Source of the DNA: Candidatus Woesearchaeota archaeon CG10_big_fil_rev_8_21_14_0_10_44_13
GTDB taxonomy: Archaea > Nanobdellota > Nanobdellia > Woesearchaeales > UBA12501
DNA: 64,000 nucleotides
Direction of reading: 5' to 3'
Assembly: GCA_002762985.1 (NCBI GenBank)
Contig: PCXZ01000016.1
Span: 1 to 64,000 of the forward strand
In this document: positions 1 to 64,000 of the stretch, in pieces
Position numbering within the stretch: position 1 is the stretch's first letter
How the letters are laid out: each line of letters opens with the position of its first letter
Translations under genes and position numbers: made by a program
The notes under the pieces: generated by a model
Database searches by the model: none
Told to the model about the DNA's origin: nothing
Seen by the model: only the letters and a program-made list of their open reading frames with translations

Positions 1-79
1 CCGAGATACGGCAAGACCGAGCGTAGCGAGGGCTTGACGAGGAGGGAGGCGGAAGGGGATTATAAGGGGTCGCAACCCC

Positions 80-424
80 TTATTTCATAGGGTGCAGTTT
101 GGTATTGAATCCTTCTTGCCCGTGTTTATCAAGGAGTTTTCGGTCATTAACGCGGTATATCAGCTTTTTTCCTTTTCTCTCGACTCTTTTCTCCCGAGGA
201 ACTTCTTCCTCGCTCACTTCTATCCTTAGGGGGTAAAGCTCCAGAACGCCGTCCAGGACATTATTCTCATAAATCTTTTTCAGGCCTTTCCCAGTTTTGG
301 TCATTGCTCTGTCTAATGTAGAAACAACCCCCTCCAACAAAACAGAAGGGTTGTGCGTTTCCCACTTTATCGGCTGGAAAAGAAACTCTTTCAGGCTGCT
401 CATGTTCTCTCCATCTAGACCCAA
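80..424 (-). CDS. hypothetical protein (start may be the internal Met MSSLKEF)
   Basis: 114-aa ORF, charged soluble composition, in intergenic space upstream of the rRNA operon; no family recognised. Confidence 0.5.
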   Translation of the reverse strand: MGLDGENMSSLKEFLFQPIKWETHNPSVLLEGVVSTLDRAMTKTGKGLKKIYENNVLDGVLELYPLRIEVSEEEVPREKRVERKGKKLIYRVNDRKLLDKHGQEGFNTKLHPMK

Positions 425-881
425 GATGAAGGGGGTTTATAAATCTTACGTTAATTTACTACTATCAAGTTATACTATTTTTAGAGGGGGGACAATCAAA
501 AACTTAAACTTCTTCCCCTTCGCTTTCATACAAGATTTAATTTATGCCCCCAAAAACCCTCCAAAATCCGATACCTTTAAATACCACCTCCAAATTTCTA
601 TATATTACTAATATATAAGACATATTAGCAGATATTCTGTGTATCGAAGCTGAAAAAGGCCGGAACATAGGCCTGGAAAAGCTTATCTCCTCCATAAACC
701 TTTTTAGGGGTCTAAATCCTCTATCTAGAGTTATGTTTTCATGCTTGATTCGAAATCAAGTATGCTGAGTTAGCAGAACCAAAAATTCTTTTACTAAGTT
801 AGTTAATAGTCTTACGACCTAAATAAAAATAGGATCGATTGATGATCAATCATTGATTGGCTGAATAAGCCGGTCAATACA

Positions 882-2466
<1,585 letters not shown>

Positions 2467-2629
2467 TAAACTTTAATGGTTTTGTCAGGCCTTCGGGTCT
2501 GGCGAAATTATTTAAGTTAAAATCAGAAGTTGAAATTCGTGTAGAAGGAAATAAGGTTCTGCTGCTCATTTTTTTTATTTTTATTCCATTTTCATTTTCA
2601 AGGATAAAAAATTCAAAATTCACAAAAAC

Positions 2630-2703
2630 GGGCCTGTAGCTCAGCCCGGTAGAGCATCGCCCTTGCAAGGCGGGGGCCGCGGGTTCAAATCCCGCCGGGT
2701 CCA
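2630..2703 (+). tRNA. tRNA-Ala(TGC)
   Basis: Cloverleaf GGGCCTG..., anticodon loop CTTGCAA, T-arm GGGTTCAAATCCC; located in the 16S-23S spacer. Confidence 0.96.
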
Positions 2704-2927
2704 TCGAGGTCATTGATACGCAATTTTGCCATGCAATATTTCGAGGTGGGATTTGCACGCCAAAAAAAACAGAAGCAAAAAAGAGACAATCAAGAAAAGA
2801 CAAAAACAGAAATCGCAATCAAAAATCAATCACAGATTATAATCACCAATTTTTCCGATTCGTTATGTGACCATAGCGAATCGTTGGGTGAAACATGAAT
2901 TACTGATCTTACGGTTCATGTTGATGA

Positions 2928-2944
2928 AACCATGCATAGGTAAA
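2928..2944 (+). promoter_or_regulatory. 5' half of 23S processing stem
   Basis: AACCATGCATAGGTAAA is the perfect 17-nt reverse complement of TTTACCTATGCATGGTT at 5829-5845. Confidence 0.88.
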
Positions 2945-2950
2945 AAATAC

Positions 2951-5821
2951 GCTATTAGGTGGATGACTTGGCTCTGGTGCCGAAGAAGGGTGTGACAAGC
3001 TGCACAAAGCTTTGGCGAGATGCACGTAATCTTTGAACCAAAGATCCCTTAATGAGACTTCTCGTAAAATCCGAAAGGATGGGGAACGCAGGGAATTGAA
3101 GCGTCTTAGTACCTGCAGGAAAAGAAATCAATCGAGATGCTGTGAGTAAAGGCGATCGAAAACAGCAAAAGGCAAACTGAATCCGTTGCAGTAATGTAAT
3201 GGAGATGTGGTGTGATGGACTGTTTTTTAGGCCTAACCGAAAGATTCGAAGTTTTCTGGAAAGAAACGCCGTAGAGAGTGATAGCCTCGTAGAAGAACGT
3301 CGGTGGCCGTAGCAGTATCCTGAGTACTGCTTATCGGATATTAAGCAGGAATTTGGGAGGCACTAACTTCCAACCTTAAATACAACCAGAGACCGATAGC
3401 AAACGAGTACAGCGATGGAAAGTTGAAAAGAACTCTTGACAGAGATTCAAAAGAGCCTGAAACCTAATAGTTATAGTGTGGCAGTGCTCTACGGAGTTCT
3501 GCCGCGCGTTTTGAATAACGTGCCGGGGAGTGTATTTGAGTGGCGAGGGTAATTCTGCAAAGATGCACCCAAAGCGAAAGCGATAGCTCGCAAGCAATGA
3601 GGAGCAAGGTATGAAAGTGCCTTGAGTCACTTGGATACGACCCGAAGCCAAGCGATCTAACCCTGGGTAAGGTGAAGCGCGGGTAAAACCGCGTGGAGGC
3701 CTGCAGAGGTTCTACGTGCAAGTGTTCTTCTAACCTGGGGCTAGGGGTGAAAAGCCAATCGAGCTTGGTGATAGCTGGTTCCTACCGAAGTTGGCCGCAG
3801 TCAAGTCTTGAATGAGACAGCCACGATTGTAGAGCTACGGATCAGGGGCTTAGGGAGGGAAACCTCTCGGCCCTTTGTCCAACTCCGAATGTTTTGGCGT
3901 CATAGACTTCAAGAAATGGGGATCCGGGGTAACCTTGGATTCCGAGAGGGGAACAACCCAGACTGCAGTTAAGGTCCCAAAATATCAACTAAGTGTGAAA
4001 GGGTGAAAAGTGTCTACAGCCTAAGACAGCGAGGAGGTTGGCTTAGAAGCAGCCATCCTTTAAAAAGTGCGTAACAGCTTACTTGTCAAGGTTGTAGGCC
4101 TTGAAAATGGACGGGGCTAAGTTGATTACCGATACTGTAGACATCCGAAAGGATTGTGGTAGGTAGGCGTTCTGCTAGGGCAGAAGCATTTCCGAGAGGA
4201 AGTGTGGACCTGGCAGAAATGAGAATCCCGGTCAAAGTAAGATCATAGCAGAGTGAGAATCTCTGCCACCGAAAGGGCAAGGGTTCCTTGACAATAAAGG
4301 TTAGTCAAGGGTTAGTTGGTCCTAACTGAACTCCTAACAGGAGGGATGGAAAGGGAAACAGGTTAATATTCCTGTACTGCTTTAGTATGTGCGGCAACGC
4401 AAGTTCAGTTTCCGACATTTTGGGCTAGATCAACATGAAACGTCTTTTATGTTAACCAAGATAAATCTGGGGAGTATCGTAATGATGAGATCCAGATTAA
4501 ACTTGGGAATAGTATTCCTTATGGAGTATTTGATTGATGCCTGGAGTCCATGAAAAGGGAACTGAAAAAAATCTTCAGCATCCATACCCAGAACCAGCAC
4601 AGGTGCCCCTAGGTGAGAAACCTAAGGTGTCAAGGCGATAATCCGATTAAGGGAACTCGGCAAATTGGCCCCGTGCCTTCGGTATAAGGGGTCCCTGCGT
4701 TTGTTAGCTAAGCTAGCGATTGCAGGGTGCAATGACTAAGATGGTCCGACTGTTTAACAAAAACACAACTTTCTGCTAGCCCGTAAGGGTGCGTACAGAA
4801 GGTGACGTCTGCCCAGTGCCAGTACTTCAAACTCCTTTTCAAGGGAGCTAAGAGCTGGTAAACGGCGGGAGTAACTATAACTCTCTTAAGGTAGCGTAAT
4901 ACCTTGCCGTTTGAATGACGGCTTGCATGAATGGCGTAACGAGATTGTCACTGTCCCTAATCGGAAGCCTCTGAAAACTTATTCTGGTGCAAAGGCCAGA
5001 GATATCCAGTGGGAAGCGAAGACCCCGTGAAACTTTACTGTAGCTTGTAGCTGTGATGTAGATCCTGATGTGCAGCGTAGATGGTAGTTGCTAAAGCTTA
5101 GCCGCTAGGTTAAGTGTAGACGACAATGAGACACCATCCTTTGGGATTTACATTGCTCACTTTAGAAATAAAGAACAACTATTGGCGGACAGTTTGGCTG
5201 GGGTGGCACGCCGCTAAAAAGATATCAGCGGCGCCCAATGGTTGGCTCAACCCGGTTGGAAATCGGGTGTTGAGTGCAAGAGCAAAAGCCAGCCTGATTG
5301 GATTGTCAAAACTAAGCAATCCAAAGACGAAAGTCTGGTCTAGCGAACCTTTACATCTCCTTAGTGGGGGGTAGAGATGACTGAAAAGTTACTCCGGGGA
5401 TAACAGAGTTGTCGCGCCCGAGAGCTCCTATCGACGGCGCGGCTTGCTACATCGATGTCGGCTCTTCCTATCCTGGTCGTGCAGAAGCGGCCAAGGGTGA
5501 GGGTGTTCACCTATTAAAAGGGATCGTGAGCTGGGTTCAGAACGCTGTGAGGCAGTTTGTTTGATATCTACTGGATATGTCGATGTCTGAGGGGAAGGAA
5601 CTTCTAGTACGAGAGGAACGAAGTCTCGAGGCCTCTGGTCTAACGGTTGTCCGACAGGGCAGGCCGTGCAGCTACGCCTTTTGGGATAAGTGCTGAAAGC
5701 ATCTAAGCACGAAGCCCTCCTCGAAAAGAGACATCATAGAACCGCCGCAGAAGACGGCGTTGATAGAACTGGTGTGTACGCACGAAGGCAACGACGTGTT
5801 CAGCACGCAGTTACTAATAGT
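2951..5821 (+). rRNA. rrl: 23S ribosomal RNA (boundaries approximate)
   Basis: TAACTATAACTCTCTTAAGGTAGC, GTACGAGAGGAACG (sarcin/ricin loop), CTGGGTTCAGAACG; terminal helix GCTATTAG/CTAATAG. Confidence 0.96.
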
Positions 5822-5828
5822 TCATACC

Positions 5829-5845
5829 TTTACCTATGCATGGTT
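5829..5845 (+). promoter_or_regulatory. 3' half of 23S processing stem
   Basis: TTTACCTATGCATGGTT pairs perfectly with 2928-2944. Confidence 0.88.
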
Positions 5846-5981
5846 AATCTTTTTTTTCTTAAACCATATATTATGCAATCACAAAAAACACTTGATAGCT
5901 TCAGCTATGGCATTTGTCATGCTGTTATGCGTTTTTAACGAGCGATAGCTTCAGCTATGCGATCATGATCTTGTTAGTTAT

Positions 5982-6060
5982 TTCTGAACCCAGCTCACTT
6001 TTTTAGAACACCCTCACCCTTTAACCAGTCATCTCTACCTAACGCCAGAATGCAAGCCGG
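5982..6060 (-). pseudogene. inverted, internally deleted mini-copy of 23S domain IV/V segments
   Basis: Minus strand reads TTGCCGGCTTGCAT..GGCGTTA, GGTAGAGATGACTG, AAGGGTGAGGGTGTTC, GTGAGCTGGGTTCAGAA. These are colinear with 23S ~4905-4940, 5370-5383, 5493-5508 and 5526-5542. Confidence 0.7.
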
Positions 6061-6063
6061 CAA

Positions 6064-6738
6064 CTAATTAGAATTGTGTTTTTTGGCAGGATCCGGCAGG
6101 AAAGCGCATACCCCGAAATAAAGGTCAGACATGGCAAGCCTGAGCATGCTGTTGTATTCAAACGAATCCATGCCTTTGCTGCGCTGCCTTTCCAATATCT
6201 TATATCTCTCTTCAGCGCGGCCTATAAGGCCCGTCAATTCCCCGAAACCATTATCTGCAAGCTGTTTTGTCGCATGCACAAGAAGGTGAAAATCCTCCTT
6301 TTCCTTATTCTCCCTCAGGTCCCTGATGGGGAACTGCATGACATGCTCTGCAAACCTTTTCCACGCAAAAGGCAGATAGTCTTTGCCAAGAGCAGATTCG
6401 TAATGTGTTTTTATGAAAGAATCGTCAGGGAAAAACCGGCCTGTGAGCAGGCATCCATCAAGATAAAGATCTTCTTTAGGGAGTTTTTCCAGATTGTAGG
6501 GTTTATCCTCCACGCTATCTCGCGGTCCGATAAGATGTGGCCTCAAGTCCTCACTGCCAGTTTTTGATTGCAGGAACTCGCTTATCTCACGGGAGAATTG
6601 AGGTGTGCATTGGAGAGTATTTCTCCCTCCTTTGGTAAAAAGCATGAAATCTATGTCTGTGGCAAATTCAGGGGCATAGACAGAACTACCAAGAATAGCT
6701 ATTTTGTTGCCTTCTGCGAAATATCCTTCCAATGCCAA
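6064..6738 (-). CDS. nucleotidyltransferase-superfamily-like protein
   Basis: 224-aa ORF; GSSVYAPEFATDIDFMLF resembles the GS..DxD motif of Pol-beta-type NTases. Confidence 0.6.
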   Translation of the reverse strand: MALEGYFAEGNKIAILGSSVYAPEFATDIDFMLFTKGGRNTLQCTPQFSREISEFLQSKTGSEDLRPHLIGPRDSVEDKPYNLEKLPKEDLYLDGCLLTGRFFPDDSFIKTHYESALGKDYLPFAWKRFAEHVMQFPIRDLRENKEKEDFHLLVHATKQLADNGFGELTGLIGRAEERYKILERQRSKGMDSFEYNSMLRLAMSDLYFGVCAFLPDPAKKHNSN

Positions 6739-6788
6739 ATAACACCAGCCACCCCTTTAATTAAAGAAAATATGATCAGTATATAAAC

Positions 6789-6890
6789 CTACTTCTTCGC
6801 CCTTCTCCTCTTCTCCTTCTTCATCCTCTTACGCTGCCATTTCCATCTCATCTGGCCTTTCTTCTTCCATCTTCGTGAGCTTCTTTTCAT
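6789..6890 (-). CDS. rpl41e: ribosomal protein eL41 (missed by the ORF track, 33 aa)
   Basis: Translation MKRSSRRWKKKGQMRWKWQRKRMKKEKRRRAKK*; the C-terminal 20 aa match the eL41 pattern MRxKWxxKRMRRxKRKRRKxR. Confidence 0.82.
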   Translation of the reverse strand: MKRSSRRWKKKGQMRWKWQRKRMKKEKRRRAKK

Positions 6891-6912
6891 AGTATCGTTT
6901 GTTTTTCGGGTT

Positions 6913-6922
6913 ATTTATAAAG
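6913..6922 (-). promoter_or_regulatory. TATA box for eL41
   Basis: Minus-strand CTTTATAAAT ~23-32 nt upstream of ATG 6890, consistent with leaderless transcription. Confidence 0.5.
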
Positions 6923-6953
6923 TTTGCGGGTTTTTAGGTCATTAAACCACGTT

Positions 6954-7244
6954 CTAACCCCCATATTTTTTGTCAGGGGAATAGGCTTTTGTCTCGTTAT
7001 AACTGCCTTTTTCAGAGGAAGCGTCCTCGACGACATCCTCCTCTGTCATGTCATCTGCATGGTCATCATATTCCGTATCTTCGGCACCATCTGCGTCAGA
7101 TTCCAGCTCACCTTCTTCCTTGGCCACCTGCTCGTCAACAAGCTTCTCGAGCTCTTCATTGAACTCCTTCTGCAGTTCGCAGTCGCAGACCCACTCATCA
7201 TCCTTGAGGTACATCTCCTTCCCGCATTTCTTGCATCGTGGCAT
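6954..7244 (-). CDS. small zinc-ribbon protein with acidic tail
   Basis: MPRCKKCGKEMY...WVCDCE followed by a D/E-rich tail. Confidence 0.6.
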   Translation of the reverse strand: MPRCKKCGKEMYLKDDEWVCDCELQKEFNEELEKLVDEQVAKEEGELESDADGAEDTEYDDHADDMTEEDVVEDASSEKGSYNETKAYSPDKKYGG

Positions 7245-7293
7245 AGGTTCACCGAAATATCATCATAAAAAAATCATAAAAGACCCGGAGCGC

Positions 7294-7815
7294 TCACTTC
7301 GCCAGATAGCTCATCTCTTTCTGGGCTATGTCCTCATTGTTCTTAATGGCATCCCTCAGGATGGCCTTTATCAATGCAGGCCTTACAGGATCCTCAATCC
7401 TCATGTCTATGCTCTCTGTCTTTATCATCTTATAGCCTGCTGGCAGCTCATCATAATCGAATCTCTTCATATCCCCCTGGCTTCCGCCGCCGATGTAGAA
7501 TATGACGACTGGCTTTATCGGATTGCTGCCGAAATTCTTTATCGTGAACGTGGCGAAATCTATCTGCGCAGAATCCTCATTGTTCACAGTATACCTGAAC
7601 TCTATCGCCCCTGGCGAATCAGTCGACAGTATCTTGTAAGTGTCTGCAGGGACCTTGATATCCTGCCTGCTTTCTGCAGGTGTTTTCTCTATCTCTTTTA
7701 TCTCATTCCCCGTTATATCCCCCATCGAAGGCTGCTCAACATCCGCTTTCTTGCAGGCTGTTACCAGCAGCATCGCTGCCAAAAAAAGACATATTATGCT
7801 TAATATTTTTTTCAT
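7294..7815 (-). CDS. putative lipoprotein
   Basis: Start at MKKILSIICLFLAAMLLVTACKK (signal plus lipobox); the upstream part of the track ORF runs through tRNA-Glu. Confidence 0.75.
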   Translation of the reverse strand: MKKILSIICLFLAAMLLVTACKKADVEQPSMGDITGNEIKEIEKTPAESRQDIKVPADTYKILSTDSPGAIEFRYTVNNEDSAQIDFATFTIKNFGSNPIKPVVIFYIGGGSQGDMKRFDYDELPAGYKMIKTESIDMRIEDPVRPALIKAILRDAIKNNEDIAQKEMSYLAK

Positions 7816-7844
7816 GTTCTCCCCCCTTGAAATTATTATCAGGA

Positions 7845-7919
7845 TGCCCCGGCCGAGATTTGAACTCGGGTCTTCGGCGCGAAAGGCCGAAATGATTGGC
7901 CGGACTACACTACCGGGGC
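7845..7919 (-). tRNA. tRNA-Glu(TTC)
   Basis: Minus strand GCCCCGGTAGTGTAGTCCGGCCAATCATTTCGGCCTTTCGCGCCGAAGACCCGAGTTCAAATCTCGGCCGGGGCA. Confidence 0.95.
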
Positions 7920-8045
7920 ATATTAGGCCAGATAATACCAAATAAATGCCCCTTTTTAAATATTGCTATCTATATTGCCGTCTTTATATCAGTCAGAAAA
8001 GGGTCATAAAGCTCTATGAAAGCTGTATGGATAAGCAAGAACCAC

Positions 8046-8750
8046 TCATCTCAAGAACTTGATGCTATTGAGGAACTGCACAGCATCTACTACATTTGTA
8101 TCACCGAGCGTAAACTCATCGTCTGGCAGCTCTGCATCCACGCAGAGGGCCTGGCTCTCATTTATCAACCTCAGATCAGACATGGAGAATGCGGAATTCA
8201 TGTACAAATCATCAGAGATCGCCATGTTTTCATCATAAGGAAACATCGCCCATACATTGTACTGCGGGTGATACATGTACATCTTGTCTTCAAGGAAGAT
8301 CACGCTTAAATTATACCCGCCTCTTGTTACCTCCTCTCTCATCAGGTCCCCTCTTTTTTTGAGTGCTATTATCCCCCTGTGCGTCGTAATCGTGCAGATA
8401 TAATCGTTTGAGCTGCTTGAAAGCACTTCATCCTTGGGCACGGGTTTTTCCCCTAAAGCGACCATCTGCTCAACTGTGTCCCTTATGGCCTGGATCTGGG
8501 TGCCGTTTATCGCCTTATCATATTCAAATGATCTTCGCTCAATGCCCCTCTTTTCCCTTATCTTGCCGACTTCTACGAAAGCGATGCCTGAGATTACTGC
8601 AGCCAATATGAGCACAAAAGCTATCACCCCTATCCTTCTCCAGAAGAAATACATTGTGTCTTTTTTTCTGGCAGGGCGGACTGGCAGCGGAACTTTTAGC
8701 TCGCGCTCTCTTGCCGCTTCAACCCTCTTTTTTCCCATCTTTTCTGCCAT
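8046..8750 (-). CDS. membrane-anchored hypothetical protein
   Basis: 234-aa ORF with one N-terminal TM segment (IGVIAFVLILAAVISGIAFV). Confidence 0.7.
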   Translation of the reverse strand: MAEKMGKKRVEAARERELKVPLPVRPARKKDTMYFFWRRIGVIAFVLILAAVISGIAFVEVGKIREKRGIERRSFEYDKAINGTQIQAIRDTVEQMVALGEKPVPKDEVLSSSSNDYICTITTHRGIIALKKRGDLMREEVTRGGYNLSVIFLEDKMYMYHPQYNVWAMFPYDENMAISDDLYMNSAFSMSDLRLINESQALCVDAELPDDEFTLGDTNVVDAVQFLNSIKFLR

Positions 8751-8776
8751 TTAATAAAAAGAAAATAAAGAATAAT

Positions 8777-9142
8777 TTAAATCTTTAGTTTTTCGCCGTA
8801 TTTCCCGATTATAGGTAGCTGTTTCTCTTTACCCTGAAATGCATAGATTATGCCGATAATATCAAAAATCATCGGTACCCAGAACAACAGGCTCAACACC
8901 CATATTATCATCCAGCCGAGCAGGGGGATGAATCTCAACGGGAAGGTGATTATAGTGAACACTATACCATAAGCAACGAAGAAGCAGAACCCGAAAACAA
9001 GGGACACAAGCCCCTGCTGGACATGGAATTTCACAAACTGGTTCTTCTTCATCTTGTCATCGACAAAATACCATATGATGCCTATCAGAAGATAAGCAAG
9101 AATTGCGCAAACTTTTCCCTCTTCAATCCCTTTATCTGCCAT
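8777..9142 (-). CDS. DUF4870-like membrane protein
   Basis: Multi-TM, KFHVQQGL motif and domain layout typical of DUF4870/Tic20-like proteins. Confidence 0.7.
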   Translation of the reverse strand: MADKGIEEGKVCAILAYLLIGIIWYFVDDKMKKNQFVKFHVQQGLVSLVFGFCFFVAYGIVFTIITFPLRFIPLLGWMIIWVLSLLFWVPMIFDIIGIIYAFQGKEKQLPIIGKYGEKLKI

Positions 9143-9380
9143 ACCCGCACCCCTCTGTATTTTTTAGATTTATTTTTAGATTTATGGATAGTATGCTGAT
9201 TTGGGTTGTTTATATAAAAATATTTCTTTTTTATGGCCTTCTTGCCCTTTTTCTGCCTAAGGGTTTGTCATTGATTTTCCCTATTCCCCACTCATAACAA
9301 ACCTTTATAAATAAACTTCGCCTAAACTGCTCAAATCAGGCTTAATGGTCAATTAAAAGAGTTTTAAAAGAGGTGCATTC

Positions 9381-11810
9381 ATGGCAGAAGACTGGAAAAA
9401 TAGCGCTTTCATTCTATGGTTCGATCAGCTTGGCATTGAGGATGTCCCGCTTGTCGGAGGAAAAAATGCTTCTCTTGGCGAGATGTACCGCGAGCTCACA
9501 TCAAAAGGCGTGAAGATCCCCAATGGTTTTGCCGTAACAGCCTATGCTTACAGGTATCTCATCGAAAAGGCAGGAATCAGGGACAGGATAGCAGATATCC
9601 TCAAGGACCTGAACACAGGCGACATGCAGAACCTTTCTGAAAGAGGCCATAAGGTCAGAGAGACTATCAGGACTGCAGAATTCCCTCCTGAACTCAGGGA
9701 AGCCATAGTAAAAGCGTACAGGGACCTATGCAGCGCCTACAACAAGGAAAGGAAAGATGTCGATGTCGCAGTGAGGTCCAGCGCAACTGCTGAGGACCTT
9801 CCGGATGCGAGCTTCGCAGGACAGCAGGAGACTTATCTCAACATAAAGGGTGACGATCAGGTGATCGATGCATGCAAGAAATGTTTTGCCTCATTGTTCA
9901 CGAACAGGGCGATCTCATACAGGCAGGACAAGGGCTTCGACCATTTCTCAATAGCTCTTTCTATAGGTGTGCAGAAGATGGTGAGGTCAGACAAGGCATG
10001 CTCAGGCGTCATGTTCTCTATTGATACAGAATCAGGGTTCAAGGATGTCGTTTTCCTGACAGGGGCTTATGGATTAGGCGAGAACGTAGTGCAAGGCGCA
10101 GTCAATCCTGACGAATATTATATCTTCAAGCCTACATTGAAGCAGGGATTCAGGCCGATAATCTCGAAATCTGTCGGCGAAAAAGCGATAAAGATGATCT
10201 ACGATGTGCAGGGGAGCAAAGGCACGACAAAGAACATCTCTGTGCCTGAAGAGGAAAGGAAGAAATTCGTGCTCAATGACGAAGAGATCCTCACGATGGC
10301 GAGATGGGCATGCATAATCGAGGATCATTACTCCAACAAGGCAGGCCACTTCAAGCCTATGGATATGGAGTGGGCGAAAGACGGCGAGACCAATCAGCTG
10401 TTCATAGTACAGGCAAGGCCCGAGACAGTCATGTCAAGGAAGGACGTGACAAAGATGGAGGAATATATCCTGAAGGAGAAAGGCACCATCATTGCAGAGG
10501 GCAGGTCTGTAGGCCAGAAGATAGGCCAGGGGCCAGCTCATGTGATAAAGGATGTGCATGACATAGGCCAGTTCAGGAAAGGCGAAGTCCTTGTCACAGA
10601 GATGACGGATCCTGACTGGGAGCCTATAATGAAGATCGCTTCTGCGATAGTGACTAACAGGGGAGGAAGGACATGCCATGCAGCGATCATCTCGAGGGAG
10701 CTTGGGATACCATGTGTCGTCGGAACGAACAACGGTACTGAAAAGATAAGGTCAGCGCAGAAGATAACAGTGAGCTGCGCAGAAGGTGACGAAGGATTTG
10801 TATATGACGGCCTCCTGAGATTTGAGAAGAAAGAGACAGACCTTAAGAAGCTGCCTAAGCTCAAGACATCAATCATGATGAATGTAGGGAACCCTGAAGA
10901 GGCATTCGAACTGAGTTTCCTGCCTAATGATGGTGTAGGGCTCGCAAGAGAGGAATTCATAATAAACTCATACATCAAGGCCCATCCGAGGGCGCTGATA
11001 GACTTCAACAAGCTCAAGGATGAGAAATTAAAGAGCCAGATCGAGGCATTGAGCTATGGCTACAAGGACAAGAAGGAGTTTTTCGTAGACAAGCTTGCCC
11101 AGGGCATCGCCACTATAACTGCAGCATTCTACCCTAAGAAGGTCATACTCAGGTTCTCTGATTTCAAGACCAATGAATATGCCAATCTGCTGGGTGGAGC
11201 AGATTACGAGCCCAAGGAAGATAACCCCATGATAGGCTGGAGAGGGGCATCCCGTTATTACAAGGAAGGCTACAGCGAGGGATTCGCCCTTGAATGCAAG
11301 GCCATCAAGAAAGTCAGGGATGACATGGGACTGATAAACCTTGAAGTGATGATTCCCATGTGCAGGACAATCGATGAGGGAAAGAAGGTATTGAAGGAGA
11401 TGGAAAAGAACAACCTGAGAAAAGGAGTCAATGGGCTGAAAGTGAATGTGATGTGCGAAGTCCCGAGCAATGTCCTTCTGGCAGATGATTTCCTCGACAT
11501 ATTCGACGGCTTCAGCATAGGGTCTAATGACCTGACACAGTTCACGCTCGCATGCGACAGGGATTCACAGCTTGTTGCGGACATCTATGACGAGAGGAAT
11601 CCTGCAGTGAAGAAGCTTGTAAAGATCGCGATAGAGACAGCGAACAGGAAGAAGAAATATATAGGCATATGCGGGCAGGCCCCTTCAGATTACCCTGAGT
11701 TCGCCCAGTTCCTTGTCGAGGCAGGCATACACTCGATCTCCCTGAATCCTGACACTGTCGTGAAGACGATGATCAAGATCGCTGAGACCGAGAAGAAGCT
11801 GGGGTTGTAG
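9381..11810 (+). CDS. ppsA: phosphoenolpyruvate synthase
   Basis: 809 aa; GGKNASLGEM, GGRTCHAAIISRELGIPCVVG swivelling-His motif, C-terminal PEP-binding barrel with SIGSNDLTQ and GICGQAPSDYPEFA. Confidence 0.97.
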   Translation: MAEDWKNSAFILWFDQLGIEDVPLVGGKNASLGEMYRELTSKGVKIPNGFAVTAYAYRYLIEKAGIRDRIADILKDLNTGDMQNLSERGHKVRETIRTAEFPPELREAIVKAYRDLCSAYNKERKDVDVAVRSSATAEDLPDASFAGQQETYLNIKGDDQVIDACKKCFASLFTNRAISYRQDKGFDHFSIALSIGVQKMVRSDKACSGVMFSIDTESGFKDVVFLTGAYGLGENVVQGAVNPDEYYIFKPTLKQGFRPIISKSVGEKAIKMIYDVQGSKGTTKNISVPEEERKKFVLNDEEILTMARWACIIEDHYSNKAGHFKPMDMEWAKDGETNQLFIVQARPETVMSRKDVTKMEEYILKEKGTIIAEGRSVGQKIGQGPAHVIKDVHDIGQFRKGEVLVTEMTDPDWEPIMKIASAIVTNRGGRTCHAAIISRELGIPCVVGTNNGTEKIRSAQKITVSCAEGDEGFVYDGLLRFEKKETDLKKLPKLKTSIMMNVGNPEEAFELSFLPNDGVGLAREEFIINSYIKAHPRALIDFNKLKDEKLKSQIEALSYGYKDKKEFFVDKLAQGIATITAAFYPKKVILRFSDFKTNEYANLLGGADYEPKEDNPMIGWRGASRYYKEGYSEGFALECKAIKKVRDDMGLINLEVMIPMCRTIDEGKKVLKEMEKNNLRKGVNGLKVNVMCEVPSNVLLADDFLDIFDGFSIGSNDLTQFTLACDRDSQLVADIYDERNPAVKKLVKIAIETANRKKKYIGICGQAPSDYPEFAQFLVEAGIHSISLNPDTVVKTMIKIAETEKKLGL

Positions 11811-11823
11811 CCGAAGTGAGATC

Positions 11824-12465
11824 TTAAGAAATTGTCGTTTTTTCTTCAAGCGATAAGATGGCATTAGTTTGGTACCCCAAAGGATTCCTTTCTGGTGTCA
11901 TAATAATGCTCTTATCTTTGCTTTTAATGAATTTTAGGCGTCTTTCTGCTCCATCTATTGTTACAGGAGGCAATACTGACAGGTATTCCATGACAATTTT
12001 ATCACATCTTCCGGCCACATCAATCTTATCAGCATGAAATCTTGCAAGAAAATTTGAAAGTTTTTGAGGAAAATCTGAACCAGACATTAGTTCTTTTTCC
12101 CCGACAGAGATAATATAAGATTCTTCCATACCATATTCTGCCCTGAGATTTATGAATGGTATTTGAGCCCAATCCTTAACCCTATCAGCTTCCTCAAGGA
12201 TTACTACAGGCCATTCGCAGAATGCAAGTAAGGACTTTATTGCAATCTCATACATTCTGGCTTCTTTTGCAGGGTCGCCAAGCTCATAAAGCCGACCCAC
12301 ATACCTTTGCATACCTTCCCTGTCAAGGGGGATGCCGACAAACGGCTGAACCAAAAGAACAACTCCTTCTGAAGGAGCAGGTTCTTGTATGAAGGATTTC
12401 CCGCATGGAAGATGACCAGCTATGGAGAATATGCCCGGTTCTATTTCAAAAAATTCTTCTGACAT
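11824..12465 (-). CDS. hypothetical protein
   Basis: 213-aa ORF, soluble, no family recognised. Confidence 0.6.
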   Translation of the reverse strand: MSEEFFEIEPGIFSIAGHLPCGKSFIQEPAPSEGVVLLVQPFVGIPLDREGMQRYVGRLYELGDPAKEARMYEIAIKSLLAFCEWPVVILEEADRVKDWAQIPFINLRAEYGMEESYIISVGEKELMSGSDFPQKLSNFLARFHADKIDVAGRCDKIVMEYLSVLPPVTIDGAERRLKFIKSKDKSIIMTPERNPLGYQTNAILSLEEKTTIS

Positions 12466-12699
12466 ATCAATACCTGAAAATGGGATTTTTTATAAATCTT
12501 TCTTTTTTTACCCCCACCCAGTAACTACAAAACCGAAACATTTATATAGCAGCATTGTTTTCTAACATAAACTTAACCACTATTCAGTGGTTATAAATCA
12601 ATGATTAAAACGCATTAAAAGACCTTTATCAGGCTTTTTAGGCCCAAATAAGGCAAAACACAGTCAAAATTACAGATATATGATCCGCGGAGGAAAAAA

Positions 12700-15600
12700 A
12701 TGAAGGCAGGCAAACTTTTCGGAATATTGTTCACAGCGCTAGTCTTAGTTCTCATGATAGCAGAATCGGGTATGGCAGCCACTCCAAGGAGAGCTCCTGA
12801 TAACCTGTTTTTGCCTCTGAACCTATCGGATCCTGTCTCAGTCTCAAACGAAATGGGGCCTGTATGGTTTCCTGACAGGGATATTGTATCATATGAGGAA
12901 AAGACCTTCCAGATCTATAATGCTTCAACATCTTCAAGAAGGATATGGAAAAAAGGCCACGAGATTGCGAATGCAAGCCTTAATGGAATATTCATAAATT
13001 CTGATTTTGATTCAACTATCTACGGCAAGATAGACACCAAGTTCCCATTCAGGGGAGAGAATTATGTCTTCTTCGGGAAAATAAAGCTGTCAAATGAGTT
13101 CGGTGAGATCACAGCAGACAATGTCTTCTGCGAGATACCTGCTTACCCCAGGAGAAATGATGCAACATGCATAATATCTGACGGACAGGAAGGCGACGGG
13201 ACAGCATACAAGATCACATTCAACAGGATTGCGAAGAGAGATAGGGACATAATCCTGATCGACAGCATAGAAGATATTGATGTGACAAAGCAGAATGTGC
13301 AGCACACCACAGATATCCTCGGTTTCGGCACAGTCCAGGGCACACATTTCCAGATTAATGATAATGAGAACAGCATGATATACCTGAAAGGAGCAGGCGC
13401 TGTAGAGGACAGCATCAGGCTTGGCAGGACACAGACAGAAGGGATATACCAGTATTTCTGCATGGGGAATGTTTCAGAAGCAGGATGTTATCTGATAAAT
13501 AAGCAGCCAGTCCCTGTTATTTCAGTGATAGGAAACACAACCGTTTATGAAGGGGAAGCGGTCAGCCTTGATATACTCGCAAGAGAGGATTCTGATCTGA
13601 TCCCGGTAACTGTCTCAAATATGCCCCAGGGAGCAGAGACAACGACCTCTGCTGACAATTCAGCAATATTCAGCTGGCAGACAGATTATGAGGATGCAGG
13701 AAATTATACTCTTGATATAGAGGCAGACACAGGAGTTTATGCTTATAGGGAAACAGTAACCATCTCAGTGATAAATGTGAACAGATGCCCTGAGTTCGTT
13801 GAGCCTTCTGAAGGTTCTTTCACAATACAAGAGAATGGGACATTGGACATACAGGTCAGTGCTATTGATCCTGATGGAGATGAGGTATCTTACGGAGCAT
13901 ACGGCACTCCATTCACACTAGGAGCAGTATTCGACGAATCAACAAATGTTTTCTCATGGACGCCTGGATTCAATGATGCAGGAAGCTATGAGGTGGATTT
14001 CAATATCACAGACGGCCAAGGCACAGAGTGCGAAGGGCTTGCTGTCATCATAGATGTATTAGACACTAACAGGGCTCCTGTGATAGAGCCTATGAACGAT
14101 TTTGTAATAAATGAGAACGAGACATTAAGCATAGTTGTAAATGTTTCTGATCCTGATGGAGATGCGCTTGATATAGGACTGTCAGGGATTGTCCCCCTGG
14201 GAGCAGTCTTTGACGAGGCGACAAGGACATTCACATGGACACCTGATTTCAGCCAGTCCGGGGATCATACTGTGACGTTCAGCGTTACAGACAAGCCGGC
14301 AAATGGCGCAATAATCACTATTTCAGAGGATGTCTTGATAACAGTCATCGATGTCGATAATCTCGCACCAGTTGTGCAGATAATCTCGCCCCAGAACGGC
14401 GAAGTGATAACATCAAGCAATGTGACAGTGCAATTCACAGCATCTGATGAGACCTCTTCAAACCTCACATGCGCAGTCTTCACGATGAACAATGGGGATG
14501 CAGTGCAGGCAGGAGATGCATATAATGTTACAAACGGCACAATGGCCTCGATCAGCTTCACAGATGTCGCTGACGGGACATACATATGGAATGTTTGGTG
14601 CATTGATGCAGCATGGAACATAGGGACAAACCCAGAGAATTTCACAAACACGATCAACGCTACAGGCACAAGTCCAATATCATACCAGTGCAATGACGGG
14701 ACAGACAATGATGCAGACGGCCTTGTCGATTTCCCAGCAGACCCTGGATGCATGGATGCTGACGACGATAACGAGACAGATGAAGCAACACCTGACTTTT
14801 ATGTGACATTGACAGCAAACCCTGTCGCAGGAGATTCTCCTTTAGAGGTAAATTTTGTATGCGAAGTAGTCGGAGGCACATCACCTTATAATTATATGAT
14901 AGCACAGATAACAGAAAATGGCGGCGGAGCCGGAATGGTGCCAAATGTGGCTGAAAATGTATTTGAATTCAGCAACACATACAGCGCAGGAATCGCAAAT
15001 GTGACATGCAGCGTGACAGACAGCGAAGGAATTACAGGTTCAGACTCAGTGATGATAAATGTAACCGAAGCAGTGCAGCCTTTGCCGCAGTGTTCAGACG
15101 TAACAGACAACGATGCAGACGGCCTTGTCGATTTCCCAGCAGATCTTGGATGCATTGACGCAAATGACGATAATGAGACAGACGAGACAGTCATACCTCC
15201 TGTCACAATCAATGATACAATAGCACCGATAGTAAGCATAATCTCGCCCCAGAACGGCGAAGTGATAACATCAAGCAATGTGACAGTCCAGTTCACAGCA
15301 TCTGATGAGACCTCTTCAAACCTCACATGCGCAGTCTTCACGATAGACGGCACAGATGTGCAGCAGGCTAATGAAGCGCAATCAGTGCTCAATAACACCC
15401 TGACATCATTCTATTTCACAGATGTCGCAAACGGCGAATACACATGGAACGTGGCATGCATCGATGCAGAGTGGAACCTCGGCATGAACCCGGTGAATTT
15501 CACGAACATCGTCAATGTTACTGTCGAAACGCCAGTCAATGACACAAACCAGACACAGAACCAAGCGCCAGTCTTCAATCCATTGGACAATGTGGCAGTC

Positions 15601-17319
15601 GATGAGTCGCAGATAGTGATGCTGTTCCCATCAGCAAGCGATCCTGACGGAGACAACATAACAATCACAGCGTCAAACATGCCAGCAGGAGCTGAATTCA
15701 ATTTCGGCATATTGGGTTTCGGCGTGTTCTCATGGGTGCCGGCATACGGGCAGGCAGGGAATTACACAGTCACATTCACTGCAAGCGACGGCCAGCTTGA
15801 GAGCTCAATAGAAGTCACAATAACAGTGAACAGCGTTCCGGTTGATCAGCAGATGAGAGTCATACTCACAGCAGATACAATCTCAGGAACTGATCCCCTC
15901 AATGTGAGCTTCACATGCGCAGTAGAGAACGGCGAAGCGCCTTATGCTTACACATCTGCGATGGTCAATGCGAATACAACTGATTCGCATACATATTTCC
16001 ACTGGCCCGTAGGAGAAGCATCTGAAAATTACAACGAGACGCTCAATGCAGGGAACTGGATTGCATTATGCGCAGTTACAGACAACCAGGGAAGGTTTGT
16101 CGTGTCAAACAACATCACAATAACAGTCGATAGCCTGCCAGACGGAAACGAGACGGGCAATCAGACTAACGGCACCAACAGCACAAACCAGACAACAAAC
16201 AATGCCCCTGTGATGGACACAATAGGCAACATGGTCGTTTATGAGAACTCAACTCTTGTCTTCAATGTCGGAGCGACAGACGCAGACAATGACACATTGG
16301 CATTCACAGCTTCAGGCTTGCCAGCAGGGGCAGGATTCGATGCTTCAACGCATACATTCATATGGACACCAGGGTTTGACCAGTCAGGAGAATATGATAT
16401 CACATTCATTGTGACTGACGGGACTGATTCAGACTCAGAGACGATTACAATAACGGTATATGATGCTGCAAACAGCAATACGACCAATGTCACTGATATG
16501 GCCCCGATAGTCGCGATAATCGCGCCTGCAGACGGGACAGTCTTCAATACGACAAACAATGTGACGGTCCAGTTCATAGCAGTCGATGACATCTCAGCGA
16601 ACCTCACATGCGCAGTCTTCACTATAAACGGCACAGATGTGCAGGTAGCGGGACAGGGACAGACTGTGGCAAACAACACTCTCACAGGAATAAGCTTCAC
16701 GGATGTGGCCGACGGAGTGTACATCTGGAACGTAGCATGCTTTGACCAGGTTTTGAATCTTGGGATGAACCCGACAAATTTCACAGCGACATTCACTTTT
16801 GCAGGAAGCCTTGCCGGAAACAGCACAGGCAACTCAACAGGGAATAGCACAGGCAACTCAACGAATGATGATGACCAGGGAGAAGACAGCAATAACCAGG
16901 GCAATAATGACGGCGGAAGCATCAGCGGACATGGTTCAGGAGGCAATAACGGCCATCACAGCACAGGCAGCGGGATATGGTGGATAGACGGCAACATACC
17001 TGAAGAGCCAGCGCAACCGGCTGCAAATCAGAATAGTGAGCAGGACAACGAGATGGAATCAGGACATGATTCAGGATTGCTCGATAACAGCGGGATACTT
17101 GGCGGACAGGACGGCGGCAGGATCATTGAAGGAGAGCTCAAGATAACAGGCAATGCAGTATCAGAGCCGCAGAGCCAGAACGCAGATTTCGGAAAGACAT
17201 TTTTCGGATTGACCTTGCTGATAGCGGCAATAGCATGCATAGTTATGGCGCTATACAGGATGCATGTCTACAGGACAGAGAGGATACATATAACAGAGAT
17301 TCCGCAGACCAATCTTTAA
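12700..17319 (+). CDS. surface protein with Ig/cadherin-like (He_PIG-type) repeats and C-terminal TM anchor
   Basis: Signal peptide, DPDGD..FxWTPxxxxxGxYxVxFxVxDG repeats, N-glycosylation sequons, C-terminal TM FFGLTLLIAAIACIVMALY. Confidence 0.85.
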   Translation: MKAGKLFGILFTALVLVLMIAESGMAATPRRAPDNLFLPLNLSDPVSVSNEMGPVWFPDRDIVSYEEKTFQIYNASTSSRRIWKKGHEIANASLNGIFINSDFDSTIYGKIDTKFPFRGENYVFFGKIKLSNEFGEITADNVFCEIPAYPRRNDATCIISDGQEGDGTAYKITFNRIAKRDRDIILIDSIEDIDVTKQNVQHTTDILGFGTVQGTHFQINDNENSMIYLKGAGAVEDSIRLGRTQTEGIYQYFCMGNVSEAGCYLINKQPVPVISVIGNTTVYEGEAVSLDILAREDSDLIPVTVSNMPQGAETTTSADNSAIFSWQTDYEDAGNYTLDIEADTGVYAYRETVTISVINVNRCPEFVEPSEGSFTIQENGTLDIQVSAIDPDGDEVSYGAYGTPFTLGAVFDESTNVFSWTPGFNDAGSYEVDFNITDGQGTECEGLAVIIDVLDTNRAPVIEPMNDFVINENETLSIVVNVSDPDGDALDIGLSGIVPLGAVFDEATRTFTWTPDFSQSGDHTVTFSVTDKPANGAIITISEDVLITVIDVDNLAPVVQIISPQNGEVITSSNVTVQFTASDETSSNLTCAVFTMNNGDAVQAGDAYNVTNGTMASISFTDVADGTYIWNVWCIDAAWNIGTNPENFTNTINATGTSPISYQCNDGTDNDADGLVDFPADPGCMDADDDNETDEATPDFYVTLTANPVAGDSPLEVNFVCEVVGGTSPYNYMIAQITENGGGAGMVPNVAENVFEFSNTYSAGIANVTCSVTDSEGITGSDSVMINVTEAVQPLPQCSDVTDNDADGLVDFPADLGCIDANDDNETDETVIPPVTINDTIAPIVSIISPQNGEVITSSNVTVQFTASDETSSNLTCAVFTIDGTDVQQANEAQSVLNNTLTSFYFTDVANGEYTWNVACIDAEWNLGMNPVNFTNIVNVTVETPVNDTNQTQNQAPVFNPLDNVAVDESQIVMLFPSASDPDGDNITITASNMPAGAEFNFGILGFGVFSWVPAYGQAGNYTVTFTASDGQLESSIEVTITVNSVPVDQQMRVILTADTISGTDPLNVSFTCAVENGEAPYAYTSAMVNANTTDSHTYFHWPVGEASENYNETLNAGNWIALCAVTDNQGRFVVSNNITITVDSLPDGNETGNQTNGTNSTNQTTNNAPVMDTIGNMVVYENSTLVFNVGATDADNDTLAFTASGLPAGAGFDASTHTFIWTPGFDQSGEYDITFIVTDGTDSDSETITITVYDAANSNTTNVTDMAPIVAIIAPADGTVFNTTNNVTVQFIAVDDISANLTCAVFTINGTDVQVAGQGQTVANNTLTGISFTDVADGVYIWNVACFDQVLNLGMNPTNFTATFTFAGSLAGNSTGNSTGNSTGNSTNDDDQGEDSNNQGNNDGGSISGHGSGGNNGHHSTGSGIWWIDGNIPEEPAQPAANQNSEQDNEMESGHDSGLLDNSGILGGQDGGRIIEGELKITGNAVSEPQSQNADFGKTFFGLTLLIAAIACIVMALYRMHVYRTERIHITEIPQTNL

Positions 17320-17411
17320 TTTTTTAATATTTTTTCTATCATTCTCTTTATTATCTTTCATCATGTCTTGATAACCAAAAGATATAATAAAAAAGAAATA
17401 AGCCAAAACCC

Positions 17412-17972
17412 CTAGACGCAGTTAGTATTGGGTATCACGACGAGCTGTTTGTTCGAGCAGATCTTGCCTCCCTCGACAGGATGCACGTCCACTTTTTTCG
17501 TCTCATCATATTTCGATAAGGGGATTGTGTACTCTTTTGTTTCCCCGACTTTTAATCCCATCATCTCCTGCTCTTCCCCTATCAGGACATAATTCACATC
17601 ATAAAACCTGTAAACAATGCCCTCAAGATTATCCCTGCCTGCATTCTTCAGTTCTATGGAAAGGTCATTGTCTTTATACACGCAGGAGATCTTGCCCAAT
17701 GTTGCTGCCTCGCCGCAGGTATTGTCGCTGAGCTCGACTTTAGGCTTTGCTTCCTGCACAGGGGCCGTATTTTCCTGCGTAGCATTCTGCTGCACAACCT
17801 CTTCCGGTTTCTCATCCAAAATCTCGGTTTCAGCCTGCTGCGGAGTCTGAGAGTCTATGACCATATTCACAGGTTTAGCCTCCTGCTGCCCTGCTTCCTG
17901 CACCTTGCACGCCGAGACCAGCAGAATAGAAAGAACAAATGCCAGATAAACCAGTTTCCTCATCAAAATCAC
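17412..17972 (-). CDS. putative lipoprotein
   Basis: MRKLVYLAFVLSILLVSACKV lipobox. Confidence 0.7.
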   Translation of the reverse strand: MILMRKLVYLAFVLSILLVSACKVQEAGQQEAKPVNMVIDSQTPQQAETEILDEKPEEVVQQNATQENTAPVQEAKPKVELSDNTCGEAATLGKISCVYKDNDLSIELKNAGRDNLEGIVYRFYDVNYVLIGEEQEMMGLKVGETKEYTIPLSKYDETKKVDVHPVEGGKICSNKQLVVIPNTNCV

Positions 17973-18023
17973 CCCTTTAGGCTTAAGAATAACCTTATGC
18001 TTATAATTTTTTCTGTTTTCCGG

Positions 18024-18449
18024 CTACCATTTCTTCAATATCTCGACAGCTGCGCCAGCAACTGCTGCAGGCAAGAAAAGCCCAGATGCGAGATTGAGTA
18101 TCTCAGCTTGAGTGAGATAATTGTTTATGCCGTAAAGATATATCATTATGTACAGGCTTATGAAAGAGGAGATTGTTATTGCAAAAAACCTCTTTGCCCA
18201 GAATTCATAGAAAGGCCTTTCTGCCTTGTCATGCACATACTTGTAACTCAGGCCATATATCTCCAGAGTGACTATTATGCATGTGAGCATGATGATGAGG
18301 ATTATATTGGTGGTTTTCATCTTTGCTGCATATTCAATCATAGATCCCTTGAACATAAAGGTGAGCCCTATGATGAACGAGCCGAAGAGAGCCCTTATGA
18401 AATCACCAAATGTGAAATGATGCGGTTCTCTTGCCATAAAATGCTTCAA
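18024..18449 (-). CDS. four-TM membrane protein
   Basis: 141 aa with multiple hydrophobic segments. Confidence 0.6.
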   Translation of the reverse strand: MKHFMAREPHHFTFGDFIRALFGSFIIGLTFMFKGSMIEYAAKMKTTNIILIIMLTCIIVTLEIYGLSYKYVHDKAERPFYEFWAKRFFAITISSFISLYIMIYLYGINNYLTQAEILNLASGLFLPAAVAGAAVEILKKW

Positions 18450-18481
18450 TAGAGGCTTATTTTTAAAGGTTATGGAAAAAA

Positions 18482-18700
18482 TTAGCTGATATGTTTAAAG
18501 CGCTTGACTTTTTTGCCTTTCACATTCACTGATCCCAAGAACATCTCCTTCGGCCTGACCCACAATGCGTTTTTTCCGAATCTCTTTGAATTGTACAATG
18601 CCTTATACACTACCATCTCCTGCAGCGTTTCGCTGTGCCTTGCAATGCCTATGACTTTGTAGGATTTCCCTTTGTAATGCTTATATTTTCCTAATTTCAT
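18482..18700 (-). CDS. DUF1653-like protein
   Basis: GKYKHYKGKSYKVIGIARHSETLQEMVVYKALY..LWVRPKEMF. Confidence 0.8.
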   Translation of the reverse strand: MKLGKYKHYKGKSYKVIGIARHSETLQEMVVYKALYNSKRFGKNALWVRPKEMFLGSVNVKGKKVKRFKHIS

Positions 18701-18824
18701 CTTACACTTCTTTAAAATAATAAAACGTCGCGACCCGGATTGAAATGATATCTGCCGGAGATTTTTAAAAAAATCTCGTAAAAACTCAGGCGGCTCCTAG
18801 TGCTTCGCACCGGAGCCACCAATA

Positions 18825-18921
18825 CGCCGCGACCCGGATTTGAACCGGGATATCCCGAAGGAAACCAGCTTTCTGTCCTAATACTCAAGGCTGGCGCAGT
18901 ACCGGGTTGTGCCATCGCGGC
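18825..18921 (-). tRNA. tRNA-Ser(TGA), probably with a ~13-nt anticodon-loop intron
   Basis: Acceptor GCCGCGA/TCGCGGC, discriminator G, long variable arm, anticodon stem CCAGC/GCTGG enclosing a 20-nt loop CTTGAGTATTAGGACAGAAA. Confidence 0.85.
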
Positions 18922-18949
18922 ATGAAAGCACTGTCCTGATTATGACTTT

Positions 18950-19065
18950 GATTGAATATTTGATGATTTAACTTATGATTTTAGCATTATTCGGTCCATT
19001 CAACGAAGTTGAATGGACCTTGTTGTTGCGCTCGAGATGCGCGTAACCATCTCCGGCAGTTGTGC
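18950..19065 (-). repeat. partial copy (A5) of tRNA-associated structured repeat family A
   Basis: TTGCGCTCGAGATGCGCGTAACCATCTCCGG shared with copies at 37230-37265 and 54325-54355. Confidence 0.6.
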
Positions 19066-19170
19066 CATCGCGGCATGAATATAAGTGGTTTATAGGCATT
19101 TATAAATATTTTGATAAGAATTGGCATGATAAATGAACTGTTTAAGGCTTAAAAAAGCATTAGGCCTGCC

Positions 19171-20175
19171 TTACCTCCATTTCACAATAACATCATCTGT
19201 CCTTTCGTAAGGCTTTATATCCAGCTTATCAGCATAACTCTTGATCCCTGCCTTGTGCTCAAGTATGCCCAGCCATGCGATCATGGCAGCATTATCCACA
19301 AGGAACTGGTTCTCGGGGACAAAATATTCCGCATCCCTCTCTTTGCACATTATCTTTGCCATCTCCTGCAGCCTTTTGTTGCAGGCAACCCCTCCTCCGA
19401 GAAGAAGCTCTTTTTTTCCTGTGTGTGCCATCGCCCTTTCAGATACCTCTATCAGCATCGCAAAGACGGTCTCCTGCATAGAATATGCCAGGTCTTCCAT
19501 GGCATATTTTTTTGAATCGAATTTCTGCTTCAGGTTGGTGAGCAGACCGCCGAAACTGACATCCGTTCCTTTCACTACATAAGGCAGTTCGATTATCTTT
19601 CTTTCTTTTTTCATCTTTGATTCTGCTGCAAGCTTTTCTAGCTTAGGCCCGCCCGGGAAACCTAATCCGCAGTGCCTTGCGAAGCTGTCGAGGAAATTTC
19701 CGACGCCTATATCTAATGTTTCGCCGAAAATCCTGTACTTGCCACCTTCATAGGCTATCACCTGGGTATTGACTCCTGAAGCATAAAGCAGGACAGGGTC
19801 TTTTGATTCTGTCACAAGATTGCCTATCTCAAGATGCGCTATGCAGTGGTTAACGCCTATGACAGGGATACTGTTTTTCTTTGCCAGCTCCTTCGCCGTC
19901 TCCATGCCGACGATCAATGAAGGAGCAAGGCCCGGTGCATTCGAGAAGGAGATGAGCCCTATATCCTTCATAGCCTTCCCTGATCTTTCAAGGGCCTTTT
20001 TTATGACCTCATCCTTATGCTGCCTGTGGTGTTTTGCAACCTCTCCAGGGATCATGCCGCCTTCGCCTTCTTCCGTCGTGAAGACAGCCTTCTCATTAGA
20101 CAGGACTTTCCCCTTGCCATCCACCACACTCGCCCCGAACGTGTGGGCTGTTGATTCGATGCCTAGGCAGAGCAT
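19171..20175 (-). CDS. kae1: tRNA N6-adenosine threonylcarbamoyltransferase Kae1 (stand-alone, not fused to Bud32)
   Basis: GIESTAHTFGAS, HCIAHLEIG, GGGVACNKRLQ, DNAAMIAWLG motifs. Confidence 0.97.
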   Translation of the reverse strand: MLCLGIESTAHTFGASVVDGKGKVLSNEKAVFTTEEGEGGMIPGEVAKHHRQHKDEVIKKALERSGKAMKDIGLISFSNAPGLAPSLIVGMETAKELAKKNSIPVIGVNHCIAHLEIGNLVTESKDPVLLYASGVNTQVIAYEGGKYRIFGETLDIGVGNFLDSFARHCGLGFPGGPKLEKLAAESKMKKERKIIELPYVVKGTDVSFGGLLTNLKQKFDSKKYAMEDLAYSMQETVFAMLIEVSERAMAHTGKKELLLGGGVACNKRLQEMAKIMCKERDAEYFVPENQFLVDNAAMIAWLGILEHKAGIKSYADKLDIKPYERTDDVIVKWR

Positions 20176-20273
20176 TTTGTAGAGAGAAAGGGAATTTATT
20201 TATAAAGATTAGCGATAATATCCTTCAATGATGGAGATGTGGGAAGCCGATAGAAATCCTTTAAACTGCCCAT

Positions 20274-20627
20274 TTACGGCCTGCTTTCTGTTTTTTTCTT
20301 AACACCTATTCCCTCGAACATCTTCCCGAAGCTCGCTATCTTGACAGACACAAAACATGAGAAGATGATCGACAGGAACATCAGTGCATACCATGCGATC
20401 TCGGCCTTTTCAGCGAATTCAGTGCCATCCGTAAAGTGGTATATTGTCATCGAAGTCACGCCGATCAGGATCATGAGTATGAACAAGAATGATCTCATGA
20501 TGATCTCCCTGAAAGAATCCTTGGCAAGCTTTCTTGCAGATATGAAAAGGAGCGCAGCAGCCAATAATCCTGACAGCGTCGTGAGTGTTGCGCTCGCCTT
20601 TGTTATGAGGAGTATTAAGTCTGCCAT
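20274..20627 (-). CDS. small membrane protein
   Basis: 117 aa, 3 TM; tandem with next gene. Confidence 0.55.
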   Translation of the reverse strand: MADLILLITKASATLTTLSGLLAAALLFISARKLAKDSFREIIMRSFLFILMILIGVTSMTIYHFTDGTEFAEKAEIAWYALMFLSIIFSCFVSVKIASFGKMFEGIGVKKKTESRP

Positions 20628-20630
20628 TTT

Positions 20631-20948
20631 TTACCTGAACCAAAACTGTTTTGATGATTTCAATATCCTTTTTGCAGATACGACAAATATGAGGAATGAC
20701 GCAAAAAGTATCACATGAGCAATGCTTTCCATTATCATGCCTGTCCTGACAGAATCATACAGTGTCTCAACAAGATCCCCTGCAGTGTGCAGGCTGAAAC
20801 CGATGCAGGTTATCAAGACGCCTGCAGAATAGAATTTCAGGAACTCCTTATTCTCGTCTATTGCTTTCTTTTTTGCATAGAATGCGAGTAGAGAAGCTAT
20901 CAAACCGAGAATTATCGATCCTGCAAAAAATATGTATACACCTCTCAT
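20631..20948 (-). CDS. small membrane protein
   Basis: 105 aa, 3 TM. Confidence 0.6.
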   Translation of the reverse strand: MRGVYIFFAGSIILGLIASLLAFYAKKKAIDENKEFLKFYSAGVLITCIGFSLHTAGDLVETLYDSVRTGMIMESIAHVILFASFLIFVVSAKRILKSSKQFWFR

Positions 20949-21063
20949 GATGAGGGCATAATCCTTTTTGAGTTTATAAAGTTTTTTATAGTCTAAATCA
21001 CCCTATATATGTCCTTTAGTTAAGAAACCTTTTTATATGACCCTTTAAAGAATACAATCCAAG

Positions 21064-21942
21064 ATGCCAGACAAAGCAGGTGAATTAGGTTTTAAGCCCA
21101 TACAGCTTGAAGACAAGAAGCTATTTGATGATTTCTTCAGGAGATTCCCTCCTTCAATATCCGAACTCACATTCACTAATCTTTTCTGCTGGAGACTCTC
21201 TAAAAAACACGAGTACACAGTATTCAATGACCATCTCCTAATCTCTTTTTTTGATGGAGAGGGCAATAGGAGGTTCTATCAGCCGGTCGGAGAATCGCCT
21301 GCCATGATCATAAAAGAGATACTGGAAATGTTCCCTGAAAGCTCTTTTGAGAGGGTTGAAAAGAACATAGTTAATCATCTTGACGTCAGCCTGAATGCTG
21401 TTTTCGACAGGAACATGAGCGATTATATCTACAGCCTGCATGAGCTCAGGGAGCTTAAAGGCGCAAAATACGACGCAAAAAATGGGCTCATAAAGAAATT
21501 CATGGGCTACTATCCTGAATTCTGCGCCCTTGATGATGAGGCGGTCGCAGGATTCCTCAAGCTTCAGGAGGGATTATTCGGAGTTAATGATAATGATTCA
21601 GGCAGGAGCATCAGCGATGAGGATATCGCAATAAGGGAAGCTCTCGCTAATTTCAAGTCGCTGGATCTTTTCGGGATATGCATAAAAGTCTGGGGAGAGC
21701 TCAAGGCTTTCGCAATAGGCGAATCCCTGAACGAAGGCACATTCGTGGATTATTTCGAGAAAGCGAACCCGAGCTTCAATGGCATATATCAGGCGCTCCT
21801 GCATGAATTCGCAAAGAAAATACCCGGCAATTTCACTTTCATGAACCGCGAGCAGGATATGGGCGTTGAAGGCCTGAGGAAGGCGAAAGAGAGCTATCAT
21901 CCCCTCAAGCTCGTTGAGAAATACAGAGTGACAAGAAAATAA
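21064..21942 (+). CDS. DUF2156 (phosphatidylglycerol lysyltransferase C-terminal-like) protein
   Basis: SISELTFTNLFCWR, FMNREQDMGVEGLRKAKESYHPLKLVEKYRV. Confidence 0.85.
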   Translation: MPDKAGELGFKPIQLEDKKLFDDFFRRFPPSISELTFTNLFCWRLSKKHEYTVFNDHLLISFFDGEGNRRFYQPVGESPAMIIKEILEMFPESSFERVEKNIVNHLDVSLNAVFDRNMSDYIYSLHELRELKGAKYDAKNGLIKKFMGYYPEFCALDDEAVAGFLKLQEGLFGVNDNDSGRSISDEDIAIREALANFKSLDLFGICIKVWGELKAFAIGESLNEGTFVDYFEKANPSFNGIYQALLHEFAKKIPGNFTFMNREQDMGVEGLRKAKESYHPLKLVEKYRVTRK

Positions 21943-21951
21943 TAAATATCT

Positions 21952-22137
21952 TCGGCCTAAAGGTTACAAAAACCAAAGGTTTTTGGAACTAGGAAAATTG
22001 AAAATTTTCCGTTGCCGAAGTATTTCCAAAAATCGCATGAAACGAAAAAAGACCTCGGCATAAATGCAGAGGTACTGCAAACCAAGGGTTTGCAGGCCTG
22101 GAAACGCTTTGCGTTTCCAGTATTCTGCGATTTTTGA
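21952..22137. repeat. multi-hairpin palindromic element between convergent genes
   Basis: CTTCGGC../GCCGAAG, CAAAAATCGCA../TGCGATTTTTG, CTGCAAACC/GGGTTTGCAG, CTGGAAACGC/GCGTTTCCAG. Confidence 0.65.
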
Positions 22138-22164
22138 TAAAAAAAGAAAAATAATATCAGTTTT

Positions 22165-22836
22165 CTAAGAATAGTCCACAAGCTCCATGACAACATTGCC
22201 GTTATCTGATGAGATCTTGATCGGCAACGGCACATTGATTCCTATCCAGTACTGCCCGCCTTCGCCCTCATACTTGTCAGCTGAGAACGTGCCTGCAGGC
22301 ACTGTCACGGATTCTTTGCCTATGCGCTCGAATTCAGGCGCTTTTGTGCCTGTCGCTGCATTCGCTCCTGTCGTAGGGCATGGTGTTTCCTGCGCCGGCA
22401 TCTCCTGTCCGCCAGCCTTTATGACCGATACAATCTTAAGGCATTTCTGGGTTGCCTTCTCAAGCCACATCTTCGTGATGACTTCGGATCCCTGCGATGT
22501 CATTGTCTGCTGCTGCAGCCATGCATCCACTCCATCCACTGAATCAGAGCTTATGCTGTATTTTATGTTGACAACATTCCCGCTGGAAGTGAGCCTGTAT
22601 TCATAGCTCTTTACGCTCCCATAATGGAATATCTTGTCCAGGCTCAGCTTTGACGATGAGTCAGACGTATCTTCAGCTGCTTCATCTGTTGTCGTATCTG
22701 CTGCAGCCTGCCCTGTGCCTGCCGCTTTCTCTCCTGCGGCTGCCTGCTGTCCATCTGTCTCTGTCCCTGTCTTGCTGCACCCTATCACAGCCAGCAAAGC
22801 AAAAACCAAGAATAAAGCTAAAATCTCTTTTTTCAT
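22165..22836 (-). CDS. putative lipoprotein
   Basis: MKKEILALFLVFALLAVIGCSK lipobox. Confidence 0.75.
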   Translation of the reverse strand: MKKEILALFLVFALLAVIGCSKTGTETDGQQAAAGEKAAGTGQAAADTTTDEAAEDTSDSSSKLSLDKIFHYGSVKSYEYRLTSSGNVVNIKYSISSDSVDGVDAWLQQQTMTSQGSEVITKMWLEKATQKCLKIVSVIKAGGQEMPAQETPCPTTGANAATGTKAPEFERIGKESVTVPAGTFSADKYEGEGGQYWIGINVPLPIKISSDNGNVVMELVDYS

Positions 22837-22943
22837 TATTTACACCTCCTGATGACCTCATACCCCCCAAGGAGTTATATAAATTTTTGGGTTTAAGCTG
22901 CAGTCAATAACATTTAAATATAAAGGCAGGCATTCTCCTGTCT

Positions 22944-24887
22944 ATGAAGCCTTCCAATACAGACTATGACTCCTTCATAGAGGACGTCCTTAAGGCCAAT
23001 CCAAAGGCAGATATAATCCTTATAAAGAGGGCATTTGATTTCGCAAGGAAATGCCACGAAGGGCAGAAAAGGGAGTCAGGGGAAGAATATTTTGTCCATC
23101 CCCTGGAAACAGCAAGGGTCCTCATAGACCTCAGCGCTGATTCTGCGACCATAGCATCAGCATTGCTGCACGACTGCAGCGAAGACGCGCACATAACGAT
23201 AGAGCAGATAAAGAAGGAATTCGGGGATGAAGTTGCTTCTCTTGTAGAAGGCGTCACGAAAATACAGGGCGTGCAGTTCGGCTCAAAAGAGGAGTACACG
23301 ACCGAAAACCTGAGAAAAGTACTTCTGGCGACTGCCAAGGACATCAGGGTGATGATGATAAAGCTTGCTGACAGGCTCCACAACATGCGCACGATAAAAT
23401 ATTTCAGGGAAGACAAGCAGAAGAGGATAGCAAAGGAGACTCTTGAGATCTATGCGCCGATAGCGCACAAGCTTGGGATAAGGTCGATGAAAGGCGAGCT
23501 TGAGGACCTGTCATTGAAAGTCCTTGACCCGGAATCATACCAGCTGCTGAGGAAGAAGATAGCCGAGAAGAGGGAGGAAAGGGAGAAGAGGACAAAGGAA
23601 TTCATCAGCATAATAAAACAGAAGCTGCAGGAAAGGGGGATAAATGCCGAGCTTGAGGGGAGGGCCAAATATTTCTATTCGATATATGAGAAGATGAAGA
23701 AAGAGGGCAAGGAATTCAACGAGATATACGACCTAATCGCCATAAGGATAATAACAAGCACAGTCCCGGAATGCTATGCTGCGCTGGGCATCGTCCATGA
23801 GCTCTGGAAGCCTATACCCGGAAAATTCAAGGATTTCATCTCTGTGCCGAAAGAGAACGGCTACCAGTCATTGCACACATCCGTCGTAGGGAGCCATGGC
23901 AAGATCCTTGAGATACAGATAAGGACGAAAGACATGCACAATATCGCCGAGTATGGGATTGCAGCGCACTGGAGATACAAGGGCACAGAGAGGGACAAGC
24001 ATTTTGACAGGAGGATAAGCTGGATAAAACAGTTGCTGGACTGGAAGCAGGACTCAAAAACGCCTTCTGAATTCATCGAGACGCTGAAAGTGGACCTGTT
24101 CGAGAATGAGATAGTGGTCTTCACGCCCAAAGGGGATCCGATCTCATTGCCTGAGAACGCGACACCCATAGATTTCGCATATGAGGTTCATTCGAACATA
24201 GGCGATCACTGCTCAAAGGCACTGGTGAACAACAAGATAGTGTCCCTCGAATACCCCTTGAAAAGCGGAGACATAGTCGAGATAATCACGCAGAAGAACG
24301 CAAAACCTTCAAGAGGATGGCTCTCATTCGTGAAGACATCGAAGGCAAGGGGCAAGATAAGGGCTGCGCTCGGGATAAAAACGCCGGAAATAGAGAAGAA
24401 AGCGGAGGATGAGACAGGAGCAGACCTTGTCGAGGTGACTGAAATGCTCGGGAAGAAAGTGCCCGCCAGGCTGTCGAAATGCTGCACCCCCAGATACGGC
24501 GACCCCATAATCGCTTTCAGGACATCCGACGGAAAGGTCGCAGTGCACAAGAAAGACTGCATCCATCTTGAGACCTTTGACAAGAGCAAATCCGTTGTCG
24601 CGAGATGGAAGGAACGGGAGGAGAGCAAGACATTGAGCTTAAGGCTGACAGTGCTCGACAGGGTGGGATTGCTGGCAGAAGTGCTTAACATGATCGCGAT
24701 GGAGAAGATAAACATACATTCCATCTATACAAGGTCTAAGAAGAACAGGATCGTGATAACACTGAAGCTGGACCTGCCTCCAGAGGCTGACATGAAGAAT
24801 TTAGTAGCAAAGATAAAAGCCATAAAAGATGTCCTGGATATCAAGGTGATCACGGGGTTCTTCTCTTCGATGATATGGAGGCCGTGA
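22944..24887 (+). CDS. bifunctional (p)ppGpp synthetase/hydrolase RelA/SpoT (HD-SYN-TGS-ACT)
   Basis: HEGQKRESGEEYFVHPL, LLHDCSED, KLADRLHNMRT (hydrolase); GRAKYFYSIYEKM, PGKFKDFISVPKENGYQSLHT, EIQIRTKDMHNIAEYGIAAHW (synthetase); TGS and ACT regions. Confidence 0.97.
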   Translation: MKPSNTDYDSFIEDVLKANPKADIILIKRAFDFARKCHEGQKRESGEEYFVHPLETARVLIDLSADSATIASALLHDCSEDAHITIEQIKKEFGDEVASLVEGVTKIQGVQFGSKEEYTTENLRKVLLATAKDIRVMMIKLADRLHNMRTIKYFREDKQKRIAKETLEIYAPIAHKLGIRSMKGELEDLSLKVLDPESYQLLRKKIAEKREEREKRTKEFISIIKQKLQERGINAELEGRAKYFYSIYEKMKKEGKEFNEIYDLIAIRIITSTVPECYAALGIVHELWKPIPGKFKDFISVPKENGYQSLHTSVVGSHGKILEIQIRTKDMHNIAEYGIAAHWRYKGTERDKHFDRRISWIKQLLDWKQDSKTPSEFIETLKVDLFENEIVVFTPKGDPISLPENATPIDFAYEVHSNIGDHCSKALVNNKIVSLEYPLKSGDIVEIITQKNAKPSRGWLSFVKTSKARGKIRAALGIKTPEIEKKAEDETGADLVEVTEMLGKKVPARLSKCCTPRYGDPIIAFRTSDGKVAVHKKDCIHLETFDKSKSVVARWKEREESKTLSLRLTVLDRVGLLAEVLNMIAMEKINIHSIYTRSKKNRIVITLKLDLPPEADMKNLVAKIKAIKDVLDIKVITGFFSSMIWRP

Positions 24888-24927
24888 GGGAAATATTTTT
24901 AATATGCCTTGTTTTTTTGTGTCTCAA

Positions 24928-25001
24928 GGGGTTGTGGTCTAACTTGGTAGGATTGGCGGTTCGGGACCGCCAAGTCGGGGTTCAAATCCTCGCAACCCCA
25001 T
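24928..25001 (+). tRNA. tRNA-Pro(CGG)
   Basis: GGGGTTGTGGTCTAACTTGGTAGGATTGGCGGTTCGGGACCGCCAAGTCGGGGTTCAAATCCTCGCAACCCCA. Confidence 0.95.
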
Positions 25002-25116
25002 CAACCTTTTTGCTTCGCAAAGAGCTTGGCCAAAAAAATCGTGGTATCGTGCAAAGCCCGATACCACTCAGGTTTGATGGACAGAATGATATAAACCTTT
25101 GATGTTCATAATTATT

Positions 25117-25308
25117 GGGCCTGTAGCTCAGTGGTAGAGCGCTGCTCTCGCAGAGCGTGTTACGCGACCCTCGGACGCAAACGCAAGGTGGGCATAAAAA
25201 CTGCGTTTTTAGCCCACCGAAGGATTCATATAAAATCGTCCAAAAAGGTATCAGATGTAACATGCTCGAGTCCAGCAGAGGCCGCGAGTTCAATTCCCGC
25301 CAGGTCCA
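25117..25308 (+). tRNA. tRNA-Ala(CGC) with 120-nt intron (25153-25272)
   Basis: Exons GGGCCTGTAGCTCAGTGGTAGAGCGCTGCTCTCGCA / CAGCAGAGGCCGCGAGTTCAATTCCCGCCAGGTCCA. BHB: central CUCG/CGAG, bulges CAG and UCC, inner helix AGCGUGUUAC/GUAACAUGCU. Confidence 0.93.
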
Positions 25309-25370
25309 TAAAGTATATTTTTTAAGTTGGTTTTCTATTTTTTTAATTCCGCTTCTAGATTTTTAAGTAT

Positions 25371-25545
25371 TTTGCACCACCATCCTCATTCCATTCGCCT
25401 CCATCGCACAACCACTCGATATGGCTCATGGTTGCTTCTTTGACTAGCACAACCGAACACGATTAAATTTTTGTGCCCTCGTTTGCACTCGAGCACATTC
25501 GGGCAACGGGGCGGGACGTCCCGTTATTTTATCAGATGGGGGCGG
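25371..25545 (-). repeat. copy A1 of structured repeat family A (diverged 3' part)
   Basis: TTTGCACCACCATCCTCA..CCATTCGCCTCCATCGCACAACCACTCGATATGGCTCATGG shared with 53985-54150 and 36964-37035. Confidence 0.7.
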
Positions 25546-25613
25546 GACGGTTTTTGATTAAACAACTAATATCTAAATAGCTCCATCACCAATCTAAGAA
25601 AATATAAACTGAT

Positions 25614-26135
25614 ATGAACGCTCCCCAGAAACATTTAAAAACTGTCCTTGATTATTTAGCTACTATGAAATGGTATATTGCAGCAAGAAGAAGATGTCAG
25701 GCTCCCGTCAGCCAACTCTTCGAGATCCTGGTAAAGGAAGGCCATGAGGTGATATTTAACTGGACAAAAATGGGCAAGGTCGGCCTTGCACATGAGAATG
25801 TGGCAAAAAACAGGAATTTGGCAGATTTGATGGGATATGCAATAACAAATTCTGACGTTTTTATGATGATGAGCGATGCAGAGGGAACAGACATGTATCT
25901 CGAGTTAGGGATGGCCATATTGAACAAGCAGAGAGAACAGAAGCCAAGGGTATACAGCATCGGAACATATGGTTATGGGTCGCTGATGCAGCACCACCCA
26001 TCAATCGAACATACTGCTTCTGTCATGGAAGTCTTTATGAAGGAATGTCCGGAGATCGCAGAAAAATATAAGACCGAAATCGCGACAATAGATGATACAT
26101 TAAGAAATGACCTCAAAACTCCCTCAAAAATTTAA
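25614..26135 (+). CDS. nucleoside 2-deoxyribosyltransferase-like protein
   Basis: MKWYIAARRR..LVKEGHEVIFNWT..A.TNSDVFMMMSDAEGTDMYLELGMAI; start possibly at the internal Met of MKWYIAARR (~25668). Confidence 0.65.
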   Translation: MNAPQKHLKTVLDYLATMKWYIAARRRCQAPVSQLFEILVKEGHEVIFNWTKMGKVGLAHENVAKNRNLADLMGYAITNSDVFMMMSDAEGTDMYLELGMAILNKQREQKPRVYSIGTYGYGSLMQHHPSIEHTASVMEVFMKECPEIAEKYKTEIATIDDTLRNDLKTPSKI

Positions 26136-27018
26136 TAAGTTCATCCGCCTCCTCGAACTCCATGAATTCCTGCTTCGTTATCGCAGGAATATCTCTTTCC
26201 ATAGGCTTTTTCCTGTCGAAGATCACGAGATTGTCAGCATCAATAAGCCTTGACAGCAGCCCTGCATCAGGATTTATCCTGTCGCCTACTCCCGTTATTA
26301 TCAGCTCATCATCTTTTTTTGCGATGATGTTGAAAGGGACTTTCCTCGTCTCAGAAGCTTCGAATCCCAGCTCTGAATATTTCCTTGTGATCGGCGCCTG
26401 AAGCATCGCCCTCTGCTCATTCTCCTGATTTTCAATATTCCTCTCCGCGCTCCTCCCGAAAACATCTATCTTCGTGAAGACATCATGGCCGAAAACCCTG
26501 TATATCTTCTCTGCTTTCGACATTGTGATCTGGGAGACCGCCTCTTCTGCCCCATACTTCACTATCATCCTTCTCGAGACGCCTATCTTCCTTGAAAGCT
26601 GCGCCAATGAAAGGCCCAGCTCGTCTTTTTTCTGCCGGATCTTCTCCCCTATTATCGTCGCAGTAAGCCCTGCATTCGTGCTTGCCACAAAAGGGAGCTT
26701 CTCATCAATGCAGTTCCTGAAAGTGTCAAAATTCAGAGTGTAGATGCCTTCCCTTGAATAGACGACATTCGTCTCAAGATTCTGGCCGGCTTTCTCTGCG
26801 ATCACAAGAGGGGATGCATTCATGTATCTGCTCAGGGATTTCATCTGGCCTGCATGATCCTCAGAGATTGCGTTTGCGTCCAGCAGGACCTTGATCAGGA
26901 GGATCCTGCTTCCCTTCCTTGCGATGCGGTCAAAGCAGCATTTTGACAGGCCTTTTACAGTATATCCCTTCTTGAACAGGCATAGGCCTATCTTCTCCAT
27001 AAGGTCGTTGTTTGGCAT
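26113..27018 (-). CDS. archaeal HTH transcriptional regulator (COG1395-like)
   Basis: 301 aa; xre-type HTH KKDELGLSLAQLSRKIGVSRRMIVKYGAE. Confidence 0.85.
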   Translation of the reverse strand: MPNNDLMEKIGLCLFKKGYTVKGLSKCCFDRIARKGSRILLIKVLLDANAISEDHAGQMKSLSRYMNASPLVIAEKAGQNLETNVVYSREGIYTLNFDTFRNCIDEKLPFVASTNAGLTATIIGEKIRQKKDELGLSLAQLSRKIGVSRRMIVKYGAEEAVSQITMSKAEKIYRVFGHDVFTKIDVFGRSAERNIENQENEQRAMLQAPITRKYSELGFEASETRKVPFNIIAKKDDELIITGVGDRINPDAGLLSRLIDADNLVIFDRKKPMERDIPAITKQEFMEFEEADELIKFLREF

Positions 27019-27073
27019 AATATTAATATAGGTGCTGTTTTTATAAAGTTTTAGGGGTTTTGGAGTTGATCAT

Positions 27074-27898
27074 ATGGCTATGGACATGAGACAGGAGCAT
27101 GCACTGAAACAGACATTAGTCGAAAGACTTGAAGCCTGCCAGGTCATAGACACATTTATCGACAGATACAGATTATTTCTTACGACCACAGGAGACCTTA
27201 ACCCCCCCCATCTGGACCCAGACTACGCAAAAAATACGTTTTTTAAGGGCCCAATAGTGCCAGGACTTTTCCTGGGACTGATGGCAGAGGGCAACGGCGC
27301 AATCCCTAGACATGCTGTCGGGATAGACCTTAGATTCCATGAAGCAGTGATGTCTGGTAAAGGTGTAAAAGTGCTTGCTGATGGAGATGAAATCCTTCCT
27401 AAAAAGGAAGTAGGATGGTATGTAAGCAGTCAGGACTCAAGCCAGGAACCAAGACCTGTGATTACAGGCAAGATAAGCATGAATCCTGATCTCACGGAAA
27501 ACCCAAAAATCATAACAGAATGTGTGGCAGAAAAGGAAAAAATAAGGGTTTACAGCGGCAAGGTCAGAGAAGATGACATAAGGAACATGATTGCTGTAGC
27601 AGGGATGATAGGCGAATCAGAGACCGCACTGAAGATGCACGCTGCAGGATATGTCTCTCCTGCATTATTGATGTTCGGAAGGGAAGGCGTTACAGGGGCA
27701 TACACCTCGCAAAGTTTCATTTTCCACAACCCATTGAGACCCGATGATGAGTTCATGGTCATAGCGAAGAAGGCTAGAGAGAAGACATACAGGGGCCAGA
27801 ATTTCGCTACCATATCTTACAGCATGGTACGCAGCGATGAAAAACCGGTTGTCACAGGGACAGCGATGGTTGTTGAGGTCAGGTATGGCAACGCCTAA
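27074..27898 (+). CDS. MaoC-like (hotdog) dehydratase family protein
   Basis: NPPHLDPDYAKNTFFKGPIVPGLFLGLMAEG and a second hotdog-like half. Confidence 0.75.
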   Translation: MAMDMRQEHALKQTLVERLEACQVIDTFIDRYRLFLTTTGDLNPPHLDPDYAKNTFFKGPIVPGLFLGLMAEGNGAIPRHAVGIDLRFHEAVMSGKGVKVLADGDEILPKKEVGWYVSSQDSSQEPRPVITGKISMNPDLTENPKIITECVAEKEKIRVYSGKVREDDIRNMIAVAGMIGESETALKMHAAGYVSPALLMFGREGVTGAYTSQSFIFHNPLRPDDEFMVIAKKAREKTYRGQNFATISYSMVRSDEKPVVTGTAMVVEVRYGNA

Positions 27899-27935
27899 TG
27901 GATAAAAATGGTAAAAAACCGAAGATAAAAAAAAC

Positions 27936-28466
27936 ATGATCATAACAATCTCCGGCAGGCCCGGATCAGGCAAAAGCGTCGTCGGAAAAGAGGTTGCGAA
28001 GAGACTCAATCTGAAGTATTATTGCGTAGGCGATTTCCAGAGGGAGATAGCAAAGAAACGGGGGATCTCCCTTGCAGAGCTCGGCAAACTCGAGGAGAAA
28101 GACAGGTCCATAGACATCGAAGTGGACAACATGCAGAAAGAGCTCGGCAGGAAAGGGGACGACATGCTCATAGACAGCAGGATAGGATTCCATTTCATAC
28201 CCAGGTCGATAAGGGTGTTCCTTGACGTGGATCCTGATGTAGGGGCGATGAGGATCTTCAGCCAGAAAAGGGACGATGAGAAGTTCTCTGATCTACTGAA
28301 GACAAAAGAGGAGATAAAGAAGAGGATAGACTCCGAAAGGAGAAGATACAAGAAATATTACAACATAGACCATTATGACCTGGAGAGTTATGACATGATC
28401 ATAGACACGACAAGGCTTGATCCAGAGCAGGTCGCCGATGAGATAGTAAAGGAGATTAAAAGGTAA
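27936..28466 (+). CDS. cmk: cytidylate kinase
   Basis: MIITISGRPGSGKSVVGKEVAKRLNLKYYCVGDFQREIAKKRG; archaeal Cmk length and motifs. Confidence 0.92.
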   Translation: MIITISGRPGSGKSVVGKEVAKRLNLKYYCVGDFQREIAKKRGISLAELGKLEEKDRSIDIEVDNMQKELGRKGDDMLIDSRIGFHFIPRSIRVFLDVDPDVGAMRIFSQKRDDEKFSDLLKTKEEIKKRIDSERRRYKKYYNIDHYDLESYDMIIDTTRLDPEQVADEIVKEIKR

Positions 28467-28474
28467 AAAGTGAC

Positions 28475-29062
28475 ATGGAACCAGCCCACTCACCTTTAGA
28501 ATGTTCAGGACCCCAAAAGGTCACTTCATCCCATAAGAGAATGTGGGAGATTGTCAGGGAATTAAGCGCCAAGAATAAGATTTACAATATACTCGAGTTT
28601 GGGTGCGGCAACGGCAATTTTGTAACTTTCCTCAGGGATGAAAACTATAATGCATTCGGTATTGATATGCAGGAAAAAGGCATGTCAGAAACAGGAATCA
28701 ATGAAGGTTATCTGGCGGTTTGCAGCATAGAGAATTACCACGGGCTGTTTGGAGAGATCCCTTTTGATATGGTTATCGCAAACCACGTCATGAGCATTGA
28801 TGCCACAGTCACTGCCATCATGAATCTATCCAGGGGATCTAATTTGTTCTTGGCTCCCAGCCAATATATTGAAGCATGGGAAACAAATACATCCAAAATA
28901 CTTGAAATTGCCCACCATAATCTGAGGAAAGGCGGCTTTTTTGCTGATGTCGAATTCAAGGGAGAACAACTGTCGCCTAATATCAGAAGATATGCGCCTG
29001 GCTTGGGCTATAAATTAATTTCATACTCCCCTCAAGAGATTATACTCCAGAAGCAGGATTAA
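28475..29062 (+). CDS. SAM-dependent methyltransferase
   Basis: NILEFGCGNGNFVTFL motif I. Confidence 0.75.
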   Translation: MEPAHSPLECSGPQKVTSSHKRMWEIVRELSAKNKIYNILEFGCGNGNFVTFLRDENYNAFGIDMQEKGMSETGINEGYLAVCSIENYHGLFGEIPFDMVIANHVMSIDATVTAIMNLSRGSNLFLAPSQYIEAWETNTSKILEIAHHNLRKGGFFADVEFKGEQLSPNIRRYAPGLGYKLISYSPQEIILQKQD

Positions 29063-29112
29063 AGGCCCAAACCACCAAAACCTTTAAAAAACAGGGCAAA
29101 AGATAGCATAAA

Positions 29113-29859
29113 ATGGCAGAGCAAAAGGCAGAAAAGGGCAATGAAGGGCAGAAAGAGCAGCCCAAGGAAGCGCCCAAGAAAGAGAAGATAAAGAAAGGCG
29201 ATTTCATAGAGATAGATTACATAGGTTCCTTGAAATCCGACGGGACGATCTTCGACACGACAGACAAGGGCGTCTCAAAAAAGGAAGGATTCTACAATGA
29301 GGGCCAGGAGTACGGCCCCGCGATAATCTGCGTAGGCGAGCACAACATAGTCAAAGGAATAGACAAGGAGCTCGAGGGCAAGGAGACAAAGACAGAATAT
29401 CTGATTGACATCTCACCCGAAGAGGGCTTCGGAAGAAAAAGCGCGAAGCTGATCCAGCTCGTTTCCACTTCAAAATTTCTCAAGCAGAACATAAATCCGA
29501 TGCCGGGCCTGCAGGTCAATATCGACGGAAATCTCGGAACGATAAAGAGCGTGAGCGGAGGGCGCACACTGGTCGATTTCAACCACCCTCTATCGAGCCA
29601 TGAGCTGAAATACAAGATAAGGGTCAACAGGATCGTGCATGATGACAAGGAAAAGCTTAGATCATTGCTTGCGATACAGCTCAGCATGAAGAAGAATGAC
29701 ATTGAAGTGAGCGAGATAAAAGAAGGCAAGGCGGCTGTGAAGACAAGAAAGAAGCTTAACATGCCGAAAGAGATCACAGAGATACTCTCAAAAAAGGCAA
29801 ACGAGCTCATCCCATCTGTGAAAACACTGGAATTCCACGAGCAGGCCAAGACAGCTTAG
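29113..29859 (+). CDS. FKBP/SlyD-type peptidyl-prolyl isomerase
   Basis: KGDFIEIDYIGSLKSDGTIFDTTD..VGEHNIVKGIDKELEGKE.. ISPEEGFG. Confidence 0.9.
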   Translation: MAEQKAEKGNEGQKEQPKEAPKKEKIKKGDFIEIDYIGSLKSDGTIFDTTDKGVSKKEGFYNEGQEYGPAIICVGEHNIVKGIDKELEGKETKTEYLIDISPEEGFGRKSAKLIQLVSTSKFLKQNINPMPGLQVNIDGNLGTIKSVSGGRTLVDFNHPLSSHELKYKIRVNRIVHDDKEKLRSLLAIQLSMKKNDIEVSEIKEGKAAVKTRKKLNMPKEITEILSKKANELIPSVKTLEFHEQAKTA

Positions 29860-30040
29860 TTCATGCTTATGCCATGCTGATGGAATAGTTTATAAAATAA
29901 ACTACCCGGGAGAAGCAATAACATTTAAATATAAGTGATGTTTATCATCTATGAATATTCACCCTGTATAAGCAGGGTTGTTGGGGTTTATAGCTGTTAA
30001 AAACGGCTTAGACGATTTTAAAAAATTTTGAGGTGGGAAA

Positions 30041-31168
30041 TTGGAATTTACAGACCATTCAGCAGAAGATACAGGACGCTCAAGAGTTTCAGCGCCTATT
30101 GTCGAAGACATCATAAAAGCGAACATAGCTGATGCAGAGCTTGAGTCATACCTTCTCAAACAAAAGGCTTCTATAAGGGTTGTAGGCACAGGCGGTGCAG
30201 GGAACAACACGATCAACAGGATAACAGAGGTAGGAGTGAAAGGCGCTGAGACAATCGCTGTCAATACTGATGCGCAGGATCTCCTCTACACAAATGCCGA
30301 TAAGAAAGTCCTGATAGGAAAAGAGACGACAAAAGGCCTTGGAGCAGGCTCTATCCCAAAAGTGGGAGAGGAAGCTGCAAAGGAGAACGAATCAGAGCTG
30401 AAAGCCGTCCTTAAAGGCGCTGACCTCATATTCGTCACATGCGGACTAGGGGGGGGAACAGGAACAGGTTCTGCTCCGGTCATAGCGGACATCTCGAAGA
30501 AGATGGGCGCTTTGACAGTTGGCGTAGTCACGATGCCTTTCGCCATGGAGGGCAACAGGAGATATGAGAACGCCGTCATAGGCCTCGAGAAACTCGAGAA
30601 TGTCGTCGATACATTGATAGTCATACCGAACGACAAGCTTTTGGAGATCGCTCCTGACCTGCCGTTGCATACGGCATTCAAGATCGCAGATGAGATACTC
30701 ACGAATGCAGTCAAAGGCATTGCAGAGCTTGTGACAAAAGCAGGCCTTGTCAACCTTGATTTTGCAGACATAAGGACAGTCATGGGCAACGGAGGAGTCG
30801 CATTGATCGGAGTAGGCGAAAGCGACACAGCCAACAGGGCGACAGAAGCTGTCGAGAAAGCCATAAACAACCCTCTGCTTGACGTCGATATCAGCGGAGC
30901 ATCAGGGGCCCTGATAAACGTATGCGGCGGACCTGACATGACTCTTGATGAAGCCAGGAAAGTCGTCGAGGCAGTCTCAGAGAAGCTTGATGAGGATGCG
31001 AAGATAATCTGGGGAGCCCAGATAAGCGACGACCTCTCGAACACATTGAGGGCATTGCTGATCATAACCGGAGTGAAGTCAAGCCAGATATTCGGCAGGG
31101 ATACTACCGCTTCGACACACAAGAAGAAAGAGATAGAGAACGAGCTGGGCATAGAGTTCATAGACTGA
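30041..31168 (+). CDS. ftsZ: cell division protein FtsZ
   Basis: [24 protein letters not shown] tubulin signature; TTG start. Confidence 0.97.
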
Positions 31169-31275
31169 ATCAGACTGAACCCAAGTAGACTGAACCTCAG
31201 GACATGCTGAATTTTAATTAACTTTTTAAATAACCGGCAAAACCCTACCATATCAGGGACGAATAGGCAATCAAA

Positions 31276-31461
31276 ATGGATTTATCTTCTTTAATGGCAA
31301 AACTGAAGGAGTTTATAGTAGAGTGCAGAAGGGTATTGATGGTGACCAAAAAGCCCAATGTGGCGGAATTCAAGACAATAGTCAAGGTTTCTGGCCTGGG
31401 GATAGGCATAATCGGCCTGGTAGGATTCATCATATTCTTCCTTAAGGAGATCCTATTTTAA
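31276..31461 (+). CDS. secE: preprotein translocase SecE/Sec61-gamma
   Basis: 61 aa with single TM; FtsZ-SecE-Spt5 neighbourhood. Confidence 0.85.
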   Translation: MDLSSLMAKLKEFIVECRRVLMVTKKPNVAEFKTIVKVSGLGIGIIGLVGFIIFFLKEILF

Positions 31462-31662
31462 AGAATCTGTTGAAGAATTTGTAAACGTGCTATAAAAGAC
31501 GGATATGATATAAAGGAAGTATAAGACTGTGCGAGGGCCGTACATTGGGCTGTATATTGCCAATATACACCTTATCTTATATACTCCCTCACCCATACCT
31601 TATCTTACCCATGTCTTATAAGTGGAAAGATTTATAAATATTCAGTGGTGAAATCGTAAAAA

Positions 31663-32391
31663 ATGGCAGAAGAAAACACGGATTTCGAGGAATCAGACGG
31701 GAGCATGGTTGAAGTCTCAGAGAAAAAGCCCCAGAAATCAGAGAACAAGGAGAGATCCCAGGACAGCGCAGAGTCAAGGCTGGAGAGAGCGATGCTCGGC
31801 GGAAGGAAGAAGGAAGAGATAGACGAGCACGTAAAGAAAGTCCAGGAAGAGATGGAAGAGAAGTCCGAGGAAGACCGGGAAAAAGTCAAGGAGATAAAGG
31901 AAAGCAAGGAGAATTCCGAGAATGAACCGCCCATATTCGCTTTGAGGACGACAGCCAACAGGGAGGATCAGGTCATGGATTTCATCACAGGGAACCTTGT
32001 GAAGAAAACAGAGATAAGGGTCTATTCCGTGATAAGGCCGCATGGGATGAGGGGCTACATATTCGTCGAGGCTGAGACAAGGCAGGATGCAGAGCTTTCT
32101 GCACAGGGCATACCTTACGCAAGGGGGATACTGCCTGCTGTCGTGAAATACAACGAGATCGAGCACATGCTTGAGCAGGTCAAGCACGAAGTGGACATAA
32201 GGAAGAATGATATCGCTGAGATCATATCAGGCCCGTTCAAGAGGGAGAAATGCAAGATCACAAGGATTGACAAGGCGAAAGAAGAGGTTGTCGTCGAACT
32301 GCTTGAAGCGGCTGTCCCTATCCCCATAACAGTGAAGATGGATGCTGTCAAGGTTATAAGGAGAGATAACGAAGAGACGAAGGAAGAATAA
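31663..32391 (+). CDS. spt5: transcription elongation factor Spt5/NusG with acidic N-terminal extension
   Basis: IFALRTTANREDQVMDFI..VIRPHGMRGYIFVEAET..EIISGPFKREKCKITRID (NGN plus KOW). Confidence 0.93.
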   Translation: MAEENTDFEESDGSMVEVSEKKPQKSENKERSQDSAESRLERAMLGGRKKEEIDEHVKKVQEEMEEKSEEDREKVKEIKESKENSENEPPIFALRTTANREDQVMDFITGNLVKKTEIRVYSVIRPHGMRGYIFVEAETRQDAELSAQGIPYARGILPAVVKYNEIEHMLEQVKHEVDIRKNDIAEIISGPFKREKCKITRIDKAKEEVVVELLEAAVPIPITVKMDAVKVIRRDNEETKEE

Positions 32392-32471
32392 TCTTTTTTA
32401 TAAGGGAAGCCGGATCCTGCACAGACCCTAAATTCATAAAATTTAAATCATAATCTCATAAAACTCTTAAA

Positions 32472-33185
32472 ATGGCAAAAAAAGGGCTAACATCGATCTT
32501 TGCAGCATTCCTTCTTATAGCTTCACTCATCTCGATATCTGCACTGTCCGGCTGCAAGGAAAAGACGGCCTATGAGAAGACACTGGAAGGCATAGAAGAG
32601 ATAGACAATGCCCATGGGATGGATATAGATGATTATAAGTACGGGATGGATTACCTGTGGGAGAATCCAAGGTTCCCAAAACCGACAAATGCAGAAGACA
32701 TCCCTGCGATAGTGGACGAATTTTCAGAACTGAAGAAAGAAGCCCTGGAGGATGAGGCATCTGGTCTGCTTATCAATGGAAGGATAAGGCTTCTCGAGTC
32801 TGAGAAATTCTACAAGCTTGCTAAAAAATACCCGAGCAAAGGCTATGTAGAGGACGGCTTCAGCTGCGGCGAGGTCGATGAAGTGCTCGAGACTGCAAAG
32901 AACCTGAACACATCTGTCATGCACGGGAGGATAGCGATAGAGAATCTTGATATTCTCCAGAAAAAATACCCTAAAGAGGCAGATGTTGTGGACGTATCCC
33001 CTTTCTGGCTGAAATCAGTCAACAAGACTTTTGACAATCTTGCAGAGGTCTCATTGAAGAATGTGAATGTGATAAGCCATTTCTGCCTCAATGAGACGAC
33101 ACCTGATGATAATGAGCTAGAGCAGGAATTTGGCAAGGCAAATGATCTGATGAAAGAAGCGCAGCCAGAGATAAGCAGGACATAA
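32472..33185 (+). CDS. putative lipoprotein
   Basis: Signal and lipobox LISISALSGCKE. Confidence 0.7.
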   Translation: MAKKGLTSIFAAFLLIASLISISALSGCKEKTAYEKTLEGIEEIDNAHGMDIDDYKYGMDYLWENPRFPKPTNAEDIPAIVDEFSELKKEALEDEASGLLINGRIRLLESEKFYKLAKKYPSKGYVEDGFSCGEVDEVLETAKNLNTSVMHGRIAIENLDILQKKYPKEADVVDVSPFWLKSVNKTFDNLAEVSLKNVNVISHFCLNETTPDDNELEQEFGKANDLMKEAQPEISRT

Positions 33186-33195
33186 TCTTTCTTTA

Positions 33196-33268
33196 GGCCA
33201 TAATAAAAACCTGCAGGCCATAATAACGGGCCATAATAAAAAACCTAAAAAACCTTTGGGCCATAAAA
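33196..33268. repeat. four short GGCCATAATAA(AAACC) repeats between convergent genes
   Basis: GGCCATAATAAAAACC, GGCCATAATAACG, GGCCATAATAAAAAACC, GGCCATAAAAAAC. Confidence 0.8.
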
Positions 33269-33314
33269 AACTTAAGATAAAAATAAACCTAAGAGAATAA
33301 AATCTTTTAAATGC

Positions 33315-34103
33315 TCACTCTTTCTTTGCAGCTTCTTTCTTAGGCGCTTCAGCGGCTTTTCCTGCTTCAGGCTTCTTCTCTCCGCCAGCAGCAGCTCCTG
33401 CTCCGGCAGCTTCAGTAGGCATGAGCTCCTTGATCATCTTCTCCGGGATCTTTGCCTCTCTCAATTTCGACCTGATTGCGCTTGGCTCCTTGCCAGTCAT
33501 GGAGTTTATGATCTCCTTTGCTTTTGCTTCGAACTCTGCTCTCCTTGCCTTCATCTCTTCCTCGAGCTTCTTCCTCTCTTCCTCGAGAGCCTTCAATTCC
33601 TCTGCTGTGAGCTCGGTCTTTCCTGCCTGTATCTTATCTTTGAACATCCCTTTGTTTATATCAGCGATAGTCTCCCTCGCCTGCTTGCCTTCGACAAGGA
33701 CGCCCATGGAATCGCATGTGCCTATTATCTCCTTGACTCTTGAGAAATTATCCTTGCCCAGCAAGGAATCCTGCTTCATCTTCGATATCTTGATTATCTG
33801 TTCGATCTTCAGGTCCGCAATCTTATCCATCAATGGGTTGCCTGATCCTTTCTCCACTCCTGCCTCTTTCTTTATCAGTGCTGATGCAGGCGGAGTGCCC
33901 ACAGTGACCTCGAATTTCTTTGTTTCAGAATCTATTATTACCTTGACAGGAACCTGCATTCCCTTGAATTCGGCTGTTTTCTTGTTTATCTCTGCGACTA
34001 CCTGGCCTATATTCACTCCCATCGGGCCTAAGGCTGGCCCTAATGGCGGGGCTGCAGTCGCCTTGCCGCCTTCAACCAATGCTTCTACGGTCTGTTTAGC
34101 CAT
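33315..34103 (-). CDS. rpl11: ribosomal protein L11 (uL11) with ~100-aa C-terminal extension
   Basis: KATAAPPLGPALGPMGVNIGQVVAEIN; extra coiled-coil plus Ala/Lys-rich tail after residue ~155. Confidence 0.95.
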   Translation of the reverse strand: MAKQTVEALVEGGKATAAPPLGPALGPMGVNIGQVVAEINKKTAEFKGMQVPVKVIIDSETKKFEVTVGTPPASALIKKEAGVEKGSGNPLMDKIADLKIEQIIKISKMKQDSLLGKDNFSRVKEIIGTCDSMGVLVEGKQARETIADINKGMFKDKIQAGKTELTAEELKALEEERKKLEEEMKARRAEFEAKAKEIINSMTGKEPSAIRSKLREAKIPEKMIKELMPTEAAGAGAAAGGEKKPEAGKAAEAPKKEAAKKE

Positions 34104-34140
34104 ATTTTATGTTGGATTTGGAGGGTGTTTATAAAGATTT

Positions 34141-34149
34141 CTCTGTCTG
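34141..34149. repeat. left target-site duplication CTCTGTCTG
   Basis: Identical to 34406-34414, directly flanking the TIR element. Confidence 0.85.
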
Positions 34150-34405
34150 GGTGCAGTCAAGTAGTGTGTGCCTTAAGGCCAATGCCACCTAGCGGAGTCC
34201 ACAATGATACCTCTATCTGCATATAAATCTGATGCCCGTTGAGATAAACATCGACCCGGAGCTTGGTATTGGCCTTAGTCAAAAGCCGCTACTGCGCTCC
34301 GTGCCAATGTTTAAATCGCTTCTTCGTCAGATTTATTTGTACCTGCTTCTTTAACCTTAAACTCCGCTAGGCAGTAGCGGCTTTGACACTTAACTTGACT
34401 GCACC
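34150..34405. mobile_element. MITE-like/structured 256-bp element (family B, copy 1)
   Basis: 13-bp perfect TIRs GGTGCAGTCAAGT/ACTTGACTGCACC, 9-bp TSD, internal complementary pairs AAAGCCGCTACTGC/GCAGTAGCGGCTTT and others. Confidence 0.85.
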
Positions 34406-34469
34406 CTCTGTCTGGCAAGGTTCGGGCATAAATTAATATATCCTGGGGTTTACCTGTCCAGAGCAAAGG

Positions 34470-36449
34470 GTGGTTTCCATAAAGCAGTATATATCAGGCA
34501 TATATGGCAAAATGATGGAATATGGCTTAATGGCCCTTATATTAATCCCTCCCCTGATATTCCTAAAGACCTTACACCCTGAACTGATAAAGAGCGTGTG
34601 CATAGAAGTTATAGTGGCAGGTTTGTTTCTTGTCTGGCTGTGCATGAGCATCGAAAGGAGATACTTATCATATCCCTCAAATCCCTTAAATCTCTCAAAT
34701 CCCCCAAATCCTCCAATAAGGAAAACGCCTATGGATATCCCCCTGCTTTTGTTCCTTCTTGCTGCAGCCCTCTCAACAGTCTTTTCACGCTATCCCAAGC
34801 TGTCTTTGATAAGCCTGCTCCAGCTTTCCAGCTACATCCTCATTTTTTTCCTTGTTGTGAATTTTGCCGATGATAAAAAGAAGAGGGATAACATGCTCAA
34901 AGCCATGATGATACTCGCTTTCATAACGTGCATATACTCCTTCATGATCTATGCAGGATTCGACTGGACTGTTACATGGAGGGAAAACAGGCTTGCATCT
35001 ACATTTGCCAATTCAAATTTCTTTGCAGCATTCCTGATAATGGCCCTTCCTGTCGCATTCCATCTGTATTTCAGGAAGCAGAAGACTGTGCGTTCATCGA
35101 TATATCTCATATACCTCCTGATCATAGCCTTGATATTGAACAATCTGCTCTGCACTTTTTCAAGGAGCGCATGGATAGGATGCATCATCTCATTATTTTT
35201 TATCGCTGTTGCAGACCACAGGCACATCTGGACGCAGAGATCAAAACTTGCCATGATGATCATACTGCTCGCTTCTTTTTCAGCGCTTGTCTTTGCAAAA
35301 AATGTGAATCTTTGTCCTTTGTATCCCTCGTCTTCAGGCGCAACGAGCGAGGCAATAATGGCCAAAGCGGAGCAGTCTTTTACATACGGGAATGATTCCA
35401 GCTACAGATATTATACCCCAACTATGAAAGATTTTGAATACTATCAGATAAAGGACCTTGCAGGAGAGATGGGATTGAATGAGTCTGTCCCTTACCTCAG
35501 CATACATCTCGATCCCGCGAGAAAGCTGCATTATATCACTGCCCTAGACATCTTCTCTGATAATCTTGTAAGCGGCACAGGGATAGGCACTTATGGATTC
35601 ATGCTGCCGGATTATGTGCCCTCTAAGACTCCCCTTAACATATATTATTCCCCTGAAACGGTCCACACGCATAATGAATTCCTGCAGATAATGGCTGAGA
35701 TGGGGCTTCCTGGCCTGATAACCTTCTTATGGGTCATGCTTGTCTTCTTCTATGCATCATTTAGCATGATGATAAGCCTTGGGAAAAAAGCAGGAAAAAA
35801 AGAAAATGGATACAGTGAAAAGAGAAGCCTGATCATAGCCCTTGTTGCAGGCATAATAGCCTTATTGATCCAGAATATTTTCACAGTAAGCATGAGATAT
35901 CCTTCTGTCACGATCTTTTTCTGGGTGTTCTTGGGGATGGTCTTCGCTTCAGAAGATTCCGCAAGGGAAAGAGCGAAGAAACTTAAGAATAAACCTGATC
36001 AAAAAAAGTGGCTGAGAGTTCTGCTTGTCTCAGCAATAATATTAGGTCTTGCTTTCTTTGTCTATGCGGGCTCAAGGGTGCTGCTCTCTGACTTATACAC
36101 TTCATATCCTGTTAATGAGTATGGGCTGCGGAAAGCGATAGCGCTCAATCCTTACAATATGGATCCCTACCTATCGCTTGCAGTCAAGGCCAAGCAGGAC
36201 GGAAGGCCCGATATCGTGATAGAGTCCATGAAAATGCTTAACAGGACTTTCCCCGATTATTTTGCAGTCAATTACGTCCTGGGCCTCACTTATTGTCAGA
36301 CAGGAGATTATGTGAATGCGATAAGTGAATTGAACAAGGTCAAGAACAAGAGACTAGTTGAGAAATGGCTGATTTTTGCAGCTTACAGGAAACAGAATAA
36401 CATCCCCCCCGAGCAGGCCATAAACGCCACCATATACATTAATGGCTAG
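34470..36449 (+). CDS. O-antigen ligase/Wzy-like polymerase with C-terminal TPR-like region
   Basis: Multi-TM; Wzy_C signature ETVHTHNEFLQIMAEMGLPGLITFL. Confidence 0.85.
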   Translation: MVSIKQYISGIYGKMMEYGLMALILIPPLIFLKTLHPELIKSVCIEVIVAGLFLVWLCMSIERRYLSYPSNPLNLSNPPNPPIRKTPMDIPLLLFLLAAALSTVFSRYPKLSLISLLQLSSYILIFFLVVNFADDKKKRDNMLKAMMILAFITCIYSFMIYAGFDWTVTWRENRLASTFANSNFFAAFLIMALPVAFHLYFRKQKTVRSSIYLIYLLIIALILNNLLCTFSRSAWIGCIISLFFIAVADHRHIWTQRSKLAMMIILLASFSALVFAKNVNLCPLYPSSSGATSEAIMAKAEQSFTYGNDSSYRYYTPTMKDFEYYQIKDLAGEMGLNESVPYLSIHLDPARKLHYITALDIFSDNLVSGTGIGTYGFMLPDYVPSKTPLNIYYSPETVHTHNEFLQIMAEMGLPGLITFLWVMLVFFYASFSMMISLGKKAGKKENGYSEKRSLIIALVAGIIALLIQNIFTVSMRYPSVTIFFWVFLGMVFASEDSARERAKKLKNKPDQKKWLRVLLVSAIILGLAFFVYAGSRVLLSDLYTSYPVNEYGLRKAIALNPYNMDPYLSLAVKAKQDGRPDIVIESMKMLNRTFPDYFAVNYVLGLTYCQTGDYVNAISELNKVKNKRLVEKWLIFAAYRKQNNIPPEQAINATIYING

Positions 36450-36541
36450 CTGCACATATAACTGGCTGGCATTTTAGCCGGTTTAAAGCATAAATTTTAT
36501 ATATGGCAATTTTTCTTCAACTCCTGCCAGGCAATATATAT

Positions 36542-36671
36542 GCGAGGGTAGCAAAGCCTGGTCAAATGCGCAGGACTCAGAAGTGCGAAACTTAAGACCG
36601 GCTTAAAGGTCTAAGCCACTAGGACATCCTGTCTCTTAGTGAGTTCGAGGGTTCGAATCCCTTCCCTCGCA
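36542..36671 (+). tRNA. tRNA-Leu(CAG) with ~44-nt intron (approx. 36582-36625)
   Basis: Acceptor GCGAGGG/CCCTCGC, anticodon stem CAGGA/TCCTG, long variable arm, intron hairpin GGCTTA..TAAGCC. Confidence 0.92.
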
Positions 36672-36829
36672 TTTCTGTCCCAGAAATGGGCAAAGATGGG
36701 AGCTGGGACAACATTCACTTCGTGAAGTTGTCCGAACTTCTCATCTTAATTCATATTCTTTTTTACATCCACGAAAATTAGCGTTTTCTAAGAAATATTT
36801 ATAAACACTCCAGAAAACCGAAACCTCAT

Positions 36830-36928
36830 GCCTCCGTAGCATAGCGGTGGTGCACGTCCTTGGTATGATCGGAAGAAAAATCGATTGCAATGAGGACGAG
36901 GTCGTGGGTTCAAATCCCGCCGGAGGCT
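36830..36928 (+). tRNA. tRNA-Thr(GGT) with ~27-nt intron (approx. 36866-36892)
   Basis: Acceptor GCCTCCG/CGGAGGC, anticodon stem CGTCC/GGACG, BHB-like UUGG/GCAA with inner helix GAUCG/CGAUU. Confidence 0.9.
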
Positions 36929-36963
36929 TTTTTGATATTTTGATTTGAATGTGTTTTTCTAAC

Positions 36964-37312
36964 AATTTGTGCACCATACCCTACAATCCGTTCGCCATAA
37001 CCGCACAACATATTGATATGGCTCACTGAGGCACAACCTTAACTTGCTCAACTGACCTCTCACGACTGCTCTCTTGCCCAGCTCGGTGTAGGAGGGGGTA
37101 GGGGGGAAGTGGTACCCGCACAGTGTTCTTGGCCATTGACACCGCCATCAAGGAGGGTATCCTCACTTCGTTCGGAACCCTCCGAATAAAATGTAGGTCG
37201 TGGGGCTTTACGAAGTAAACGCCCCACTTAGCATTGCCCTCGAGATGGGCGTAACCATCTCTGGTCCGGAACGTAGTTCCCCCACTAATATTTTTGAAAT
37301 AACTTATCAATA
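36964..37312 (-). repeat. copy A2 of structured repeat family A
   Basis: GCACCAT..CCGTTCGCC..GCACAAC..GATATGGCTCA..GCCCAGC..GTAGGAGGGG..CCATTGACACCG..GCGTAACCAT..GGAAcgtaGTTCC. Confidence 0.75.
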
Positions 37313-37367
37313 AAAACATTTCATCAAAAACTATATAAACACCTAACCAAAATTACGCTTTAAGGGG

Positions 37368-38018
37368 GTGCAATATATGAAAAAGATAATCGCTATATTT
37401 ATGCTGGTTCTTTTGCTGGCTCTGGCAGGCTGCAAGGGGAAAGAAGTTGAAAAACAGGATGCCACAGCAACAGGCACAGGCGCTGCTCCATCCGCAGCAA
37501 GATCAGATGACACAAGTCCTGCAAAGGTCGGCAATGTGCCGCTGGAAAAGATGGGAAGCCTTTCCTCGATAACATGCGGTGACGGGGTCTGCAATAACAG
37601 GGAATATCTTTCCTCGACAAAGATGCTCGAATGCAGGTCATTGCTCGATTCATGCGCCATTGATGTGGATGGCCAGAAGATAGGCACAGAGAACTATTAC
37701 ATCTGCAGGAAGGATTGCTCAGCACAGTGCAGCCTTGATGTTGATATCGACGTATGCCTGAAATCAGAAGGAGTTTACGAGATAACGACAAACGACAATA
37801 AAGGCAACCTATACAATTATCTCCTGCTATACAGGGGCAAATTCCCTTTCCTGAAATACGGCCAGAAGGGAAAATGGACGCTTGACCTCAGCAGCATAGC
37901 CTCGGTCATAGGCGAGATGCAGAGCATCTCGATAACCCCTGGCATGATGAACAGCGACGGGACAGTGACAGACTGCCCGAATGATGAGAAGGTCTTCACG
38001 AGCGTAGAGAGCTGCTGA
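37368..38018 (+). CDS. putative lipoprotein
   Basis: MKKIIAIFMLVLLLALAGCKG lipobox. Confidence 0.8.
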   Translation: MQYMKKIIAIFMLVLLLALAGCKGKEVEKQDATATGTGAAPSAARSDDTSPAKVGNVPLEKMGSLSSITCGDGVCNNREYLSSTKMLECRSLLDSCAIDVDGQKIGTENYYICRKDCSAQCSLDVDIDVCLKSEGVYEITTNDNKGNLYNYLLLYRGKFPFLKYGQKGKWTLDLSSIASVIGEMQSISITPGMMNSDGTVTDCPNDEKVFTSVESC

Positions 38019-38102
38019 AAGAAATTATCATAGCGGATATTATAGATGAGATATACATAATAAAAATGAGCCCAGGCAGGACCTGGGCAAAAAACCCAAC
38101 AA

Positions 38103-38621
38103 ATGAGAAAACTTACCCCGACAATACTGTTTTTTGCATTTTTTTCCTGCTTTGCGTATGCGCAGGAGGGCAACATAAGCGTGAGCGTCGAGAGGATAGA
38201 GAGCCATTCCTCCATCGTAAGCATAATCATAATGGCTGCGCTCATGCTTGCGCTTCTTGCGATCTTTTTCTTCCTCTTGAGGTATCTCCTTCTGGAGAAG
38301 AAGAAGAAAAGGGCGCTCAGGGAAAAAGTCAAAGTGATGGACAAGGACGAGGCCGATTATTACAAGGAGAACAGGGAGGACATAGAGAAGGAAGAGAAGA
38401 CATTCTCAGTAGACGAGGACGTCGACAAATACCTGAAAGAGGACGAAAGGGCTGTCGTCAATATACTAAGGCAGAGAGGGGGCATATGCTCGCAGTCTAC
38501 GCTCAGGATCGCCGGGAACTTCTCTAAGGCCACATTGAGCAGGCTTCTTGTCGAATTGGAGCAGAGGAACATCATAAAGAAGGAGAAAAGAGGGAAGAAG
38601 AATCTTGTGATATTGAGGTAA
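38103..38621 (+). CDS. membrane-anchored winged-helix transcriptional regulator
   Basis: N-terminal signal/TM plus second TM; C-terminal MarR-like wHTH ERAVVNILRQRGGICSQSTLRIAGNFSKATLSRLLVELEQRNIIKKEKRGKKNLVIL. Confidence 0.8.
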   Translation: MRKLTPTILFFAFFSCFAYAQEGNISVSVERIESHSSIVSIIIMAALMLALLAIFFFLLRYLLLEKKKKRALREKVKVMDKDEADYYKENREDIEKEEKTFSVDEDVDKYLKEDERAVVNILRQRGGICSQSTLRIAGNFSKATLSRLLVELEQRNIIKKEKRGKKNLVILR

Positions 38622-38780
38622 CTGAGCGAGGTCACTGAGGTCAAAAGCCAATATTTGGTCCATCTTGGCCTATCCCTTGTTTCATCAGTGCTTTCTTTTT
38701 GTTACCACTTCACTATACTCAATAAATAGAAAAGTTTATATATCTGGCGCGTTTCTTTTAAGGTATATCGGGGGTAAACA

Positions 38781-40262
38781 ATGCCTGGAGATAAACCTGG
38801 AGATAAAGATAATCCTAAAGGAATGCCAATCACTGAAGAAAGCCTGAACTTCTTATCCGAACTTATTGCAATCGTGGGAGGGGACATGCTGGATTCTATA
38901 TATGTGCCAAGGGATAAGGTCAATGTCTACGAACTGTTTGAAAACCCCGAAGCGATACCGCCTCACGTAACCGAAGATAATCTTAACGCTCTTGCTGTTT
39001 TTGCCGTCAATAACGCGATAATAAAGTGGAGAGGGGATGAAAACCTTGATGGGCTTGTTGACAAGATCGTCAACAGCATGACTGGCGTAAAAAATGAGAG
39101 GATGACAAGGGAAGATGCAGTGAAACTGGCAAAAAAAGTAGATGAGATGAAAAGATCCCCTGAAAAATATTTCTCAGCGCATTTCAAACCCGAAGATCTT
39201 GAGGACGGACTTAAGAAAGCTTACAATGATATGTTCAGGGAGATGGGTTCAACTGATGGTTTCGTGCACCAATTGCCTGTTCAGCTCATGCTTAAGGTCG
39301 AAGTGGCAAATAACCTTTTTTCATATTTCAAGAGAATCCCCAAGGATGATGTTAAAGATATCATAAGGAAGAGCCCAGGACTTGTCAAACTCCTCGAAAA
39401 ACATGATGGTTATGTCAGGCTTAAGACAATGCAGGCAAAAGAGGGTGCTGACGGATCAGCATATGAAGGCGGGCCAAAGCAGAATCCGCAGGATACCATC
39501 AATCCTTCAAGCGTCATCATCCCAAAACAGTCCCTGAAATACAGATCATTCAAAAACGAGACATTCTGGTCAGACTGGTGGGATCTTGGCTATATAAGGA
39601 AAGCCATAACAATGGAGAAAAAAACCGGGAAAAAATACAGGAAAGACATGCTCAAGAACAAGCTGAGAGAAGATAATGGTAAAAAACCCAAAAAAGTCAT
39701 GGACTACAGGCTGACTACATGCATGAAAGAGGATTATAACCTGACTCCGAAAGATCCGAAAAAAGGCGGCCTTTTCGAGCTCCTCGGATACAATACGCTC
39801 AAGGAAGCAGTTGAATCAGGAAGGTACAACAGGGAAGAGCTCCAATATTATAATGGCGTTTTAGAGACAATGAAGAAGAGATTGTTCAGGGAGGCTTTTG
39901 TAGCATGGAGCAGACAGGATCTGATTGAGTACGCTATCATCGGTCTGGTAGGATTGCTTATTGGGGTTGGTATCGGCCACAAATATCCTCCAAAACCTAA
40001 ACCATGTCCTCCCTGTCCTCCCCAAATCACATGTCCTCAAACAGCCGAAGCGCCAAGCCAACCTGTAAGCCCGCCTGTACAGCTTGAGCCTGAATATACT
40101 GAAAAAGGCTGCCAGGATAACTGCTCAGATTATTTCAAATGCGAACCTAAGGTAGAGTATAGGGATGTCATAAGATGGAGAGACAATCCTAGCTGCGAAG
40201 GCAGGAAAATCCCTAACACCCAGACATGTCCGGGAGAAGGCAGGAGAATAGCCCCAAGATAG
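38781..40262 (+). CDS. membrane protein with large N-terminal soluble domain, single TM and Pro/Cys-rich tail
   Basis: TM YAIIGLVGLLIGVGIG followed by KYPPKPKPCPPCPPQITCPQ..; no family recognised. Confidence 0.75.
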   Translation: MPGDKPGDKDNPKGMPITEESLNFLSELIAIVGGDMLDSIYVPRDKVNVYELFENPEAIPPHVTEDNLNALAVFAVNNAIIKWRGDENLDGLVDKIVNSMTGVKNERMTREDAVKLAKKVDEMKRSPEKYFSAHFKPEDLEDGLKKAYNDMFREMGSTDGFVHQLPVQLMLKVEVANNLFSYFKRIPKDDVKDIIRKSPGLVKLLEKHDGYVRLKTMQAKEGADGSAYEGGPKQNPQDTINPSSVIIPKQSLKYRSFKNETFWSDWWDLGYIRKAITMEKKTGKKYRKDMLKNKLREDNGKKPKKVMDYRLTTCMKEDYNLTPKDPKKGGLFELLGYNTLKEAVESGRYNREELQYYNGVLETMKKRLFREAFVAWSRQDLIEYAIIGLVGLLIGVGIGHKYPPKPKPCPPCPPQITCPQTAEAPSQPVSPPVQLEPEYTEKGCQDNCSDYFKCEPKVEYRDVIRWRDNPSCEGRKIPNTQTCPGEGRRIAPR

Positions 40263-40736
40263 GCCTTAATGCTCATAAACAAAATCAGAAGGCAATGGAA
40301 CTTTCTGGAACAAAAAGACGTGATTCTCAGCCTTATTTTCAGGCTATTGCATATGGTTTCATAGGTAATATATTTTTATTTGCCTCAATTTCCATGATCA
40401 AACCATAATCAAAAAGAGGGAATAGATATGGTGGATAAGAAATAAGTATATGGTGGATAGGATGGTATGGATATAAATCATATAAACACCCTAAAATCCA
40501 TAAAACCCCTTTATAGCAAGGGATTTGGTATTTAAGAGGGTATTTGAGAGGATAAAAATTTTTACCACTGGGGTATACTAAAAAACAAAAGATTTATATA
40601 GGTGGTATAATTTACCTACAAAATACTAAGTCTTGTATTATAAAAGGGGGATAGCAGGCAGAGGCCTGTGAAGGTTCAGAGGTATGATCATAAAGTGATC
40701 ATAAAGATAAAAAACTATTCCGGAAGGTACAAAAAA

Positions 40737-42617
40737 ATGAAAATGTCTGATATGCCGAATGCAGCAAAGATTGTTTTTGGGATGGTCCCTGTAGCAGCAG
40801 GAGCCACAGTAGGAGCTATTGTTTTGGATTACCTCCTATCACCAGAAAATGCGATGGCAGCAGGCACAGAAGAAGTCGTAACATGCGACATGCCTTCAGG
40901 CGCAGATGCAACAATAAGGAACAGGGTTCTCGAATCAAAAAAATATTCTTTCCTCCTTGTCGTGAAGAAAGGTGAGTCGATAGATGAAGCAATCCATGCT
41001 TATGCTACAACATACAAGAAACCCGGACAACAGGGGATATTCATAACAGAAGCAACACAATTTTCAGATGGTATGAGATATAACCGCAGATCAAAATTTG
41101 ACGAAGAATGCGCAATACCAATGTGCGTTTCTATAGAAGGATGCAAACCTGATGAACTCATGGCGCTTGCAGCTGCAGGCCCGATACCTGCTGAAGCAGG
41201 AGCAGGACCGACAGAGACGTCTGAGACAGGCGCTGCAACAGCAGAAGCACCAATACCTCCTGCTCGTGTTTCGGCCCCTGTAAACCATCTCCCTACTGTC
41301 TCAGCAGGGAAAGACCTTGAAGGCATGGTAGGCCAGTCAATAAGGATCACTGCAGCAGGAAAAGATGAAGATAATGATGCTCTGAAATATGAATGGAGCC
41401 TTGTAAGCCAGCCTTCAGAAGCCGGAACAAAGCTTGATGGTGTTTCTACAGGAACCCTCTCATTCACTCCTAATATCCCTGGCCAGTACAAGTTCTCTGT
41501 GAAAGTGAACGACGGCAGGGGCGGAATCGCAACAGACGATGTCATCATCAATGTGAAACCCAGGCCATTCGATTACCTCAGGGAAGGTATGAACCCTGCG
41601 GCAATATTCAACATAGGCCTTGGCAATTATGTCGCTGCAAAAAACAAGAAGTTCGGATTCGAGATCGAAGCAGGACCATTGTTCGGCGTCGCGACAAGGA
41701 CAGACAATGACACTCTTACTATAACAGACCCTGTTACAGGCGCAGTCCTTGACACTGTTTCCATCAATAAGGTGCTCAAATCAGATGTTTCAGGATTCTA
41801 TGCGAATGCTTTTGCAAGGATAGGGGACATGACATTGATCTCCCTGAATTTCTCGAACATGACCGAGAACGGCAATTTCAAGGTCGATGGAGAAGATGTG
41901 AGCAGCTACAAGAAGAAAGACACATTCGTAGAGATGGGATTGAGGAGAGGAATATATCATGTGCCCGGCAAATTCATGTTTGCAGGAGACCTTTTCTTTG
42001 GATATATGGGCTCAGATGATACAGCTGAAGATGAGTATGGGACATACAACAGCAAGAGAGACATGTTCGGCGGCGGAGCCGGGGCAAGGCTTGCTTTCAG
42101 GCTGGAGAAGAAAGAGTTCCAGGCAATCCCAGGATTAGGGATGGCTTATCATTATTTCTCAGGGGGAGACAAGGACATGCACTCATTGCTTGTCACAAAC
42201 GGAGGAGTCTATGACATAAAGTGGAGCGAGTTCTTCTCCATGGGGATAGATTACAGGCTCAGGATGATAGGGGATGAGACATCAGACAAAGACCCGAGCA
42301 AGGCAGACGACGGCTTCAAGACAGAGCTCACACTGCACCAGATAGGATTGCAGATGATGTTCGGCAAGAGGAGAGTTGTAGGGTTTGACGGATCATACAT
42401 AATCTCAGGAGATTACAGCGAGAGCGGCGTAGGCAATCTAAGGGACCTGGAAGGCAGCGTCACTGGATTCGATCTTGGCCTTATGGGAAGAGTCCCTACA
42501 AGATGGGGAGGATTAGGCGTAAGGGCAGGATATGGCCAGAGAAACACCTCATTCAACAATAGCCAGGGCAAGAAGGAAGAGAGCTTTGGCAGCGCAGGTG
42601 TTTTTGTCCAATTTTAA
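40737..42617 (+). CDS. secreted protein with PKD/cadherin-like domain and beta-barrel (OMP)-like C-terminal domain
   Basis: Signal-like N-terminus ending ENAMAAG; Ig-like DGRGGIATDDVIINV; then alternating amphipathic strands ending GSAGVFVQF*. Track ORF starts at a GTG at 40668. Confidence 0.75.
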   Translation: MKMSDMPNAAKIVFGMVPVAAGATVGAIVLDYLLSPENAMAAGTEEVVTCDMPSGADATIRNRVLESKKYSFLLVVKKGESIDEAIHAYATTYKKPGQQGIFITEATQFSDGMRYNRRSKFDEECAIPMCVSIEGCKPDELMALAAAGPIPAEAGAGPTETSETGAATAEAPIPPARVSAPVNHLPTVSAGKDLEGMVGQSIRITAAGKDEDNDALKYEWSLVSQPSEAGTKLDGVSTGTLSFTPNIPGQYKFSVKVNDGRGGIATDDVIINVKPRPFDYLREGMNPAAIFNIGLGNYVAAKNKKFGFEIEAGPLFGVATRTDNDTLTITDPVTGAVLDTVSINKVLKSDVSGFYANAFARIGDMTLISLNFSNMTENGNFKVDGEDVSSYKKKDTFVEMGLRRGIYHVPGKFMFAGDLFFGYMGSDDTAEDEYGTYNSKRDMFGGGAGARLAFRLEKKEFQAIPGLGMAYHYFSGGDKDMHSLLVTNGGVYDIKWSEFFSMGIDYRLRMIGDETSDKDPSKADDGFKTELTLHQIGLQMMFGKRRVVGFDGSYIISGDYSESGVGNLRDLEGSVTGFDLGLMGRVPTRWGGLGVRAGYGQRNTSFNNSQGKKEESFGSAGVFVQF

Positions 42618-42960
42618 CGATTTTAATTTACAATTTAATAAGGCTTACAGTCATTTTTGATTGTGCTTATTTCGGCAAAAGGGTGGTGAAAAGAGCTTAT
42701 TTATGGGAAAAGGCTGTTAAAAAGGCTTATTTTCCTTCAAAAAAAGAGATGGAACGGTTTGGAACAGCGAAAATTGCTGTGCGGGGCCATCCTGCACTAA
42801 GACATCATTGTTCCATCAATAATGTATTAATAAATAAGGCATTATTGGTATAAATTAGTATAATTTCATGCGGGGTACATGTGGGTGTGTATTCCAATAT
42901 CAGGCAGATTATCATTGAAATACATTGGAAATATCCATTGAAATCCGATATCGGGGTGTT

Positions 42961-45900
42961 ATGAGGATGAATAAAAAGTCAGGAAAAAGTGCATTTTTCA
43001 CCGTTTTGTTAGTTTCTTTGCTAGTCTTTGCAGCTACAAGCGCAATCTTTGCAAGCGCATCTTCTGTCTACATCACGCCTAAACCCACTTTAGACAGCGA
43101 CAACATAGTCTGCCACGCAACAGGCGGATGCGCAGGATACCACTACATCTACTGGTACAGGAACTCAAACTTCGCAGGATCAGTTCTTACTAATGCCGCT
43201 TCTGTGATTGATGCTTCTCTCACAGCAGCAGGCGACACATGGGCATGCCAGGCATTCGATTACTGCAGCGGAAATTTCATAGGCCAGGATTCGACAGTTG
43301 TACAGGCAAACCCTGTGACAAACACTGCTCCTGTCATCTCGCCTAACATCCCTAATGTCAATCTTTCTGAAAATTCCGGATTCAATAACGATGTCCTTGA
43401 TCTCTGGGTATATGTAACAGATTCACAGTCAGCTGACAATCTTCTTTCATATGTGATAATCTCAGAAACAAACACAGGCATTGTTGACTGCACAATAGAC
43501 CAGAACAGGTATATTGACTGCACTGTACAGCCTAATATGGTGGGATATTCTGATGTGAGGGTGAGGATAACAGATCCTCAGGGAGCCTTTGCAGAAGATG
43601 TCTTCAGCGTCATTGTTTCTCCTATGAACCAGCTGCCTGTAGTGGTCATCGTATCACCTATATCATATCAGCAGTTCGCATTGTGCGAGAACATAACCCT
43701 CTATGTCAATGCAAGCGACAATGACGGCAGCATACAGAGCATAGTTTGGACTATTGACGGAATCATATATAATGGCAATAATATAACCTTGAGGGCAGTA
43801 GACCTCGGTGTAGGGACTCATCTCGGTTCAGTCGTCGTGACAGACAATGTGGGCGGATCAACAACATTAAACATCAATTTCACAATCCTCACGCATACGA
43901 ATCCAGTAGTTGCGATCACACAGCCCATAAACACGCCTGATCCTCTCATATTATACAATTTTGCCCAGGGCACAATGATGACATTCGATGCATTGGCATC
44001 GCCCACAGACACATGCTCGCCTTATGCGGGATTCCAATATATATGGAGAGAGAACGGCGTAAGCATAGTATCAGATGACCAGACATTCAGCCTCAACAAT
44101 CTCACTCTTGGCACACATAATATAACTGTATATGCGACTGACGGGATAGGGGGAGAGGCTTCAGCATCGATCAATATAAACATAACGCAGCAGCCGAACA
44201 CCTGCCCGACTGTCCAGATATTGGCCCCAGCAAGCACAGACATCTTCGCTGATCCATGCCAGCAGATAAACTTCAGCTCAAGCGCAGCAGATGCTGACGG
44301 CAGCATAAACTCATTATCATGGATATACAGCAGCAGCATAATCAACACGCAGTCAAATTTCTCATTATTGGCAAGCTATTTCGGAGTCGGCACGCACACT
44401 GTCGCTTTCAGCGCAACAGACAACAGCGGCTGCTCGGCAAATACAAGCGTATCATTCAATGTAGCCCCGCATCAGAACCCCACATGCACGATAACAATGC
44501 CGATAAATGATCCTGACCCCGCGACATACTTCACATACCCTGAAAATTCCCCGATCACATTCACTGCATCAGCAGCAGCAAATGATGCATGCGTTCCGCA
44601 GTCCTACTCATGGATATGGAGGGACAACAGCATACCTATAGTGACTGACTCAAGCTCATTCACATTGGACAACCTCAGCCTCGGACCGCACAACATGACT
44701 GTCTATGCGACAGACGGTTTCGGCGGAGAATGCTACGACACCATATTGATAAACATATCAGACACGAATCTTCCTCCTGTAGCTACAATACTCACTCCTT
44801 TCAATGACCAGCTATTCGTAAGGGAATGCGAGCTTATCACTTTCACATCAGATGTATATGACCAGAACGCAGGCGGATCGATAAACAGCCTGGTATGGCA
44901 GTGGAACGGGATCACGCTGAGCCAGCAGGAGGACTTCACGGTCAATGCGAGCACGTTCAACTTCGGCAATAATACAGTGACTCTTACAGTGACAGACAAT
45001 GAAGGCGTTCCTGCATCAGACTCTGTGACATTCAATGTTGTTGCGCATTCACAGCCCGCAGTAATAATCGTCTCGCCAGGAAATGGCTCAGTCTATATTG
45101 AAGGCTCGCCGGTGACTTTCTCTGCACAGGCAAACCCTACAGACGCATGCCAGGCAAACTATGACTGGATATGGACCAACAACCAGAATCCCTGGATATC
45201 AGGAGAGCAGACATTCACATTGAGCAATCTTTCAGCAGGCCTGCACGAGATAAGGGCTTATGCATATGACCAGTTCGGCCAGTCAAATTACAGCAGGATA
45301 TTCATAAACATAACAGATGTGCCTAACATCCCTCCGGCCATAACATCAATAGTATGCCTCAATTCGACAGGCGGCCCAAGGATAAAGGAATGGGACCCCA
45401 TAATATGCAATGCAGTTGCAGATGATCCTGACGGGATAATAACAAGCTGGATATGGAGCGTCAGTGGCCCAGGGACAAGCATAGGCCCGAACTCATCAAC
45501 GAGCCAGTTCACAATACTTGAAGGATTGAACGACGGCAATTATACAGTAAGCCTGATGGTGCTCGACAACGGCACGCCTGTCCTTAGCGCAACGGATTTC
45601 ATAGACATCCAGGTATTTGCGAACATCGCACCTGTTGTCGTGATAAGTTCCCCTGCAAACGATCCTCAGCAGAACATGGAGTTCTGCTCAATAAGCTTTG
45701 ATGCAGCAGCATCAGACATCGACGGCTATATACTCCAGCCATGGGACGAGATATTCACATGGAATATCGCTATGGCAAACGGCACGACAGCTTACCTAAC
45801 TGATAACCATAATTTCACATATCTGGGGAGGCTGCCAGCAGGATACAATATGTTCACTGTATCTGTCACAGATGATGACGGAGCCACAGGAACAGACACC

Positions 45901-48900
45901 GTTACAATAAACACTACTTCAAATATCCCTCCAACAGTCCAGATAATGCTGCCGATAACATTGCCTACATTCAATATAAGCGAAGGCAATAACATATCAT
46001 TCAGCGCAGATATCGTGGATGGCGACCAGGATGACTGCTCCAGCTGCACATTTAATGATTATAACTGGGCCTGGTTTGATGAGTATAACGGAGTCACGAC
46101 CCAGATCTCAACACAGAGATTATTCAATCTTATAAGGCCGGGAATAGGCATCCACAGGATAACTGTCACAGGGACTGACTGCTATGGCGCTTCAAACATA
46201 GACACCATCACAGTGAATGTGACAGAAGTGCCGAACAATCCTCCTGTTGTCACAATCTCACAGCCTGCAGATGCTGCAGTCGATTATTATATAGACCACT
46301 GCGAGAATGTCCCGTTCAATGCTACTGCAATTGATCCTGACGGAGACAACATAAACGCATGGATGTGGAATTATGAGACTCTTGCAGGAGTGCAGACAAT
46401 GACAGTGCCTTCATTCACAGTCAATGCGATGAATTTCTCAATAGGCAACCACACAGCTTATGCTTATGCATTCGACAACCAGACTCCTCCCGGACTTGGA
46501 TCTGACTCGATAACTTTCCAGATAAGGGAGCACTCAAATCCCCTAGCGGCAATAAGCTCGCCTCTTAACGGGACGCAATGGTTCATAGGGACGCCGATAA
46601 ATTTCAGCGGCAATGGGATAACCACAGACAGGTGCAATGCCAATACATTCTCATGGATATGGACAGAAGACGGCAACATAATGAGCACAAGCCAGGATTT
46701 CAGCTCGTACGCATTATCACTTGGATGGCATAAGGTGACCTTGTTCATAACAGACCAGTACGGCCATTCAAACTCGACATCAATATACATCAACATAACA
46801 GAAGTGCCAAACGCAGACCCGATAGTCACAATAACATCACCGGTCGATTCTGCAGCAGGCTATTATATAGACCATTGCGACAATATACCTTTCAATGCCA
46901 CTGCAATCGATCCTGACGGAGATGACATCTCTGCATGGATGTGGAACTATGAGACTATGCTTGGGCTGCAGACAAGGACAATACCTTATTTCACTGTCCC
47001 GGCCATTGAATTCTCAATAGGCAACCACACGGCAAATGTATATGCATTCGACAACAGGACAACGCCTGGCATGGGCACAGATTCCATCACATTCAATGTG
47101 ATCGAGCATACTAATCCTGTCGTCTCGATAGTCCAGCCCCTGAACGGCACATCATGGCTGTTGGGATCGCCTGTCAATTTCACGGCATCAGCTTCTGCGA
47201 CAGACAGGTGCAATGCATCGCAGTTCTCATGGATATGGACAGAGAACGGCAATCCTATGGGCTCACAGCAGAGCTTCACTACAAGCACGCTCACAAGAGG
47301 ATGGCACAAGGTCAATGTTTTCGTGACAGACCAGTACGGCCATTCAAACTCGACATTCGTATGGCTGAACATAACAGAGCTGGTCAACATGCCTCCTGTG
47401 ATCAGTGGCATAACATGCTATAACATGACGAACAACACGCCGATCATGGAGTTCGAGAACTTCTACTGCTTCGCAAACGCTTTCGACACAGACGGAAATA
47501 TCATATCATGGATATGGGACATAGACGGCGACGGAGTGAATCCTCAGCCGGCGACAGATACATTCGTGGCTCCAGTGACCCTGGCGAACGGCACATACAA
47601 CCTGAGCCTGACTGTCGTTGACAATGGGACAACAACGCCTCCATTGAGCACAACATACTCAATACCTCTTGTCATAGCAAACAACAGGCCGAATGTAACA
47701 TTGACGCCTGCAAACCAGAGCGGAAATGAGCCTTACAATGCAGTATTCACATGCTCTGTATCAGGAGGCAATAAGCCTTACATATACTCGTTCAACTTCG
47801 GCAATGGAGTCACCGATGTGCTGCCTTCAGGGAACACAACCTCTGCAATATTCAATATAACCTATGTGCAGAACGGCACTTACACAGTCTCATGCAATAT
47901 CACTGATATGGATGGTGATATAGGATTCGCGACAGGGACAGTGACGATAGGAGACACATTGCCTGCAGCAAACTTCAATTTCACGCCTTCACCTGCATAC
48001 GAGAACCAGACAATCACATTCACAGACCTGAGCACGTGGACAAATGATCCCATAGTGTCATGGTTCTGGGACTTCGGAGACGGAACGAACACCACCTCAT
48101 CTGTCCCTACAAATCCGACGCACAGGTATGCGCAGGAAAATCCAGTAGGGGCGCCAATAGGTTCATACACTGTTACATTGACTGTGGTTGATTCTGACGG
48201 CTCCATAAGCACATTCACGCAGACAGTCAATGTGCTCGATACTGTTCCTCAGGCATGGATAACAGCGCCCGCAACAGCAGTAGAAGGGACAAACGTCACA
48301 TTCGTAGGATTCGGGCTGGCTTATGATTCACCTTCCCTCAATTACTCATGGAACTTCGGAGATGGAGGAGTTGCGACAGGAAATGTAGTCGGACATGTAT
48401 TCGCACAGCAGGCGAACAGGACAGTGAGCCTTACTGTGACAGACAATGACGGCTCTCCTACAACAGTGACCCACACTATCATAATCACAGACACTGTGCC
48501 TACAGCAAATGCAGGCCCAGACCAGACGGTTTCAGAGTGCAGCGCAGTGCAGTTCAATGGAAGCCTAAGCACAGGCTATGATCAGCCTTTGACATACGGC
48601 TGGGATTTCGGCAATGGTGATTTCGGCTCAGGGGCAGCGCCTCTATATGCAGGATACGCCACACAGGGAACCTATCTTGTGAATCTCACAGTGACTGACC
48701 TTGGTCTTAGCGCAGCTTCAGACACCTTGACAGTTACAGTGCTTGACACACAGCCTATAGCAAATGCAGGCTCATCACAGATAGTCAATGAAGGACAGCT
48801 TGTGAACTTTGATGCATCTGCAACCATAGTCAATTCATGCGATGGTCCTCTGACCTATATATGGTATTTCGGAGACGGTTCGAACACATCAGGCATCACA

Positions 48901-51900
48901 ACAACACACACTTATAATACAACTGGAGACCAGACATTCACAGTGACGCTTGTCGTCAATGACACCGACGGAAGCACAGACAATGCGACAATAACAATAT
49001 TCGTGAATGACCTTGATCCTGTGATAACATCATTCACAGCAGCGCCTAACCCGGTAAATGAGAGCAGCCAGGTGAGCTTCAGCGTGATCGCAGCAGATAA
49101 TGCCCCTTATGACAGGATAGCAAACTATGCATGGAACTTCGGCGATGGAAGCGCCATACAGATGGGAGCAGCGCTCACTAATCCAGTCCATACATATGCT
49201 GACAATGGCACATATAATGTCACAGTGACCGTTTCAGACGAGGATTCAAGCACTATCCAGTCGATGCTTATCAATGTCCTGAATGTTGCGCCTACAGTGG
49301 CTATCCTCGGAGCGCCTTACACATGCATGCAGGGAACCACATTGTATCCTGTCTCAGCAGCAACTGATCCGGCAGGAGCATATGATCCATTGACTTATGC
49401 ATGGGATTACGATTATGATAATATCACTTTTGATACAAACTCGACACTGCAGCTGCCTGCGCTATTATGCGACATGCCTGTGGGGATCTATGCTCTAGCA
49501 GTAAGGGCATATGACGGCGACGGCGGCATGGGCCAGGCTACAGCCATCCTGAATATCACCACATCAGCGATCAACAATCCGCCGCAGTTCACGCCTGCAT
49601 TGATGGGCCAGTTCGTGGATGTGAACGCCACACTGATGTATGATATCAATGCGACTGATCCTGACGGAGATGCAATAAACTTCACAGTCGATGCGCCTTA
49701 TTCAATCGTTCCATCAGGCATATTTGGAGGATTATTCACATTCGTGCCGACAAACGCAACAAACTACACAGTCAATGTGACGATCTGCGATGATTCAGGG
49801 TTCACGAACGCATGCACGAACGGCACATTCGTGATCTATGCAGGGATAACAAACCTTCCTCCGATAGCATCATTCATAGCTGCGCCTTCATCACAGAATG
49901 AGGGAAGCATAATAACATTCGATGCTTCTGCTTCAACAGACCCTGTAGGGACAATAACAACCTACACATGGAACTTCGGCGACGGCAACACAGGCGCAGG
50001 CCAGGTGATAAACCACACTTATACAGACAACGGCATCTTCACAGTAAACCTCACTGTGACGGATAATGGCGGCCTGTCAAACTCGACGACAAGCACAGTC
50101 ACGATATTCAATGTGGCGCCTGCTGCTTCAATAATCGGCGGCGGAGTCACAGTGAATGAAGGTTCGACAGTCTCATTGAGCAGCACAGTCTCTGATGCAG
50201 GAACAAACGACACATTCACATATGAATGGGATCTTGGCACAGGAACATTTGTCGCAGGAAGCTCAACTGCAGTTTTCAATGCAACAAATAACATAGGAAG
50301 CCCGTTCACTATAAAGATAAGGGTGACAGATGATGATCTTGTACCGGTGATAAACACAACCATGATAACAGTCAATAACCTGCCTCCGACTGCAGTATGC
50401 TACGGACCATACACCGGAACAGAGGGCATCGCAGCTTTATTCAATGGCAATGCGACAGATCCAGGAGCATTCGACACATTCACATATGAGTGGGACATGA
50501 GCTATAATGGCTCGGGATTCGCATTGGACTCTTCACTCCAGAACCCATCATGGATATATACTGACAACTTCGCAGGGACTGTCGCTCTGAGGGTAAGGGA
50601 CAACAGCGGAGCATTGAGCGGCATCTGCACAGCAGCAGTGACGATAAGCAATGCAAATCCAGCAATACTTTCAGTCACACCATCACCGAACCCTGTCGAT
50701 GAGGGAAGCAGCTCGACAATTACAGTCATAGCAACAGATGTCCCGGCAGACCAGGGCACATTATTGTATGATTATGACTGCAATGGCGACGGCACTTATG
50801 AGGTGCAGAACATCTCGCTGAACAATTATGCCTGCAGTTTCAATGACAACCCGGGCAACACAGTCAATGTCAGGGTTAAAGACAAGGACGGCGGCATCGC
50901 ACTGGGTTCGACAGCAGTCATTGTGAACAATGTGGCTCCGACTGCAAATGCAGGCGGGCCATACGCATGCACGCAGGGAACTCCGATCAGCTTCAGCGGA
51001 AGCGCGACAGACCCTGCAGGAGCAGCAGACACGCTGTTCTTCGCATGGGATTATGACAATAATGGGGTTTACAATGATGCAGTAGGACAGACACCGTTCT
51101 ATCCATGCTCAGCTTCAGTCGGGCTCCACACAATAGGGCTGAATGTAAGCGATGGCGAAGGAGGATCAAGCACAGTTTCAACAACAGTCACGATATCAGC
51201 AGCACCGGTGAACAATGCCCCTGTATTCAATCCTGCTCTTGCAAACCAGAATGCAGTCGTGGGAGTGCCATTCACATACGACATAAATGCGACTGATGTC
51301 GATGCAGGGCAAGTGTTGAACTATACTGACAATTCGGCTCTTTTCGACATAAACCTTGCAACTGGCATGATAAGCTTCACGCCTACAGCAGGACAGGAAG
51401 GAGTATATTCAATAATGATAACTGTCTGCGATAATTCCACTTTCGTGAACGCATGCACACCAGGATTGTTCACATTGACTATATCGGCTGTAGCAAACAC
51501 ACCTCCAACACTGACAGGACTGCCTGACCAGAGCTATCTGCAGGGTTCAGGACTGTATGACAATGTGATGGACTTGTGGACTTATGCAAATGATTTACAG
51601 GATACCTCAGGTACAATGGCCTACACAATAATCTCTCAGACAAACTCAGGACTTGTAAACTGTGTTGTTGATTCGAACAGGTACATTGACTGCACTACAC
51701 CGGCAGGAACAGGATTTTCAGATGTAACAGTAAGGGTGACAGATACTGGGGGCTTATTTGCAGATGATATATTCAGAGTAAATGTATCTGCATCATTACC
51801 TCCAAACGTCCCACCAACAGCAAACGCAGGCGCAGACCAGAGTGTCCTTGTGAACACGCCTGTGGCATTGAACGGAGCAGCCAGCACAGATGACGGCTTG

Positions 51901-52434
51901 CCCAACCCGCCCGCTTCATTGACATACAGCTGGAGCCAGGTATCAGGCACGAGCGTCGTGATAACAGGATCAAACACAGCGGCTCCAACTTTCACATCGC
52001 CTTCAGCGACATCAGCATTAGTGTTCAACATGACAGTCTATGACGGGCAGTATTATGCCTCTGATCTCGTCACAATCAATGTCTACACTGTGACAGACTC
52101 AGTGCTGATAACAGGCCCGATATTCAAGAGCGTCCCTGGAGGAGCGACAATAACGACAACGCCTATGGGAAGCACATTCGATATAAGGCTGACAATAGAT
52201 AACATGATAGACAGCACATTGACAGGAGTATCCTCGACAATAACGCTTCCTGCTGGCTTCAACATAACAAGCAACAGCGACGGCACGACAAGCGCGACAA
52301 TATCAAGGAACCTCGATCCAATGGGATCGATAACGATAAACTGGAGAGTGACTGCACCTATGACAGCAAACACTTATGCAATAAACACCAATACTGCAGG
52401 AGTAGTCAAGACAAACAGCATACAAGTGATATAA
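42961..52434 (+). CDS. giant PKD/Ig-repeat surface protein (~3157 aa)
   Basis: Signal peptide MRMNKKSGKSAFFTVLLVSLLVFAATSAIFASA; many PKD repeats (YTWNFGDGNTGAGQVINHTYTDNGIFTVNLTVTDN); no C-terminal TM. Confidence 0.9.
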   Translation: MRMNKKSGKSAFFTVLLVSLLVFAATSAIFASASSVYITPKPTLDSDNIVCHATGGCAGYHYIYWYRNSNFAGSVLTNAASVIDASLTAAGDTWACQAFDYCSGNFIGQDSTVVQANPVTNTAPVISPNIPNVNLSENSGFNNDVLDLWVYVTDSQSADNLLSYVIISETNTGIVDCTIDQNRYIDCTVQPNMVGYSDVRVRITDPQGAFAEDVFSVIVSPMNQLPVVVIVSPISYQQFALCENITLYVNASDNDGSIQSIVWTIDGIIYNGNNITLRAVDLGVGTHLGSVVVTDNVGGSTTLNINFTILTHTNPVVAITQPINTPDPLILYNFAQGTMMTFDALASPTDTCSPYAGFQYIWRENGVSIVSDDQTFSLNNLTLGTHNITVYATDGIGGEASASININITQQPNTCPTVQILAPASTDIFADPCQQINFSSSAADADGSINSLSWIYSSSIINTQSNFSLLASYFGVGTHTVAFSATDNSGCSANTSVSFNVAPHQNPTCTITMPINDPDPATYFTYPENSPITFTASAAANDACVPQSYSWIWRDNSIPIVTDSSSFTLDNLSLGPHNMTVYATDGFGGECYDTILINISDTNLPPVATILTPFNDQLFVRECELITFTSDVYDQNAGGSINSLVWQWNGITLSQQEDFTVNASTFNFGNNTVTLTVTDNEGVPASDSVTFNVVAHSQPAVIIVSPGNGSVYIEGSPVTFSAQANPTDACQANYDWIWTNNQNPWISGEQTFTLSNLSAGLHEIRAYAYDQFGQSNYSRIFINITDVPNIPPAITSIVCLNSTGGPRIKEWDPIICNAVADDPDGIITSWIWSVSGPGTSIGPNSSTSQFTILEGLNDGNYTVSLMVLDNGTPVLSATDFIDIQVFANIAPVVVISSPANDPQQNMEFCSISFDAAASDIDGYILQPWDEIFTWNIAMANGTTAYLTDNHNFTYLGRLPAGYNMFTVSVTDDDGATGTDTVTINTTSNIPPTVQIMLPITLPTFNISEGNNISFSADIVDGDQDDCSSCTFNDYNWAWFDEYNGVTTQISTQRLFNLIRPGIGIHRITVTGTDCYGASNIDTITVNVTEVPNNPPVVTISQPADAAVDYYIDHCENVPFNATAIDPDGDNINAWMWNYETLAGVQTMTVPSFTVNAMNFSIGNHTAYAYAFDNQTPPGLGSDSITFQIREHSNPLAAISSPLNGTQWFIGTPINFSGNGITTDRCNANTFSWIWTEDGNIMSTSQDFSSYALSLGWHKVTLFITDQYGHSNSTSIYINITEVPNADPIVTITSPVDSAAGYYIDHCDNIPFNATAIDPDGDDISAWMWNYETMLGLQTRTIPYFTVPAIEFSIGNHTANVYAFDNRTTPGMGTDSITFNVIEHTNPVVSIVQPLNGTSWLLGSPVNFTASASATDRCNASQFSWIWTENGNPMGSQQSFTTSTLTRGWHKVNVFVTDQYGHSNSTFVWLNITELVNMPPVISGITCYNMTNNTPIMEFENFYCFANAFDTDGNIISWIWDIDGDGVNPQPATDTFVAPVTLANGTYNLSLTVVDNGTTTPPLSTTYSIPLVIANNRPNVTLTPANQSGNEPYNAVFTCSVSGGNKPYIYSFNFGNGVTDVLPSGNTTSAIFNITYVQNGTYTVSCNITDMDGDIGFATGTVTIGDTLPAANFNFTPSPAYENQTITFTDLSTWTNDPIVSWFWDFGDGTNTTSSVPTNPTHRYAQENPVGAPIGSYTVTLTVVDSDGSISTFTQTVNVLDTVPQAWITAPATAVEGTNVTFVGFGLAYDSPSLNYSWNFGDGGVATGNVVGHVFAQQANRTVSLTVTDNDGSPTTVTHTIIITDTVPTANAGPDQTVSECSAVQFNGSLSTGYDQPLTYGWDFGNGDFGSGAAPLYAGYATQGTYLVNLTVTDLGLSAASDTLTVTVLDTQPIANAGSSQIVNEGQLVNFDASATIVNSCDGPLTYIWYFGDGSNTSGITTTHTYNTTGDQTFTVTLVVNDTDGSTDNATITIFVNDLDPVITSFTAAPNPVNESSQVSFSVIAADNAPYDRIANYAWNFGDGSAIQMGAALTNPVHTYADNGTYNVTVTVSDEDSSTIQSMLINVLNVAPTVAILGAPYTCMQGTTLYPVSAATDPAGAYDPLTYAWDYDYDNITFDTNSTLQLPALLCDMPVGIYALAVRAYDGDGGMGQATAILNITTSAINNPPQFTPALMGQFVDVNATLMYDINATDPDGDAINFTVDAPYSIVPSGIFGGLFTFVPTNATNYTVNVTICDDSGFTNACTNGTFVIYAGITNLPPIASFIAAPSSQNEGSIITFDASASTDPVGTITTYTWNFGDGNTGAGQVINHTYTDNGIFTVNLTVTDNGGLSNSTTSTVTIFNVAPAASIIGGGVTVNEGSTVSLSSTVSDAGTNDTFTYEWDLGTGTFVAGSSTAVFNATNNIGSPFTIKIRVTDDDLVPVINTTMITVNNLPPTAVCYGPYTGTEGIAALFNGNATDPGAFDTFTYEWDMSYNGSGFALDSSLQNPSWIYTDNFAGTVALRVRDNSGALSGICTAAVTISNANPAILSVTPSPNPVDEGSSSTITVIATDVPADQGTLLYDYDCNGDGTYEVQNISLNNYACSFNDNPGNTVNVRVKDKDGGIALGSTAVIVNNVAPTANAGGPYACTQGTPISFSGSATDPAGAADTLFFAWDYDNNGVYNDAVGQTPFYPCSASVGLHTIGLNVSDGEGGSSTVSTTVTISAAPVNNAPVFNPALANQNAVVGVPFTYDINATDVDAGQVLNYTDNSALFDINLATGMISFTPTAGQEGVYSIMITVCDNSTFVNACTPGLFTLTISAVANTPPTLTGLPDQSYLQGSGLYDNVMDLWTYANDLQDTSGTMAYTIISQTNSGLVNCVVDSNRYIDCTTPAGTGFSDVTVRVTDTGGLFADDIFRVNVSASLPPNVPPTANAGADQSVLVNTPVALNGAASTDDGLPNPPASLTYSWSQVSGTSVVITGSNTAAPTFTSPSATSALVFNMTVYDGQYYASDLVTINVYTVTDSVLITGPIFKSVPGGATITTTPMGSTFDIRLTIDNMIDSTLTGVSSTITLPAGFNITSNSDGTTSATISRNLDPMGSITINWRVTAPMTANTYAINTNTAGVVKTNSIQVI

Positions 52435-52435
52435 G

Positions 52436-53563
52436 ATGAAGAAAAACATATTTTTCGGACTGGCATTAATGTTCGTGCTTTCAATAGCTTCAGCTGTTGT
52501 GCTTGCAGGACCCATTGACGCTTCATCTTCAACACTTTACATAAAGCCCGAGAAGAATTTCACTATAAATGACACGGCTTATCTGTCAGTGCACGTGGTT
52601 TCAAGCAACGGCCCTACTCCATTCACATTCAGCATAACGCTGAGCGGCGGAGTGGCGAACATCACTTCCATATATATCTCGAATGTCACAGGCACATCAG
52701 GAGGATGTGACGCTGACAATGTCTGCTGGTTCAACAAGCTCGTAGGATTCAAGATACTCGGCGCAGGCCCGATAACCTTCAGTGGCAACCTGACAGACAA
52801 CTCAACTGTCCCTCCTAATTCAACGATCATAAACACGACAAACAACGGCACAGTGGATGTCGATGGAGACAGTTACCCTCCGGGAGCAGACTGCGATGAT
52901 ACAAACCAGGATGTCCATCCCGGCGCAACAGAGGTCTGCGGCAACGGGCTGGATGATGACTGCTCAAACGGAGATGAATCATGCCCGTCATCACCCCCTT
53001 CAAGCGGAGGCGGCGGCCATAGCGGAGGCGGCGGAAGGACAGCAGGCGGTTTCCTAAGCACACTAAATTATGACTGCACTAAAGGCAATATCAGCGTCGG
53101 AAAGAGCGACAAGATTATAATCGAATATAACCGGGTGAACTACACGTTTTTCGTGAATGATGTATTGGCAAGCGCAATACAGGTGAAGCTTTACCCTATC
53201 CCGAGCAGGGACTTCACAATAGAGGAAGGCAAGAACAAGGAGATGGACCTTGACAGGAACAACAGGAATGACTTCACTATCAGGGTAGATGATGTGAAGC
53301 TGGGAAAAGCCACTGTCACATGCAGAAAATCGACAGAGATAGGCGCTCCTGTAGAAGAGAAGAAAGAGACCATAATCGAGCAGGTCACAGAGGTCGCAAG
53401 CAATGTTAAGGAGGGGATCCTTAAGATAGCGAGCGAAGTTGTGCCGAACCAGAAGGCATCGCCTGTCGTGGGGTCATTGATAGCATTGGCGATAGTCGTT
53501 GCAGGATTGCTGATATACTTCATCACAAGGAAAGGCAGCGATGACGAGGAAGACTTCGATTAA
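52436..53563 (+). CDS. surface protein with MopE-like DxDxD/Cys motif and C-terminal TM anchor
   Basis: DVDGDSYPPGADCDDTNQDVHPGATEVCGNGLDDDCSNGDESC; C-terminal TM SLIALAIVVAGLLIYFI; start 1 nt after the upstream stop. Confidence 0.85.
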   Translation: MKKNIFFGLALMFVLSIASAVVLAGPIDASSSTLYIKPEKNFTINDTAYLSVHVVSSNGPTPFTFSITLSGGVANITSIYISNVTGTSGGCDADNVCWFNKLVGFKILGAGPITFSGNLTDNSTVPPNSTIINTTNNGTVDVDGDSYPPGADCDDTNQDVHPGATEVCGNGLDDDCSNGDESCPSSPPSSGGGGHSGGGGRTAGGFLSTLNYDCTKGNISVGKSDKIIIEYNRVNYTFFVNDVLASAIQVKLYPIPSRDFTIEEGKNKEMDLDRNNRNDFTIRVDDVKLGKATVTCRKSTEIGAPVEEKKETIIEQVTEVASNVKEGILKIASEVVPNQKASPVVGSLIALAIVVAGLLIYFITRKGSDDEEDFD

Positions 53564-53821
53564 ACTTCCATTTTTGTTTCCTTTATTATTTTTTACCTTT
53601 ATTATATTCTCACTTTTATTATTATATCTATCTCCCTCTTGATCATTCTTGTTTTTAGCCCAAAATCCATCAAAACCCATAAAAACGCCCTGCATTTTTG
53701 AGGTTAGAAAACACCCCATATGTTTTCGTCACAAGCAAAAAGCGAAGCTTTTTGGTGTTCTGGAAATCCCGTGGGGATTTCCATAACCTTTTTAAATAAA
53801 CTATCTTATTTTCCATCTCAT

Positions 53822-53929
53822 GGGCTCGTAGTCTAGCGGCTATGACACTGCCTCGACATGGCAGAGGTCGCCGGTTCGAATATGCTTGAGAACATCAGGC
53901 CTTGAGCAGCGGAAGTCCGGCCGGGCCCA
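53822..53929 (+). tRNA. tRNA-Val(GAC) with 35-nt T-loop intron at position 59/60 (53881-53915)
   Basis: Acceptor GGGCTCG/CGGGCCC, anticodon stem CTGCC/GGCAG, loop TCGACAT. Insertion splits GCCGG-TTCGAA^T-CCGGC; BHB: UUCG/CGGA, bulges AAU and AGU, inner UGCUUGAG/CUUGAGCA. Confidence 0.9.
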
Positions 53930-53984
53930 TAGATTTTATTTTTGGTTTTGAATTCTTTTAATTTGTATGTTTTATTTCCATACT

Positions 53985-54391
53985 TTTTGCACCATGACCC
54001 TCAACAGAAAATCTGCGGATTTTCTTAGTTGATTTGTTTCAAAATCAACAACAGAAACTTTTGGTTTTCTTAGTTGTTTATTGTATAAACAACAATCCAT
54101 TCGCCTCCACAGCACAACTGCCGGATACGGCTCATGGCCACACAACTTTGATCTGATTAACTGACTTGCCAAATGCTCCCCTGCCCAGCAACGCTGTAGG
54201 AAGGGGACGAGAGCAGTGGTTTCGTCCATTGACACCGACAGCTAGGACCATTTCGCTGCGCTCAATGGTCCGAACTGAATGAATTATTCGGACCACTCCG
54301 AACGAAGTGAGGATGTGGTCCTTGCTGTTGCGTATCAAATGCGCGTAACCATTTGGGGCTGGAAACCTTGGTTTCCCCGCAAATATTGATG
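53985..54391 (-). repeat. copy A3 of structured repeat family A (longest)
   Basis: Same ordered motifs as A2, with extra hairpins. Confidence 0.75.
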
Positions 54392-54524
54392 ACTTAACTT
54401 TTTTATTAAACCTAGAAATAAAAAAATCTAAAACACCCAGCTATATCCACATATCCATCAATAGCTTTATAAATAAATATATACAAATACCCTATTAACC
54501 ATAAAAGACCAGTAAAAACCAGAG

Positions 54525-55634
54525 GTGAACATCATCCCTTTCAAGAAATATCAGAAAGAGATTTTCCTTGTTTCTTTTCTTGCAATCGCCATACTGTCTT
54601 TTCTTATAGTCAAGCCTTTCCTTGCAGCAGTCATCCTGGGCGCAGTGATCGCATATGTATTCTATCCCGTCTTCCTATGGGTCAAGAAAGGAATAAAAAA
54701 TCCCCAGATAAGCGCCGTCCTGACCCTCCTTATAATCACGCTCATCTTCACGCTGCCTCTGGTCTTCATATTGAATTCGATGATAGGCGAGATCTCAGAT
54801 TTCTACATAAAGACCGGCGAAAACATGCACGCAAAAGAGATCAAGGACATAAGCACTATTCTCACTGAGAAATGCATGGATGGCCATGACACGATCAGGT
54901 GCAGGGTAAACCAGCACATCGTAAGCCTGATCTCTGACGGGTATATGCAGGTAAGCTTCAGGGAATTCATATCCGATATCTACATGAAGCTGATAGGCTC
55001 TGCGCCTTCTCTCCTGCTCTCGATACCGGCGATGATATTATATGTGCTCATAGTGGTCTTTGTCATATTCTACCTTTTCCTTGACTGGGAGATGATACTG
55101 AAAGAGATAGATTTCGTGCTTCCGTTCAGGGAGGACATGAAAAAGGCATTTGCAAAGCAGATAAGGGATATAATCCATGCCACAATCTACGGCAATATAG
55201 TTGTAGTTATGATGCAGGGAGCGATAGCTGCAGTGGCTTTTTTTGTCTTCGACACGACCAAAGCGCCCATATTCTGGGGGGTCATCACCATGATAGCCGG
55301 ATTGGTGCCTTTTGTAGGGACAGCCCTTGTATGGCTGCCATTGGGCACTATGCAGGTCATAAACGGCGTCCTCCAGGGCTCTAACAGCATAATATGGAGA
55401 GGTGCAGGCATGATGCTTGTCGGGCTTTTCATAATATCTACCATAGACAATGTGATAAAGCCGAGGATGATAGGCAGAAGGGCGATGATACATCCCCTGC
55501 TCGTGCTCCTTGGGGTTCTCGGAGGGATAAATTTCTTCGGTTTCATAGGGTTCATATTAGGGCCGCTGATAATAGCCATACTTGTGACATTGGTAAGGCT
55601 GTATAAGAAGGAGAAAAATGAGATTATCAGTTAA
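54525..55634 (+). CDS. AI-2E family transporter (PerM-like)
   Basis: Multi-TM; C-terminal motif LVPFVGTALVWLPLG..IDNVIKPRMIGRRAMIHPLLVLLGVLGGINFFGFIGFILGPLI; GTG start. Confidence 0.92.
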   Translation: MNIIPFKKYQKEIFLVSFLAIAILSFLIVKPFLAAVILGAVIAYVFYPVFLWVKKGIKNPQISAVLTLLIITLIFTLPLVFILNSMIGEISDFYIKTGENMHAKEIKDISTILTEKCMDGHDTIRCRVNQHIVSLISDGYMQVSFREFISDIYMKLIGSAPSLLLSIPAMILYVLIVVFVIFYLFLDWEMILKEIDFVLPFREDMKKAFAKQIRDIIHATIYGNIVVVMMQGAIAAVAFFVFDTTKAPIFWGVITMIAGLVPFVGTALVWLPLGTMQVINGVLQGSNSIIWRGAGMMLVGLFIISTIDNVIKPRMIGRRAMIHPLLVLLGVLGGINFFGFIGFILGPLIIAILVTLVRLYKKEKNEIIS

Positions 55635-57111
55635 GGATATGGATGTTGCGACAGGCGGCCCGATGATCGCTGTCCTGAATGAGAAGGATGCCGTAAAGCT
55701 GGACCTGCACCTGCTTGACAGGATAAAGATAAGGAGAGGCAAAAGGGAAGCTGTCGTTGTTGTTGATTATGCAAAGTCAGAGAAGGCTGTTCCCAGGGGG
55801 GCGATAGGCCTTTTTGAGGAAGTTCTCGACAAGCTGAATGCAAGGAACAGGGATGAGGTGTCGATCCATTTCGAGGAGAAGCCGAAATCGCTCGGTTACA
55901 TAAAGAAGAAGCTTGACGGGAAAGAGCTGAATTATGACGAGATAAGGGCGATACTCAATGACGCGATCTGCAATAATCTCACAGAAGTCGAGCTCACTTA
56001 TTATGTTGCGGCAAACTATACGCGAGGGATGAGCCTGAAGGAGACTGTCGCATTGACAAGGGCGATGATAGACACAGGCGAGAAGCTTGACCTGAAGAGA
56101 AGGTATGTCGTAGACAAGCACTGCATAGGGGGCGTATGCGGGAACAGGACAACACCTGTTGTCGTTCCGATACTTGTTGCAGCAGGGCTGACTGTCCCGA
56201 AGACAAGCTCAAGGTCGATAACCAGTCCGGCAGGTACAGCAGACACCATGGAAGTCCTTACAGACGTCTCACTTTCAATGAAGCAGATAAAGAATGTTGT
56301 CAATAAGGTCGGAGGGTGCATGGTCTGGGGAGGAGCAGTCGATCTGGCTCCTGCAGACGACACGATAATCAACGTAGAGCATCCATTGAGCATAGATGCT
56401 GAAGGCCAATTGCTCTCTTCCATAATGGCGAAGAAAGGGTCTGTTTCAGCAACACACGTGATCATAGATATCCCTGTTGGCAGAGACGCAAAGATTGAGT
56501 CAAGGAAAGAGGCCATGCATCTTGGCAGGGAATTCCGGAAGATCGCGAAGTTCCTGAAGATGAAGATGGAAGTTGTGATAACAGACGGCTCACAGCCGAT
56601 AGGGAACGGGATGGGGCCTGCGCTTGAGGCCATCGATATAATCAAGGTCCTTAAGAATTCCCCCGATGCGCCGCAGGACCTCAGGAAAAAATCGCTCATG
56701 ATGGCAGGGGTTATATTTGAGATGACAGGCAAGGCCAGGAAAGGCCAGGGCAGGAAGATGGCCGAGGGGATAATCAATTCAGGGGAAGCATGCCATAAAT
56801 TCATGGAGATCATAAATGCCCAGGGAGCGAAGATAACAGATGAGAGGAAGATAAAGCTTGGCGAATACAAGTTCAATCTCAGGTCGAAAAGAAATGGAGT
56901 TGTGAAGCATATAAGCAACAAGGCGATGGCGAAGATCTCAAGGCTTGCAGGAAGCCCGAATGACAAGGGCGCAGGGATATACCTCTGGAAGAAGAAGTTC
57001 GACAAGGTGAAGAAAGGGGATGTGCTTTTCACGATCTATTCAGAGAGCAAGCAGAACCTGAAGTTTGCCGTCGAAGTGATGGGGCAGATAGACGGGTTTG
57101 TGGTTGGGTAG
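55618..57111 (+). CDS. deoA: AMP phosphorylase (thymidine phosphorylase family)
   Basis: KHCIGGVCGNRTTPVVVPILVAAGLTVPKTSSRSITSPAGTADTMEVL; overlaps the upstream gene by 17 nt. Confidence 0.95.
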   Translation: MRLSVKDMDVATGGPMIAVLNEKDAVKLDLHLLDRIKIRRGKREAVVVVDYAKSEKAVPRGAIGLFEEVLDKLNARNRDEVSIHFEEKPKSLGYIKKKLDGKELNYDEIRAILNDAICNNLTEVELTYYVAANYTRGMSLKETVALTRAMIDTGEKLDLKRRYVVDKHCIGGVCGNRTTPVVVPILVAAGLTVPKTSSRSITSPAGTADTMEVLTDVSLSMKQIKNVVNKVGGCMVWGGAVDLAPADDTIINVEHPLSIDAEGQLLSSIMAKKGSVSATHVIIDIPVGRDAKIESRKEAMHLGREFRKIAKFLKMKMEVVITDGSQPIGNGMGPALEAIDIIKVLKNSPDAPQDLRKKSLMMAGVIFEMTGKARKGQGRKMAEGIINSGEACHKFMEIINAQGAKITDERKIKLGEYKFNLRSKRNGVVKHISNKAMAKISRLAGSPNDKGAGIYLWKKKFDKVKKGDVLFTIYSESKQNLKFAVEVMGQIDGFVVG

Positions 57112-57167
57112 GGAGTCTCTAACAGTAGCATTAATTTTATGAAATTGATTAATTTAATAATCAAAAC

Positions 57168-57332
57168 TCCCCAATCCATTCGCTTCCACAGCTGAACTTT
57201 CCGATATAGCTCATGCCCTCTTCTTCTTCCCGCTCAACCAATCTCTCAAATGTGCACCAGCCCAGCACAATGCAGGAGGGGGACGGGGGGCACCTTGGTG
57301 CCCCCGTAGATATTGTTGTTTAGTTCACAAAA
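57168..57332 (-). repeat. copy A4 of structured repeat family A
   Basis: CCATTCGCTTCCACAGC..CCGATATAGCTCATG..GCCCAGC..AGGAGGGGGACG..hairpin GGGGCACCttGGTGCCCC. Confidence 0.7.
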
Positions 57333-57381
57333 AATCCTCATTAAAAATTACACGCTTCACAACAAAAAACAGAACTCCATC

Positions 57382-57915
57382 CTAAAACCAGGAGATGACG
57401 CTCACAACAGCCTCAAGTATGCTCGTCTTCACAGAAGATGTGATCTTCTCGCCCTTATATTTTATCTCGCCGCTGTCAAGGGCATTGTTGAGCTCTTCTG
57501 CAGGGTCATCTGACTCCGAGATCCTCTTCATGGTGGATTCCCTTATCTCAAGCTGCATTGTTGGATCCTGCATCTCGCCAAGATTTATGCTGTCTACCTT
57601 CCCCCTCTTGGTCTTTATTGCGAGAAGAGTCCTGCTATTATCCATCCTTATCAGCGTGACATTCAGCCTCTCATTGCCGAAGACCCGTCTGAGGATAGCA
57701 GGCACTTTGTCAAGATTGGAATTGTACATATCTTTCATGCTGTCAAGGTCGCTGAGATATTGGTCCGTCTTCGTGGGATCATAGACCGCATATGTCGTAG
57801 GCATCTTCGCATAATCCAGGAGGAAGAATAGCGTTGCAAGGACGATGACTGCAAAAATTATATATACTGCATACCTCAATTTCAACCCAGGGTAGAGGTC
57901 AGCTTTTTCGTCCAT
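57382..57915 (-). CDS. membrane-anchored hypothetical protein
   Basis: 177 aa, one N-terminal TM. Confidence 0.7.
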   Translation of the reverse strand: MDEKADLYPGLKLRYAVYIIFAVIVLATLFFLLDYAKMPTTYAVYDPTKTDQYLSDLDSMKDMYNSNLDKVPAILRRVFGNERLNVTLIRMDNSRTLLAIKTKRGKVDSINLGEMQDPTMQLEIRESTMKRISESDDPAEELNNALDSGEIKYKGEKITSSVKTSILEAVVSVISWF

Positions 57916-57985
57916 AAGGACGAAAATGGGCTGTTAATATATAAATTTAATGATTGAAAAGAGATTATGATAACAAGAAGGGTTA

Positions 57986-58246
57986 TGCGCCGCTAGTGGC
58001 GGAAGGGGATTTTTACCGAGAACGCCGCCATCACCGCGGCTCGACGGTCTGCTCACTGCGTTTGCAGCCCTACTCGGCAGCCCGGAGGGCCCAACCCCAG
58101 CCTCGCCGAGCGCGGTGGCGGCGTCCGTTTATCAAACACGCCGCCCTGGCGCAGATGCGACGGGGGTTGCCCCCTACTGGGTGTCGAGTAGGGCAAATCG
58201 AGCGAAGCGAGATTTGACCGTCTGCCGCCAATGGGGCGGCGTGCAA
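57986..58246. ncRNA. GC-rich structured island, candidate non-coding RNA
   Basis: Terminal inverted repeat CGCCGCtagTGGCGG/CCGCCAatggggCGGCG and at least three further long-range complementary segment pairs; GC content far above surroundings. Confidence 0.55.
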
Positions 58247-58279
58247 AAAAGAATAATACCTAACTTAAAAATACAAAAA

Positions 58280-58576
58280 ATGAACTTCAATCAAAGAGTC
58301 TGGAAATTGACAAAAAGGGTCCCGAAAGGCAAGGTTTCCACATACAAAGAGATAGCCAGGAAACTAGGGACAAAGGCATACAGGGCAGTAGGCAATGCTC
58401 TCAACAAGAATCCCTATTCCCCTGAAGTGCCGTGCCACAGGGTCGTGAAGTCAGATGGTTGTGTTGGGGGGTTTGCGAGGGGAACAAGGAAGAAGGTTGA
58501 GATGCTGAAATCAGAGGGGATAAAGATAAAAAATAATAAGATAATTGATTTCAGAAAAAAATTATATAAGTTTTAA
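58280..58576 (+). CDS. ogt: methylated-DNA--protein-cysteine methyltransferase (MGMT/Ogt)
   Basis: VPKGKVSTYKEIARKLG..RAVGNALNKNP..VPCHRVVKSDG. Confidence 0.93.
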   Translation: MNFNQRVWKLTKRVPKGKVSTYKEIARKLGTKAYRAVGNALNKNPYSPEVPCHRVVKSDGCVGGFARGTRKKVEMLKSEGIKIKNNKIIDFRKKLYKF

Positions 58577-58824
58577 TTTTTTACTTTTCCAAACATTTTA
58601 ATAAGAGCACATTTACAAATAAACCAATAACTCAGTCCAGCAACTAGATAAATTATGAAATCAATAAAAAAACTAGGATATTCCTTCTGTGTAAGATGAG
58701 GTATGATTGAAGTAAAAACCCAAAATGTTACTCCTGCCGCTATTCCCGCTAAAAAACTTATTGTAAAATCCTTGGTTATAATATCTGGGTTATACCTATT
58801 CAACTTATTTTTATTCGATGACAT
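58573..58824 (-). CDS. small two-TM membrane protein
   Basis: 83 aa with hydrophobic segments. Confidence 0.5.
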   Translation of the reverse strand: MSSNKNKLNRYNPDIITKDFTISFLAGIAAGVTFWVFTSIIPHLTQKEYPSFFIDFIIYLVAGLSYWFICKCALIKMFGKVKN

Positions 58825-58832
58825 AATCTTAT

Positions 58833-59762
58833 CTAATCCTTCTTCCTTTTCTTCGTCTTCTTGATCTCCTTCTCAAGCTTCAGCTTGTCAAGAAGCTCTT
58901 TGTACCTGTTCCTGATTGTGACCTCTGTGACCCCGGCGACATCAGCTACCTCTCTCTGCGTCCTCTTCTCGCCGTGTATCAATGCAGAGACATAAAGAGC
59001 AGCAGCAGCAATGCCTGTAGGCCCCCTGCCGGATGTCAATTCTGATTTCTGGGCCATCTCAAGTATCTCAATGGCCTTTGACTGCGTCTCAGCCGTAAGC
59101 TTCAATGAGGATGCGAATCTTGCGATATAATCTGCAGGATTGCTTGGCAATATAGAGATCCCAAGCTCCCTTGTTATGAACCTGTAAGTCCTTCCCACTT
59201 CCTTCTTCTCTATGCCAGAAGCATCGCTCAGCTCATCCAGTGTCCTCGGGACATCATGCCTTCTGCATGCTGCATATAATGAGCCTGCTACGACAGATTC
59301 CATAGACCTTCCCCTGACAAGGCCTCTCTGGACAGCCAAGGTGTATATCCTTGCTGCTTCCTCTTCCACTACTTTTGGCAATTTAAGATAAGAAGATACC
59401 CTCTTGAGCTCTGCAAGAGCGAGCTTAAGATTCCTTTCGATCGCTGTTGAGATCCTGTACTGCCATTTCCTGAGCCTGAAGAACTTGTTCTTGTCCTTGC
59501 CTTCAAGCTTGTAAAGATCAGCCTTCTGCCCGACTTCTGTGCCAAGGCCCATATCATACTGGGTATAGGTCATAGGGGCCCCTGTCCTTCTCTTGCTCTC
59601 CCCTTCGTCGCCGTTGAAATCCCTCCATTCCTGGTCGAAATCGATCATCTTCTCCTCGACGACCAGTCCGCAGTCTTTGCAGATCACTTCACCCTTCTCC
59701 CTATTGAAGAAAAGGTTTATGCTGCCGCATTCAGGGCATTTTTTCACGAATTCAGATGTCAT
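58833..59762 (-). CDS. tfb: transcription initiation factor IIB (TFB)
   Basis: Zn ribbon CPECGSINLFFNREKGEVICKDCG plus two cyclin repeats. Confidence 0.97.
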   Translation of the reverse strand: MTSEFVKKCPECGSINLFFNREKGEVICKDCGLVVEEKMIDFDQEWRDFNGDEGESKRRTGAPMTYTQYDMGLGTEVGQKADLYKLEGKDKNKFFRLRKWQYRISTAIERNLKLALAELKRVSSYLKLPKVVEEEAARIYTLAVQRGLVRGRSMESVVAGSLYAACRRHDVPRTLDELSDASGIEKKEVGRTYRFITRELGISILPSNPADYIARFASSLKLTAETQSKAIEILEMAQKSELTSGRGPTGIAAAALYVSALIHGEKRTQREVADVAGVTEVTIRNRYKELLDKLKLEKEIKKTKKRKKD

Positions 59763-59951
59763 AGTACCACCGCTATTATCAGCTTAAAACGCCTTAATAA
59801 GGCCTTAAACCCCCCTTTTATAATCTATATATGATAGTTACAATAAATTTATAAATAAAAATAAGAGGATATATATAAAGCTTTCGTTTTTTGAAAAGCT
59901 TTATAAATGGGTTCTATCTGCTTTTGATAGAGGCTTATATATCAGTTTAAT

Positions 59952-60155
59952 ATGACACAAAAAAAGACAAGCGCACGAAAAGAGCCTATACCTAAGGAAT
60001 TATACGACGTTCTGGCATGTCCTATGTGCAAGTCAGATGTAAGGTATAACGAGGCAAAAACAGCCCTGATATGCGTCAAATGCGGCAATAGATACCCTAT
60101 CAAGGAAGGGATACCTGTGATGCTGCCGCCCGTCTGTTCTTCTGTCAATTCTTAG
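59952..60155 (+). CDS. Trm112 family protein
   Basis: YDVLACPMCKSDVRYNEAKTALICVKCGNRYPIKEGIPVMLP. Confidence 0.85.
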   Translation: MTQKKTSARKEPIPKELYDVLACPMCKSDVRYNEAKTALICVKCGNRYPIKEGIPVMLPPVCSSVNS

Positions 60156-60218
60156 GTCTGCCAGGCATTACTGCCAGATATCTCTGTCGGATATCAGAAG
60201 CCATGGCCTGGTCATAGC

Positions 60219-62765
60219 TTAAAAATCATATCTCTTATAGAACAATCTCTTAGCTGCCTCTACACAGATAAGGTATACTGCCACAATGCCCGCTATGCTC
60301 AGGAGCACATAAGCTGGGAGCGGGACAAAACCGAAGAATTTTCCAAAGGGAGTGTAAGGCAATACCCACCCCAATGCAACGCACAATATGCTGCTTATGA
60401 TAAGGGACTTGCTTGCTGTGCTCTGGAAAAAAGGCATCTTCTTGGTCCTTATGACCTGGATCACCAATGTCTGCGTCGCCAATGATTCTATGAACCATCC
60501 TGTCTGGAATGCCCCTGCAGGAAGGTGGAACAGCCAGAACAACGCGAAAAAAGTCAGGAAATCGAATATCGAGCTCACAGGCCCGAGGAATATCATGAAT
60601 CTCTTTATGAACTTCATGTTCCATCTCTTGGGCTTTCTTATGAATTCATCATCCACATTGTCATTAGGGATGGTTATCTGCGAGAAATCATAGATGAAAT
60701 TATTCAGCAGTATCTGGGCAGGCAGCATCGGCAGGAAAGGAAGCACCAATATCGCCCCTGCTACGCTGAACATGTTGCCGAAATTCGAGCTCAGCCCCAT
60801 CATCACATATTTCATCGTATTGCCGAAAGTCTTTCTCCCCTCAAGTATCCCTTCTCCCAGGACTTTCAGGCTTTTTTGCGTCAGGACTATGTGCGCAGAT
60901 TCTTTTGCGACATCAACGCCGCTGTTCACAGATATGCCTATGTCCGCTGTCCTCATAGAGGGAGCATCGTTTATTCCGTCGCCCAAGAATCCGACAACGT
61001 GGCCGTTTGATTTCAGGGCATGTATGATCCTGTTCTTCTCATCAGGGGAGAATCTCGCGAAGATCGTCGTATTCTCGACCTTCACCTTGAGCGCGTCATC
61101 AGTGATATGCGAGATCTCATTCCCGAGGAGGATCCCCTTGATTGGTATCCTCAGGTCATCGCATATCTTCTTTGTTACAAGCTCATTGTCCCCCGTTATT
61201 ATCTTCACATCGACGCCTATGCTCTTAAGGTATTGGATCATCTCTCCTGCATCCTCTTTCGGCGGATCAAGGAAGGACATGAACCCGAGCATCATCATGT
61301 CCTTCTCATCATATTTTGTATATGATCTCTCGTGGGCGACTTCTTTCACAGCAACGCCCAGCACCCTGTAACCCTGCATGCTAAGATCATGGTAAAGTCT
61401 TGTTATCTCCTCTTTGGATTTTTGTGTGAGAGACACCTTCTTGCCCTTCAGCTTATAGTATCTGCAGGAGAGGAATATGCTCTCTGGCGCGCCTTTTGTG
61501 ATGAGATACCTCTTATTGGGCCTGCCTGCCTTTTCCACGACAACACTCATCTTCTTCCTTACGAAATCGAAAGGGATCTCGTCGATCTTCCTGTAGCCTT
61601 CTGCGCTTATGTGCTTGAATTCCATCACTGCTTCATCAAGGGGATTCTTTATCCCTGTCTGGTTTGAGCTGTTAAGGTAAGCGAAAGAGAGGACCTCTTC
61701 GGACTGCCTGCCCGAGATATCAGTGTATCTCACAAGCTTTATCCTGTCCTCTGTCAGGGTTCCCGTCTTATCAGTGCATAATATGTCCATGCTGCCGAAA
61801 TTGTTGATCGAAGAAAGTTTTTTTACGATGACCCCTTTCTTGGCCATGTTCATCGAGCCCTTGGCCATCGTTACGGACATTATCATGGGAAGGAGCTCTG
61901 GAGTCAACCCCACTGCGACAGCAAGGGCGAACATGAATGACTGCAGGACATTGTGCTTGACTATGGAATTGAAGAGGAATATGAAAAGGACGAGGAATAT
62001 TATCGCTTTCATTATCAGGCTGCCGAAGCTCGCTATCCCCCTGTCGAATTCTGTCTGTTCAGGGGCGGCAGAGAGCTTTGCAGCTATGCCCCCGAACTGG
62101 GTGTGCTTGCCTGTTTTTACCACAACTGCTGTAGCAGAGCCGCTTACTACGTTCGTCCCCATGAAGACGATGTTCCTCAGCTCGGTCACTGACATGTTTT
62201 CAGCGGCAATCCTTGCATTCGTCTTCTCGCTAGGGAAAGATTCGCCCGTAAGCGCAGACTGGTTGACGAAGAAATCCTTTTCAGAGATTATGCGCGCATC
62301 TGCAGGGACAAGGCTTCCTGCGCTCAGGAAGATGATATCTCCTTCGCAAAGCTCTGCATAGCCTATCTCTTTCTTGGCACCATCCCTCATCACATTGACC
62401 CTTGTCTTTACCCCTTCTTTCAGCTTTTCAGCTGCTTTGTGAGCAGTATGTTCCAGGAAGAAATCCATCATGACGCTGAGGATTATTATGACCCCTATTA
62501 TCGCGGCATCGACTATCTCATCAAAGAAAGCAGACACTATGGAAGCTATCAGGAGGATCAGGATAAGCGGGCTCTTGAAATGAGAGAGGAATTCGAGGAT
62601 TATGTGGAGTTCTTTTCTCTCTGCTATCTGGTTTTGGCCGTATAGGGAAAGCCTTCTCTCTGCTTCCCCTGTCGAAAGGCCCTGCAGGCTGCTGCCGAGC
62701 TCTTCCATTACCTCTTTTTCCTCAAGGCCTGCATAACCTGCCAGGCTCTTGTCCTTATATGGCAT
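60219..62765 (-). CDS. mgtA: magnesium-translocating P-type ATPase (MgtA-like)
   Basis: DKTGTLTED, GDGINDAPSMRTADIGISV, type IIIB layout. Confidence 0.92.
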   Translation of the reverse strand: MPYKDKSLAGYAGLEEKEVMEELGSSLQGLSTGEAERRLSLYGQNQIAERKELHIILEFLSHFKSPLILILLIASIVSAFFDEIVDAAIIGVIIILSVMMDFFLEHTAHKAAEKLKEGVKTRVNVMRDGAKKEIGYAELCEGDIIFLSAGSLVPADARIISEKDFFVNQSALTGESFPSEKTNARIAAENMSVTELRNIVFMGTNVVSGSATAVVVKTGKHTQFGGIAAKLSAAPEQTEFDRGIASFGSLIMKAIIFLVLFIFLFNSIVKHNVLQSFMFALAVAVGLTPELLPMIMSVTMAKGSMNMAKKGVIVKKLSSINNFGSMDILCTDKTGTLTEDRIKLVRYTDISGRQSEEVLSFAYLNSSNQTGIKNPLDEAVMEFKHISAEGYRKIDEIPFDFVRKKMSVVVEKAGRPNKRYLITKGAPESIFLSCRYYKLKGKKVSLTQKSKEEITRLYHDLSMQGYRVLGVAVKEVAHERSYTKYDEKDMMMLGFMSFLDPPKEDAGEMIQYLKSIGVDVKIITGDNELVTKKICDDLRIPIKGILLGNEISHITDDALKVKVENTTIFARFSPDEKNRIIHALKSNGHVVGFLGDGINDAPSMRTADIGISVNSGVDVAKESAHIVLTQKSLKVLGEGILEGRKTFGNTMKYVMMGLSSNFGNMFSVAGAILVLPFLPMLPAQILLNNFIYDFSQITIPNDNVDDEFIRKPKRWNMKFIKRFMIFLGPVSSIFDFLTFFALFWLFHLPAGAFQTGWFIESLATQTLVIQVIRTKKMPFFQSTASKSLIISSILCVALGWVLPYTPFGKFFGFVPLPAYVLLSIAGIVAVYLICVEAAKRLFYKRYDF

Positions 62766-62882
62766 CTGAAGAAGTTTTAGCCATAAGAGTTTATATAGTT
62801 TGTGAAATGGATATGCGGCTTAATATGCACAATCGCTAAAAAAAGAATAATAAAAAATAATAAAAAAAATGAAAGAATCAAT

Positions 62883-63275
62883 TCATTTGCCCCAGGCCAA
62901 TATGCCCATGATGACCAGGTTCACTATCGGGACTATGAGCAATATCGCCCACCATCCTGGCTTGCCTAGTTTCTCTGCAATCATCCACCATATATATATG
63001 AAGAATGCCATCATTGCTATCCCGCCTATCACTGGTATCAGTCCTGCAATCAGGATCAGAAGCCAAACGGCCGGAAGATTCACGATCTTCAGCATCAGAT
63101 ACACGTTCAATATGGGTATGAATGCATACCACCCTTCTTTAGTCTTTGTCTTCTTAGCTATGGCCATCAATGCCAATGCAGCATAGATATAGAGCGCTAA
63201 TCCTACCAACATGAACAAAAGAAAGAACGCACCTATCAATGCCAGAACTCCGCCATCCATCATTCCTGCCATCAA
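62883..63275 (-). CDS. DUF5684-like membrane protein
   Basis: AKKTKTKEGWYAFIPILNVYLMLKI..EKLGKPGWWAILLIVPIVNLVI. Confidence 0.75.
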   Translation of the reverse strand: MMAGMMDGGVLALIGAFFLLFMLVGLALYIYAALALMAIAKKTKTKEGWYAFIPILNVYLMLKIVNLPAVWLLILIAGLIPVIGGIAMMAFFIYIWWMIAEKLGKPGWWAILLIVPIVNLVIMGILAWGK

Positions 63276-63334
63276 ACACCTCCTTAGAGAAACTTAAAGC
63301 AGGATTTCTTTTTAAATTTTGCTGAAATGGGGTC

Positions 63335-63720
63335 AGTCAACTATTGTATTAAGGCCGGTAAAGATAATTCCGACTAAAGTCGAAATTATCAGACTTGCCT
63401 CGACAAGCTCGGCAAGCACCACCCAGCGCAGTATACAATTCTCTTTGATAAGCAAATAAATCTGACGCCCATTAAGTTATCATATCGGTACGGAGCGTGG
63501 TGCTGGCCTTACCCGAAAGCCGCTACTGCAAACGGAAAATCTGCTGATTTTCCTAGTTCCAAAAACTGCGTTTTTGGAACCTCCGTAATTATGTTTAACC
63601 GCTTCTTCGTCAGATTTGTCAAAATCAGAAATCGCCTTGCGGATTTCTGACATATTTGTAATTCTCTGTTTAGAACTTGGACTCCGCTAGGCAGTAGCGG
63701 CTTTCTCACTTAAGTTTACT
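63335..63720. mobile_element. family B element, diverged copy 2
   Basis: Shares TTAAGGCC, AAATCTGACGCCCATTAAG, GGCCTTA, AAGCCGCTACTGC, CGCTTCTTCGTCAGATTT, ACTCCGCTAGGCAGTAGCGGCTTT, CACTTAA in the same order as 34150-34405. Confidence 0.8.
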
Positions 63721-64000
63721 ATCTCCTGAAATGCGTCCTTTGGACCTTTCCCGAAACAACATCATGCAGGGAATAGCCTATATTGCTTATCACCATCTCG
63801 ATTCCGGACTGCATGAGCATCTTCGCCGCATCAAGCTTTGTCTGAAACCCCCCTGTTCCGTCGTTGGATACCCCATTGCACATCCTGTAAAGCTCATCAT
63901 TGACTTCATTTATCTCAGTTATCAATCCACCTTTCTTGTCCTTCATCCCGTCATATTTTCCGAGTATCACAAGCCTTTGCGCAGATATGTATCTTGCAAT
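63719..64000 (-). CDS. amino-acid-kinase family protein, glutamate 5-kinase-like (5' end beyond window)
   Basis: NDGTGGFQTKLDAAKMLMQSGIEMVISN...GKVQRTHF; frame open to the window edge. Confidence 0.7.
   Translation of the reverse strand: MARYISAQRLVILGKYDGMKDKKGGLITEINEVNDELYRMCNGVSNDGTGGFQTKLDAAKMLMQSGIEMVISNIGYSLHDVVSGKVQRTHFRR

Follow-up and report, generated by a model that had tools for sequence, protein, structure and literature searches.

A dispersed structured repeat behind genes of a Woesearchaeota genome, with a conserved fold and nested hairpin inserts

The stretch of DNA analysed here (the window; positions 1-64000 of contig C22 in the genome of Candidatus Woesearchaeota archaeon CG10_big_fil_rev_8_21_14_0_10_44_13, 1.515 Mb in 36 contigs) contains at 36964-37312 a sequence whose conserved blocks recur elsewhere, and the question is what kind of element this is: a structured RNA linked to tRNA genes, as a preliminary description had it, or a repeat that spread through the genome by other means. 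Searched with blastn against its own genome, the sequence matches around 50 places, the best E value apart from the self-match being 5e-54. The 5' half of 24 copies that carry no insert there served to build a covariance model of 60 positions (R1), which finds at least 41 copies of the family, here called family A, in the 1.515 Mb (E <= 4e-7); as several contigs end within copies, the family may be a little larger. Within the window, the cores begin at 25384, 36981, 54090 and 57169 in model coordinates. The conserved blocks named in the preliminary description are present in the sequence and do recur at 25371, 36964, 53985 and 57168, in a family larger than was stated there, whereas its partial copy at 18950, said to lie beside a tRNA-Ser, is only a younger hairpin insert without a core and has tRNA-Tyr(gta) as its neighbour.

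The core of family A (around 170 nt, non-coding) consists, in this order, of a T-rich lead-in, the motif GCACCA, the 5' arm CAACAAT of a closing helix (P0), a hairpin (P1), a variable linker and a 3' half (e.g., 57169-57320); lead-in and GCACCA are absent from some copies. P1 has the consensus CCRT-TC-GCC ... GGC-TC-AYGG, with conserved AAC and ATA positions in its loop. Concerning the 3' half, type I is composed of P2 (CTGC...GCAG around GCCCAGC), a G-rich GGAGGGGGAC, the hairpin P3 and the 3' arm of P0 (ATTGTTG); type II (..GGGCGGGGTAATTTTTGAGG) is without this arm. The features of the window are listed in Table 1.

Table 1. Family A copies of the window and parts of copy A2
Feature	Position	Strand	Remark
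Hairpin insert (GAGATGCGCGTAACCATCTC) without core	18986-19058	+	adjoins tRNA-Tyr(gta)
Copy A1: 5' half as in copy A2, type II 3' half (..GGGGGCGGGACGGTTTTTGATT)	25371-25570	+	
Intron-containing tRNA-Thr(ggt)	36830-36928	+	upstream of and sense to copy A2
T-rich lead-in and conserved GTGCACCA	36947-36975	+	5' edge of copy A2
Copy A2, P0 5' arm CTACAAT	36981-36987	+	helix that closes the core; weak here
Copy A2, P1 hairpin CCGT-TC-GCC ... GGC-TC-ACTG	36988-37028	+	covariation
Copy A2, P2 CTGC ... GTAG around GCCCAGC; G-rich GTAGGAGGGGG block begins	37066-37091	+	weak
Copy A2, nested hairpin insert GTGGTACCCGCACAGTGTTCTTGGCCATTGACACCG	37100-37262	+	approximate boundaries
Copy A2, P3 hairpin GGAAC-GTA-GTTCC	37268-37280	+	type I 3' hairpin, read by eye
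Copy A2, P0 3' arm ATTTTTG	37290-37296	+	most copies ATTGTTG
Copy A3: core, 5' hairpin insert (~54003-54090) and 153-nt insert (54210-54362)	53985-54385	+	
Copy A4: type I core without insert	57169-57320	+	58 nt after stop codon of AMP phosphorylase

Copy A2 carries in P1 a G-C variant at a covarying A-U pair. Its nested insert contains three hairpins (37146-37189, 37200-37227 and 37242-37261) and has a near-identical match only in the copy split over contigs C13 and C28, which is 92-95% identical to copy A2 over query positions 80-334 (blastn), whereas the other copies are not. Since around 37100-37262 is a nested insert, the blocks CCATTGACACCG and GCGTAACCAT belong to inserts and not to the core; the picture of ordered blocks separated by variable hairpins holds as to the order, whereas the hairpins are largely nested inserts.

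The evidence for a fold rests on covariation, as the folding energies by themselves are unremarkable (mean z around -1.05 on either strand). Among 37 copies, P1 is paired in 93.1% and shows 22 compensated cells, compared to a mean of 3.5 in shuffled alignments (0/500) and to at most 5 in slid-register controls; among 24 copies, 9 cells are doubly changed (shuffle mean 1.4; 0/500). All of these cells are counts of sequences and not of events. The exchanges comprise A-U to G-C in nine copies, U-A to C-G in three, and a change of the innermost C-G to G-C, A-U or U-A in eight, and the same P1 covariation results from the alignment fitted to the model (alignment A4) and from a structure-free MAFFT alignment (alignment A2). 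The 2x2 internal loop TC/TC of P1 is nearly invariant (positions 97-100% identical), and the single-stranded positions A31 and A41 are invariant. For the four-helix structure of type I, 16 copies were used that are free of inserts or trimmed (the 153-nt insert was cut from five, a double-hairpin insert from two); both partners are changed in 24 cells, compared to 8.2 in shuffles (0/500), and P0 and P3 contribute to this: P0, an imperfect helix of 7 bp, is paired in 74% of cells with compensatory change in four of its seven pairs, and P3 is paired in 94% with both sides changed in 11 cells. P2 exhibits one-sided changes only, including G-U-like variation, and is weak. The fold of family A is thus maintained, with strong covariation in P1 and further covariation in the closing helix and the 3' hairpin, and the compensated pairs together with the position-wise conservation show that it is of consequence, be it for spreading or for what each copy does in the cell. 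Family A resembles in its covarying helices and invariant unpaired positions the structured RNA motifs found by comparative genomics (e.g., PMC2864571), but its evidence comes from paralogues in a single genome instead of orthologues, and it has no match in Rfam. An extra inner P1 helix, considered for the minus strand, is not supported by the alignment columns (by eye).

Concerning the nested inserts, four copies share the 153-nt insert without a difference and a fifth has it at 99% identity (mean pairwise identity 99.7%), whereas the cores hosting it are on average 72% identical (one pair 94.6%, the others 65-76%). The double-hairpin insert (CTGAAAATG..CATTTTCAG-GC-CTGTCAAACGAAGTTTGACAG) occurs in six copies, always at GATA|insert|TA, and is 94% identical across them, compared to 64% for their cores; as unoccupied copies read GATATGG, the TA is duplicated. 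Because insert identity is well above core identity, the insert blocks are younger than their hosts. The simple reading is site-specific insertion, and from the 94% and 64% identities we infer that the inserts are probably mobile. For the 153-nt insert, gene conversion involving a tract slightly longer than itself is an alternative, and shared sequence does extend, by eye, a few bases past it on both sides. In form, the inserts resemble mitochondrial repetitive and double-hairpin elements (PMC2800124; yeast mtDNA, PMC4478555): both consist of two short tandem hairpins in near-identical copies and lie within loops of structured non-coding DNA. The inserts differ in their archaeal chromosome, in their exact target inside another repeat and in the TA duplication.

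Related palindromes (GGTGGGC..GCCCACC and GAGATG-CGCGTAAC-CATCTC) are found at 25117-25308 of the window and at four further loci (L037, L040, L050, L052); given that they lie in or beside tRNA introns and in other non-coding DNA, the inserts occur beyond family A as well. Further arrangements were observed besides these. At 18824-19090, a partial copy (around 22 nt) of the 5' end of tRNA-Tyr (TTGTGCCATCGCGGCATGAA) lies beside this tRNA with hairpin inserts between them, and similar partial tRNA 5' copies adjoin tRNAs in a relative (genome G006; L136, L138, L144). On the minus strand of locus L029 (1980-2240), a 30-nt direct repeat GGGAGTTCTGAGACGGTGGTTTCGTCCATT, which includes a gene end, flanks a hairpin insert. 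A second structured intergenic repeat, unrelated to family A, occurs in two copies in the window (34250-34400 and 63484-63720) with arms of the form AAAGCCGCTACTGC ... GCAGTAGCGGCTTT.

No convincing copy of family A was found outside its own genome. Model R1 gave none in 60 relatives; four of the weak hits were read and lie mostly in coding-looking DNA, one being a partial match of 27 nt. Equally, no convincing copy was detected among the 340 other genomes of a 341-genome sample of the order, which covers nine genomes of the same family, and the two scans gave weak hits only, one of them (genome G146) with 26.6 bits; at most 16 candidates per genome were scored in the scan of the order, the own genome thus returning 16 of its 41 copies, and since the large scans also use stricter filters, weak relatives could be missed. 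No copy was present in phage and plasmid records, and one exact pattern did not occur elsewhere in GTDB contigs. The AMP phosphorylase of the copy A4 locus is 68, 64 and 54% identical to proteins of Candidatus Woesearchaeota MAGs, and the element is absent from the 3' ends of this gene in two of these MAGs (64-68% identical protein). The preliminary description had not recognised the family and had proposed a covariance-model search of related archaea and Rfam; the outcome, 41 own copies without a convincing one in relatives or a match in Rfam, agrees with that. Relative G006 possesses different hairpin-rich intergenic repeats, the largest group joining 11 gaps across 556 kb, compared to 34 across 464 kb of the own genome; homology to family A was rejected because sequence and pairing differ (partly by eye). 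At L126, L135 and L147, G006 has intergenic repeats of a family different from family A, which contain hairpins and are closed by a long helix of the GCAAGAAACGG / CCGTTTCTTGC type. This suggests that hairpin repeats arise independently in related genomes.

The number of copies, their restriction to one lineage and their mosaic build speak for a non-autonomous element that spread, and we give a probability of roughly 0.5 to the reading that family A is a lineage-specific, non-autonomous element of REP/MITE-like kind overlaid by younger hairpin modules. The core, ending in one or the other 3' half, would have spread by copying into sites just behind genes, possibly by means of a fold-reading enzyme; the fold and not the exact sequence would be recognised and therefore kept. 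The inserts might be second-order mobile hairpins for which the core is a safe landing site, and the element could incidentally act at 3' ends or as a terminator. Against such mobility, no transposase is linked to the core, a reverse transcriptase (PF00078), as expected for a group II intron or retroelement, is absent from the genome, the 153-nt insert may owe its spread to gene conversion, and position-wise conservation at around 65% similarity is explained no less well by selection on the individual copies.

Concerning known systems, REP/REPIN sequences with their RAYT transposases (PMC2817692, PMC3116915, PMC8266576) are, like family A, dispersed, intergenic, palindromic, non-autonomous, multi-copy and often situated at the 3' ends of genes, and the 3' half of family A (G[T/C]AGGAGGGGG...CCCCCGCAGAT) looks like some of the listed REP patterns, for instance GTGGGAGGGGGCTTGCCCCCGAT. 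However, a REP is a palindrome of 20-40 nt, whereas the family A core has around 170 nt and several helices; the GTAG at the 5' foot of REPs corresponds to GCAG (many copies), GTAG or ATAG, which pairs in P2; and the genome contains no RAYT. The sole Y1/HUH transposase found (PF01797; G000:C30:45-389, L108), which lies at the end of a contig and has a GC-rich hairpin of its own, is IS200-like and scores far below the RAYT cut-off (NF047646, 21.8 bits against 80; IS200 model, 49.8 against 55). By tetranucleotide, size and lack of a RAYT, family A is not a REP family. Prokaryotic MITEs (PMC10969869) are likewise non-autonomous, multi-copy and lineage-specific, and the ends of family A can pair (P0). 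Unlike MITE terminal repeats, P0 is short and imperfect and does not enclose the T run or GCACCA, and type II is without its 3' arm; a target duplication is seen only at the double-hairpin insert (TA), the core ends being uncertain. A parent insertion sequence was sought in the Y1 element and rejected, as its flanks and hairpins are unlike family A. No integron attC R-box pair (RYYYAAC / GTTRRRY) was noticed by eye.

The placement rule for family A is gene 3' ends. By hand, 39 copies were assigned to their neighbours with a codon-usage gene caller and tRNA calls, in stretches of a few kb around the copies; a sample of 464 kb, with 142 gaps of at least 120 nt (76 co-directional, 18 convergent, 48 divergent), served for the expectation. 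None of the 39 copies lies between divergent genes (34% expected; p around 2e-6), which would also be expected from selection against promoter damage, and 13 lie between convergent genes, where orientation is uninformative. Most copies are situated 45-180 nt behind the upstream gene, among them genes for S7, S12, L35Ae, aIF5A, thermosome, ThrRS, LonB, DNA ligase, Mre11, thioredoxin and rubrerythrin as well as tRNAs. The association with tRNAs, emphasised in the preliminary description, reduces to five of the 39 copies in sense behind a tRNA (p around 0.008, taking 45 tRNAs among around 1395 genes as an assumption; Rfam found only 24 of these tRNAs, and two of the five are Val-like genes read by eye) and is thus a mild enrichment and not a rule, most other copies following protein genes. 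The distance of around 40-65 nt given there for tRNA-Ala, -Thr and -Val was recovered for the first two (around 66 nt from the tRNA-Ala end at 25308 and around 43 nt from the tRNA-Thr end at 36928, up to GCACCA); the Val-like gene, ending around 53931, is visible by eye and is called neither by ARAGORN nor by Rfam, and copy A4 follows no tRNA but the AMP phosphorylase gene.

This placement brings in the main and serious rival, a cis-acting RNA element in which the T-rich lead-in ends upstream transcription and the nascent fold guides termination, cleavage or 3'-end stability; we hold it to be possible, if on the whole unlikely. It is favoured by the spacing, by 32 of the 39 copies following a gene in sense, with a modest bias of 19:7 in the informative co-directional gaps (p = 0.03), by runs of at least five T within 35 nt before the model in 28 of 41 copies (17 of 84 matched control gene ends), and by several upstream genes: S7, S12, L35Ae, aIF5A, thermosome, thioredoxin, rubrerythrin and tRNAs are normally highly expressed. 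On the other hand, such T runs are present within 120 nt at 46% of control gene ends, seven co-directional copies are antisense, around 41 of around 1400 genes carry the element, and the folding energies are ordinary. As the T run precedes the fold, moreover, a large part of the latter may be missing from the transcript. More doubtful still is the composite reading that family A would be a new archaeal class of structured 3'-end RNA, proliferated in one genus and now the specific host of mobile double-hairpin elements of second order, which would be the archaeal equivalent of those in mitochondria.

Stand-alone small RNA genes, possibly on the minus strand, appear improbable. There, the P1 loop would read as a tandem G-A/G-A motif, which is typical of folded RNAs; it is nearly invariant, P1 is more stable on this strand by 3-6 kcal/mol (five copies tried), and A31 and A41 do not vary. 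But the minus strand has no clear or consistent upstream TATA box or promoter (by eye), the tally of G-U against A-C leans weakly to the plus strand, and 41 divergent copies in one genome with none in relatives would be odd for such genes. H/ACA and C/D guide RNAs and self-cleaving ribozymes were rejected for want of a consensus (by eye only).

There is equally little to expect from a site acting as DNA, in which palindromic parts would bind a chromosome-organising protein and placement at gene ends would be selected. The four covarying P1 pairs are without the G-U intermediates that an RNA would often show, and REPs are likewise known to be dispersed at gene ends; yet the P1 arms are interrupted and lie around 24 nt or more apart, P2 does vary in a G-U-like manner, and we know of no binding protein.

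A relic of rRNA or of a known RNA family, or a minus-strand protein gene, is very improbable, as variation tracks base pairing and not codons and, for all that a 98-aa minus-strand ORF spans copy A2, the gene caller left all 41 copies without a gene, Rfam 15 gave no match above the gathering threshold and nothing near thresholds (both thresholds tried), and blastn with copy A2 missed the rRNA operon (883-5838), a match to which the preliminary description had named as a refutation. The compensatory changes across P1 and the lack of a called gene bear out its claim of a structured and not protein-coding sequence; a minus-strand protein with an M-S-x-I-type frame was rejected on these grounds and because the double-hairpin insert breaks the frame.

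The REP/MITE-like reading is preferred here, a cis-acting role at 3' ends being its main rival, and function as RNA or as folded DNA would both be compatible with the sequence. DPANN archaea with small genomes are usually called compact; here, the scarce intergenic space partly holds a folded repeat not found in relatives. Its 41 diverged paralogues amount to a set of mutants made by nature, and the fold that is needed can be deduced from them in the absence of related genomes. With hairpin modules occupying a single precise position within an element older than themselves, the movement of tiny hairpin elements becomes directly testable.
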